From: Spiroplasma chrysopicola DF-1
GTDB taxonomy: Bacteria > Bacillota_I > Bacilli_A > Mycoplasmatales > Mycoplasmataceae
Length of the DNA stretch: 64,000 bases
Direction: 5' to 3'
NCBI RefSeq assembly: GCF_000400935.1
Contig: NC_021280.1
Location: 248,001-312,000 of the forward strand
The notes beneath the pieces are model-generated. The model saw nothing but the letters and a program-made list of their open reading frames with translations. It was not told the DNA's origin and made no database searches. The translations under genes were made by a program, and so were the position numbers. Below are positions 1 to 64,000 of this stretch, one piece after another (the first letter of the stretch is position 1; every line of letters starts with the position of its first letter).

Positions 1-126
1 GCCCAATGAAGAGAATTTAAAGCTTTTGAGAAAACATTTCACAAAAGACCAGATTTATTAAAACAAAAAAAATTATCACAACTGCAACAACAATGGTTAG
101 CAGAATTAGAACAAAAAGAAAATTAG
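1..126 (+). CDS. trmD: TrmD, tRNA (guanine-37-N1)-methyltransferase, C-terminal end only
   Basis: Only the last 41 codons are in the window. The frame is open from base 1, contains one TGA read as Trp, and ends at TAG 124-126. The segment [10 protein letters not shown] followed by a charged, glutamine-rich tail matches the end of the TrmD family, where an RRPDL-type motif lies close to the C-terminus. TrmD methylates N1 of G37 in tRNAs. Its position directly ahead of rplS is the classic trmD-rplS arrangement in Firmicutes and mollicutes, and this context carries much of the weight of the call because no catalytic residues are visible here. Confidence 0.8.
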
Positions 127-142
127 AAAGGAAACAAAGATT

Positions 143-505
143 ATGAATATGCGTTTAGTAGATGAAGTAACAATCAGTCAACTTCGTAATGATTTACCTG
201 AATTTTCATCAGGAGATACTATTCAAGTCCATTACAAGATTCAAGAAGGAAATAAATTTAGAATCCAGCTTTTTGAAGGAGTTGTAATTAAATTACAAGG
301 TAGTGGTATTACAAAATCAGTAACAATTAGAAAAATCAGTAATGGAACTGGTGTTGAAAGAAACTTTCCAATTCATTCGCCTTTAATCGAAAAGATTAAG
401 GTTGTTAAATATGGGAAAGTACGTCGAGCAAGAATTTACTATATGAGAGATCGTCAAGGAAAAGCTGCTCGTATTAAAGAAATTATTAATCCAAGAAAAA
501 AATAA
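143..505 (+). CDS. rplS: 50S ribosomal protein L19
   Basis: 120-residue protein of full family length. The motifs [10 protein letters not shown] and the C-terminal [15 protein letters not shown] are hallmarks of L19, which sits at the 30S-50S interface. ATG 143 is preferred to ATG 149 because the Shine-Dalgarno AAAGGAAA at 127-134 is about ten bases upstream of it. The gene lies 16 bases after trmD and probably shares its transcript. Confidence 0.97.
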
Positions 506-574
506 TATGTCACGATAAAGAAAAATTGCATATTATCCAACAATAATTTAATAGCACGAGGAGGTATATTAGTT

Positions 575-1435
575 ATGCACGCAGAACAAGGTGAATTAGT
601 GTCCTCTAAATTTATCAAAATTAGTAAAAAGATTTTAGATTTAGCTAAGGAAATGGATGTAGTGGTTGAAATTGTTGATGCCAGAATTCCTTTTTCCGGG
701 GCAAATTTATTGGATTACCATGCTTTGGGGAATAAAAAACGACTAATATTTTTAACAAATCCACACAGAGCAGACGCCAAGCAAACAGATGCTTGGGTTG
801 AATTTTATAAAAACAAAGGAATCAAGTGTCAAATTCTTGATTCTGATAAATTATTGCTAGAAGATAACCAAGAATTTCTTAACAGTGATTGAACTGGAGA
901 ATTAACAAAATTTAAGAATAAAAAAATTTTAATAATTGGATTACCAGATAGTTTACGAACTATGGTTTTGGCAAATTTATTTAATTTACCAGAACTAGTT
1001 ACTGGAATTCCAAGTAATTTATATTGAAAATATAAAGCAACACGTTTTGAAGGAGTTGAAATTATGGTAACTCCTGATATTACTCCCTTTACTCCTTTTG
1101 ACCAAGATGTTTATTGACATACCCAAATGTTAGGAATCTTTAATGTTGATGGTAATGAGGAAAGTGTCGCTGTTAAAATATTTGAATTTTTAGTTAAAAA
1201 ATACAAAAAGAAATTAGAGGAAGGTTATGGTCTGACGCCAAAAGAACCAATGAAGGTTAATGATATTGTTAACTGTTTAATTAAAATTATGGCAATTACC
1301 AAAGCAATCCAAATTAATGAAATTTCTGATTTAACGGTTGCTTGTACTAACTTTTTTAAAGACTTTATTAGTGGTAAACGGATTGATAAAGTAAGCATTG
1401 AATGAGTTAGTGATTATGAAAAAAAATCCTTATAA
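575..1435 (+). CDS. RbgA/YlqF-like protein with lost GTP-binding motifs
   Basis: 286 residues with three in-frame TGA Trp codons. The N-terminal third (IVDARIP near residues 33-39) aligns by eye with the true RbgA encoded next (IVDSRIP). The motifs that bind GTP are gone: the G4 motif NKKD is replaced by NPHRAD at residues 62-67, and the P-loop GIPNVGKST is replaced by GLPDSLRTM at residues 122-130. A DTPG-type G3 motif is also not evident. The family normally assembles the 50S subunit in a GTP-dependent way; this copy probably cannot hydrolyse GTP. It could be a structural partner, a regulator of rbgA or a decaying duplicate, but the intact reading frame argues against simple decay. The SD is GGAGG at 560-564. 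The stop overlaps a terminator stem. Confidence 0.75.
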
Positions 1436-1454
1436 TTTTGTAAGGATTTTTTTA
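1424..1454 (+). terminator. Rho-independent terminator after the RbgA-like gene
   Basis: AAATCCTTA (1424-1432) pairs perfectly with TAAGGATTT (1441-1449) across an 8-base loop and is followed by a T run. The first arm overlaps the last codons of the upstream gene, so the transcript ends immediately after translation and rbgA starts a new unit. Confidence 0.85.
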
Positions 1455-1492
1455 TTTCGTTATAATTAAAGTAAGAAAGTTTGAGGGGTAAT

Positions 1493-2374
1493 ATGAAAGC
1501 AAATATCCATTGGTTTCCTGGTCATATGGCGAAAACAATTCGCCAATTAGATGAACAGAATAAGTTAATAGATTTAGTTATTGAAATTGTTGATAGTCGT
1601 ATCCCAATTTCATCACGTAACCCCTTAGTTGATAAGATTTTTGCCAATAAACCAAAGTTGATTATTTTAAATAAAAAAGATCTTGCTGATCCCAAAATTA
1701 CGGGACAATGAATTAACTATTATAAACAACAAGGTCAAACAGCAATTACTTTAAATAGTAAAGATTTACAAATTAAAAAAGAAATAATTGCTAAGATTTA
1801 CGAAGTTTTGGCCCCAAAAATTGAAAAAGCGCTTACAAGGGGAATTAAAAACCCTAAACTAAAAGTTTTAATTATTGGAATTCCAAATGTTGGTAAGTCA
1901 ACTTTTATTAATGCTTTAATTAAACGTCAGTCAGCAAAAGTTGGGAATAAGCCAGGAGTAACAAAGGGACAGCAATGATTAAAATTAAACGATCAAATTG
2001 ATTTAGTTGATACCCCAGGAATTTTATGGCCAAAGTTTGATGACCCGCAAGTTGCTTTAAATCTTGCTTTTACCCGATCAATTAAAGAAGATATTTTACC
2101 AAAAGAAGAAGTTGCTTTTGGGGCATTAAAATTTTTTTACCAGCATTACTTTAACCCTTTAGCGCAGATTTATCAACTAACTTATAATCCTGACCTTAAT
2201 CTTGAAGATGAAGTAACACTCTTTAATTTAATGTTGGAAATGCAAACAAATAAATTTAAAGTTAAAAGTGAGGATAATATTGAGCGGATTGTCAACGATT
2301 TTTTAAACCAAGTTTGAAATAACAAGTTAGGACTAGTTTCATTTGAAAGACCATCAGAGGATAACAATGAATAA
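1493..2374 (+). CDS. rbgA: RbgA (YlqF), ribosome biogenesis GTPase
   Basis: 293 residues, normal family length. RbgA is a circularly permuted GTPase needed for late 50S maturation. The permuted motif order is visible: G4 NKKD at residues 60-63, then the P-loop GIPNVGKST at 129-137, then G3 DTPG from residue 173. The N-terminal HWFPGHM is the family signature. ATG 1493 follows GAGGGG (1483-1488) by a short spacer; an in-frame TTG at 1481 lies ahead of that SD and is rejected. The gene overlaps rnhB by eight bases, the usual ylqF-rnhB arrangement. Confidence 0.95.
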
Positions 2375-2981
2375 ATTTGAGCAAAACCTTTTAAAGAACC
2401 ATAAACCAATTCAATATTTAGCTGGAACAGATGAAGCAGGACGGGGATGTTTAGCAGGACCATTAGTAGTTGGTGCTGTTATTTTACCCCTAGACTATCA
2501 AAACGTTGCAATTAGAGATAGTAAAAAACTAACAGAAAAAAAACGACTTGAATTATACGAAGAGATTATCAACGTGGCAATTAGTTATCAAATTGTTGTA
2601 ATGTCGGTCGAAGAAGTTGAACAGTTAAATCCAAAACGTGCTAGCATTGTTGGGATGGAACGGGCAATTTTAGGATTAACAATTAAACCAGATTTAATTT
2701 TAACTGATGCTGAAAAAATTGATTCTAAATTTGATTTCATTCCAATTATTGATGGTGATAATTTATCACAAACTATTGGGGCCGCTTCAATTTTAGCAAA
2801 AGTATACCGTGATAATCTAATGCAAGCATATCATCGGCAATTTCCCCAATATCATTTTAATCAAAATAAAGGTTATGGTACAAAACATCATTTGGCAATG
2901 TTAAAAAAACATGGGTATACAAAAATTCATCGCAAAACTTATCAACCAATTAAAACGATGGTAAAAGAAAAGCTAGGATAA
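2367..2981 (+). CDS. rnhB: Ribonuclease HII
   Basis: 204 residues. GTDEAGRGCLAGP at residues 20-32 holds the first acidic metal ligands (D22, E23) of the RNase HII active site; IIDGDN, AASILAKV and the C-terminal GYGTKHH also fit the family. It cleaves RNA in RNA-DNA hybrids and at ribonucleotides misincorporated into DNA. The start ATG lies inside the last codons of rbgA, so the two are probably translationally coupled. A TTG 24 bases upstream is in frame but has no better SD. Confidence 0.96.
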   Translation: MNKFEQNLLKNHKPIQYLAGTDEAGRGCLAGPLVVGAVILPLDYQNVAIRDSKKLTEKKRLELYEEIINVAISYQIVVMSVEEVEQLNPKRASIVGMERAILGLTIKPDLILTDAEKIDSKFDFIPIIDGDNLSQTIGAASILAKVYRDNLMQAYHRQFPQYHFNQNKGYGTKHHLAMLKKHGYTKIHRKTYQPIKTMVKEKLG

Positions 2982-3051
2982 AAAAACAAAAAATCTTATT
3001 TTTCTTGAATTCAAAAATACTAAAAATTATTATCTAGGAGAAATATAAAAT

Positions 3052-4587
3052 ATGAAAAAATTATTATTAATATCAGGTGCTATCTGTATGGTAACTAGTA
3101 GCTTTGCTGGACAAATCCCAGTCTTTCAGAAAGAATCGTTAGAAACAAAAACCTCTCGGGCAGGGCAGGGAATTTTAAATAATGTTACAGAAAATTTATC
3201 AAATGAAAAAATAAATAATATCTCAGTTTATTTTATTGGCCGTAATGGCGCTTTTATTGCGATTCAAGAGTTATTGTCGGCTTTATTAACAGCTCAAAAT
3301 CCAAATAAGGAAGTTTATTTTTATTTAAGTCCGGGAATTAAAGATAGTGATGCAATTGGGATAATTAATTGATCGGCGATTACAGCGCACTTTCCTAATT
3401 TTCATTTTGGTCGCTCACAAACGCAAGAATATATTACTGATCAAGATTTAAAGGCGGTAAAAGATAAATTACAACCAAACCAGAAAATAGATGTTTACAT
3501 TGAAGATTTTGCATTAGGACAAATTCGTCCCACACAAATGATTAGTGATTTATCAGATTCATGAGCAGTGATAGATTCTATTACCTTTCCAACTGATGGA
3601 GTTGGCCATTTTGTTTTTACTGCCAAAACTCAACAGTATCTTGATCAGTTATCTAGTGCTACAAAAGAATATTACAGTAAAATTTGACAAAATCTTTTTG
3701 CGGGGGCAAAAATAACAGCTGATTATACCAGCAATGATTTAATAGGAGCTAGTCAGTATTTGCCAGCAATTACAAATTTTGGCCAAGGTTTTAACAAAGT
3801 TAATAGTTGAGTTGGAACAGATCAATACTATTTAGAAGGAACAACATCACCACGAGCTTGAAATGAAATTGGGACAGGACTGCACCAAGCTTGAACAGCA
3901 ATGACCCCAGCAACTCAGAATGTTTTTAAAGCAGCTTATAATTTAAATACCTTTGATTTTTCTTATACAATTGATAAAAGAAATATTGTTTATTCGGGTT
4001 CTTTAATGAGTGAATCAACAGCCTTAGCAAATGAAGTGGCAGTAATTGTTAATAATTATAATAAGTTTTACCAAAATGATGGATTAACAAACATTTTGTA
4101 TAAACCCCATCCGCGTGAAAAAGAAAGCAATTTAAATAAGTTAGCACAAACTGTTAAAAAAACCGTTAATGATTATAGTGACTGATTTCATATTGTTCCG
4201 CAAGAAGTGCCAATTGAAGTTTTTCCATTAACAGATACTTTTACAACTGATGTAACTGGGAAAACTAAATTTGGTTATTATATGTTTGGAACATCAACAT
4301 CAGTGCAATCTTTTTATGAAGCCCAAGCAACACCACAAATTATTGAATTTATTTTTCCTACAAGTCAAGATATTACAACAGCCCTTAATTGATATGGTAA
4401 AGATAGTACAGTTCTTGATTTTAGTAAGGTTTTTAATCAAAATATGCCAATTAAACATAACAAGTGAATTATTATTTTATTAACAACCCTAATCCCAACA
4501 ATAGTTATTGTCGCAAGCGGAGTTGGCGGATATTATATTTATCGTCATGTTAAAAAAAGTAAAACAGTTGCAATAAAATCAGAGTAA
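3052..4587 (+). CDS. Surface protein with signal peptide, sialyltransferase-like motifs and C-terminal TM anchor
   Basis: 511 residues with many TGA Trp codons. The first 20 or so residues form a signal peptide without a lipobox cysteine (MVTSSFAGQ). A hydrophobic segment at about 472-497 followed by YRHVKKSK would anchor the C-terminus in the membrane, leaving most of the chain outside. Within the ectodomain, SVYFIGRNG (early strand), VYIEDF (E151, D152), YKPHPR (350-355) and VPIEVF (386-391) occur in the order seen in GT-B sialyltransferases of the GT52/GT80 and polysialyltransferase type, in which an acidic pair acts as base and a lysine-x-His-Pro motif binds the donor. This is recognition by motif only, so the function is an inference. 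The gene stands alone between rnhB and a terminator. Confidence 0.6.
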
Positions 4588-4604
4588 AATATTCTGATTT
4601 TTTT
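4575..4604 (+). terminator. Rho-independent terminator after the surface protein gene
   Basis: AAAATCAGA (4575-4583) pairs with TCTGATTTT (4593-4601) and runs into T residues. It includes the stop codon region of the upstream gene. Confidence 0.8.
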
Positions 4605-4635
4605 CCTTTCCTAGGCAAAAACATTAGCAGAACAA

Positions 4636-4652
4636 ATATTTTGCTATAATAA
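4636..4652 (+). promoter_or_regulatory. Extended -10 promoter for the CoA-disulfide reductase gene
   Basis: TTGCTATAAT at 4641-4650 is a TGN-extended TATAAT -10 box; no convincing -35 box is visible. A nearly identical AT-rich element with the same TTGCTATAATAA core occurs at 52921-52932. Confidence 0.6.
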
Positions 4653-4697
4653 GCATAGTAGTAATTAATTATTAATTTGCAAAGGAGTAATTATATT

Positions 4698-6356
4698 ATG
4701 AAAAAAATTGTTATTATTGGTGGAGGCGCTGGGGGTGCTGGTGCTGCCGCAAAATGTCGTCGGTTAGATGAAACAGCTCAAATTACTGTTTATGAAAAAT
4801 CAGGGTTTGTGTCTTATTCAAATTGTGGCTTACCATATTATTTTTCCCATAAGATTAAAAACTTTGATAGTTTAATCTTAAATACCCCGGAAGCTTTAAA
4901 AGCAAATTATAATTTCGATGTTTTTGTTAAACATGAAGTATTTGACTTAGATGTTAAAACCAAAACAATCAAGGTGAGAAATTTATTAACAGGAACAGAA
5001 TTTAGTGATAATTATGATGTTTTAATTATTGCGGCTGGGGCACCTGCTTTACGACCAAACATTCCAGGGCTAGCAGAAAGCAATAATGTTTTTTCGTTAA
5101 AAACACCTGATGATATTTTAGCGGTTGATGAATATTTTAAAAACCATGGTGAACCAGAAAATGTTGTCATTGTTGGTGGAGGTTTTATTGGGGTCGAAAT
5201 TGCCGAAAATTTTAAAATTAGAGGAGTTAAAAATGTCACAATTATTGATGCTCAAGATCAATTATTTTTAACCGTTGATAAAGATATTGCGGCTTGAGGG
5301 CATAAAGCCTTATTAGAAAAAGGGATTACCTTAAAATTACAAAAAAGTTTAGCAAGTTTTGCTGATAATGGTAAAACAATTATTTTAGCAGATGGGGAGA
5401 AAATTAAAACGGATTTAACATTTTTAACAATTGGCGTTCGCCCAGAGGTAGAAATTTATCGTCAAAATGGTATTGCAATCGGTCAAACGGGAGGAATAAA
5501 AACAGATAAACACCAGGCAACTAATATTGCCGATATTTATGCAATTGGTGATATTGCTGAAACATTTGATCTTGACGGTAATCCTGTCCGAATTGCTTTA
5601 GCTACTCCGGCTTCTCGTCAAGCAGTTGTTGTTGCTAATCATATTTATCAAATTAAGGATGAATACAAGGGTAGTCAAGGAACAAATGCAATTAGTATTT
5701 TTTCAACAACAATTGCCGCAATTGGTAAAACGGAAAAACAATTGCAAGAGGAAGGAATTAACTATCACAAAGTTGTTGTTGCCAAACAAAATAAATTAGG
5801 GTTACTTGGGGGAGAGTTTATTTGATTTAAACTATTATTTACTAAAGAAGGTTCTATTTTAGGAGCACAAGCAGTTGGCCCAGAAAGCACTGAAAAACGG
5901 ATTACTTATTTAGCAATTGTGATGTATGCCAAACAAACCATCTTTGATTTAGTTGAATATCAAGTCGCCTATAATCCTGTTGTTGATAATTCTTTTGATG
6001 TAATTAATATGGCTGGTCGGGCAGCACGCCTTATTTTATCACAAACTTATCAAATTGCTTATGTCGAAGATGTTGAAACTTTACAAGCACAAGGGTGAAA
6101 AATTTTAGATGTTCGTAAACCAACCGAATTAACAGCAATGGGTCAAATTCCCGGGTCAATTAATATCCCATGAGATCAATTACGTCATCGTATTAGCGAA
6201 TTAAATCCAGCACAAAAATATCTTGTCCATTGTCGTTCAGGAGCACGTTCATATAATGCAACTTTAATTCTACAAGCCCATGGGTTTAAAAATGTTAAAA
6301 ACCTAGCGGGAGGTTATGAATATTGAATGGTATATCAACAATATCATAAGTTTTAA
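4698..6356 (+). CDS. FAD-dependent CoA-disulfide reductase fused to a rhodanese domain
   Basis: 552 residues. The N-terminus GGGAGGAGAAAKC binds FAD, and SNCGLPYY carries the redox-active Cys43 typical of the CoA-disulfide reductase/NADH oxidase group. A second Rossmann motif (IVGGGFIGVEIAE) binds NAD(P)H. After about residue 450 a rhodanese domain follows, with HCRSGARS holding its catalytic Cys512. Family members reduce CoA disulfide or polysulfide and help protect thiols. ATG 4698 is chosen because AAAGGAG (4681-4687) precedes it; an in-frame TTG at 4677 lies ahead of that SD. The substrate cannot be told from sequence, and NADH oxidase is an alternative for the first domain. Confidence 0.85.
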
Positions 6357-6402
6357 TTAAGAGTTCGGAAAATAACTTTTTATTAGAAAGTTAATTTTAT
6401 CC

Positions 6403-6430
6403 TTTACAAAAAATATTTTTTTGATAATAT
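6403..6430 (+). promoter_or_regulatory. Promoter of the pyr operon leader
   Basis: TTTACA (6403-6408), 16 bases, then TAATAT (6425-6430). Transcription would start near 6437, only about 15 bases before the leader ATG. The same two hexamers, 17 bases apart, precede the uracil permease leader at 28225-28253. Confidence 0.65.
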
Positions 6431-6451
6431 ATATAATTAAGGTGAAGATAA

Positions 6452-6613
6452 ATGCAAAGATGAAAAAAATCGGAACTAAAAAATCAAAATCAGGTCAAAA
6501 CAGATCGCCTGCTAATGACTAGTTTTATTATTCATCTTTTATTTAATTTATTCTCTCCCAATAGTTTTAAAACTTACTTAATTAATAACAAAATTTGATT
6601 ATTAATTAAGTAA
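6452..6613 (+). CDS. Leader peptide of the pyr operon (53 residues)
   Basis: ATG 6452 follows AAGGTGA (6439-6445) at good spacing and opens a 53-codon frame with TGA read as Trp. It begins Met-Gln-Arg, is lysine-rich at first, then passes through a T-rich stretch (28 of 48 bases between 6521 and 6568 are T) coding Phe, Ile and Leu. The stop TAA 6611-6613 lies inside the 3' arm of a perfect terminator hairpin. A ribosome close behind the polymerase would cover the first arm and stop the hairpin from forming. This is the layout of the enterobacterial pyrBI leader, where UTP shortage slows polymerase in a U-rich tract. I infer a regulatory rather than a functional peptide. Confidence 0.65.
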
Positions 6614-6620
6614 GTTTTTT
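6569..6620 (+). terminator. Attenuator hairpin in the pyr leader
   Basis: The arm at 6569-6588 (AAAACTTACTTAATTAATAA) is the exact reverse complement of 6599-6618, giving a 20-bp stem with a 10-base loop and ending in T residues. It lies between the pyr promoter and pyrB, so it must be bypassed for operon expression. I do not recognise the PyrR binding loop of Bacillus pyr leaders upstream of it. Confidence 0.85.
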
Positions 6621-6654
6621 TATGCCATTTAATTGCTAGAAAGAAGGAACAAAA

Positions 6655-7533
6655 ATGAAAAAGAGTTTATTTAATTTAGATGACTGACAAGAAGAAGATA
6701 TTAATGTCTTGTTAACAAGCGCCTTAGAGTTTAAAAATAAAGAGAAACAAATTGATTATCAGCAAAATAAAATTGTCGCTAATTTATTTTTTGAACCATC
6801 AACACGAACACATTATTCATTTGTTGTTGCAGCCCACAAATTAGGGTGTAAAACATTAAATTTTAATGAAAGTTTTAGTGCCACAAAAAAAGGGGAAAGT
6901 TTGTATGATACAATAAAGACTTTTGAAGCATTAGGTGTAGATGCCATTATTATTCGCCATCATCAGAACAATTATTACGAACAATTAGCAACAAAAATAT
7001 CAACCCCAATTATTAATGGTGGGGATGGTAGTGGTAATCATCCCACCCAAAGTTTATTAGACTTATTAACAATTAAAGAACATTTTAATCAGTTTGAGGG
7101 GTTAAGCATTATGATTGTTGGAGATATCAAGAACTCACGTGTTGCCAAAACAAACATTCAAATTATGCAAAAATTAGGGATGAATGTTTATGTCACAGGA
7201 ATCAAAGAATTACAAATCCCTAATGTTCAACAAATTGATTTTAAAACAGGATTAGCCAAAATGGATGTCGTGATGATATTACGCTATCAATTTGAACGCT
7301 TTGAGGATAATGAAAAATACCATCTTGCTTATTTACAAAATTATAAATTAACTTTACCCCTTGTGGCAACAATGAAACCAACAGCGATAATTATGCACCC
7401 AGCCCCCTTTAATCGAGGCATTGAAATTGATGATGAAGTTGTAGAATGTTCGCGCTCGAAAATCTTTGCCCAAATGTCAAATGGTGTTTTTATTCGTATG
7501 GCTTTAATTAATAATGCTTTAGAGGGTCAGTAA
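6655..7533 (+). CDS. pyrB: Aspartate carbamoyltransferase catalytic subunit
   Basis: 292 residues. PyrB joins carbamoyl phosphate and aspartate to make carbamoyl aspartate. FEPSTRTHYSF (S49-T52 in the phosphate loop), GDGSGNHPTQ and MHPAPFNRG are family signatures. ATG 6655 has AAGAAGGA upstream; a shorter start would lose the N-terminal helix. One TGA Trp codon lies near the start. It heads a tightly packed operon and there is no pyrI regulatory subunit gene beside it, as is usual for this class in low-GC bacteria. Confidence 0.96.
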
Positions 7534-7534
7534 A

Positions 7535-8800
7535 ATGATCTACACTTTCAGTCACGGACAGATTTATTACCAGCAAGAATTTATTAACCAAAATATTACA
7601 ATTGAAAACAATAAAATTATTAATATTGGCCCTGAAATTATTGGGACCGAAATTAAATTACCTCCATCAGCAATTATTGTTCCCAGTTTTATTGATTTAC
7701 ATGCCCATTTCCGCGAACCAGGCCAAACAACAAAAGAAGATTTCGTGACAGGTTCCTTGAGTGCCTTATATGGGGGGTATCAAACAGTTTGTTTGATGGC
7801 TAATACAATTCCAACAATTGATAATTTAAAACTTTTAAAAGCTTTATTAACAAAAACCGTTTTATTACCAATTAATATTCAGTTTTTTGCCGCGATTACA
7901 AAGAATTTAGCGGGAATAGTACCAGCCCCTTGAAATGAATTAAAAGATTATGTAATTGGTTTTAGTGATGATGGCAATTATTTGGTGAATGAAGAAATTT
8001 TATTGGCTGTTTTAGAGTATGCAGATAAAGAGAAAAAGTTAGTATCGTTGCATGTTGATAGTCGTCAAAAACTATTAAAAGAAAAAGTTATCTTAAATAA
8101 GCGGAGCGCAAAAAAGTTTCATTTAAAGGGTGTTAATTGAAGATACGAAGGGGAACCCTTAGCAAGAGATTTACGATTGATTAATAAGAAGGGTTTGGGA
8201 TATCACTTGTGTCATATCTCAACAGCAAAAAGTGTTAAATTAGTACGTAAATATAAAAAGAAAAACCCCAAATTATCTTGTGAGGTTACACCCCATCATT
8301 TAACGCTTTCAATTAAAGATATCAAAAATAATAATGGCAATTATATGATGAATCCGCCCCTTAATTTAAAAAAAGATCAGCGCAGTTTAATTAGGGGATT
8401 AAATGAAGGGGTTATTGATGTGATTGCCACTGATCATGCTCCCCATTTACCAGTTGAAAAAGATTCTTTTGCAACAGGAGTAATGGGAGTAATTGGCTTA
8501 CAATTAACATTCCCAGTTTTATATACAAAATTAGTCCGCCCAAAATTAGTTGACTTAGCAACAATAATTGCTGCTTTAACAGTTAATCCCCAAAAATTAA
8601 TTAATCATGATCCAGTGGAACTAGAGGTTAATCAAAAAGCTAATTTTACAATTATTGATTTAGCCCTTAATAAAATTGTCACATCAACTCTCTTAAAATC
8701 AAAAGGAAAAAATACTCCTTTTATTGGTGAAAAATTAGTTGGTTGGCCAATAATTAATGTTTATAACGGTAATATTCACTATTTAACGGAGGATGAATAA
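7535..8800 (+). CDS. pyrC: Dihydroorotase
   Basis: 421 residues. The zinc-binding DLHAHFREPG (H56, H58), CHISTAKS and the later DHAPH (D300) identify a type I dihydroorotase, which closes carbamoyl aspartate to dihydroorotate. MANTIPTID and the terminal amidohydrolase strands also fit. Two TGA codons are read as Trp. The start is one base after the pyrB stop. Confidence 0.95.
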
Positions 8801-8801
8801 A

Positions 8802-9581
8802 ATGGTAAAACAGGTTGAAGAAAAAGTAGTTTTATTAGCAAATCAACAATTAAGTGGTGACTTATGATTGGCAACTTTTAAAGCCCCAATCATAAGTCAA
8901 TTAGCCGAACCGGGTCAGTTTGTTTTAATTGAACCTGCTGCACAGTTTTTCTTAAAACGCCCATTTAGTTTTTTTGATATTAATAAAACCGAACAGACAG
9001 TGCAGATTTATTATCAAAGCAAAGGTTTAGGAACATGATACATGGCCCAGCAGTGAAAAATTGGTCAAATTGTGACAATGCAAGGCCCCCATGGTCAAGG
9101 TTTTCAAATTGATGAGATAAATGATATTTTGATTGTTGCTGGGGGAATTGGGATTGCCCCAATGAAGTGTTTAATTGATCAGTTAGAAAAAACTGAGAAA
9201 AAGTATCAAGTAATTTTTGGGGGTCAAAACCAAGCAGCATTAACAGTTGCAGCAATGTTTTCTCAATTGCAAAAATTAATATTAGTAACTGATGATGGTT
9301 CAATTGGAAAGCAACAAAATGTAATTGAAGCTTTAAAAGAATATTTACAACAACACAAGCCAAAGGTGATTATTGGTTGTGGGCCTAGTGTTGTTTTAAA
9401 TCAAATTGCAAAGTTGGGAGAACAAAATAATATTTCAACCCAATTATCTTATGAAAGTAGAATGGGTTGTGGGGTTGGGGCTTGTATGGGCTGTACGATT
9501 ATCAAAGATAATACTAGTTATAAACTTTGTATTGATGGCCCGGTCATCATTAATAAGTACATAGAACAGGAGGGTGAATAA
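8802..9581 (+). CDS. pyrK: Dihydroorotate dehydrogenase electron transfer subunit
   Basis: 259 residues. RPFSFFD (from R53) is the FAD-binding motif of the ferredoxin reductase fold, GGIGIAPM binds NAD, and C223, C228, C231 and C243 (CGVGACMGC and a later KLC) hold the 2Fe-2S cluster. PyrK passes electrons from the class 1B PyrD to NAD. It is encoded directly before pyrD, one base after pyrC. Confidence 0.95.
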
Positions 9582-10508
9582 ATGTTAACAGTTAATTTTT
9601 TGGGATTTAAGTTAAATTGTCCCTTAACAACAGCCAGTGGAACATTTGGTTATGGGGAATGTTATCAAGATTTTTTTGATGTTAATGAATTAGGAATCTT
9701 AACAACAAAAGGGATTACTTTAGAACCTCGAAGTGGTAATCCCCAACCCCGTTTAGCCGAAGTTACGGGTGGGATTATTAATGCGATTGGATTAGAAAAT
9801 TCTGGTTTTGATCAATTTGTTAGCGACATTGTTCCAACATTTAAAGCTTTTAAAATCCCGGTTATGGTTAATTTAAATGGTAAAACAATTGAAGAGTATC
9901 AAACTTTAGCGGCTGCAATTAATAAGATTAAGGTCATTGCTTTTGTTGAACTAAATATTTCTTGTCCAAATGTCAAAGCAGGGGGAATATTATTTGGAAC
10001 GGATTTAGAATTAACGCGTAAAGTTGTTCGTGCTGTTCGTGCTGTTTTACCAGATAAAAAATTAATTGTAAAATTATCCCCAGCTGTTAGTGATATTAAA
10101 AAGTTTGCTTTAATTTGTGAGGAAGAAAAAGCGGATGGGATTAGTTTGATTAACACAATTCCGGCAATGCAAATTAATTACCAAACTGGAAAACCAACCC
10201 TTGGTAATATTATTGGGGGATTAAGTGGGCCATGTATTAAACCCATTGCGGTTCGGATGGTTTATGAAGTTGCTAGTGTTGTTAAAATCCCAATCATTGG
10301 GATTGGGGGAGTTAGCTGTTATGAAGATGTTTTAGAGTTTATGATGGCGGGGGCTAGTGTTGTTGGGATAGGGACAAGCATATTTCGCAGCCCAGAGATG
10401 ATTACAGAAATTAAGAGGAAGTTAAAAGAATATTGCATTGCTAATAATTTAAATAGTATTGAAGAAATAATTGGTTTGGCTCAACCAAGGAGAAAAGATT
10501 ATGAATAA
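9582..10508 (+). CDS. pyrD: Dihydroorotate dehydrogenase, class 1B catalytic subunit
   Basis: 308 residues. TASGTFGYG, GNPQPRLAE, the NISCPN motif with the catalytic cysteine, and GIGGVSCYEDVLEFMMAGA at the phosphate-binding end of the FMN barrel are all present. Class 1B enzymes use NAD through PyrK, encoded just upstream. The ATG follows the pyrK stop directly, and the 3' end overlaps pyrF by eight bases. Confidence 0.96.
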   Translation: MLTVNFLGFKLNCPLTTASGTFGYGECYQDFFDVNELGILTTKGITLEPRSGNPQPRLAEVTGGIINAIGLENSGFDQFVSDIVPTFKAFKIPVMVNLNGKTIEEYQTLAAAINKIKVIAFVELNISCPNVKAGGILFGTDLELTRKVVRAVRAVLPDKKLIVKLSPAVSDIKKFALICEEEKADGISLINTIPAMQINYQTGKPTLGNIIGGLSGPCIKPIAVRMVYEVASVVKIPIIGIGGVSCYEDVLEFMMAGASVVGIGTSIFRSPEMITEIKRKLKEYCIANNLNSIEEIIGLAQPRRKDYE

Positions 10509-11205
10509 AATAATTATTGCTTGTGATTTTAATAGTCGTCAACAATTAATGACTTTTTTAGATAAGTTTCCCCCAAAACCGTTGTTTTTAAAATTAGGAA
10601 TGGAGTTAATTTATGGAATTGGTTTTGAAATTATTAATGAATTAAAAAAAGCAGGTCATCAAATTTTTCTGGATTTAAAATTACATGATATTCCAATCAC
10701 AATTCATAAAGCGCTTATTGCTTTAAACCAATATCAAGTTGACTTTTTGACAATTCATTTAACAAGTGGGCGACAAGCTTTGGAGAAGGCCCAAGAAATT
10801 AGTAAATCAACAGGAACAAAATTATTAGGAGTAACTGTTTTAACGAGTTTGGATGATGAGGATTTACAAGAAATATTTGGTTGCCAAACTTTAACAAGTG
10901 AGCAGCTAGTAATGAATTTAGCTAGTTTAGCTGTTGAATATGATTTTTATGGAGTTATTTGTTCGCCCCATGAAGTACAAATGATTAAAAGAACATATCA
11001 CCAGTTAAAAACAATAACACCGGGGATTCAAATGAGAGGACAAGAAACTGATCAAAAACGAACAACAACTGTTAAAGCAACACAGCAATTAGGGGCAGAT
11101 TATTTAGTTGTTGGTCGGGCAATTACTTTAGCTGATAATCCTTATCAAGTTTATCAAGAAATGACAGCTCAGTTTTTAGAAAAAGAGAGGGTAGAAAATG
11201 AATAA
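10501..11205 (+). CDS. pyrF: Orotidine 5'-phosphate decarboxylase
   Basis: 234 residues. DLKLHDIP (D58, K60, D63) is the catalytic charge network that decarboxylates OMP to UMP, and TPGIQMRG and VVGRAIT bind phosphate. ATG 10501 lies within the last codons of pyrD, with AAGGAGA ahead of it. An in-frame GTG ten codons earlier is less likely. Confidence 0.95.
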   Translation: MNKIIIACDFNSRQQLMTFLDKFPPKPLFLKLGMELIYGIGFEIINELKKAGHQIFLDLKLHDIPITIHKALIALNQYQVDFLTIHLTSGRQALEKAQEISKSTGTKLLGVTVLTSLDDEDLQEIFGCQTLTSEQLVMNLASLAVEYDFYGVICSPHEVQMIKRTYHQLKTITPGIQMRGQETDQKRTTTVKATQQLGADYLVVGRAITLADNPYQVYQEMTAQFLEKERVENE

Positions 11206-11806
11206 AATTTTAGGAGAATTAATTAAAATAAAAGCAATTAGTATTAATACTAACCAGTTATATACTTGAGCCTCAGGGATTAAGTCACCAATTTATATTG
11301 ATAATCGCTTAATAATGGGATATCCGGATTTACGATGAAAAATTAGTCAGTCTTTCCAGCAATTAATTAATAAGCATTTTAAAGCTGATGAAATTAAGGT
11401 TATTTTTGGAACAGCAACAGCAGGAATTGCGCATGCCGCTTTTTTATCCCATTTATTACAGTTGCCATTAGGTTATGTTCGTAGTGCAAAAAAAGATCAT
11501 GGTAAGGAAAATCAAATTGAAGGGGTTTATCAAGTCGGCCAAAAAGGGCTTGTTATTGAAGATTTGATTTCAACAGGTGGTTCAGTAATTGGTGTTGTTA
11601 AAGCCTTACAACAAGCGGGCATAGAAGTGGTGGGGGTTTTAGCTATTTTTAGTTATCAGTTAAATAAAGCGAAAGATTCATTTGCTGAATTAGGAATCCC
11701 ATTATATACCTTAACTAATTTTGAACAATTAATAAAAGATGATCAATTACTGACTTTTTCGGAGCAAAAAGTATTAGCAGAATTTCATCATTTTTTGAAT
11801 CAATAA
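11198..11806 (+). CDS. pyrE: Orotate phosphoribosyltransferase
   Basis: 202 residues. GIKSPIYIDNR near the N-terminus and the PRPP loop EDLISTGGS (from E121) define the enzyme that makes OMP from orotate and PRPP. Two TGA Trp codons near the start hide the true beginning under the standard code. It overlaps pyrF by eight bases and closes the operon. No carA or carB is in the cluster, so carbamoyl phosphate must come from elsewhere, for example arginine catabolism. Confidence 0.94.
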
Positions 11807-11955
11807 TTGTTTATTCGGATTTTAAAGTAAGGAAGAAAAGTAATCGTTAATTTAGGTAAAGTATGTTGATAACTAGTAATTGGGGGTAAATAATAATATA
11901 ATATAAAGGTATTAAAAATAGTAACAAAAATTAATTAGTTAGGTGGCGCAAAGAG

Positions 11956-12774
11956 ATGAATCTATTTAATAGTGCTTATGATATTTTTTATGAAGTTATG
12001 ACAAGTTGAGCCAATTGATTATTTTTTGGGTTAGCAATTTTTGGTTATTTAGTTTTCTTATTGTGTTATTGGATTTATTTATTTTCACAATGAAAAACTA
12101 ATTTAAAAAGAGCAAAATATGATGCTCGTGAAGAACTATTAAAAACGAAAATAAATCCTGATGGAGAAACACAACAAGCGATTACAATGATTATTGATAC
12201 AATTGGGGAAATGATTAATAATAATGATGCCGAAAACATCTTATTTATTGATTCAAATATTAAAAAAGATGCGATTTTATCTCATTGTTGACAGTTCTAT
12301 GATCAAGATAAAAACTATAATAGTTCTTATGTTGATTGTCAAAAGATTGAACAAAATCGCCACCATGATTATGGGTCGTTATTAATTGGGCGGTTAGTTT
12401 CATTAGCTAATTATAAAGTATATATGAATAAAAAAATGCGGATGAAAGTAATTAATATTTTTGCCTCAAAATTACCATTTACTCCCGCTTCTGATATTAG
12501 TAATTTAGAAGTGCAAAAGAAAACAATTATTTTTTTAGATAATATTGATGTTTGTAAAGCTGATAATATTAAGGATACATTGGAAATTATTAAAAATAGT
12601 TTTTTAGATATTAGTAATTTAGTGATTGTTTGTCCAATTAATAAACATCATATGACCAAAGTCTTAAACCATTATTATTCATATAATTTAGTGTTATCAG
12701 AAGAAGAATTAGCCAATAATAAAGTCTTTGATCATTATGCCAAAGCAACTAATAGTAAAATTATTGAAATTTAA
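11956..12774 (+). CDS. Membrane protein with a cytoplasmic domain, unknown function
   Basis: 272 residues with four or more TGA Trp codons. A hydrophobic stretch at about 20-45 anchors the N-terminus, and the rest is soluble. KKTIIFLDNID resembles a Walker B strand of P-loop NTPases, but the place where a P-loop would be (ILFIDSNIKKDA) lacks the Gly-Lys-Ser/Thr core. It may be a degenerate NTPase-fold protein; I do not recognise the family. AGGTGG precedes the ATG, and a TATAAT-like box lies about 50 bases upstream. Confidence 0.7.
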
Positions 12775-13020
12775 AAAGGACTAGCTGTAAAATCTAGTTT
12801 TAATTTGTACATTTTAATCTTAAAAATTCTTATAAATAATTGATTAATGTATAATAGATATGATTAATAAAAAATTAATTAAAGAAAATAATCAATAAAC
12901 AAGGTATTTAATTCTAAGATATGGTTATTTAATGTTGCAAAAATTAGAAAGATTATGATAGATTTAAATTAAAATAAATATTATAAATATTTATAAAATA
13001 TAAAATAGGAGGATTATAAA

Positions 13021-14586
13021 ATGGGAATAAATTTAAAGAAAGAACTAGAACGTGATGAACTTCATCGCTCAATTTGAAATATTGCAAATGATTTACGTGG
13101 AGCTGTTGACGGTTGAGACTTTAAACAATATGTACTAGGAATAATGTTTTATCGTTATATTTCAGAAAATTTAGCAATGTATATTAATAAAGGTGAACAT
13201 GATGCAGGTAATAAATTATTTAATTATGAAAAAAGTTTAGATAATGATGTAGAAAGTTCAAGGGAAGGCTTAATAGCAGAAAAAGGATTTTTTATTTTAC
13301 CTTCTGAACTATTTTGTAATGTTTGAGAAAATGCAGATAATAATGAAAATCTAAATGAAACACTGGAAAGAGTATTTAGAAATATTGAACAATCAGCAAA
13401 AGGAACAGAATCCGAAAGAAATTTTTCAGGATTATTTGATGACCTTGATGTTAATTCTAATAAATTAGGTGCTACTGTTGAAAAAAGAAATAAAAATCTT
13501 TGTAAAATTTTAAATTCAATTGGAAATATGAAATTAGGAAATTATCAAAACAATACAATTGATGCCTTTGGTGATGCATATGAATACTTAATGACAATGT
13601 ATGCAAGTAACGCTGGAAAATCTGGGGGAGAATTTTTTACACCGCAAGAAGTGTCAGAACTTCTGGCTAGATTAGCTTTAACTGGAAAAGAAAAAGTCAA
13701 TAAAGTTTATGATCCAGCTTGTGGTTCAGGTTCTTTGTTATTACAAGCAATAAAAATATTGGGTAAAGAAAATATTAAACAAGGTTTTTTTGGTCAGGAA
13801 AAAAACATCACAACTTATAACTTATGTCGAATAAATATGTTTTTACATGATGTAGGTTTTGAAAAGTTTAATATTGCATGTGAAGATACTTTAATAGCCC
13901 CAAAGCATTGAGATGATGAACCTTTTGATGTAATAGTTTCTAATCCTCCTTATTCAACTAAGTGAGATGGTGATAGTAATCCACTTCTTATTAATGATCC
14001 TCGTTTTAGTCCAGCTGGAGTTCTAGCACCAAAAAGTAAAGCAGATTTAGCTTTTATTATGCACTCAGTATCATGGTTATCTAATACCGGGACTGCAGCA
14101 ATTGTTTGTTTTCCTGGAATAATGTATCGAGCTGGTGCAGAACAAAAAATAAGAAAATACCTTGTTGATAACAACTTTATTGATTGTATTATTCAGTTAC
14201 CAGATAATTTATTTTATGGTACCACAATTTCAACTTGTATAATGGTGTTAAAAAAATCTAAAATTAATAGTGACATTGTATTTATTGATGCAAGTAAAGA
14301 GTATTTAAGTGCAGCAAATAACAATAAGTTAACAAATGATAATATAAATAACATCATTAATGCATATATTAATAGAACAGATAAAGAATATGTTGTCAAG
14401 TTGGCCTCTTATGATGAAGTTGTTCTAAATAATTATAATTTATCTGTTTCTACTTATGTTGAAAAAGAAGATACATTTGAAGAAATTGATATTGTTAAAC
14501 TCAATGCTGAAATAGAAACAATTGTTGAAAAACAAAATAAACTGCGTGAAGAAATTGCAAAAATTTTAGAAGAAATAGAAGTATAG
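13021..14586 (+). CDS. hsdM: Type I restriction-modification system methyltransferase subunit
   Basis: 521 residues. The N-terminal helical domain ([13 protein letters not shown]) leads into the adenine methyltransferase core: motif I DPACGSGS from D231 and catalytic NPPY from N308. FFTPQEV and the helical tail that contacts HsdS are present. HsdM methylates adenine at the site chosen by HsdS. The SD is a perfect AGGAGG at 13007-13012. It starts a three-gene hsdM-S-R operon. Confidence 0.96.
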
Positions 14587-14597
14587 GATAAGATATT

Positions 14598-15863
14598 ATG
14601 ATTAAATTAAATGAATTAATAGAAAATTTTTGCCCAAGAGGTGTTCCTTTTAAAAAAATTTGAGAAGTTACTATATGAGATAAAAAATTTAATTCAGTAG
14701 ATAAAATAAAACAAAGTAAAGTTGTTAAGTATAAATATTTTTTTGTAAAGGATTTAAATTCTTTTGTGAAAGAAAATGGAGATGTAAAAATACTCACTAC
14801 AAACATTACTAATTTATTTACAGATAAAGAGCTTGCAGGTGTTTATATGACAGAAGGGGAAATTGTTTGTTTACCAGGAGGGAGCAGTAACCCAAATATA
14901 CAATATTATAATGGAAAATTTATTACATCAGACAATAGAATTGCAACATCTATTGATAAAAATGTTTTAAATAATAAGTTTTTATACTATTATTTTATTA
15001 ATAAGCTCAATATTATTTCATCTTTTTATAGAGGCTCAGGAATAAAGCATCCTGATATGTCAAAAATATTAGATTTAAAAATACCTATTCCACCAATAGA
15101 AGTTCAAAATGAAATTGTTCGGATACTTGATTCTTTCACAGAGCTGACATCAGAGCTGACATCAGAGCTGACATCAGAGATTGAAGCAAGAAAAAAACAA
15201 TATGAATATTTTTTAAATTTATTATTAGATGAATTAAAATTAAAAAATATTTTATTATTTTATGAAAATAAAAAAATATTAGATAATAAACAAAGAATTG
15301 TTGATAGTAATGTTGTTAAATATAGAAGACTTAACGATTTATTAGCATATGAGCAACCAGATAAATATATAGTTAAAGATACAAATTATAATTCCAACTT
15401 CAATATCCCTGTTTTAACTGCAGGAAAAACTTTTATACTTGGATTTACAGAAGAAAATGATGGTATTTACTGAGCTTCAAAAGAACAACCAGTAATTATA
15501 TTTGATGATTTTACAACATCATTTCATTGAATTGATTTTAATTTTAAAATTAAATCGTCAGCAATTAAAATTTTAAAACCCAATCAAAAGATAAAATTTA
15601 ATTTTAGGTTTTTATATTATGCAATGAAATCAATAAAATATCTTCCTAGTAATCATAGACGCCAATGAATAAGTGAATATAGCAAAATTAAAATCCCATT
15701 TTTTAGAATTGATATTCAAAATGAAATTGTTCGAATACTTGATTCTTTTACAGAGCTGACATCAGAGCTTACAGCAGAGCTGACATCAGAGCTTACAGTA
15801 AGAAAAAAACAATATGAATATTATCGTAATAAGTTATTAAATTTTAAAGAGATGGAGAATTAG
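14598..15863 (+). CDS. hsdS: Type I restriction-modification specificity subunit with ELTS repeats
   Basis: 421 residues. Two target recognition domains alternate with two conserved helical regions, each beginning [15 protein letters not shown] or [15 protein letters not shown]. The first helical region carries three exact copies of GAGCTGACATCA (15141-15176) coding ELTS; the second carries four related 12-mers (15753-15800). In type IC systems such as EcoR124 a similar four-residue repeat sets the distance between the half-sites, so a change in copy number changes specificity. Several TGA Trp codons fall within the second recognition domain. The gene follows hsdM by 11 bases. Confidence 0.92.
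15141..15176 (+). repeat. Three exact tandem copies of a 12-bp unit in hsdS
   Basis: GAGCTGACATCA is repeated at 15141, 15153 and 15165, coding ELTS three times in the central helical spacer. The length is a multiple of three, so slippage would keep the frame. Confidence 0.95.
15753..15800 (+). repeat. Four degenerate tandem copies of the same 12-bp unit in hsdS
   Basis: Units begin at 15753, 15765, 15777 and 15789; the first and third equal the unit of the central array, the others carry a few substitutions (ELTA, ELTV). They lie in the C-terminal helical region. Confidence 0.92.
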
Positions 15864-15865
15864 TT

Positions 15866-18800
15866 ATGTCATCTTTTAATATTATTTCAGAAAGTAATGA
15901 TTTGACAGTTGTTAGTCAATATATCTCAGTTATAAAAAAGGCAAATTCTTTTCAAAGTGAAGCAGATCTTGAAAAAGAATTTATAAATTTATTGCAAGAT
16001 CAATCATATGAATTTTTATCTGTCCACAATGGAACTGACTTAAGAAAAAATTTACGAAAACAATTAGAACTATTAAATAAATATAATTTTTCCGATGATG
16101 AATGAGAAAACTTTTTTAATCATAATTTGGCTAATCAGAATGATGGTATTATTGAAAAAACTAAAATAATTCAAGAAGATTATCGACAAGTTTTAATTCG
16201 TGATGATGGTTCTTCAAAAAATATTAATTTATTAGATAAAAAAAATATTCATAATAATAGGCTACAAGTTATTAATCAATATGAGGTAAAAGAGGGCAAA
16301 TATCAAAATCGTTATGATGTTACTATTTTAGTAAATGGTTTCCCATTAGTCCATGTTGAATTAAAGCGCCGTGGTGTTGCAATTAAAGAAGCATTTAATC
16401 AGATTAACCGTTATCAAAAAGATTCTTTTTGAGCAGAAACAGGTTTATTTCAATATGTCCAAATTTTTGTTATTTCTAATGGAACAAGCACAAAGTATTA
16501 TTCGAATACTACTCGCTTTAATCATATAAATGATATAAATCTCCCCGGAAAAAAAACAAAGACAAGTCACAGTTTTGAATTTACTTCGTTTTGAGCCGAT
16601 GCCAATAATAAAATTATCCCTGATTTAATAGATTTTACAAAAACGTTTTTTTCGAAACGTACTCTTTTGAATATTCTTACGAAATATTGTGTATTTACCT
16701 CTGAAAATATGCTTTTAGTAATGCGTCCTTATCAAATTGTTGCAACAGAAAGAATTTTAAATCGTATTGAAATTGCCACTAATTATAAAAAATATGGTTC
16801 AAGAACCGCAGGTGGTTATATTTGACATACCACTGGTTCTGGTAAGACATTAACATCATTCAAAGCAGCAAGAATGGCAAGTAAAATTTCTTATATTGAT
16901 AAAGTATTATTCGTTGTTGATCGCAAAGACTTAGATTACCAGACAATGAGAGAATATGATCGTTTTGAAGAGGGAGCCGCTAACTCCAATACTTCAACAA
17001 AAATTTTAAGAAAACAATTAGAGGATTCTAATTCAAAGATTATAATTACAACAATTCAAAAATTATCGCGTTTTATAACAAAAAATAAAGCTCATCAAAC
17101 TTTTGATAAACATGTAGTAATTATCTTTGATGAGTGTCATCGTTCACAATTTGGTGAAATGAATATGGCAATTACTAAGCATTTTAAAAAATATTATTTA
17201 TTTGGTTTTACAGGAACTCCAATTTTTACTGTTAATGCTGGAGCTTCCAAAAATCCAGCTTTAAAAACTACTGAACAAGTTTTTGGAGAAAAACTTCATA
17301 CCTATACAATTGTTGATGCCATAAATGATAATAATGTTTTACCTTTTCGAATTGATTATAATACAACATTGGCAAGCCGCGATGATATTGAAGATCAAGA
17401 AGTTCGAGATATTGATCGTGAAAAAGTATATTCAGATCCAAGAAGAATAAAAATGGTAACAGAATACATTTTAGATCATTTTAATCAGAAGACATATCGT
17501 ACGAAAAAGGTATTTCAACACAATGTTATTTCTAATGTTGCTGATGTTGTTAATGATAAAAATTGTTATAACTTTATGGAAAAAAAAGTATCAATTAATA
17601 TTGATGGCTTTAATTCTATTTTTGCTGTTTCATCAATTGAAATAGCAAAACTTTATTACAATGAATTTAAAAAACAAATGCAGGAAAAACCCGACCAAAA
17701 TTTAAAAGTAGGATTAATTTATTCTTATTTTGCAAATGAAGAAGAAAGTAATGGGCTTTTAGGAGAAGAAGATAGTCAAGAAACAACTAATTTAGATCAA
17801 TCATCACGGGATTTTCTTGAGGGAGTTATTAAAGATTATAATAAAATGTTTTCAACAAATTACGATACTTCTAGCGATAAATTCCAAAATTATTATAAAG
17901 ATTTATCATTAAGAATGAAAAATAAAGAGTTGGATTTATTAATTGTTGTTAATATGTTTTTGACAGGATTTGATGCTACAACACTTAATACACTTTGAGT
18001 TGACAAAAATCTAAAAATGCATGGTTTAATTCAAGCCTTTTCACGAACTAATCGGATTTTAAATTCTATTAAAACTTTTGGTAATATAGTTTGTTTTCGA
18101 AATCTTCAAAAACAAACTGATGAAGCAATAGCGTTATTTGGGAATAAAGATGCTTCAGGAATTGTATTATTAAAGGGGTTTGATGATTATTACCATGGTT
18201 ACACAGATCATAATGGCCAAAAACAAAAGGGATATGTTGAAATGATTGATGAATTATTTGAAAAATACCCCTTAAGGGAATCTTCAATTATTGGTGAACA
18301 AAAACAGAAAGAATTTATTACTCTTTTTGGAGCAATTTTAAGAATGCGTAATTTATTAACTACATATGATAAATTTGAGGGCAATGAGATAATTACTGAA
18401 AGAGATTTTCAAGATTATTGTGGAAGATATTTGGATTTAAAAGATCAATGATCAAAACACCAAGCTGGTGAAGCGGAAATTATTAATGATGATGTTGTTT
18501 TTGAAATTGAATTATTAAAACAGGTTGAAATTAATATTGATTACATTTTAATACTTGTGGAAAAATATCATAAAAGTTATTCAAAAGATGAAGAAATTCT
18601 TATTTCAATTTATAAAGCAATTGATTCTTCGCCACAATTAAGAAGTAAGAAGGAATTAATTAGAAATTTTATTAATGGGATTAATGATGTCCAAGACATT
18701 GTATCTGTTTGGCGAAGATTTATCGTTAAAGAAAAAGTAACATCCTTAAAAAAAATAATTCAAGCTGAAAAATTAAAAGAAGATGAAACTAAAAAATTTA

Positions 18801-18964
18801 TTTTAGATTGTTTTGAGAATGGCATTGTTAAAACTACAGGAACAAATTTTAATAAGATTTTACCGCCTATATCAAGATTTGGAGATGGAAACTATTATAA
18901 AACACGTGAAAGGGTAATAACTGAAATACAAAAATATTTTGACCAATTTTATGGACTAGAGTAA
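15866..18964 (+). CDS. hsdR: Type I restriction-modification endonuclease and translocase subunit
   Basis: 1032 residues. The N-terminal nuclease domain has DVTILVNG followed by E165 and K167 (VELKR). The motor has Walker A HTTGSGKT (H321-T328), the DEAD-box variant DECH from D422, and FTGTP. Later helicase motifs include LTGFDA and QAFSRTNR. HsdR translocates and cuts DNA that HsdM has not methylated. Four TGA codons are read as Trp; the frame is otherwise intact. It starts three bases after hsdS. Confidence 0.95.
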
Positions 18965-19048
18965 AAAATACTAAACATATTTCAGAAATATTTTATGTAA
19001 ATATAAGAAAAGTATTTAGTTCTAAAATTGATAAATTTTAACTTACAG

Positions 19049-19074
19049 ACTAGGAAAATATTCCTAGTTTTTAT
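19049..19074 (+). terminator. Terminator of the hsd operon
   Basis: ACTAGGAA (19049-19056), a 4-base loop, then TTCCTAGT (19061-19068) and a T-rich tail. It separates the hsd genes from the hpt promoter. Confidence 0.85.
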
Positions 19075-19095
19075 TTTTATTATCGGCTAATTTAG

Positions 19096-19124
19096 TTGCA
19101 AAATAACAAGAGATAAGTTATATT
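19096..19124 (+). promoter_or_regulatory. Promoter of the hpt-guaA transcript
   Basis: TTGCAA (19096-19101), a 17-base spacer and TATATT (19119-19124). The expected start near 19131 lies just before the riboswitch aptamer. Confidence 0.65.
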
Positions 19125-19142
19125 GTACTTATAACTAAATAA

Positions 19143-19285
19143 AGCTTATATATGCTAGTAAGATGAACTAGCGTTTCTACGTCTTGTCAATATTAAGATA
19201 CTATAGGTTATGAAATTTGTATGATAGCATATTTTCTTTTACATAATCAGTTTAGCAAGTTAAATTGTTTATGTTTTTATTTTTT
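19143..19285 (+). promoter_or_regulatory. Guanine riboswitch with transcription terminator, upstream of hpt
   Basis: Aptamer 19143-19209: P1 AGCTTATA with TATAGGTT; P2 GCTAGT with ACTAGC around a 7-base loop; the invariant junction GTTTCTAC (19173-19180); P3 of six pairs with a 7-base loop; then C at 19201 in the position that pairs with guanine. L2 and L3 can make two tertiary pairs (G-C, A-U). Downstream, GGTTATG (19206-19212) can pair with CATAATC (19242-19248) as an antiterminator, while ACATAA (19241-19246) pairs with TTATGT (19269-19274) before a T run as a terminator. Ligand would hold P1 and favour the terminator. Adenine would need T at 19201, and the known deoxyguanosine variants alter the junction, so guanine or hypoxanthine is most likely. 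Confidence 0.85.
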
Positions 19286-19304
19286 GGGGTAAAGGAGAAA
19301 AAAA

Positions 19305-19826
19305 GTGGATAAAGAAAAATTAGAATTATATATTTCCGCTGAGGAAATACAAAGTCGCATTAAAGCATATGGGGAAAAAATTACTAAACTTTATAAAGGA
19401 ACAATCTTACATTGTATTGGAATTATGAATGGTTCATTATTCTTTTTTAGTGATTTACTCCGTCGGATTGATAATTATATTGTTATTGATACAATTACTG
19501 TCTCAAGTTATCAAGGGATTAATTCAACGGGAGAAATTATTTTTAGTAAAGCAGTGACAAAAAATATTGAAAATAAAGATGTTTTATTAATTGAGGATTT
19601 AATAGATACTGGGAAAACATTATCGGTTGTTATTGAAGAAATTAAAAAATTAAAACCAAAAAGTTTACGGGTTGTTTGTTTAGCTGATAAAGTTGTTTGT
19701 CACCCAGACTTTAAATATGAGTATGAAGCCTTATTTGATATTAAAGATGAGTTTGTTGTTGGTTATGGATTTGATGTTGATGATCGTTATCGTCAATTAG
19801 AAGATATCTATATTTATCGAGGATAG
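19305..19826 (+). CDS. hpt: Hypoxanthine phosphoribosyltransferase
   Basis: 173 residues, normal length. GIMNGSLFF near residue 50 and the PRPP loop [11 protein letters not shown] (E97-D98) are diagnostic. It makes IMP or GMP from hypoxanthine or guanine and PRPP. The start codon is GTG, preceded by AAAGGAG (19291-19297). The upstream guanine riboswitch fits a purine salvage gene, and guaA follows after seven bases on the same transcript. Confidence 0.95.
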
Positions 19827-19833
19827 GAAAATT

Positions 19834-21375
19834 ATGAAAGAAAAAAATTTTATTGTTATTTTAGATTTTGGTTCACAGTATACGCAATTAATTGCCCGTC
19901 GTATTCGTGATTTAGAAGTTTACTGTGAAGTATGACCGTATAATGTTAGCTTAGAAAAGCTAAAGGGACCCGGGATTAAAGGGATTATTTTATCAGGAGG
20001 ACCAGCTTCTGTTTATGCTGAAGATGCTTTTCTAATTGAAAAAGCAATTTATCACCTAGGGGTTCCTGTTTTAGGAATTTGTTATGGCATGCAGTTAACT
20101 TGTCATTTATTTAATGGAAAAGTAAGTCGATCTGCAAAACAAGAATTTGGCTTTGCTAGTTTGATGCTAGATGAAACAAGTGATGAGTTATTTGATCAAA
20201 TTAAGAATAATGAACAAGTATGAATGAGCCATGCTGACCATATTGAAATTTTACCCCCAGAGTTTAAACAACTAGGGCATACTATTAATTCAATTAGTGC
20301 AATTAAACATATTTCACTGCCAATTTATGGGTTACAATTTCACCCAGAAGTAACCCACACGGTAATAGGGAAACAATTATTAGCTAATTTTGCCTTTAAA
20401 ATTGCTAAGTGTGCGGCTGACTGAAAACTTTCATCATTTATTGAAACCACTGTTGAAAATATTCGCACAACAGTTAAAGCAGATAAAGTTATTTTAGCCT
20501 TATCAGGTGGAGTTGATTCAAGTGTTTGTGCTGTCTTATTAAATCAAGCAATTGGTAGTCAATTACAATGTATTTTTATTGATACAGGATTACTACGCTT
20601 AGATAGTGGTTGAAATGATATTCAACAGTTACAACAACAATTTGGGCTAAATGTGATGCGCATTGATGCCAAAGAACGTTACTTTAATAGTTTAAAAGGA
20701 GTAACTGATCCCGAACAAAAACGAAAAATCATTGGTCAGTTATTTATTGAAATTTTTAATGAAGAAGCGCAAAAAATGCAAGATGTCAAATGATTAGGAC
20801 AAGGGACAATTTATCCCGATATTATTGAATCAGTTTCGGTTAAAGGACCATCAGCAACAATTAAATCACACCATAATGTTGGGGGATTACCAAAAGAAAT
20901 GCCATTCCAATTAATTGAACCATTACGAGAATTATTTAAAGATGAGGTGCGTAAAACAGGGGAATTGTTAGGAATTGGTCATGACTTTGTTTATAAACAT
21001 CCGTTCCCAGGACCAGGTTTAGCTGTTCGAATTATTGGGGAAGTTAGCCCGGAGAAAGTTGATATTTTACAACAAGCTGATCATATCTTTATGGAAGAAT
21101 TACATAAAAATCATTTATACCATGAAGTATCACAAGCATTTGTTGTTTTATTACCAGTTCAATCAGTTGGGGTAATGGGAGATGTCAGAACTTATGGTTA
21201 TACCGTTGTATTACGTAGTGTTAATACAACCGACTTTATGACGGCGCATTGAAGTGAATTACCTTATGATTTCTTGGCTCATGTTTCACGCAGAATTGTC
21301 AGTGAAGTGGGCAATATTAATCGAGTAACTTATGATATTACTTCAAAACCACCAGCAACAATTGAGTGGGAATAG
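19834..21375 (+). CDS. guaA: GMP synthase (glutamine-hydrolysing)
   Basis: 513 residues. The class I amidotransferase domain has GICYGMQ (nucleophile Cys83) and LQFHPEV; the ATP pyrophosphatase domain has LSGGVDSS (from S224); the dimerisation domain has [11 protein letters not shown] and ends in the usual PPATIEWE. It aminates XMP to GMP. Four TGA Trp codons are spread along the frame. It shares the riboswitch-controlled transcript with hpt. No clear terminator follows it. Confidence 0.97.
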
Positions 21376-21437
21376 AATTGCAGTATATTAAAATTTTTAA
21401 AATAAATATATAATTTTTAATGAAAAGGATTGATTTA

Positions 21438-21962
21438 ATGTATTTTTTTGGTATTACAACTACTAATCTTAATGATGTATACTTAATTACAGGTATAATT
21501 ACTAGCATAATTTCAACTTTAGCAATTTTATTTTCTTCTGTATATTTTTCTGTAAAAAAACATAATTTTGAAAAAAAGACTAAAGTTATTGAAAAATTAG
21601 ATTTAAAATTTAAAGAATGGGAAATACAGTTAAAGAATAACAATGATTTAAAACTAAATTTTTATGTTGAATATAGAAAATATGCTGCAACATGCATATG
21701 GATTTTTGAAGAAATTTATAAGACTTATCCAAATATTTATTGTTTTACATGTGAAAAAGAATCTACGTATAAAGAATTTTATGATAAAATTATCTCAAAA
21801 GAAGAGGAATATTATAATAAAGATATTTGTAAAAAACTAATTAAAAAAAATTATAAATTACCTACATCATATTTACAAATTTTATTTTTTAATAAAAATC
21901 TCATAACAACTTTAAATTGTCCTGATTGTTTGTTTATTGATAAAATAAAATGAAAAATTTAA
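21438..21962 (+). CDS. Small membrane protein with two CxxC motifs, unknown
   Basis: 174 residues. A hydrophobic segment at about 13-36 is followed by a lysine- and glutamate-rich helical region. CFTC and, much later, NCPDC form two CxxC pairs that could hold a metal ion. ATG 21438 is preferred because AAAGG (21424-21428) lies at good spacing; an in-frame ATG at 21420 has nothing suitable upstream. The last codons include one TGA Trp. It opens the very AT-rich island after guaA, next to defence-type genes, but I do not recognise it. Confidence 0.55.
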
Positions 21963-22046
21963 GTAATAATAAAATAATAATTTATAATAAAGAATTTTGG
22001 AAACAATTATTATTATAAATTATATAATTTATAAACAAAATATTAA

Positions 22047-22166
22047 GAAAATAAGGATAAGTTCATAAGAAGGCGTTTTTTTGAAGATAATTTTTATCAA
22101 AAAGAAAATTTGCAAATTAATACAATTGAAAATTATTTAGGGATAATTGAAGATATTTTTAGATAA
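22047..22166 (+). pseudogene. Possible C-terminal remnant of an unknown gene
   Basis: An open stretch of 39 codons between two stops, without a start codon or SD. Its residue mix (FIRRRFFEDNFY and later NYLGIIEDIFR) looks more like real protein than the low-complexity translations around it. Could be chance. Confidence 0.25.
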
Positions 22167-22376
22167 TTATCTAATAAAATTATTAAAAATAAATTTAATA
22201 TTTTAAATTTATAGCCTTAAAACATAATAGATATTTTTTCTTGATATTAGGTAAAAATAGTATAAAATAAAAAGATATATTAATAGAAAAATAAATAATT
22301 TTTAAATTACCTATAAAAAAGCATATATTTTTTGGAACAAATGCTTATAGATAATAAAGTAAATAATCTTTTAATA

Positions 22377-22406
22377 TTAATTTGCCAACATATGTTAGCA
22401 AATTAA
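22377..22406. other. Near-perfect 30-base palindrome
   Basis: TTAATTTGC (22377-22385) and GCAAATTAA (22398-22406) flank AACATATGTT; only the C/A pair at 22386/22397 breaks symmetry. It could bind a dimeric protein or form a hairpin in RNA. There is no T run right after it on the plus strand. Confidence 0.6.
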
Positions 22407-22475
22407 TAAAATAGTTGTTGTTATGTAGTAACATTAATTGAGTAAATAAGTAAAGAAGTTAAAAGAAGAAAATAA

Positions 22476-22506
22476 ATTAGAATTTCAATATAAATTCTAA
22501 TTTTTA
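22476..22506 (+). terminator. Terminator-like hairpin ahead of the DUF262 gene
   Basis: ATTAGAATTT (22476-22485) pairs perfectly with AAATTCTAAT (22492-22501) across six bases, followed by TTTTA. It would end a transcript arriving from guaA or from an unseen RNA. Confidence 0.65.
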
Positions 22507-22669
22507 TATTATAATAAAAATAATTATCAACTGTATTAAACATTATTAATTTATGTTAAGCCAAAATTTAGTTAACAGATTAGTAATTATTTAAAGTATC
22601 AAAATTAGTAAAAGAAATTTTAAAATAGAACAATAGTTAAAAAGCTAGAAAACAGTAAGGAAAATAAAT

Positions 22670-23809
22670 ATGATTAATAAAGATATATTTTGAAATTATG
22701 ATTCTAATGATTTAGAAACTGAGAATGAAGAAGAATTAGCTACTCATGTATATGATTTTACTTGGCAAGGAATAGATTTTACAATTAATGAATTATGTAC
22801 AATGATAAAAGAGGGAGATTTAATAATTCCTAATTTTCAACGAAAGTTGGTATGAGATAAATTTAGAAAAAGTAAATTTATTGAATCATTATTAATGGGA
22901 TTTCCTATTCCAAATATATTTTTTTCAGAAACTGAAAAAAATAAATATTGAATAGTAGATGGGCTTCAGAGAATTACAACAGCTAAGGACTATATTAATG
23001 GTAAATTTGCATTATCTTCAAAAGAAACTATTAATGAAAAGTGAAGAAATCTGTCTTTTTCAAATTTAAGTGAAGAAGAAAAAAGAAGAATTAAAAGAAC
23101 TTTGATTAGGACAATAATAATAAAGCAAGTTATACCCAAAAATAGTAATGATAGCATTTTTGGCCTGTTTGAAAGAATTAATACAGGAAGTGTACCTTTA
23201 AATTCGCAAGAGATTAGAAATGCTATATATGCAGGGCCTTTTAATGATTTACTTAATGAAATAGCAGAAACAGAAATATGAAAAAAAATGTATAAAGGAA
23301 AAGACATTGTTGACATAAGGATGTTAGATGCTGAAGTAATTTTAAGATATTTTGGTCTTAAAAATATAGTAATAAATAGTCCACCAGGTTTACCACCAAA
23401 AATAAATTTAAAAGAAGTTTTAAATGAATGCATGAAAAACTATAAAAATATTGATCCTAATAATAAAAAAATATTTAAAGAAGAATTTATTGATTTGTTA
23501 GAATTGATTTATAATTTTTTAGGTGCCAAAGCTTTTTATAGATATGAAAAAAAGGAAAAAATGTTAATTCCTAAATCTTTCAATACTTCTGTATTTGATT
23601 CTTTCATGTATGGATTTTATTCTTTTTATAAAAAATATGACTTTAAGAATAATTTTAATGAAATTGATAAAAATAAGTTTATAGATATAATATTTTTAGA
23701 TTCAGATTATCAAAGATGTGTTCAAGAAAAAACAATGGATCTCGTAAATATTAAATATAGATATGAAACTGTAAAAAAAGCATTGCAAAAAATTATTGAT
23801 GAAAAATAA
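22670..23809 (+). CDS. DUF262 (GmrS-type ParB-like) protein
   Basis: 379 residues. IPNFQRKLVW (53-62), VDGLQRITT (96-104) and FERINTGSVPLN (168-178) are the ordered motifs of the DUF262 domain; DGQQR-type loops bind or hydrolyse nucleotides in the ParB/sulfiredoxin fold. The DUF1524 HNH nuclease that follows DUF262 in GmrSD enzymes is absent. The C-terminal half is helical and not recognised. Early TGA Trp codons hide the start under the standard code. It overlaps the next gene, which encodes a HEPN protein, by 11 bases, so the two are likely partners in defence. The exact activity is unknown. Confidence 0.8.
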
Positions 23810-24374
23810 AAAAATAAAAAGTATTTTTTTAAGAATAGATCCTAGTAATGAATTGAACCAAATTGCAAATGAGATTAATTTTATCAAAAATGAGATTAAT
23901 CCTTATAACATAAAAAAAAATATAAATATAAATATTAGAAAAAGTATGGAAAAATACCTATTAGTTTTAATTATGTCTATATTTGATCAGTTTATATATA
24001 AATGAATCTTGTGAAATGTAAAATGAAATAATGAAAATCCCACAAAAAAAATTTTAGTTAATTATCTAGAAAATAATATTAAGAATAATTCAAATTATAA
24101 TGAAGAGAAAATTAAAAAAATTTTAAATTTATTTACTAATAATTTGTCTAAAAAATTTAAAATATTTAACTATAGTAAAAATATTACAAATAGAAGTAAT
24201 AGAAAGAAAAAAGAAATTTTTAAAGTTTTATCTGAGGCAATTAAAAATAGAAATTTAGCTGCTCATGGTGGAAATACAAATTTTTCTTGAAGTGATATAT
24301 TAGAAATAGAAAAAAACCTATATTTAATAATTAAATATTTTGGAAGACAAAATATAATTATTTGTTTAAAATAA
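23799..24374 (+). CDS. HEPN-domain protein, candidate RNase effector
   Basis: 191 residues. A helical protein with KNRNLAAHGG at 149-158: R151 and H156 make the Rx4H catalytic motif of HEPN ribonucleases. The N-terminus (FLRIDPSNELNQIANEINFIK) and the hydrophobic helix KYLLVLIMSIFDQF fit the MAE_28990/MAE_18760-like HEPN group as I remember it. ATG 23799 lies inside the end of the DUF262 gene, so the pair is translationally coupled. Four or five TGA Trp codons occur mid-gene. HEPN proteins of this sort commonly cut RNA during phage infection; whether this one does is inference. Confidence 0.7.
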
Positions 24375-24609
24375 GAGGCTTAGTTTTGAATAGAAAATTA
24401 TTAAATAAAATTGATATCATGGTAAATATTGATATTAGAATAAAAATAATTTTCTTAATAATTTGACTTTTATATTATTAATATTTTTATTTTTAATATT
24501 AAAATTAGTAATTTCAGTTAATAACATAATTATCATATTAATATTAAAAAATATGTAGAAATATAGCGAAAACGTAAATTAAAAAATAAAGAATAGTGGA
24601 GAAATTAAT

Positions 24610-26625
24610 ATGACAAATGATTATAATACTCAAAAATTACGTTTTTGAGCAAAAAATCCTCGATATACTAATAGTAATGATGTATCTTTTAATAATATAG
24701 GAATTGAAGATTTCGATGAATATGGTAATGATATATATCAACAAAACATTGAAGAATATTATAAAAAATTTTTAAAAAATCAGCGTATGATTGATAAGTT
24801 ATATGAATTAGTTGAAAGTATTAGTAAAGGTTTTGAGCCTAATATTGATGAAATTTTAGTTACTAAATCGCCTTACTTAGAAAGTAATAATATAAAAGAT
24901 GTTGATGGAACAGATATTTTTTATGTTTTAGAAGGGAATAGAAGATTATTTGCTCTTCATTTGCTTTCAAACATTGGAATTTCTCGAGAAGTATTGGAAA
25001 AATATATATCTTCTAATTTATATTTAAAGTTTGAAAAAATTTTTGAACAAAGTAGTAATTTAGATTTTTCAATTATTGAATGTAAAATTTATAATGTTAG
25101 TGGTAGACAAGATAGTGAAATATGAAAAGTTCTTAATTCTAGACATTTTGGAAATCGAAAAGGAAAATTAAATTGGCCACGTGGATTAGTTTTATCATCA
25201 ATAAATAATGAAGTTGTTAAATTTAGAAATAAAAATAACATAAAAAATAATGAAAAATTAAATCAAAACGAATTTGATGAACTGTGAATTACTGTTGAAA
25301 CTTTTACAGGAAAAAAAATTAATGAATTAGATTTTAAGGGAGCACTATGATCATTAAAATGTATTAATACATATAATGAATTCCGACCACAAAATAAAAT
25401 CCTACTTGAAATGACAGATGACCAAATTAGCAGCGAAGAAGACGACATACTTTCTGAGGACGCTAATGAAATTAATGGTAATTTAATAAGTAGTAAACCA
25501 TTTTCTGTTTCATCGCTTGAGCTTGCTTTTAATACAATTAAAGTTTTAAATTCTGAAGGATATCCTCAATCTTTAAAAAAACAAATAAATTTAAATATAG
25601 ATATTTATTCATGGAAAATAGATAGTAATTTAAATGAAAGTATTTTTGCCCAAGTTTGCATTTATTTAGTTGAATCAATTTTAAATGGAAAATTAAATAC
25701 TCGTAAATTTAAAGCTGAATATATTCTTGAACTTCAAGAATTACTTGGAATTACTAGTGTTGGTGACGCAAAAGAACTAGTTAATTCATCAAACAGTAGT
25801 AGAATTCGTTTTAGCCAAGTTTCAATAGAAGCAATAAAAACTTTAAGAGAAGACAATATTATTTTTGCTGATAGTAATGAAAAAAGAATATATTTTGAAA
25901 TAAAACATAATATTTTGCCTGAAGTCGATAAAATATATTCAATAGCAATAGAATTAGAGAAAAGAATTAATTTAATAAATGACAAAATGTTTTTTTCATT
26001 AATATACATTTGAACCAAAGAATTTAAATCATTAATTCATAGTAGAGCTTATGTAGAAACCAAGTACTACCCCTTTTTATTGGTTTCATCACTTCTAAGA
26101 AGTACTTCTGAACTAGTTCAAAATATAATTGTAATATTTGAACCATCTATTATTAATGACTTTAAGACAAAGTATAGTAATTACTCTCCTACTTGATTTA
26201 AAAATCACTATGGCCAACATATTTTGGATGTTATCAATAATAATGAATTAAAAAAAGAAATAGAAGAAAACTATTGTAGAAATGGCTGTGAAGGTAAAAT
26301 CATCTTATCAATTATGAATAAGTCATCTGCTAATGAAATTTTAAGTTTTTTAAAAAAACTTAAAATTTCATTAAAACAAAAATATGGTACTTTTATTTCA
26401 AGAAATGAGAATCAAATTGATACTTTGCTAACTTCTTTTGCTAATTTTATTTCTTGATCTAGTAATACAATTTATTTAAACAGAATTATACATAAAAATC
26501 ATTATATTTTTGATGTAGTAAATGATACTGGGATTACTACTATAACTTCTGAATTAAAAACTAATTTAGAAATAGTATTTTCATTTTTACAATTAGTTTT
26601 AGATTATTTTAAACAAAGTGTTTAA
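24610..26625 (+). CDS. ParB/sulfiredoxin-like domain protein, large, unknown C-terminus
   Basis: 671 residues. The N-terminus has the ParB-type layout: an NPR box (WAKNPRYT, 13-20), a helical region, then VLEGNRRLFALHLL (106-119), equivalent to the DGxRRxxA loop, and a later RHFGNRKGK stretch. The remaining 450 residues are mainly helical and not recognised. GGAG at 24598-24601 precedes ATG. A DNA methyltransferase gene follows after 65 bases. The pair may be a restriction-like or phage-derived module; the nuclease role is inferred from the fold only. Confidence 0.65.
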
Positions 26626-26690
26626 AAAGCGTTGTATATAAAAATATAAAAGATAAAATTATAATAATAAGAAATGGGGATAAAGACAAT

Positions 26691-27929
26691 ATGAAAAAAG
26701 ATGCAACATTAATTAAATTAAAAAATATACAAACTAATCATATTGTTAATTTACCAGAAGATAAAACTTGAAAAAAATATAGTCGTCTTTGAGGTGATTG
26801 GATGCACAGAATATGCTCATATGTAGCTATGTTTTCGCCTGCATTAGCCGATCATTTTATTAATGAATATGCTCCAAATGAAGGAGATATTGTATTGGAC
26901 ACATTTTCTGGGCGTGGAACTACATTATTACAAGCAAGAATTTTAAACAAAAAGGCATATTCAGTAGATTTAAATCCGTTTGCCTATGTTCTTACTCGTG
27001 CTAAAGCAAAAAGTTTTAGAGAAGATGAGATAATTTCAAGAGTAAATAAATGAGAATTAGAATATTTAAAAACAAAAAATTCATTATTAAATTTAAATTG
27101 TATTAATCAAGACTTAAAAGTCTATTATAGCGATATAAATTTAAGACAATTGTTATTTATAAAAAAAATGTATGGTGAGGATTTTAAAAATTTAAGTGAT
27201 GAAGATAATTTTATTTTAGCTATAACCTTAGGTATCTTGCATGGCCCAATGAAAAAATCTGGTGAATCTATTTACTTATCGTTGCATATGAGTAATCATA
27301 CATCAATGTCTGTTAATTATGTTAAAAATTATGCTTTAAAACATAATTTAATTAAGCCAGAAGATAATATTTTTGATAAAATTCGGAATAGGGTAAGACA
27401 TATCCTTAAAAAATCTAAATTTTATGAAAACAAAGCAGAAGTTAAATTGGGCAATGCATTAAATATTTCTGAATATTTTAATATAGTACCAAAATTAGTA
27501 TTTACTTCACCCCCATATTTAAATATAATTAATTATACTCAACAAAATTGGTTAAAAATGTGAATGCTAGGTTTTGATACAAGAGAGGATAATAAAAATC
27601 TTAAATTAGATGATAGGCATAATATTAATGAATATAAGAATTTTATGCTACAGTATTTAAGTAATATATCAGAGATATGTAATAAAGATTCTACGATTAT
27701 TTTAGTAATTGGAGATGTCAAAAAATCAGAAAAAATTAATTACTCATTTGAAAAAATTTGAAATGATTTTAAACATTTGACAGATTTAAAATTAATTAAA
27801 ATATATGAAGATAATATTCAACAAAAATTAAAAGCTACAAATTCAATGGGAACTAAGTCAGGAAAAGCTACTAGAGTAGATAAAATATATGTTTTTAAAA
27901 AAAATATTTTACAATCACATTTTAGATAG
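26691..27929 (+). CDS. DNA methyltransferase of the N4-cytosine/N6-adenine (TSPPY) type
   Basis: 412 residues. The SAM-binding motif DTFSGRGTT (70-78) and DLNPFAYVLTRAK (93-105) come first, and the catalytic TSPPYL (272-277) lies about 200 residues later with a large insert between. TSPPY is common in N4-cytosine and some N6-adenine enzymes. Five TGA Trp codons are present. It probably forms a module with the ParB-like gene upstream; no classical restriction enzyme gene is next to it. The target base and site cannot be told. Confidence 0.85.
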
Positions 27930-28224
27930 CCAAAAAAATATATTATTTTTTTACTGTATGTATAAATTTTTTATTTTGTAAAAAATAAATTTAATTTTAA
28001 ATTTATTTTAAATATAAGTGATTGATAAATTATATAATTTACTAGATTTGTTATAATGACTATAAAACAAATTTAAAAAATATTGGAATTATAATTATTT
28101 TAATATATTAAAAATAATTTTTTAGTATATATAATTTAAATATCAAAAAAGCTAAAAAATTTGAGTTTTATAAATAATGATTTTTTAATAATAAAGTTTT
28201 ATTTGAAAAATATATTTTAAATTC
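27930..28224 (+). other. AT-rich spacer at the right end of the accessory island
   Basis: About 300 bases without a plausible gene. Mostly A/T with short A- and T-runs; no clear terminator, repeat or attachment site could be recognised. It ends at the promoter of the uracil permease leader. Confidence 0.5.
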
Positions 28225-28253
28225 TTTACATTTAAATTAGGTTGTGTTAATAT
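28225..28253 (+). promoter_or_regulatory. Promoter of the uracil permease leader
   Basis: TTTACA (28225-28230), a 17-base spacer, TAATAT (28248-28253). The start near 28260 lies about 19 bases before the leader ATG. Both hexamers equal those of the pyr leader promoter. Confidence 0.7.
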
Positions 28254-28278
28254 TTTTCTTAAGAATGTTGAGGTAGCA

Positions 28279-28410
28279 ATGCAAAGAAATTCTATTATTA
28301 AAAAATGCAGATTTTTACAAAATAGTCGTTTTACTATCAATGTTTTTAACATTCTATTATTTGCAAAAAATATTATTAATAATAAAAAAACTAGTTATTT
28401 ATTTAACTAG
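28279..28410 (+). CDS. Leader peptide of the uracil permease gene (43 residues)
   Basis: ATG 28279 follows GAGGTAGC at good SD spacing. It opens a 43-codon frame that starts Met-Gln-Arg with the same nine bases ATGCAAAGA as the pyr leader. A T-rich stretch (20 of 34 bases at 28329-28362) codes Phe, Ile and Leu; RFTINVFNILLF resembles RLLMTSFIIHLLF in the pyr peptide. The stop TAG 28408-28410 lies inside the 3' arm of the terminator, exactly as in pyr. I infer coupled transcription-translation control by pyrimidine level. Confidence 0.65.
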   Translation: MQRNSIIKKCRFLQNSRFTINVFNILLFAKNIINNKKTSYLFN

Positions 28411-28417
28411 TTTTTTT
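28384..28417 (+). terminator. Attenuator hairpin ahead of the uracil permease gene
   Basis: The arm at 28384-28397 (seven A then CTAGTTA) is the exact complement of 28404-28417 (TAACTAG then seven T), with a 6-base loop. It lies between leader and permease gene, and the leader stop codon is part of its second arm. Confidence 0.85.
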
Positions 28418-28434
28418 ATGGTTCAGGAGGAAAA

Positions 28435-29916
28435 ATGGAGAAAAGTCAAAATCAAATTACTGAGCAAGGTTATGAAGTTAATGACATTAAATTATTGTTA
28501 GAACCAAACCAACGACCAAAAAACATGTGACAATGAGCAATTCTATCATTACAACATGTTTTTGCCATGTTTGGATCAACTGTTTTAGTGCCATTAACAA
28601 TTAACCAAATTGCTGGGGTTGAAGTTATGAATATTTCAATGGCCTTATTTTGTTCGGGGGTTGGAACATTAATCTATATTGTCTGTACAAGTGCAAAAGT
28701 ACCAATGTATTTAGGGAGTTCCTTTGCCTACATGGGGGCAATTGGATCATGTTATCCATTATATGGTAATGCTGTTTTTATTGCCATTATGATTGTTGGG
28801 GTTATTTATATTTCCGTCGGAGTAATTGTTTACTATGTTGGGAATACTTTCTTAGAAAAAATCTTACCAGCAATTATTGTTGGACCCTTAATTATTATTA
28901 TTGGGATGTCAGTTGCCCCTAGTGCAATTAACAACTCAGGGTTAAACCCAGCCCAATGAAACCAAAGTTATTCTCGTTGAATTGGGGTTGGAATTGCCGC
29001 TTTTACTTTTACAGTAACAGCTTTAGTGGCAATGAAATGTAAAGGATTTACAAAAGTAATTCCAGTTATCATCGGGGTAGTATCTGGATATTTACTAAGT
29101 GTGATTTTACACTTTGCTTTAGGAACAGAAAATCATATTCTTGATACAAGTAAAATCAATGATCCAAGTGTTTGACAATGATACCCATCATTTAAAGCAT
29201 TTTGAAACTTAAACCCAAAAAATATTGGTCCTGCTGTTTTAGCAATTAGTCCTTTAGCAATTATTGTCATTGCTGAACATATTGGTGATCATATTAGTAT
29301 GGGGGCCTTAACGGGGAAAAACTTTGTTAAAAATCCCGGAATGCACCGTACATTAATAGCTGATGGGGTTTCAATTATCTTTGATGGAATGGTTGGGGGA
29401 CCACCAAATACAACATACGGTGAAAATACTTCAGTTGTTGGAATGACTAAAATTGCCTCGGTGTGAGTAACTGGCTTAGCGGCCATCTTTGCTATTATCT
29501 TATCGTTTATTGCCCCAGTTAATCAATTAGTCCAAATGATGCCAGGTCCTGTCATGGGTGGAATCAGTATCATTATGTTTGGTTTAATTGCCACAAATGG
29601 GATTAGAGTTTTAATTAATAATAAAGTTGATTATAGTAATATTCGTAATGTCTTTATTACTTCAATTATTTTAGTGTTAGGATTAGGGGGAGCCATCTTT
29701 AACTTTACAATTGGAAGTGGGACATTATCATTCTCTGGAACAGCATTAGCTGCTTTTGTTGGGATTTTCTTAAACCTAGTTTTACCAAAAAAACTAAATG
29801 AAGGGTTCTGAACATTGAACTGAATTTCAGCAAAAATTAGTTTGGCTAAAAATAAAAAGAAAAATAAAACTAAAAAAAGGAAAGAATCAAAAAAATCAAA
29901 ACCAGAAGATAAATAA
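28435..29916 (+). CDS. uraA: Uracil permease, NCS2 family
   Basis: 493 residues with about a dozen hydrophobic segments. LQHVFAMFGSTVLVP at the N-terminus and GGPPNTTYGENTSVVG in the middle mark the NCS2 nucleobase transporters; PNTTYGEN is the form found in uracil carriers, while xanthine carriers differ at this motif. IAEHIGDH carries the conserved glutamate that binds the base. It ends in a lysine-rich cytoplasmic tail. Uracil specificity agrees with the pyr-type leader upstream. The SD AGGAGG lies at 28425-28430. Confidence 0.9.
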
Positions 29917-29922
29917 TAAAGT

Positions 29923-29954
29923 AAAAAAATATGAGCAACTTCTCATATTTTTTT
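29923..29954 (+). terminator. Terminator after uraA
   Basis: Seven A then TATGAG (29923-29935) pairs with CTCATA then seven T (29942-29954) around a 6-base loop. Confidence 0.88.
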
Positions 29955-30205
29955 ATCTTTAAAATTTTCTTTTAATAAAAAAATTTTAAAGATAATTAAA
30001 ATAAACTAAATTTATTCCATAATCTAAATAAAAACCGATATAATAAATTCATAGCATAACCTAGAAAATACAAATTAAAAATTTAATAAGGAGATAATTA
30101 TGAACAAGTTAATTATAATTTTATCAACTGTATCAAACATAATATAAACTTTTACAAAAATAGTTAGTTCAAAGCATATGCTGATTAAAAAGGAGAAATA
30201 TTGAA

Positions 30206-31936
30206 GTGAAAGTTTATAATTATTTTATTAAAAAAACTTTTAGGGATAAAAATAATATTATATTAGGAGCTTTATTTGCTGTTATGTTTATTGCAGTACA
30301 AGGATTTGTTTTAATATATGGGGTAAAATATAAAATGAGTATGGAGTTTATTCAAGTCTTATCAATTACTGCCCCAATTATTTTAATTTTATTTTCTGCA
30401 TCATTTATCGTGTATTATTTTTACAAAGAAATAATTGTATATTATAAAAATGGATCATGGAATCTGGAGTTACGAATGGGTCAATCATATTGACAAATTT
30501 ATTTACGAAAAATTTTAATTTCACTAATTTGGTTGTGAGTATATTTACTAGGATTATTTCTGATTAATATTTTCTTTATTGTTGGAATTAATAAGGATGT
30601 TAATCTATTAGTAATTAAATTAACCCAAAATTACTTACTGACATTTATTGTGCAAGTGTTTTTAATAGCATTAACACTATTGATTTTTTCATTTCGTAAA
30701 CCTGTTTTAGCAATTATCTTATCAACTTTTATTGCTTTGATTTTTTCATGTATGGAAATTGCCACTAATCCATATGTTTTCTTGGATGGAACAATGACTG
30801 AAGTAATGGCAGATATTAATGAATTAAATATTCGTAATGAATATGCGCAAAAAGCTTTAAAACTAAAAAACAATAATAAAATTTTTAAAGATTTAAGTAA
30901 TAACCCGGGTGATATTTTAAACAAATATGATATTATTTATAATCCTCAGTCTCAAGGTTTAGATAAAGATGAAAAAGCGTTATTTGATAATTATTGAAAT
31001 GGAGATGTTTCAATTAATTTACCAATTTTCTTTTCTGGAGCAACAGTAAAAGCAAATGCACCACAAACAGTTTATGACTGAATGTTTGATTTAAATGAAA
31101 TTTTAAAAACTGAAGTTTATCAAGCTGATAAAGTTGATAATAAATGAGCAAAAGATGAATGAATAACTTATTATCGTATTGGTCATATGGGCTTTGATAA
31201 TTTAACAACTTACAAAATGCCAAAATATAATCTTTGATATACTTATAAAATAATGAATAAAAATATTGATAAATTAGTCCAAAAAGGGTATTCAAAGACT
31301 GAAATAAAAGAGATTAAAGCTGTTATTAAATTTGCCTATGATTTTGCTAATAAATATGATTATGCTAGAATACAGATACAAAAAATTAATGAATGGGGTA
31401 ATTCATATCCACCAATGTTAGTTAATAAAGAGTCAGGTTTTTCTCTTTCACCAAACTATAGTATGGATATATATGAACAATTGTTAACTTCCCCGGGAGA
31501 AAATGAAATATATTCAACGCTAATTCGCCTAGTTATTAATTCAAAAATGTTTATCAATAAACCAAATGTTAGCAGAACTAACGAAATTGTGAAAAGAATT
31601 CGGTTGCAAAGTTATTTAAATCCGTTAGCTGGTTTATGAGCAATAAATAACTTTAGTTATCAATTTAATGAAAAAAACTGTATGGATTATTCAGTGTTAG
31701 GATCAAATATGGCTAATTTTATTAATAATTATCATACAGTAACATTTAATACTCCAATTGAAGCAAATAATATCCGTAGTTTTGCATATGATATGAATGA
31801 TTATGAAAATAATGTTGTAGTTTCAGCCAATCATAAAATAGTTTATCCAACAATTATTTGTTTAAGTTGGTTACTAGCCAGTGGTTTAATTGGTTATTGA
31901 GGATACTACCAATTTCGCAAAAGTATTATTTTTTAA
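30206..31936 (+). CDS. ABC-2-like membrane protein, exporter permease candidate
   Basis: 576 residues. About six hydrophobic segments lie in the first 210 residues and one or two at the very end (IICLSWLLASGLIGYWGYY); in between is a soluble domain of about 320 residues, presumably outside. The start is GTG 30206 with AAGGAG about 11 bases upstream. Seven or more TGA Trp codons. The next gene, 12 bases on, encodes an ABC ATPase without its own membrane domain, so this is most likely the permease half. The substrate is unknown. The large extracellular domain is unusual for the ABC-2 type. Confidence 0.65.
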
Positions 31937-31948
31937 GGAGAAAACAGT

Positions 31949-32701
31949 ATGGAACAATTTGTAGTTAAAAATTTAACAAAACAATTTAATAAAACCAGTG
32001 GAATTGATAAAATAAATTTTTCCTTTAATCTAACTGATATTATTGGCTTTGTTGGTGCTAACGGGGCCGGAAAAACAACAACGATTAAAGCAATTTTTAA
32101 TGAATTAAAAACAACCGCTGGGGAAGTAACTGTTAATGGAAAACCTTTCAAAATCTACAATAAAGATAATAAGATTGGTTTTTTACCTGATTCAACTAAT
32201 TTACCCCAAGATATTAAAGTAAAAGAGTATTTAGAATTAGTTGGGATTTTATCAAAAATTAATCCTAAGGAATTAAAAGAACGAATTACGCTGTTACTTG
32301 ATATGTTTGATTTAACTGACTCAAAAAACAAACTAATCCGGGAATTATCAGCTGGAATGCAAAAACGTGCAGCAATTGCTGGGGTAATGATTTTTAAACC
32401 GAAATTTATTTTCATGGATGAACCAACAGCTAATTTAGATGTTGAGGCACGGATTGAAATTTTAAATATTATTAAATCTTTAAATCAAAAAGGAATTGGT
32501 TTTTTCATAACAACTCATATTATTGATGAACTAGAAAAAATCATCAATAAATTAATTATTATTGAAGCGGGGACAATTGTTTATGAAGCTGATTTTAACC
32601 ATAAAAAAGATAATATTATGGAAATCTATCAAAAATATGCGGGTGGATGAAAAGAACGCAAAAACTTAGGAACAAAATTAGACAGCTTTTTTGCTGAATA
32701 A
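31949..32701 (+). CDS. ABC transporter ATP-binding protein
   Basis: 250 residues. Walker A GANGAGKT (36-43), signature ELSAGMQKR, Walker B FIFMDEP and the H-loop TTHIIDEL are all present. It resembles ABC-2 exporter ATPases (CcmA/BcrA type). One TGA Trp near residue 234 gives a 17-residue tail that a standard-code reading would lose. AAGGAG precedes the ATG. It pairs with the membrane protein upstream. Confidence 0.93.
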
Positions 32702-32724
32702 TTTTATAACAATTTTATTAGTCG

Positions 32725-32768
32725 AAAAAAACAGTAAAAACAATCAAAGTTGTTCTTACTGTTTTTTT
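32725..32768 (+). terminator. Terminator after the ABC pair
   Basis: Seven A then CAGTAA (32725-32737) pairs with TTACTG then T run (32756-32768); an inner AACAA/TTGTT stem extends it. Confidence 0.82.
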
Positions 32769-32863
32769 AACATATTAAAGGTTTTTTCTTGCAAAACAAA
32801 GCGTTTTATAGAATAATTAAAGTGAGAAAATTTATTATTTGAGGGATAAAAGGGGACCAACAG

Positions 32864-35830
32864 GTGTTATTTTTAAAGAGATTAGAAGCAGTAGGATTTA
32901 AATCATTTGCTGATCCGTTAACGATTAATTTTGACCATGAAATGATTGGAATTGTTGGTCCTAATGGGAGTGGAAAATCAAATATTACTGACGCCATTCG
33001 TTGATGTTTAGGAGAACAATCAATTAAGTCTTTACGGGGAGATAATAGTGAAGATGTTATTTTTAATGGTTCAGATGCTAAGTCAGCATTAAATATGGCC
33101 GAAGTCAAATTGACTTTTGATAATACGCGCCGAATTTTTAACCTTGATTATGATGAAATTGAAATTGTTCGGCGTGTTTTTCGTGGTTCAGGAGAAAATG
33201 AATATTTTATTAATAATCAACGGGTTCGTTTAAAAGATGTTCAAGAATTTGCCCTTGATACTGGCTTAACTAAATCATCATTAGCAATTATTTCGCAAGG
33301 AAATATTAATGCTTTTGCCGAAGCTAAACCATTAGAACGCCGGGCATTATTTGAAGAAGCAGCCGGAGTGGCAAAATATAAAAAACGGAAATTAGAATCG
33401 TTAAAAAAATTAGACCGTGCTAATGAAAACCTTGATCGTTTAAAAGATATTATTAATGAAATTGAACGAAAATTACCCACTTTAAAACGCCAAAGTAGTA
33501 AAGCGTTACGTTATAAAGAAAAAAAAGATAAGTTAAATGAAATTGAGTTATCGATTTTAGTGAAAGATATTACCTTTTTTAATGAAAAATTATTAGAATT
33601 ACGTGAACAACAAAAAGTTATTACATCAGAAAAACATGAAGCAGAACGTGATTTAAAAAACAAAGAAAATGAATATAATGAGCTAACAAAAGTTAATTAT
33701 GGGTTAGATAGTAAAATTAACTCATTATCAAAAGACTTCCAAGGATTAGTAACAGAAATTGGGAATTTAAAAGTTCAAAAAATTGAACTAGATAATAAGA
33801 AAAATTCTTTAAAAATGGCTAATAATGATATTACGATTGTTGAAATGTTAGCAAAATACAATGACTTAAAAGTTATTGTCCAAATGGAAACTGAGAAGTT
33901 AGCAGCGTTAAAAACTCAACAAGTAGAAGACCATGATCGTCAACGCAGCTTAGTTAAAACGCAAGGTAGTTTAAATGAACAATTAGGAGCTTTAAACCGT
34001 TCAATTATTCGTCTTGAAACGGATTTAGACCAAGCACAACGTAATATTGATAACCAAGATAATTTACACCCCGGGGTTAAAAACATTATTAAAAATAAAA
34101 ATGTTTTACCAGGGATTATTGGCTTAGTCCAAGAAATTATTAGTTTTGATGATAAATATGAATATGCAATAGCAGTCTCATTAAGCGGGCGTTTACAAGA
34201 TATTATTGTTAAAAATGTTGATAGTGCTAAAAAAGCGATTTCATACTTAAAACAAAATAATGCTGGTCATGCAACTTTTATTCCGTTAGACCGGATTCAA
34301 CCGCGTTATATTAGTGATAATGAACAATTCATTATCAAATCTGTTCCTGGTTTTTTAGGATTAGGACATAATTTAGTAGCAACAAAAAAAGATTACCGTC
34401 AGGCAATCGATTATTTATTGAGTCGCTATATTATTTGTGATAATTTTGATAGTGCGCAAGAAGTTGGCCAATTATTAAAATTTAAATATAATATTGTAAC
34501 CTTAGATGGGGAAATTATTCGTCCGCAAGGAGCAATTACTGGGGGGTCAAGAAATGTTAAACAAATAATTGCTAACTTTGAAAAAGAATTAACAATAATT
34601 CGTGAACAATTAGCGAAAAAAGTGGCGGAACAAGAAGCAATTAATAAACAGCTAAATGGTTTAAAAACACAGTTAGATGAAATTAATGAAAAAATTGCGG
34701 AAAACCAAGCATCAATTGGGGCAAGTAAACGCCAAATCGAAATTGTCGAACAAGATAAATTAAAAATTAAAAATGAGTACCAATTATTAACTGCAAAAAA
34801 TATTGATGAATCCGAATTTGAAAGTGGTTCAGAAAGTATTAACATTATTGATTTGATTAATCAAAAAGAAATTATTAAAGTCAATATTGAACAACAGTTA
34901 AATGTTGCTCGTAGTTTAAAAGAAAAACAAACAGTAACATTAAATGATTTAAATAACTATATTTCTGAACGACGTTATTATATTTCAGCATTACAAGAAC
35001 AAGTTGGTAAAATTAGCACCGATATTTCAATGTTAAATGTTAAAACCCAACAAGATCTAATGCGTTTAACTGAAGAATATCATATGACCTATGAACATGC
35101 AACAACGTTATCATTAGCAGCAATTGATAATGAAGAAGCTGTCCGGGAAGAAATTAAACAATTACGAAGTGATTTAGCCGATATTGGGAATGTTAACTTA
35201 GAAGCAATTGCAGAATATCAAGAGGAAGATAGCCGTTATAATTTTATGTTGGGAGAATATGAAGATTTAAATAAATCTGTTAAAAATCTCTTACATTCAA
35301 TTTCTGAAATGGATACTTTAATGCAAGAACAATTTGATCAAACAATTAAAGCTGTTAATAAAAATTTGTCGCATACTTTTGAAGTATTATTCGGTGGGGG
35401 TACAGCAAAAATTATTTATACTGAACCAGACAATATTTTAGAAACGGGAGTTGATATTAAAGTTTCACCACCAGGGAAAAATATTGCTAATTTAAATTTA
35501 CTATCCGGGGGAGAAAAATCATTAGTTGCATTATCAGTTTTATTTGCAATTTTAAAGGCGCGCCCAATCCCGTTAGTAATTTTAGATGAAGCAGAAGCCC
35601 CATTAGATCCAGCTAATGTTGAACGTTTCGCTAAATATATTAAAACATTTATTGATACAACCCAATTCTTAATTGTAACCCACCGGGTAGGAACAATGGC
35701 AAATTGTGATATCTTGTATGGGGCAACAATGCAGAAAAAAGGGGTTACAAAAATTGTAAGTATTAAATTACAACAAGCGGAAGAATTAATTAAAAATATT
35801 GAAAATGAAGGAGAAAATCAGACAAATTAA
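32864..35830 (+). CDS. smc: Chromosome partition protein SMC
   Basis: 988 residues, slightly short for the family. Walker A GPNGSGKSN (32-40), the Q-loop region, long heptad coiled coils, a central hinge (GIIGLVQEII to GAITGGSRN), signature LSGGEKSL and Walker B VILDEAEAPLD are in order. SMC compacts and segregates the chromosome with ScpA and ScpB. The start is GTG 32864, set by the SD AAAAGGGG (32848-32855) and by the conserved LKRLEAVGFKSFA; later starts would remove the P-loop. One TGA lies close behind Walker A. Confidence 0.96.
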
Positions 35831-35939
35831 TTTGGAATTAAAAAACGATTTTATCGCTTTCCATCCTTTTTTTGATATAATTAACAAGTAGTTTAGTGAA
35901 ATTTTTAATTACTTGAAGTATAGGAGGTTAATAAATTTC

Positions 35940-37247
35940 ATGGAAAAAGCAAACCCTGCTAGCCCAAAAAAAGTTAATAAGTTTAAAACATTTTTTACAA
36001 ATGTTTTTAGTGCAATTGCTAGTCACCGAATGATGACAATTATTACTTTTGTGTTAATTTTAGTTATTTCAATCATAATTTGAACAATTGCGTCTGCTAG
36101 TAGTGTAATTGTTGGGGGAGGAAGTACCTCTGTTTCGGCAATTATGGCTGATATTACTGAACAATATCGCCGTGATAGTGGAAGTGATGTCTTATATAAT
36201 TCTTTAGGGAGTGCCGCTGCTTTAGTTGGGGTTAAAAATGGTAGTTATGAATTTGGTTTATTATCCGAAGATGTTCATTCAACACCAATTGATGGAGATA
36301 ATGGGAGAAATGCCCAAAATTTATGAAATAATAATGGTATTAATCGTTTTGTTTTTGCCCGTGATTATATTGTCTTATTCTATAATTTACCAAATGGTTG
36401 TTCATTAAATGATAATAATAAACCATTAACTTTTTCAGAGTTTGGTCTTAACGAAAACGGTAATCCTGAACCAGGAACAAAAGCAATGCAAGAAATTTAT
36501 AGTCAAAATGCAACTTGAAAAAGTGTTTTTGGTAGTCAATTAACTTGTAAAAATGATGCGCCATTTTATAAAATTACCAGAGAAGCTGGAAGTGGGACTC
36601 GCAGTTTCTTTGAATCATCAGTAATTTATAAAAAAGATTATTCACAAAATGAAGTTGCTGCTTCAAATGGAGCGATGTTCCAATCAGTATCACGCACACC
36701 AGGGTCATTTGGCTATATTTCTTTTTCTTTCATTGAGCAAGTTGCAGCTAAATTAGGGAAAAATCGTATTGCCGCTGTTAAAGATCAGACAATATCACCC
36801 GATCCGCAAGTACCATTCATTGAAACACCAGAAGGAGAATTTACTTTTAATGCCATGTATTCTTTAAATCGCCCTTTTACTGGGATTGTTAATACTAATA
36901 GTTCCCAACTGGTTCCAACCTTAAAATTTTTAGCTTGAATGTTGGATCCAATTCCCTATGCTAAAACAGTCAAAGATAGTGGGTTTTATGATCCAACATA
37001 TGAATTAGACCCTCATGATGCCGCTTATTGATATATTTTAGAAGGAGAAGAACCGTTAACACCCAAAGATCATTATTTTCAGAAATATAATAATAATACC
37101 GCATTTGCACTTAGTGGACAGACCACACTGACCGAACCCTTCCCATGAAACTTCAATCAAAATTATTTAAGTATTTGAGATTTAATTCGTCAGAAAATCC
37201 CTAATAATAACTACCAAGATTTAGAAGACTATGAATATAAAGGTTAA
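35940..37247 (+). CDS. pstS: Phosphate-binding protein PstS, membrane-anchored
   Basis: 435 residues. After a basic cytoplasmic start, a single TM segment (about 32-54) anchors the protein; there is no lipobox, unlike most Gram-positive PstS. Periplasmic-binding motifs follow: GGGSTSVSAI, YNSLGSAAAL, REAGSGTRSFF (the phosphate loop) and PGSFGYISFS. The first gene of the pst operon, with TAGGAGGT as SD. Six or more TGA Trp codons. Confidence 0.9.
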
Positions 37248-37268
37248 GAAATAAAGGAGCACTTCGCA

Positions 37269-39365
37269 ATGGCAAAGACAACAACCCCAATCTCGATTCA
37301 AAAATTAACAGTTAAAGAAAAGTGAGAAAATTATTGGAAACGAGTTAAAAACAATTTCCGTAACCGCAAACAATTAATTGATTTTTTATCAAAAGTTTTA
37401 ATTTATAGTTTTGCCGTTATTACAGTCTTAATTTTATTAACCCTAGTTGGTTTTATTATTTATAAATCAATTTATTTCTTCCAAAATTACCCTGGTGGTT
37501 TTTGAGGGTTTTTATCAGGACGAACTTGAAATGCTAATAATAATCAATTTGGGATTTGATGGATTATTATTTCAACTTTCTTTGTTTTATTAATTTCCTT
37601 GTTATTTGCTGTGCCATTAACAATCTTTTCATCCTTATATATTACCGAATATTTAAGCCCGCGCATAAAAGCAAAAGTAATTGGGATTGTTCGGTTGCTA
37701 GCTGGAATTCCTTCCGTTGTTTTTGGACTATTTGCCTTAACAATTTTAGGACCTTTATTTATGTTAATGGGAGCTCCATCAACATCAAACTTATTGGTTA
37801 CATCAATTACTCTAGCTTTTATGGGGTTACCAATTATGATTTCTTTATCTGTTAATGCGATTGAAAATGTTCCGGAAGCTTATCGCTTTGGTTCATTAGC
37901 ATTAGGATTAAGTAAAACTCATACGACTTATCGTATTGTTTTAAAATCAGCTTCATTTCGAATAGTGACAGCAATTATGTTAGGAGTTGCTCGTATCATT
38001 GGAGAAACAATGGCTGTTATGATGATTGCGGGAAATGCTCCCGATGGTTTAAAAATTGATAATGGTTTCTTAAACTTTATTTTTTCTTCAATTACAACCT
38101 TAGCTTCAACAATTGGGTTAGAAATGCTAGAAAACTCAGGACCAATGCATGAATCAGCGTTATATGCAATTGGATTAATTCTATTTATTTTTGTTTGTAT
38201 TATTAATATTATTGTTATTAGTTCCCAAGCAATTAAAAGTCGTAAGAAAAATTTACATAGTATTAAAAAAGGAAAAAAATTAACTTTAAGTACTTCTTAT
38301 AATGCTAAAAAAATGAATCGTCTTTTTTATAATAAAATTGAACAAACCCGCACAATTAAAAAAGTTCGCGATGGGATTGGTTTCTTTTTCCTAATTTCAT
38401 CAACAATTATTGTAATTTCCTTTACCTTATTAATCCTTGTCACGATTATTTGAAAAGGGTTATTTGGTATGGTTTGACATGATTTAATTTCAACTTCAAC
38501 ATATAGTGAAGGGGCTGGAATTTTATCTGCTTTTCTAGTAACATTATTATTAGTAATATGTGCAATGATTTTTGCCATTCCCTTAAGCATGATTGTCGCA
38601 ATTTATTTAAGTGAATATGCCGCCCCAAGTAGTCGTTTAGCACGTATTGTTCGCTATGCAATTGATGTTTTATCATCAACGCCAAGTATTATCTACGGAA
38701 CCTTTGGTTTAGCCTTTTTTATTGGGGTTTGTAAATTACCAATCTCGATTTTATCGGCGGGATTAACCTTAACAATTGTTATTTTACCAATTATGATTCG
38801 TAGTATTGAAGAATCATTACAAGGAGTTTCCCCAGGTTTACGTAGTGCTTCGTTAGCTTTAGGGGCAACAAAAACATCAACAACAATTAAAGTTGTTTTA
38901 CCAAATGCGATGCCTGGGATTGTAACCGCTATTATTTTAGCGATTGGACGGGTAATTGGGGAATCAGCGCCAGTTTATTTAACATTAGGAACAGCGGTCC
39001 GTTTACCAATTGCTGGATTCTTATCACCAGGTGCTAGTTTAACAACGCAAATCTTAATGTTATCAAAAGAAGGATCAACTGCTGATGCAATGCGAATTAT
39101 GTATGAATTAGCCTTTACAATTATGGTCCTAATTCTGCTAGCAAATACCTCAGCCGCAACTTTGGGTAAAAAAATGGCTCCTGACTATGTCAGAGTTGGC
39201 TTTAAACAAAAGTGAACAAATCGTTTTGCCGCTCTTAAATACTTTTTTTCAAAAGAGTTTTATCAAGATAAAAAAGTTCAAATTGAGAAAAAATGACAAC
39301 ATTGATTCCGTAAACAACGCGCTCGTAAACAAGCACGAATAGAAAAAGAACAAGGAGATAAATAA
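37269..39365 (+). CDS. pstCA: Fused phosphate permease PstC-PstA
   Basis: 698 residues in one frame with two six-TM permease halves. The first half (to about residue 320) has the loop [15 protein letters not shown] and ends with [12 protein letters not shown]; the second has [16 protein letters not shown] and [11 protein letters not shown]. These EAA-type loops contact PstB. A basic linker joins the halves, and a lysine/arginine-rich tail closes the protein. The start ATG has AAAGGAGC ahead; the stop overlaps the pstB start by one base. Fusion of the two subunits is known in mycoplasmas. Confidence 0.92.
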
Positions 39366-40174
39366 TGGACGCAAGAAGTTTTTTAAAAAGACCATCTTTT
39401 GATTCATCGGATAATAATCCTAATTTAATTGAAGTTAAAAATGTTAACTTTTTCTATAAGGGAAATAAGCAAGCATTATATAATATTTCAATGAATATTA
39501 AGGAAAATACCGTTACCGCTTTTATTGGACCATCTGGATGTGGTAAATCAACTTTATTAAGATTATTTAACCGGATGAATGATATGGAACCAAAAACAGT
39601 TTTTGAAGGGGAAATTTTGATTAATGGGAAAAATATCTATGATGCTGATACAGATATTGTTAAATTACGAACAGATATTGGCATGGTATTTCAAAAACCA
39701 GCCCCTTTTCCAATGTCAATTTACGATAATGTTGCTTATGGTCCACGTAATCAAGGGGTTAAAGATAAAAAATTATTAAATAGCTTAGTTGTTGATAGTT
39801 TAAAAAAAGCAGCACTATGAGATGAAGTGAAAGATAATTTAAAAGATTCCGCCTTTGCTTTATCTGGGGGTCAGCAACAAAGATTATGCATTGCTCGGGC
39901 AATTGCGATGAAACCAAAGATTTTATTAATGGATGAACCAACTAGTGCCTTAGATCCAATTTCAACTTCCAAAATTGAAGAATTAATTCAAGAGTTAAAA
40001 AAAGATTTTACAATTATCATTGTTACCCATCATATGCAACAAGCAGCGCGGGTAGCTGATTACACCGCTTTTTTCCTAAAAGGGGAATTAATTGAATATA
40101 ATAAAACAAAAATTATTTTTTCCCATCCAGCCAATAAAAAAACGGAAAAATATATTACTGGTCGCTTTGAGTAA
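39365..40174 (+). CDS. pstB: Phosphate ABC transporter ATP-binding protein
   Basis: 269 residues. Walker [10 protein letters not shown] (55-63), [19 protein letters not shown] (the PstB-specific Q-loop), signature [10 protein letters not shown] and Walker [13 protein letters not shown]. One TGA Trp sits mid-gene. It drives uptake through the PstCA fusion encoded just upstream. Confidence 0.96.
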
Positions 40175-40199
40175 CAAAAAGAATAAGGAGGAATAGCAA

Positions 40200-40859
40200 A
40201 TGAGTGTTAGAGTAGAAAATGACTTATTACAAATTAAACAAATTGTAATTGATATGATAAAAATTACTACCCATCAATATGAAGATATGCTATTGAGTAT
40301 TCAAAAAAATGATTTTGAATTAGCTCAAGCGGTAATTAAAATGGATGAAACAATTAACCGGATGGAAGAAGCTTTTATTGATGTGTCATTATGGAAAATT
40401 GCCAAGCAACAAATGGTAGCCAGTGATTTACGCCGTGCTGTTGGTTTTATTTCAATTGTCCGGGAAGTGGAACGAATTGCTGATTATGCCAAAAATGTTT
40501 GTCGTTATTTCATTAAATATATGCCATCAAATAAATTAGTTCACTACTTAGAAGAATTAGTGGCAAAAGTAATTGAAATGCTTTCCGAAGTTTCAAAAAT
40601 TTTTGAGGAAGAAAAAATTGAATTAGCTTATAATATGCCAAAGTATGATGTTGAATTAGATCGTATCTTTAAAAAAGAAAATAATGAATTAATTGAAAAA
40701 ATTCGTGATGTTAAAACAAAAGAAGAAATTAAAGTTATTACATCAACAATGCAACAATTAAAATATATTGAACGAGCTGGTTTACATATTATTAGTATTA
40801 CTGAACTATTAATTTTCATTATTGAAGGAAGAACATACGATTTAGAAACACCAATTTAA
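40200..40859 (+). CDS. phoU: Phosphate transport regulator PhoU
   Basis: 219 residues, all helical. VKMDE-type repeats appear twice: KMDETINRMEEAF and later the ERIADYAKN and ERAGLHIIS motifs, where acidic and His/Asn residues bind metal in the two three-helix bundles. PhoU restrains Pst uptake. The SD is AAGGAGGAA. It is the last gene of the pst operon. Confidence 0.93.
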   Translation: MSVRVENDLLQIKQIVIDMIKITTHQYEDMLLSIQKNDFELAQAVIKMDETINRMEEAFIDVSLWKIAKQQMVASDLRRAVGFISIVREVERIADYAKNVCRYFIKYMPSNKLVHYLEELVAKVIEMLSEVSKIFEEEKIELAYNMPKYDVELDRIFKKENNELIEKIRDVKTKEEIKVITSTMQQLKYIERAGLHIISITELLIFIIEGRTYDLETPI

Positions 40860-40888
40860 AATAATATGGCAAGCATATTATTTTTTAT
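40860..40888 (+). terminator. Terminator of the pst operon
   Basis: AATAATATG (40860-40868), a 5-base loop, CATATTATT (40874-40882), then T residues, directly after the phoU stop. Confidence 0.8.
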
Positions 40889-40967
40889 TTTTTAGAAAGT
40901 CATTATTTTGACTAGAATATTACTAATAAAACATAGTATACTTAAGTTAAGAAAGAGGGAAACAATA

Positions 40968-42644
40968 ATGTCTTATATTGATAATTTAAATTTATGAAAA
41001 AATGCTAAAAATTTAGAACCACAACTGGCGGCGCAATTCAAAGCAATGTCAGAACAAGAATTACTGGAAGCCTTTAGTAGTGATTTAGAATTTGGAACTG
41101 CTGGGTTACGAGGTTTAATTGGTCCTGGAACAGGGAAAATGAACTTATATACAATTCGTCGCGCAACCTTGGCATTTTTACAATTTTTACAAACAAAATA
41201 TTCACTGACTGATTTAAAAGAAAAAGGAGTTGTAATTGGTCATGATAACCGTCATTTTTCTGAGCAATTTGCCCAAGAAGTGGCTGATATTTTTGCTTCA
41301 AATGGGATAAAAGCAATTTTATTTCATAACAATGACTTACGCCCAACACCAATGGTTTCATATACAATTCGCAAAATTGGGGCAACTGCTGGAGTAATTA
41401 TTACGGCGAGTCATAATTCTCGTGAATATAATGGTTATAAAATTTATGACCATAATGGAAGCCAATTTTTACCAGTTGATACTGATATAATTGGGGAAAA
41501 TTATTTGAAAATTAAAGGAGAAGTTTTTACTTTAAGTCTTAATCCGAGAGCCGAACTGTTAACATTTGTCCCCCAAACAGTTGAAGAAAATTACGTTGAG
41601 GATGTTAAAGCAATGCAATTTTACCCAGATCAAAAACGCAATATTAAAATTGTTTTTTCAAATCTGCATGGAACAAGTAAAGACTGAACACCACGGATTT
41701 TAAGAGAATGTGGTTATGATGTTATTATAGTAGAGGAACAGTTTAATAATGATCCCGATTTTACTTATGCTCCAAATCCAAATCCAGAACTAGCGGAGTG
41801 TTTTGATTTACCAATTAAATATGCCCAACAACACGATGCTGATATTATAATTTTAAATGACCCTGATGCTGATCGGTTAGGAATTGGAATTCGCCAAGCC
41901 GATAATTCATATTATTTGATGACGGGAAATGAAACAGCACCAGTATTATTAGAATATTTATTCTCACACTATCAAAAAAATAATAGGTTACCAAAAAATG
42001 GGGTTATGTATAATACTTTTGTAACTGGAAATTTATCAGATAAAGTGGCAGAAAGTTATGGGATTGAAGTTGTTAAAACTTTAACTGGTTTTAAATGGAT
42101 TGGTGATCAAATGGCGAAAGCACCAAGCCAAAATAGAACATTTTTATTTGGTTTTGAAGAGGCATATGGTTATGTTTTAAAAGATATTGTTCGTGATAAA
42201 GATGGGATTCAAGCATCATTAGTTATTGCTGAAGCATGCTGATATTATCATAACTTAGGAAAATCATTTTTAGATGTTTTAAATGAACAATACGAAAAAT
42301 TTGGTTACTACTATTGTAATACAGTTAATTTAGTACGAACTGGTGTCGAAGGTCCTCAAATTATTAAAGGGATGTTAAAAACACTACGTGAAAAAACACT
42401 ACCAGCTTTACATGGAATTACGTGTGTTAAAAAAGAAGATTATTTAACGGGATTATATAATATGCCTGGACAAGATTTATTAAAATTTTATTTTGCTGAT
42501 GGTAGCTGATTTGCTGTTCGTGCGAGTGGGACTGAACCAAAAATTAAATTCTATTTTGTTTGTGTTGATAAAAGTACACAACAAGCAAAAACAAAGATGG
42601 AGTTAATGTACCAAGAATTAGCAGAAAAATATTTAAACAATTAA
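40968..42644 (+). CDS. Phosphoglucomutase/phosphomannomutase family protein
   Basis: 558 residues. FGTAGLRG at 42-49, the phosphoserine loop TASHNS (S148), the metal loop DPDADR, and GTEPKIKFY at the sugar-phosphate-binding end are all in order. The family interconverts 1- and 6-phosphates of hexoses or 1- and 5-phosphates of pentoses. The length fits the PgcA/phosphopentomutase-2 group, so the gene could serve glycolipid or nucleoside metabolism; sequence alone does not decide. Four TGA Trp codons. Confidence 0.9.
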
Positions 42645-42682
42645 TTTTATGATAAGATAATTAAAGAAAAAGGGGATTTACA

Positions 42683-44431
42683 ATGGGAAAAATTTTTTTT
42701 GAGGCCGATGATAATCGTAAAGGAATCATTGATAATGTTTTTGTAAAAGAAGGACAACCAGTCCAAACAGGTGATAAATTAGTTAATGTTGTTACACAAA
42801 GCCGGGTTTATGAAATTAAAGCGCCAGGTCCAGGAGTTGTAACTAATTTAAGTATTTATGAAAATAAAGTAATTAATACAGGGGATATTTTACTTGAATT
42901 AAATAGTCAATCTAAACATTATAATCATCATGATCAAAAAAACATTTATAACAAATCAAATTTTACTAATGTTCGTTTTGACAATAATCAAAATAAAAAA
43001 ACGGAAACAGAAATTTTCCGCGAAGAGTTAATTGAAACATTATTAGCCCGTAAAGTAGCGGGGGAAAATTCTGATTCAATTGAATTAACAGAAGAAATTC
43101 TTGAGCCAGTATTAACTGAACAACCAACAGTACCACTTTCACAGCAAACTGGTTCAGTACAATCAGAGGTAAATAATAATACATACTCTTTTGGTGATGA
43201 AATTGCAACAACATCAGTATTATTAACAGATGAAGTGAATAATACTTCCCAACCAGCTGCTGATGAAAAAGATTTTATTTCAAACATGAATAGTTTACGA
43301 AAAAACTTGCAAGAAGTTGAAACAGCAACTAACACGGTTGATATTCAAGAAGAAATTATTAACAATTTAATTTCTGATGTTGATGTTGACCAATTATCAG
43401 GTCATTCAAACTTTAAACCGCAACAACCATTTCAAGATGAATTGTCAAAAACATTTGTTCATCGAATGTATACGGATATTCAAAATGATTTAAATCATGA
43501 AAGTAATATTGAACCAGGTAAAGTTGAAATTGAACCAACAACAACTGAAATTATTTATTTTAATGAAGAATTAATGGAGCAAGAATTGGATGATAATAAT
43601 ATTGTTTCAACGCCAACCAAAGAAGATCCATCAGCATTAGCCCCAGAACAACCTAGTTTTGACCAATCAGAAATTATTGCTGATTTAACAAATAATGTTG
43701 AAGAGCCTCGTGATATTAGTCAGGAAAACAATGATAATATCAGTAGTGAAGCAACATTAAGTGCTCATGCTTATCGGCGTGTTGAACGATTGTTAAAAAA
43801 TCATAATAAAACAGCCCAAACTTTTTTAGATATTGAAGTTGATGTTAGTGAGTTAGTTAGTTTATTAACAATTATGCGTGAGGCTTATTTACAACAAAAT
43901 ATTGAGTTAACATTGTTACCATTTTTTGTCAAAGCTGTCCACAGTGGTTTAAAAAAATTCCCGCTTTTAAATGCTAGTTTTAACTTAGCAACACAAAGTG
44001 TTCTTTTTAAATGAATTTACAATATTGCTGTTAGTTTAGACAATGATACAACAATTACAACACCAGTTTTATTTGACTTAAAAGATGACACAATTAAAGA
44101 GATTGCAACAAAATGTAATGCTTTAGCGGCAAAAGAATATGATGATAATAGTGAAGCCTTTGATTACGAAAATTCTACTTTCTCAATTTTTAATTTTGGT
44201 GATTTCGGAGTAACACGAGGAACTTTAACAATTCCTGAACATCATTCGGCGGCAATTGGGATGGGGATTATTTTCAAAAAACCAGTTGTTGTTGAAAAAA
44301 ATGATATTGCCATCCGTGATATTATGGTAATCACTTTAGCTTATAATGAAATGATTATTGATATTACCGAAGCAAGTAAGTTTGCCCATTATGTTGCATA
44401 CTTATTATCAAATCCAGGATTATTGTTGTAA
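42683..44431 (+). CDS. E2-like (dihydrolipoamide acyltransferase-like) protein without catalytic residues
   Basis: 582 residues. Three parts can be seen: a lipoyl-like fold (1-77), a long acidic, low-complexity linker (about 85-355), and an acyltransferase-like domain (360-582). The lipoyl lysine of the genuine PdhC here (ETDKVNAE, K42) is replaced by serine (VTQSRVYE, S40). The catalytic DHRLIDG (H401) of PdhC is replaced by NEMIIDI (E556, with D560 kept). The fold-defining STFSIFNFGDFGV and KKPVVVE are retained. It therefore cannot act as a normal E2. It lies a few genes before pdhABCD, and may have a structural role or bind PDH parts. Confidence 0.75.
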
Positions 44432-44455
44432 GTAATTATAGAAAGAAGGTGCTGT

Positions 44456-45403
44456 ATGCAAATTAAGGATTTAACAAAAGAAGGCTCAAACTTGCAATTA
44501 ACAGTTTTAGCCGAAAAAGTTGCCCAAGGGGTGGCAACAAATGGGACAACATATTTATCAATTACCCTAAAAGATAAAACCGGAACAATTGAAGCACGAT
44601 TATGAGATGCCAAACCCCTTGATTTAGAAACATGAGTTAAAGGGAACTTTTATGAAGTTAATGTAAACATTATTGAATATCGTCGTATTTTACAAGCAAA
44701 AATTAATAGTTATAATATTGTTGATCCTAGCGAAATTAATTTTGATGATTTTTTAGAAACAGCACCAATTAATGCCGAAGAAATGTACCAAGAAATTATT
44801 AATTTTGTTAATAATTTACAAGAACCAGTTTATAAAAAAATTATGGAGTTAGTCTTATTGCAATATGGCGAAGATTTTAAAGTTTGGCCAGCCGCAATTC
44901 GTAATCATCATGAAATTAAATCAGGGTTATTATGACATAGTTTGACAATGCTAAAAATGGCGGAAAGTTTACGGATAATTTATTCAGATCGCTTAATTGA
45001 TTTTGAACTTTTAGGGTGTGGCATTATCTTACATGATTTAGGAAAAGTAATTGAAATTAGTGTTGGGACAGTTAGTGATTTTTCTTTAGCAGGAAAATTA
45101 TTAGGTCATATTTCAATTATGGGTAATGAAATTCATCGCATTGCGAAAGAAAATGACATTGTTGATGACAAAGTCTTATTACTAGAACATTTAGTTTTAG
45201 CAAGCCATGGAAAATTAGAATTTGGTTCACCAGTTGAACCCCATTTATTAGAAGCAGAAATATTGTCATTTTTAGATAATTTAGATGCCCGAATTTATCG
45301 TATTGACCGTGAGTTAGAAAAAATTAATGTTAATGACCAAACCCCACGCTTATTACCAATCGAAAACCGTTGATTTATTAAGCACTTTGATAAAAATAAA
45401 TAA
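44456..45403 (+). CDS. yhaM: 3'-5' exoribonuclease YhaM
   Basis: 315 residues. An N-terminal OB-fold nucleic-acid-binding region is followed by an HD phosphohydrolase domain with LLWHSL (H161) and LHDLGK (H193, D194), and a third histidine in HLVLASHGK. This layout matches YhaM/CbfA, which trims RNA from the 3' end. GAAGG precedes ATG 44456. Five TGA Trp codons. Confidence 0.9.
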
Positions 45404-45415
45404 TTGATTATTGTT

Positions 45416-45436
45416 AGCCTTTCTCAAGGCTTTTTT
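45416..45436 (+). terminator. Terminator after yhaM
   Basis: AGCCTT (45416-45421), loop TCTC, AAGGCT (45426-45431), then T residues. Confidence 0.8.
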
Positions 45437-45628
45437 ATTTTGGAAGATAATGTGTGAAAACCCAAAGAAAGTAAAGAGATTTTTTTTATTAAAATAACTT
45501 TTTTATAAAAAAAATTTAAATAAAGTATATAATTAAAAAAGATATAACTTATCTTATTTTTTTAGTTAAACAATGAAAAACTAAAAGTAGGAAAATTATC
45601 GAGATATTAGAAAGGAGTTATATCAGTA

Positions 45629-46987
45629 ATGAAAATTATAGTAGTAGGAGCAAATCATGCCGGAACAACAGCGATTCGAACTTTAAGAAGATTAGATCCA
45701 AGCGCTGAAATTGTGACATATGATCGTAATAACAACATCTCATTCTTAGGGTGTGGAATTGCCCTTTGAGTTTCAGGGGAATTAAATGATCCGCAAGGAT
45801 TATTTTATGCTTCACCAGAGATTTTAGCAAATGAAGGTATTAAAGTTAATATGGAACATGAAGTAATTGGGGTTGATAACAAAAACCAAAAAATTCGTGT
45901 TAAAAATCTACAGACAAATGAAGAATTCGAAGATAGTTATGATAAATTAGTGTTAGCAATTGGGTCATGACCAATTATTCCACCAATTGAAGGAATTAAA
46001 CAAGAAGGTGTTCATATTGTTAAGTGATATCAACATGGAGAGATTGTAAAAAATGCCAATGACAATGATGACATTAAAAATGTTGTTGTTTGTGGGGCTG
46101 GTTATATTGGAATTGAATTAGTAGACGCTTTTTATCAAAAAGGTAAAAATGTTACACTAGTTGATATTTCAGATCGTATCATGCCACGTTATTATGATAA
46201 ACCATTTACTGATTGTGTCGAAGGCGCAATGCAACGCGATGGTGTTATTTTCCGTGGTGGAGAAACTGTTGTTAAATTTGAGGGAAAAGACAATGTTGTT
46301 AGTCATGTTGTAACCGACAAAGGTTCATACCCAGCAGATTTAGTAATTTGAGCAGTTGGTTTCCGTCCAGCAACAAAAATGTTAGAAAATGTTGTTGATT
46401 TAAATAAAAATGGGGCAATTATGGTTGACCAATATATGCAAACATCTGATCCAAATATTTTTGCAGTTGGTGATTGTGTTGAAGTTTATGATAATGCCAA
46501 AAAAACATCAGCATATATTGCTTTAGCAACAAATGCTGTTCGAACAGGAGTAGTGGCGGCTGTTAATATTATTAAACCAGCTGGCTTAGCATCACCAGGA
46601 TTCCAAGGTTCGAATGCTATTAATGTTTTTGGATGGTGCTTAGCTTCAACAGGGGTTACCGAAACTGTTGCAAAAGATTTAGGCCTTGATTATGACCAAA
46701 TTACTTTTAGTGATAATGATCGTCCAGAGTTTATGTCATCTTATAAAAATGTAATTATAAAAATTGTTTGAGATAAAAAAACAAGAAAAATCATTGGAGC
46801 TCAAGTTGGTTCAGAAAATAATCATACTGAAGTAATGTATATGTTTTCATTAGCAATCATGAAAGGAGTAACAATTGATGAGTTACCATTAATTGATATT
46901 TTCTTTTTACCACATTTTAACAAACCATATAATTTTATTACCCTAGCTGGTCTAGAAGTTTTAGGACTAAACTATTTTAAAAAATAG
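45629..46987 (+). CDS. nox: NADH oxidase (water-forming)
   Basis: 452 residues. The FAD site VVGANHAG with His10, the redox cysteine in [10 protein letters not shown] (Cys42), and the NAD site [12 protein letters not shown] match the H2O-forming NADH oxidases of lactic bacteria and mollicutes. It recycles NAD+ from the pyruvate dehydrogenase reaction and removes oxygen. AAAGGAG precedes ATG. It probably forms one transcript with lplA and pdhABCD, which follow closely. Unlike the protein at 4698 it has no rhodanese domain. Confidence 0.94.
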
Positions 46988-47004
46988 TAAGTTAGGAATT
47001 AGTT

Positions 47005-47994
47005 ATGTTATGCTTTAAAAGCAATGATAACGATGTCTATTTTAATCTAGCCTTAGATGAGTATTTATTAAAAAGTGATCTACCAACGCCAATTTTGTTT
47101 TTGTGAAAAAACCATAACACCGTAATTGTTGGAAAAAATCAAAATACTTACGAAGAAGTTAATCAAAAATTGGCAAATGATGATCATGTTAAAGTGGCAC
47201 GACGAGCATCTGGGGGTGGGGCAGTTTATCAAGATGATGGAAACTTATGTTTTTCAATTATTTTAGATAAAAATAGTGCAATGGCCAAAAACTATCACAC
47301 GATTTTGCAACCAATTATTGATGTGTTAGCCAAATTAGGATTAAATGCTCAGTTTGCTGGAAAAAATGACATTGAAATTGATGGTAAAAAAATTTCAGGG
47401 AATGCGCAATTCCAATATAAAGAACGTTTACTTCATCATGGAACATTTTTATTTAATGTTGATTTAAGTAAAATGGGAAAATATTTAAATGTTGATCAAT
47501 CAAAGATCATCTCAAAAGGAATTAAATCAATTCCAGCCCGAGTAACAAACATTAAACCATTATTAGAACAAGATCTTTCAATTGATGATTTCATGGATTT
47601 TATTATGCAAGAGTTTATTGAACAAGGAACAGTTGTTCAAGCAATTCCCGATAATATCATCACAGCAGCTCACAAGTTAGCTGAAGAAAAATATCGGACT
47701 TGAGAATGGATTTATGGTAAAAACCCTAGTTTTGTTTTTCAAAACAAAATTAGGTTTGAAGGGAAAGGGACCCTTGATGTACGAATGAATGTTGAAAATT
47801 CAATAATTAAAGAAATTAAATTTTTTGGAGACTTTTTGGGATGAGAAGGAACCGAACAATTAGAGGCTGCTTTAGTTAATTGCAAGTATCAAATTGAAGA
47901 TATTAACAAGATCTTAGAGCACTTTGATTTAACAAAAATTTTTGGTGATAAATTTACTCGCTCAGAAATTTTAGAAACGATTGTTCATAAATAA
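47005..47994 (+). CDS. lplA: Lipoate-protein ligase A
   Basis: 329 residues. RRASGGGAVYQDDGN and KISGNAQF hold the lipoyl-AMP site; the C-terminal accessory domain begins near FVFQNKIRFEGKG. It attaches lipoate to the E2 lipoyl domain, and it lies between nox and pdhA. Four TGA Trp codons. Confidence 0.94.
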
Positions 47995-48011
47995 GGAAGG
48001 AAGAGGAAACT

Positions 48012-49115
48012 ATGTATTTTGACAAATTTAATGCATTGAAAAATGAAAAATTACAAATTATGGATAATACTGGGAAAATTTTAAAACCAGAATTAATGCC
48101 AAAGATTAGTGATGAAGATATCTTAACAGCATATAAACTAATGTGTTTATCACGTCGTCAAGATGATTTTCAAAACAAAGTGCAACGTCAAGGAAGAATG
48201 TTATCATTCTTATCATCAACAGGGCAAGAAGCCGCTGAAGTAGCTTATGCAATGCAAATTATTAAAGGAAAAGACTGATTTTCACCAGCATATCGAAATA
48301 ATGCCGCATGATTAACAGCGGGAATCCCAATGCGTAATATTATGTTATATTGATGTGGAAATGAAATGGGAGCAAAAACACCGGAAGGAATTAATGTTTT
48401 ACCAGTTAATATTCCAATTGCAACACAATATTCACACGCAACAGGGTTAGCTTTTGCTGAAAAATATAATAAAACTGGGGGAGTTGTCTTAACAACTACT
48501 GGTGATGGCGGTTCTTCAGAAGGAGAATTTTATGAGGCAATGAACTTCGCTAAATTACATGAAGTTCCAGCAATTTTTATTGTCGAAAATAATCAATTTG
48601 CGATTTCAACCCCACGAAAAAAAGCAACAAAAGCAATTAACTTTGCTGTTAAAGGAATTGCTGTAGGAATGCGTAATATTTTAGTTGATGGAAACGATTT
48701 CTTTGCTGTTTATGGGGCTGTTCAAGAAGCAATTGCTTTAGCTCGTAAAGGGGAAGGACCATCATTAATCGAATGTGAAACATATCGAATCGGACCCCAC
48801 TCTTCAGCAGATGATCCAAAAGTTTATCGTGATGAAGACAATCATCAAGAACAAATCAAAAATGATCCATTAATTCGTTTAAAAGCATATTTAATTGCAA
48901 AGAAAAAATGATCAGAACAAGAGCAAACAAAATTAGATGCTGAGCAAGATCAATTTATCAAAGATGAGTTTGCTTGAGTTGAAGCAAATAATAATGTTGA
49001 TTTAAAAGATATTTTTGCATATACATATGAAGAAATGCCAAACTTTTTAGCAAAACAATATGAAGAAGCAAAAGCATTTTTTGAAGCATATCCAAGTAAA
49101 GGAGGACACCACTAA
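48012..49115 (+). CDS. pdhA: Pyruvate dehydrogenase E1 component, alpha subunit
   Basis: 367 residues. The thiamine diphosphate motif GDGGSSEGEFYEAMNFA and the phosphorylation-loop equivalent YRIGPHSSADD are visible. With PdhB it decarboxylates pyruvate and passes the acetyl group to lipoyl-E2. The stop TAA overlaps the pdhB ATG by one base. Six TGA Trp codons break the frame under the standard code. Confidence 0.96.
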
Positions 49116-50104
49116 TGGCGGTTTTGAATAATATTCAGGCGTTAACACATGCCTTAGATTTAGCAATGGAAAAACACCAAAATGTTATTGTTTATGGTGA
49201 AGATGCTGGATATGAAGGGGGAGTTTTCCGAGCAACAGTTGGGTTACAACAAAAATATGGTGAAGAACGCTGTTTTGATGCCCCAATTGCCGAAGCAACA
49301 TTGGTTGGGACAGCAGTTGGAATGGCAATTAATGGTTTAAAACCAGTTGTTGAAATTCAATTTGAAGGATTCTCATATCCGATTATCCAACAATTATTTA
49401 CCCATGTCGCACGTATGCGTAACCGTTCACGTGGTCGTTTTACTTGTCCAATGGTAATTAGAATGCCAATGGGGGGAGGAATTCGTGCGTTAGAACATCA
49501 CTCGGAAGCAATGGAAGCAATGTTTGCTCATAACCCGGGGTTAAAAGTTGTGATTCCTTCAACACCTTTTGATACAAAAGGGCTGTTATTAGCTGCTGTT
49601 GAATCACCAGACCCAGTTTTATTCTTAGAACCAACAAAAATTTATCGGGCATTTAAACAAGATATTCCTGATGAATACTATACTTTACCAATTGGGGAAG
49701 GCTATAAAGTACAAGAAGGAACAGATGTAACAATTGTAACTTATGGCGCTCAAGTTGGAGATTGTGAAAAAGCAATTGAACATTTAAAAGGGGAAGGTAA
49801 AAATATTAGTGTTGATTTAATCGATTTACGTACAATTCAACCATGAGATCGTGAAATGGTAATTGAATCAGTTAAAAAAACTGGCCGTTTAATTGTTGTT
49901 CATGAAGCCGTTCGTTCATTCTCAGTTGCTGCGGAAGTAATTGCAACTGTTAATGAAAAAAGTTTTGAATACTTAAAAGCACCTTGTGCTCGTGTAACAG
50001 GATATGATATTATTGTGCCATTTGATCGTGGCGAACATTTCCACCAACCATCAGTTCAAAAAATTGTTGTTAAAATTAAAGAAGTGTTAGATTATCAATT
50101 CTAA
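49115..50104 (+). CDS. pdhB: Pyruvate dehydrogenase E1 component, beta subunit
   Basis: 329 residues. VYGEDAGYEGGVFRAT near the N-terminus, HHSEAMEAMFAH and the C-terminal transketolase domain LIDLRTIQPWD match E1 beta. One TGA Trp near the end. AAAGGAGG lies ahead of the start within pdhA. Confidence 0.96.
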
Positions 50105-50121
50105 TTGGGAGGAAGAGGAAA

Positions 50122-52824
<2,703 letters not shown>

Positions 52825-52825
<1 letters not shown>

Positions 52826-52851
52826 ATCTAACACTATGTTAGATTTTTTTT
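52825..52851 (+). terminator. Terminator of the pdh operon
   Basis: AATCTAACA (52825-52833), a 3-base loop, TGTTAGATT (52837-52845), then T residues. It overlaps the pdhD stop codon. Confidence 0.88.
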
Positions 52852-52914
52852 AAATATTTTGCATAATTTTGCTGGTATTTTTTGATAAATCAAGAGAATA
52901 ATAATGCGAATCAA

Positions 52915-52932
52915 AAATATTTGCTATAATAA
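52915..52932 (+). promoter_or_regulatory. Extended -10 promoter of the exoprotein gene at 52976
   Basis: TTGCTATAATAA at 52921-52932 with A/T bases before it; the same core as at 4641-4652. No clear -35 box. Confidence 0.6.
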
Positions 52933-52975
52933 TCTATAGATAGTAAATTTATACTAATTCAAAGGTGGGATATTA

Positions 52976-55057
52976 ATGGCAAAAAATAAGGGCAAGAATC
53001 ACGGAACTTGAAGTAATATTAACAAAATAACAAAGCAAGTTAGCGTTCATTCAAAACGCAAAAGTATCATTATTGCTTGTTGTGCGGCCCTATATTTAGG
53101 GGCTTTAATTCCAATGACCTATTTAGCAGCTTGATTTTTATCGGAAGTTTTAAGTTATGGGGGAATTGAGACTGATGGAACATTGCCAAATTTAAATAAA
53201 GGCGAATATTTTCAAGTTGACTTTGCCTATACGCCTTTACGTGATAACCCGCTTAATCAACCAAAATTTGAAAAACAAGTTATTAAAAGTGACCTAAATA
53301 ATAAACTGTCTGAGCGTATGGCTGTTAAATCAACTTCATTGCGCCTAGAATATGCCTATAATTTTATTTTTGAAACAGCCCCTGAGGCATATATTAGTAA
53401 AAGCTTTTTTTATAAAGATAAATATCCTGAGCCCGGAAAAATTGAAATTGTTAACATCTATACTAACGCACTTCGGAGTAAAACTTTAGGATTAAGTGAT
53501 GTTCAAAATAATAAGTTTAATATAATTAATAATTTATTAAATTTAGAAATTAAATATAATGGTGAATTACAATCACAATTAATTTTAATGCCAACAATGT
53601 TTGTTGGAATGGAATCGTTTTTATCGAACTTTTTTGAATTTAAATTAGGTAATTCAATGCATAAAAATCTTGGTGATAATGTTATTTGAGAAAATCAAAC
53701 TAATATTGTTGGTGACCAAGCTAATGGTTTAATGTTAGCGGGGGAAAGTACTAATCCGCTGAATTTTGCCGATAAAGTTTATCAAAGTTATGGGGAGTAT
53801 TTTGATAAGTTTTATAATGCTAATAAGGGTGATGACAAAGAATTTGTTGGTAATTTTAATCCCTACAGTAATTTTGTTATTTCATCAGTTAACACAAAAG
53901 ACCAAGTAATTGAAAATCTCCCAACTAATTTAAATAGTTATAATTATATGTTTGATATTGATACCGTTTTTAGTGAATCAAATAATCAGACCAAGATTTC
54001 TCCCCTTGAACAGTATCTTCAAAAAACAAAGTTAAAAAGTCTAAAAATTGATATTAAAGAAAAATATATTGCTCAGTTATTAGTTTTTTTAAAAAATGTT
54101 ATTGAAACATCAAGCAATCCGGGACTAGCCTTACCTGTTGAAAATGTCCCTAGTGATTGAAAAGACTGATATCAGTTAATTAAACCAAAAAAATTAGATT
54201 TAACAAAGCCAGAAGAATTTTACTTTATGTTTTTACCAGAAGGGGAGACTTTACAACATATTTTTGGGGTTAATTTAAAAAAATACATTGCGGAAATTTT
54301 AGATGGTAAAGAGTCATTACGCGATGCAATTATTCGAATTGGAAATGATATTTTAGCCAAACCAAATTCAACAGAAAATAAATGGTTATTTAAATGAAAT
54401 GTCTTACCATTCCAAACCCATGCACGGTTTGAGGATAAAAATTATCAAATGTATAAACGAAAAATACAAGAACCACAAGATTTAGTGATTGATGTTTTTG
54501 CAAATAAACCAAAAGAACAAAATTATATTACAATTAACCAACCTAATTTACATTATGTGACAAATTTAGCAACAACAACCGAAAATACGAAATATGCTAT
54601 TAATGATCTTCGTAAACGCAATGAATTATTTGTTAATTACTGAAGTAGTAATTTATATAATAGTGAGAAGTTAAATACAATTAATTTACAACAAAATTTT
54701 ACTAGTTCAAATGAGCTTAGCAATGCTATTAAAGAACAACTAGTCAATCAAACATGGCAATTTGCAAGTAATTTAAATCAAGTTACTAAGCCAAAATTAG
54801 ATATTTTAGCTGGGATGACAAAAGGCAGTTATACAACAGCCTTTACAAATGAGTATGATATTAAAATTGTTCCTGTTAATAAAACACATTCAGGGATTGG
54901 GAATTTTAATAATTGAGCGCAAGCTGTTATTGACCACAATGTTGATGATTATCAAGATTATACGGCATTAGACATTCGAATTACAGCACGAACAGGGCAA
55001 TTACCACCAAATTTGCAAACAATCACTTTCCGCTTTAATACTATTTATTCTAAGTAA
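52976..55057 (+). CDS. TM-anchored large exoprotein, unknown
   Basis: 693 residues. A basic start (about 30 residues, lysine- and arginine-rich) is followed by one TM segment (about 31-57, ACCAALYLGALIPMTYLAAWF) and a large outside domain. No lipobox, no repeats and no known domain recognised. Six TGA Trp codons. It lies alone behind its own promoter and just before a lipoprotein gene; the TM layout resembles that of the 896-residue protein at 58895. Probably a surface protein. Confidence 0.7.
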
Positions 55058-55112
55058 ATTATCAGATATAATATATCTATATTTTATTATTCAATCGAAA
55101 AGAGGTGAGATT

Positions 55113-56666
55113 ATGAAAAAATTATTAGGTTTTTTAACAAGCATTGTGGTAACTGGTTCAACAGCAAGTGCAGTTGTTGCTTGTGGGGGTGAAGATAGTA
55201 CTTCAATTAATCAAGGTAAAACTAATGCTACCACTGATTTTAAATTAACTGATATTGTTAAAGTAAAAAATGCAGGAACCGATATTAATCAATTAATCTT
55301 ATCCGCTGCGATTAAAGAAGGACGACTTAAAGATGATATTAGTTTAAACATTCTAGATATTACTGACCAAAAAAATAATGAATATCCAACTGCTAATGGT
55401 CAAAAGAGGGATGGCTATCTTGTCTTAACTTTCCGTGATGATCCCTTGATTCGCTATACTGGTGTGATTACAATTCGTTTTACAATTGTTAAGGAAGCAA
55501 CTTTTGATATTACTCAAGAGGTAAATTTAGGTTCTGAGTATTTTGATGTGACAGAATATCAATATAATTCTGGTCAAGGATTGGACATTTTTATCTGAGA
55601 GCGAGTGCTAGAAAAAGGCTTAGAAAAAGATGCCCCAACGGATAAAAGTGCTTATGACTTTTCAAAAATTACCTTTCCACCAGAAAATAAATTGGCCAAC
55701 ACAAGTTGAGTTTTAAAATGCAATGATAACGCTAATAAACCAGGGGTAACATATAGTGGGGAAATTACTGTTACTTTTAATTGAGTTTGATACCAAGCTG
55801 ACATTGAAGTTTCATTACCAGCCGTTAATAATGTACCAAATTTTGAACAAGCAATTTGAAGTGCTGTTAAAGATAAGATGGATGGAGTTAATAACTTTAA
55901 GTTTTCTGATCAATATCAAAATTATGATATTGCCTGAGAGCAAATCAAAGAACCAAGTTTTGGAGATTCAACCTCTTTTAATATTTTAGCCAAACCAAAA
56001 CCAAATCAAGGTGATTTTAGTTTAATTCATATTATCGGTAAAATTAATAAAGATGCTATTGCAATGCCAACAGATTCTATTGGACCAATAGAAATAGAAA
56101 TTACCTTAAAAGATAAATCTAATATTGATCAAATTATTAACGAAATTTGAAATAAAACCTTAGTTTTATTAAATGATTATAATTTACCATTGTTACCAGA
56201 TTTTAACATTTTTAATATTAGTAGTTGAAAAACAGATATTTTAAATAACTGACCAGAATTAGGCTTGTGACAAACTTTTACTTTAAAAGCAATTAATAAT
56301 AATTCTGATAGACGTTTTAGAGGTGATTTAACAGTTAATGTTAAATTGTTAAGTCTTGGCTTTTTTGAACGCATTAATTTAACTGAACGGTTAAATTTAT
56401 CAGTTGATGAAATTAAAGATCAAGAAAAAGTTCTTGATAAACTTTGAAGTATTTTAATTAATGAACAAGAATGAAAAAATGCTCAAGTCTCAAATGACCG
56501 TTCAAAATATGATATTAATTATGATGATATTCAAAAGGCTATTAATCGTTCAAATTTATTAGATTTACCAGTTGACTATGATGCAGTTATTATTTCAAAA
56601 CCTGAAGCAAATATTGAAAAAGATGTTGAGGTCAGATTAACAGGAGTGTTAAAAGTTATTAAATAA
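55113..56666 (+). CDS. Lipoprotein, unknown
   Basis: 517 residues. MKKLLGFLTSIVVTGSTASA followed by VVACGG is a mollicute lipoprotein signal with Cys24 as the lipid site. The mature part has several similar blocks, each holding an acidic start, NWV/SW-type tryptophans (many TGA) and a phrase such as SGEITVTF or RGDLTVNVK ending the block, which suggests a repeated domain. The family is not recognised. AGAGGTGA is the SD. A terminator follows directly. Confidence 0.75.
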
Positions 56667-56667
56667 A

Positions 56668-56697
56668 AAAAATCTTATTTAAAATAAGATTTTTTTT
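56668..56697 (+). terminator. Terminator after the lipoprotein gene
   Basis: AAAAATCTTATTT (56668-56680) pairs with AAATAAGATTTTT around a very short loop and runs into T residues. Confidence 0.85.
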
Positions 56698-56782
56698 ATT
56701 TTCCTAAATAATGCGCTATTATTTTAATGGTTATTTACAGATAAAATGTTATAATCATCCTATAATTAAAATGAGGTAAAAT

Positions 56783-57370
56783 ATGGTAAAAAAACAAGGA
56801 GTAAAAATATCAACAATTGATTCAACGCATAATCCAGCGCTAACGAGAATGTATTTTAGCAATGGTGGTGAAATAATTGGCCGCTTTTGTATTCTTTTTT
56901 CGCAGTTATTAATGCTAGGTGTTATTATTATTATCTCCGCCTCATTTGGAGCCCTAGCTGCTAGTAAATTACCAATTCCAGCTATTTTTAATGAATTTGG
57001 GATTGCTGATGGCGCTTTTCGTGCAATTACTGTTGTGATTGCATCATGTGGTGTAATTTTCTCGCTAGTATTTGTGATTCCAACCTTAATTGTTCGCAAC
57101 ATTAAATTGGTTAAAAGAGTTGGAATTATCTATAATACAATTGGTATTTTATTTACTGTCCTTTTACTAGTTTTAAGTATTTTTTGTTATTTTTATTTAC
57201 CTGTTAAATTTAATTTACCAGGAATAATTTTAGCTGGTGGAACAGTAATTTTAGTTTTTATTGGTAGTTTATTATTATGAACATCAGCTTTACAGCAACA
57301 ACATCGTTTAAATAAAGCACTTACCACTAGTATTTTATTTAAAAATAATTTAGCTGATGAGGAGGTATAA
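56783..57370 (+). CDS. Four-TM membrane protein, family member 1
   Basis: 195 residues with four TM segments (about 37-60, 80-103, 113-138, 146-168). The block before TM1 reads EIIGRFCILFSQLLML and recurs, with changes, in the proteins at 57373, 58156 and 61650. An unknown family. A TATAAT box at 56750-56755 lies upstream and the gene probably starts the operon that follows. One TGA Trp. Confidence 0.72.
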
Positions 57371-57372
57371 AA

Positions 57373-58137
57373 ATGGCACGAGGACAAAAAGAGGATAAAA
57401 ATAAGCAAAAGGATGGTGTAATTAATCATCATATTGAATTTGTTGAAGATAACCGCCCTAATCACTTGAAAAAAATGGAACAACCAATTCCTAATCGCGC
57501 AGTCAGAAATTTAGGAACCTATAATTTAAAGCAACGGGGAGTGAACCAAAAATTACCATATTTTTATGATGTTGAAGCTACTAGTTATTATTTTCAAAGT
57601 AAATGAGAAATTAGTGCCCGCTTTTTTATCATTTTTAGTCAACTCCTGATTTTAATCCCAGCTTTAATTTATGTCCAGTCATTAGCCCAAATTGCGGCCC
57701 AATCAATTCTTGCTTTATTACAAGGCTTGGCTGGTGGCTTTGGTGGGGATTTAATTATCCAAAACTCATGAATTGTTATCTTATTAGTTGTAATTTTCGT
57801 TATTGCTTGAGTTTCAATTTTTTTCTTAACAATGTTACCGATGTTTTTAACCCGAACAATTAGAACTGTCCGGATTTGAACTAAAATTATTTTGATAATA
57901 GGTACAATTAATAATGGAATAGTCATTGCGATGGGGATTGCCCAACTAATCTATTTACAGTTAAATAACCCAGTTATTAGTGATACGATGATTACAAAAA
58001 TTATTCTTTTAGGCCTAACAGGATTGGCGAGTTTGTGTTTTACATTAGGATGCTGATCACTTATCAATAATAATAAAAAATATTATCGCGATGTTGAAAA
58101 TAAAATTGCTGAACAAATTCGTGAACTAAGAAAATAA
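57373..58137 (+). CDS. Four-TM membrane protein, family member 2
   Basis: 254 residues. A polar, basic cytoplasmic segment of about 80 residues leads to four TM segments. The TM1 block reads EISARFFIIFSQLLIL, very close to member 1. The gene starts two bases after the previous stop, with GAGGAGG as SD. Five TGA Trp codons. Function unknown. Confidence 0.72.
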
Positions 58138-58155
58138 CAAAGGAGAAAGAAAACA

Positions 58156-58872
58156 ATGATTGGAAAAGTAGCAGATAAACGCGCAGGATTAGCGCTCCAA
58201 TGAAATACTAAAACAGAAATTATTGCGCGCTTACTCATTTTTGCGTTTGCTTTTTTAGCAATGATAATGGGTTACTTTGTTGCCGGGGGTTGTGCAATGG
58301 CGTATAATCATTTACAAGATGTTATTGGAGCGATGAATCATGGGACTTATAAAATAAATTATATTATTGGGGGCTGCTGTGGTCTTATTGTTGGGATTTT
58401 CTTTTTTGTTTTTATTGGAATTCCAGCAATTAAAGTTCGCCGGGCTGAAAGTGTTAAACCGTGAATTATTTTAGCAACAATTTTTAACTTTTCTTATTAT
58501 GTTTTAACATTTAGTCTTTTAGCATCTTTTGCAATAATTTATCACAATTTTAATCAATACTTTCTAACAGCTGTTACTATTTTACCGCTTTGTTGTTTAA
58601 TTACTTTTGTGATGTATTTTTTACTTTGACGGGAAGTTAAAAAGCAATGGAAAATGCGCAAAGGGTTTGAATATTTGGCCGAAGAAAAATTATTTCAAGC
58701 AAATGAAGCAAAATTGGAAGAATTAGAACGTCGTCGCCAAGTGCTCTATCAAGCGGAAGTTATTAAGCATCAACATGATAAACATAGTTTAAACGAACAA
58801 GCAAATCAAAAAAATCATGTTTTACGTCAAAAACATGTTTGAACCGAAGAAGAACCAGAACAAGAACATTAA
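58156..58872 (+). CDS. Four-TM membrane protein with C-terminal coiled coil, family member 3
   Basis: 238 residues. The TM1 block EIIARLLIFAFAFLAM aligns with the other members, though QLL is lost. Four TM segments are followed by about 80 residues of charged helix (KLEELERRRQVLYQAEV and on) likely to form a coiled coil inside the cell. AGGAGA is the SD. Four TGA Trp codons. Confidence 0.7.
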
Positions 58873-58894
58873 TTTTTAATTAGGAGAAGTGCAA

Positions 58895-61585
58895 ATGACA
58901 AGTCAACAGCAACCAAAACCGCTAACAAACCATTCACGGCGTAAAACTAATTTAAAAATTATGATTTCTTTGGCAACAATTATTATTTTAGGGGCAATTG
59001 GGGGAATTATTTATGCTATTGTGGTTGAATCTTCATTTTATGATAAAGATCCATGAGCAAATGCCATTCCATTAGATAATAAAATTGCCAATGAAATTAA
59101 TAAGCACCTGTCAAAACCATTACTTAATGCCAATGGGACAGTTAATCCGGATAATTTAAAATCTTATCTTCATTTTACTGTTCCTGAAAAAAGTAGTTTA
59201 ACTTCATATAGTAATAAACTAGACAGTGATTTAATTCGTAATTTATTTGCTGAGGAAGAATGAATTTTAAATAATTATAGTGCTGTTAATGAAATGCTAA
59301 ATGGGACAGGAGCAGAATTATCGGGAACTCAAGTTATCTATAAAAACCAAAAATATAAATTAGAGTTAAAACCAAAAATTTTAGCTTATCCATATGATAA
59401 TGGCGATGATAAATATGGTGAAGTTTCTTTTCATCCCCTTGATTTAACTGCTGGTTTATTTTCATATCAAGTTCGTTTTGCTTTAGAATTGGTCGGAAAA
59501 GATCAAGGTGGTAATTATCTAGATTTTTATAAAACCTATGATTTTTCATATAATTCGCGACTAGGAGCAGGGGGTAACCCGTTAACGGTACCGCAATTAT
59601 TATTTTTAATTAATAATCAAGAAGTTAAAAATTTTATTAGTAGTGGTGCAATCAGTTTGCAAACAAATAATAATGAACTATTAGATAAGACTTTACAGCA
59701 ATACTATTCAATTCGAGATAATAATGCTCCAAATAAAATTATCTTTAATGAAGAAATTAAAAATAAAAATAATGAAGCTTTTGCGAAAATCGGTGCTAAT
59801 CCAAATGCTAGTGATCAAAATCTAAATATTAAATACGATTCTCGTCATTTTACAACTTTAGATGCTTTTGGGGCCAGTCTTTTTAACAATCATAGTCCTG
59901 GTTATAGCACAATTAATGCTGTTTATCAAGCGTTAGGGATTGGAATGCCCCGTTTTAGTAATGTTGGTAATTATGACCTATATGATAAAACAACAAATTG
60001 AAATTTTTTAACAAATCAAATGATTAATGCCCGCGTCAATTCTTACCAGGGTTATATTAAAGAATTAGGAATTAACTCTGATAATATTGCCGATAATATT
60101 AATTATCAGCAAGGCGCAGCTGGTTATCAGCAGTATATGTGAGGGACTGAACACCAAATTTTCCGTAACCAAGTGGAAATTAAATTCTTAAATATTAATG
60201 CCGGGGGCAATAATAATATTGTTCGTCCAGTAACAACAATTTATTATGACCAACAAAGTTATGCTGATCGCTCAATTAATTTTGCTGATTATAATCTTGG
60301 CGCTGATTTAATTCCCGCAATGCAAAAAATTACTTATCAGGATAGGGTTGAAGATGTTAATACAAAATTAAATCAACAACAAGCTATTATTCAAAATAAT
60401 GTTAAAAATTTTATTGTTCGTAAGTTAAATAACAATCATATTATTGCGAATAATATTATTCAAAGTGTTAAAGTTGGCTGAAGTTCAAATGAAACAGTAA
60501 TTGGGGGAACAACGACAAGTTGAAAGCCAATTGTTAATGGAACAGAGCGCGGAAATTCAAGCGTTTATTATCAAGATAAAGTTTTTGCTTTCCCCGAAAT
60601 TAGTGTTAAAGTTACTTTTACAAAGCCAACCCAAGCTAATATTACCAATAAATTTAAAGTAAATAATTGACTAGTTAAAGACCCAATTGGAACGGCAAAG
60701 AATAATCTGCAAGTTTTTCAAAATGATTTAAATTTAACGCGCCAATATACAACATTAGATTCAATTAATAGTTTGAAAAATAATTATAGTAGTTTATTTC
60801 TTGAAAAAGCACAACAATGAATTAACAATAATTCCCAAGGTCATAATAATGAAAAACCACTACAACAAGGTAAAGACTTCACAACGGGATTAGTTGATAA
60901 AACAACAGGACGAACTAATGGCAATAATTTAAAAGTTGGGCAATATCAAGGACAAATAACAGCTTTGAATAGTTCTCTTAGTTTTCAAGGAACAGTTACT
61001 TCTAATCCGGTTGTTGTAGCCCAAGCACCAATTTCAGCGATTAGTTTATCATCATTGTCACTAACAACACGGGATAAAGAACAAGAGATTTATAATCGGA
61101 TTAAAAATGAGATTTTAACAAAAGCCCATAATGCTGGCTTAGCTTTAAACCAAAATGATTTTACAATTGAGGGAATCACAACAAATAATCTTAATTTAAC
61201 TGCTGGAACCCATCAAATTACTATTCGTGCCAGTGGGGGTGATAATTTAGTAACCGGATTGGCATCCTTTAACTTAAATGTTCAATCAATTGATTTAGAT
61301 GCCTTAGCTGGTAATCGAATTACCCCTAGTAATCAAACTATCAATAGCTCGTTAGCAGGGGTTATTAATGTGGCAAAAAGCCAATTACTATCTGTTTTAA
61401 ATGAAAATAATTTTGGATCAATAGATAATCAAAATTTTGATATTTATGTCACTGATGCTAATGGGCAAAGATTATTTCGTGAAACCTTTGAAACTGCTGG
61501 GCAATATTGATTACGAATCGAAATAATTCATGAGGGATCAAAATGATTCAGGGGCTATATTAAAAAAGGATTTATTGTAAACTAA
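58895..61585 (+). CDS. TM-anchored giant exoprotein, unknown
   Basis: 896 residues. A short basic start, one TM segment (about 22-45) and a large extracellular region rich in Asn and Gln. The end (after about 690) contains two blocks of roughly 100 residues that resemble each other: SLTTRDKEQEIYNRIKNEI and the later NSSLAGVINVAKSQLLSVL, each leading to NDF/NNF and a beta-rich stretch, as in the small repeated domains of mollicute surface proteins. AGGAGA is the SD. At least eight TGA Trp codons. Its neighbours are family members 3 and 4. Confidence 0.7.
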
Positions 61586-61593
61586 ATTTATAC

Positions 61594-61623
61594 TTGCCTA
61601 ATTTATTAAAAAAATGCTACAAT
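61594..61623 (+). promoter_or_regulatory. Possible internal promoter before family member 4
   Basis: TTGCCT (61594-61599), 18 bases, TGC then TACAAT (61618-61623). Confidence 0.5.
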
Positions 61624-61649
61624 TATACCAATGATAAAGAGGGATAGAG

Positions 61650-62318
61650 ATGAAACAAAAACCGACATATGGTAGTGATTTTCCAGATTTGGAATTAATT
61701 AATACAGCGTCTGAACGGAAAAAAATTGAAGATGAAATGGCTCAATTGGCTCCTGAAGAGGAAAAACGCTTTAAATTCGTTTCACCAATTCAGCATAATG
61801 ATTTTTCCCAACGAAAAATGTATTGAAGTAGTCCCCTTGAAAAAGTTGGCCGGGCTTTTATTATTATTGCCCAGTTATTAGCAATCACCCTCGCTTATTT
61901 TATTGGTCAAAAAGTTATTGTCCTTGTATTAGGGGGAATGATTAATCCTGATATTAAAGTGTTTGGGACAATTTATGTTCGTGATCTTTTAACATTTGGG
62001 TTCTTATTTATTACCTTGGTTTTTGGGTTATTATATTTTATCCCAATGGCAATTGTCCGAACAGCGGGAGGAATTTATGGCTGAGCTATTACTTACATTG
62101 TTTTAGCAATCTTGTATTTTTTCTTTATTGAAATAATTTGTGCAGTATTATTAATTTTAGGAAGTATTAAACAAATTTCCGGCCTTGAATCAATTAGTAT
62201 TTGATTATTTGTTTTTATGGCGGTTGTTTTAGCAATTACTTCCCTATGAATTGTCGGGGCGTGTTTATTAATTGTTAAATCAGATGATATTAAACGCAAA
62301 ATTAGCTTGGAAGTATAA
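61650..62318 (+). CDS. Four-TM membrane protein, family member 4
   Basis: 222 residues. About 70 polar residues, then [17 protein letters not shown] and three further TM segments. The TM1 block matches members 1 and 2 (Arg, then Ile-rich, then QLL). Four TGA Trp codons. It is followed 12 bases later by the MoxR-type ATPase gene, so the family and the ATPase probably share a transcript. GAGGG is the SD. Confidence 0.72.
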
Positions 62319-62329
62319 GGAGAGATAAA

Positions 62330-63808
62330 ATGAAATTGACAGAACGGTTAGAAAATCTACTACAACAGTTACAGAAAGATGTCTATGAAAAAGATGAAAT
62401 TTTTCGTTTAGCATTATTAGCAATGTTAAGTGGAGAATCAATTTTTTTATTAGGAAAACCAGGGATTGCGAAGTCTTTAGTGGCACGACGCTTAAAATTT
62501 GCTTTTAAAAATGGAACCATTTTTGAATATTTAATGAACCGTTTTTCAACCCCAGAAGAAATTTTTGGGCCAATTTCAATTGAAGATTTACAACGCGGAG
62601 TTTATAGACGATTAATTGATAGATATCTGCCAACAGCGGAAATTGTTTTTTTAGATGAAATTTGAAAAGCTGGGCCATCAATCCAAAATACCTTGTTAAC
62701 TATTATTAATGAAAAGATTTTCCGTAATGCTGGGGTTGATATGAAAGTACCAATGAAACTATTAATTTCAGCATCAAACGAATTACCAGCCGAAGGTCAG
62801 GGATTAGAAACCTTATATGACCGTTTTATTATTCGTTACATTGCCCATGGGCTAGAAGATACTGATAATTTTAACCATATGTTAGCTGGGGTAACGGATT
62901 TAGATGTTGAAGTTGATGAAGCTTTACAAATTAAACATGACGAATATGATATATGACGAACAGAAATTAATAAAGTTCAATTTAGTCAAGCAACCTTTGA
63001 TTTTATTGCCCGTTTCCGAAAAGCAATGTATTTAGCAACAGAAGGAACATATTACATTTCAGATCGTCGATGAAAAAAGATTGCGCAATTAATGAAAGCA
63101 TCAGCCTATTATAATGGTCGTAGTGTTGTTGATAAACCTGATTGAGTTGTTATCCCATACTGTATTTGAGATGATGAACAACAAGAAGAAGCATATAATG
63201 CGATTTTTAATGAGTTTTATTTAGATGCTTTAACATTTGACGTCCGGGATAAAAAGAATCGCTTAAACCGCGAGTTAGAAGAATTATCACAACAATATGA
63301 TAATTTACAAGAAGCAATTAGTAATAAAAGTGAATATTATGATGTTTTTGATGGTAAACTGCAAGGAACTTTCCACCGGATTTTATGAAAAGATGTTACA
63401 AAACCAATTTGCTTTATTCGTGTTGAGGATTTAATTGACGCACGCCAAAATAAAGGACAAGCAACAATTGTTGAATTTTACTATGGGGAAGACTTAGATA
63501 ATATGCAAGATGTTTTACAAACGGAAGTATCTTATGTTAATGATCGCACCTTAAAAATTTTAAAAACTGAGGAAAATGTCACAGTTGAAGTTAAAAACTT
63601 AAAAGTAGATGAATCAGTTAGCCAATTGGAAAACCGAATTTTAACAGTTGAGCAAGAAATTAACCGCTTAGGAACAGCGTTCCCCGATGAAAAAGAACGC
63701 TTGTTATCGTTAAGTTGCATATTCTTTAATAATCGTTATTATTTAGCAGTCAATAATGCTTTTAGTGATGAAAACTTGAGTTTTATTAATGAAGAACAAG
63801 GTCATTAA
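62330..63808 (+). CDS. MoxR/RavA-type AAA+ ATPase
   Basis: 492 residues. Walker A GKPGIAKS (42-49), Walker B IVFLDEIW, sensor 1 SASNE and an arginine-rich YDRFIIRY match MoxR; the C-terminal part (from about 280) has the helical lid, coiled coil and beta domain seen in RavA. MoxR ATPases act as chaperones with a VWA-domain partner. Five TGA Trp codons. AAGGAGA precedes ATG. The next gene is probably the partner. Confidence 0.85.
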
Positions 63809-63833
63809 GCCCAGTTACTAAAGGGGAGTTAAC

Positions 63834-64000
63834 ATGCAAAATTATTTAGAACATAAAACAATGGAAAAATTGGCGAAAAAACTTGATGATTTAAAGCAAG
63901 AGGATTTAAAAAATCCAACAATTGTTTTAAAAACTAAATCAAATCGTTGATTAGCTGATTTATATAATGATTCTGTCAATAATTTTTATGATAAAGAATT
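63834..64000 (+). CDS. Start of a gene after the RavA-like ATPase, candidate ViaA-like partner (partial)
   Basis: The first 55 codons only; the frame is open to the window end with one TGA Trp. AAGGGGAG is the SD. A charged helical start (EKLAKKLDDLKQEDL) is compatible with the N-terminal region of ViaA-type VWA proteins, but the VWA domain itself would lie outside the window. The call rests on gene order. Confidence 0.45.

Follow-up and report, generated by a model that had tools for sequence, protein, structure and literature searches.

The window is a 64 kb stretch of the genome of Spiroplasma chrysopicola DF-1 (1,123,322 bp, 99.9% complete) and carries a pyr operon on the forward strand. 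The first gene of the operon is pyrB, which encodes aspartate carbamoyltransferase (6655–7533; NF002032 and TIGR00670 over cut-off). It is followed by pyrC for dihydroorotase (7535–8800; TIGR00857 over cut-off), pyrK for the electron transfer subunit of dihydroorotate dehydrogenase (8802–9581; best models below their cut-offs), pyrD for dihydroorotate dehydrogenase (9582–10508; NF005574 and TIGR01037 over cut-off), pyrF for orotidine-5′-phosphate decarboxylase (10501–11205; NF001273 over cut-off) and pyrE for orotate phosphoribosyltransferase (11198–11806; TIGR00336 over cut-off). The upstream neighbour is a CoA-disulfide-reductase-like gene that ends at position 6356.

Between this gene and pyrB lies a leader on the same strand. 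The initial annotation had described a promoter, a Shine–Dalgarno (SD) sequence, a 53-codon frame and a perfect 20 bp terminator with the stop codon of the frame in its 3′ arm, and each of these elements is indeed found ahead of pyrB. The promoter (6403–6430) consists of a −35 box TTTACA (6403–6408), a 16 nt spacer and a TG-extended −10 box TAATAT (6425–6430). On inspection, the predicted start region ATATATAATTAAGG contains no run of three T. The SD sequence AAGGTGA (6439–6445) precedes a frame (6452–6613) that opens with ATG at 6452, runs for 53 codons under genetic code 4, its TGA codons being read as W, and closes with TAA (6611–6613) in the 3′ arm of the terminator. A U-rich tract (6509–6568, 53% T) is positioned directly 5′ of the hairpin as a candidate region for UTP-sensitive pausing. 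Of the coding windows here, 0.6% reach the T content of these 60 nt. The T-rich part had been assigned to the middle of the frame; it is present, but corresponds to the 3′ half, while the 5′ half is A-rich. The conserved segment TTTATTCTCTCCC (6547–6559) is the predicted pairing partner of the leader SD and AUG (6441–6453).

The intrinsic terminator (6569–6621) has a perfect 20 bp stem, the arms of which (6569–6588 and 6599–6618) are exact reverse complements, a 10 nt loop and a tail of seven T (6615–6621). Its folding energy of −19.6 kcal/mol lies 6.9 standard deviations below that of shuffled sequences (−6.0 ± 2.0 kcal/mol), and only two of its pairs are G–C. The 64 kb contain three perfect inverted repeats of 18 bp or more, this terminator among them. 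Of the 11 terminator-like hairpins in the window, this one alone is entered by a frame that is short, led by an SD and not simply the tail of an ordinary gene. As the T tail and the start of pyrB are only about 34 nt apart, which leaves no room for another promoter, transcription has to read through the terminator in order to reach pyrB.

The promoter, SD, frame, T-rich tract, hairpin and T tail occur in the same order before pyrB in four other genomes of the genus (G023, G017, G022 and G015). Comparison of the leaders shows that the promoter is kept (the −35 box is TTTACA or TTGACA in four congeneric leaders), that the SD is invariant in the five congeneric leaders and that a motif TTTATT.T.TCC is conserved; the T-rich stretch is 52–53% T in all five congeners, a level that about 1% of coding windows attain. 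A sixth leader of this type (type I), from another genus (G056), has the layout in common with these but is unrelated to them in leader and hairpin sequence: the arms of its hairpin are different, as is the phase in which the frame runs into the arm. The distance from the ATG to the hairpin is 104–117 nt in the six leaders. Conservation of the frame in related spiroplasmas had been proposed as a check, and the frame is kept open in five other genomes with a divergent peptide. Frame 0 of all six leaders is free of stops, whereas frames 1 and 2 contain one to three each. Insertions and deletions in the congeneric leaders are of 3 or 6 nt before the hairpin and of 1 or 4 nt behind the frame, and the codon differences outside the hairpin arm are mostly non-synonymous. 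In a simulation of neutral drift to the distances observed, the frame stays open in 8–12% of trials per distant pair. By itself a single open frame is weak evidence, since 11% of shuffles leave it open by chance, and the weight rests on its conservation. From these comparisons we conclude, with moderate strength, that the openness of the leader frame appears to be conserved and its peptide sequence does not. That frame, spacing and T-richness are kept while the peptide diverges fits a role for ribosome transit rather than for the peptide, which matches no Pfam family.

The gene upstream of the leader varies among the genomes and the leader unit remains with pyrB, which indicates that the unit belongs to the latter. 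When the leader was used as a DNA query against 60 genomes of the family, strong matches were obtained at pyrB loci only; scattered weak matches elsewhere are chiefly to the hairpin. No comparable ATG-led, SD-led leader frame was seen in a scan of 80 Firmicute pyrB loci, nor were leader frames seen in the PyrR-less Mycoplasmatales of genus g36, where the start of pyrB is often near the promoter. In G014 (L094/L020) pyrB is decayed and the middle of the leader is lost, such that the start region almost directly joins the hairpin. In G017 (L091) the full leader and pyrB are kept, and transposase-like and other unrelated frames replace pyrC–pyrE in the region examined. CarB, the large subunit of carbamoyl-phosphate synthase, is absent from all genomes with a type I leader (G000, G015, G017, G022, G023 and G056), in each of which pyrB is present; the arginine deiminase route may be the source of carbamoyl phosphate in these CarB-less genomes.

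PyrR is the standard pyr regulator of the low-G+C Gram-positive lineage. Like the leader described here, the PyrR attenuator of Firmicutes (RF00515) places a terminator ahead of the pyr operon, but it is made up of pyrR and its RNA element, both of which are absent here, where a leader frame enters the terminator instead. Using the PyrR model, no pyrR gene is detected in the whole genome that contains the window or in the other leader genomes. The same model exceeds its cut-off in five of the 60 family genomes (the sister spiroplasmas G031, G037, G046, G057 and G058), which act as positive controls for this search, named in the initial annotation as a check. In each of them pyrR directly precedes pyrB and none carries a type-I-like leader. 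The Rfam PyrR element is recognized ahead of pyrR in four of the five, twice above and twice below the curated score. The annotation had found no PyrR-binding loop and none is present: RF00515 has no match in any leader locus, and none at E values up to 5 in the leader of the window. We therefore reject a PyrR element in the leader, given that the same search succeeds in sister genomes. The leader RNA is not matched by any other Rfam family. The 13 pyr-bearing genomes of the family fall into eight with a leader and five with PyrR without overlap, a distribution that would arise by chance with a probability of 1/1287, uncorrected for descent.

The eight include two genomes with a leader of a second type. 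The spiroplasmas G035 and G044 contain pyrD–pyrB–pyrC as well as CarB and lack PyrR. Ahead of pyrD they have a TTGACA-17-TATTAT promoter, and a long hairpin and T tail adjoin the SD of pyrD. The frame in between, which is unrelated to type I, has 105 codons in G035 (L088) and 90 codons in G044 (L089), and in both its stop codon falls within the 3′ arm of a terminator with a long loop. In a tree of pyrB, G035 and G044 are sister to the PyrR-bearing species, while the type I clade forms a separate lineage that adjoins Thomasclavelia. As the tree separates the two, it is probable that leaders of this kind originated on two or more occasions. Upstream of pyrB in Thomasclavelia and Erysipelotrichaceae (L103, L105 and L106) we observe a terminator that is compact and has a competing pairing, GGTATAAT..ATTATACC, upstream of it, and neither a leader frame nor a PyrR motif is seen there; these terminators are possibly a further kind of pyr attenuator.

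The arrangement resembles that of the pyrBI operon, in which low UTP pauses RNA polymerase on a U-demanding leader and the coupled ribosome prevents formation of the terminator hairpin (PMC10135430). The Escherichia coli leader (pyrL) likewise has a short translated frame (predicted here), a U-rich tract and a terminator entered by the frame, all directly before pyrB; the peptide sequence is apparently unimportant in both, and for both folding predicts that the SD and AUG become masked by the U-rich tract. There are also differences. The pyrBI frame passes the hairpin, whereas the Spiroplasma stop codon sits within it. The pyrBI stem is G+C-rich, while that of Spiroplasma is 20 bp long and A+T-rich. 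The pyrBI promoter carries a U-run at the start site (AATTT type) for UTP-dependent slippage, which the predicted Spiroplasma start lacks, and a leader in code 4 ahead of pyrBCKDFE contrasts with pyrBI in E. coli. The two leaders show no homology: that of Spiroplasma does not match PF08052, while the E. coli control does so at 3.1e-34, and descent from the E. coli PyrBI leader is rejected on this basis. In trpL, hisL and the his leader of bacilli the position of the ribosome decides on termination, as we propose here, but these leaders possess a regulatory codon run and a mutually exclusive antiterminator, neither of which is found in the Spiroplasma leader. To our knowledge, control of the pyrBI type has been described only in enterobacteria, and we found no description of it in mollicutes in the open-access literature searched.

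In predicted folds of the RNA between the presumed start and the hairpin, the U-rich tract pairs with the SD and AUG in all six type I leaders. When the transcript is folded as it grows, the probability of the SD being free falls to 0.01–0.04 in the five congeners. Masking begins once the tract has fully emerged, 6–12 nt before the hairpin; before this point the SD is mostly free in four congeners and variably so in the leader of the window. All six leaders show stronger pairing than the average of shuffles that retain the SD and the local composition, but moderately so (joint p of about 0.01 when each lineage is represented by one genome; G056 by itself does not reach significance). There is almost no covariation for this helix, the pairs being invariant or A–U/G–U, and because they are nearly invariant covariation speaks neither for nor against masking. 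In the E. coli K-12 pyrL control (L202), folding predicts pairing of CGGGAGG and AUGG with the CCGUUUUUCUUCCCG pause tract, and the probability of the AUG being free drops from 0.51 to 0.01 as the transcript grows (pairing p of 0.06–0.09); we found no mention of such a masking step in the accessible literature on pyrL. With the predicted masking, which the initial annotation did not include, the likely mechanism is no longer catch-up by the ribosome alone but a race in which ribosome loading is at stake. Tentatively, and with considerable doubt, we suggest that the U-rich pause tract may act as an anti-Shine–Dalgarno sequence whose completion shuts the window for ribosome loading shortly before the terminator is transcribed, so that UTP is read as a race between the polymerase and ribosome loading, that spiroplasmas, having lost or lacked PyrR, may have reached this design twice for pyr operons and that E. 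coli pyrL may include the same unrecognised step.

Taken together, a translation-dependent attenuator of pyrBCKDFE that works like pyrBI and replaces the missing PyrR system is the interpretation that we favour and consider reasonably probable; it is supported by the conservation of the leader, the absence of PyrR and the second leader type in PyrR-less genomes. The initial annotation had proposed pyrBI-like control in place of PyrR. The class of mechanism is well supported and the signal is plausible: from the genes controlled and the T-richness we infer that it would be UTP, and by analogy with pyrBI the pyr genes are probably switched on when UTP is scarce. Leader translation, UTP-sensitive pausing and antitermination would then combine as follows. 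Transcription would start just upstream of the leader SD. With plentiful UTP, RNA polymerase would cross the U-rich tract fast, the tract would pair with the SD and AUG so that no ribosome loads, and the 20 bp hairpin would form and end transcription before pyrB. With scarce UTP, the polymerase would stall in the tract at a time when the SD and AUG remain accessible; a ribosome could load, trail the polymerase into the hairpin region and terminate inside the hairpin, thereby blocking it and allowing pyrB and the downstream genes to be transcribed. Such coupling is plausible since in Mycoplasma pneumoniae NusA links polymerase and ribosome in expressomes (PMC7858274). Two ordinary genes of the window have their stop codon inside their own terminator hairpin (1420–1453 and 4572–4604). 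Genes that end within terminators are a proxy for uncoupled transcription (PMC7858274), and we count these two genes against the model, as we do the hairpin with only two G–C pairs, the moderate SD masking and the near absence of covariation.

The anatomy of frame and hairpin requires coupling only, and a translated-leader attenuator could therefore answer to a signal other than UTP, such as the general capacity for translation, an amino acid or ribosome stress. Gram-positive systems with leader frames are known that respond to stalled ribosomes or to amino acids (PMC2965389). We nevertheless regard this as rather unlikely: the leader has no run of a single codon, the peptide shows no conserved motif beyond the part that the hairpin arm encodes, nothing is seen that could act as an alternative antiterminator when ribosomes stall, and the T-rich tract is conserved ahead of genes that make UTP. 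Amino-acid attenuation and an arrest peptide in particular are rejected, as there is no codon run and the peptide is not conserved. The long-range helix between the SD and the U-tract predicted in six leaders, together with TTTATTCTCTCCC, which could serve as an RNA motif besides its codons, also suits a structured RNA switch that responds to a ligand or protein by way of SD masking and the terminator, translation of the frame being incidental. The lack of an Rfam match, an invariant core too small to hold a ligand pocket and a frame kept open despite sequence divergence make such a switch quite improbable.

Ordinary genes here likewise end in terminators, and the frame could encode a genuine small protein and have a terminator to itself, pyrB being expressed by constitutive leak-through. 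The peptide is however neither conserved nor matched by Pfam, the unit stays with pyrB though the upstream gene differs, and a second, unrelated leader acts alike in other PyrR-less genomes; we find this reading very improbable. That an open frame merely overlaps the terminator of the upstream gene by chance is barely credible. Such a frame is open in 11–26% of shuffles, but a separate promoter and SD intervene, both are kept in five genomes with varied upstream genes, and there is no other promoter before pyrB.

If the translated-leader attenuator is real, a UTP-sensing, ribosome-dependent switch in mollicutes would mean that repression without a repressor has evolved convergently. If the U-tract does mask the leader SD, this would add a simple step to the textbook pyrBI model as well. 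For Bacillus subtilis, uncoupled transcription is reported. The switch, if true, would provide a natural genetic test of transcription–translation coupling in a lineage where this is disputed.
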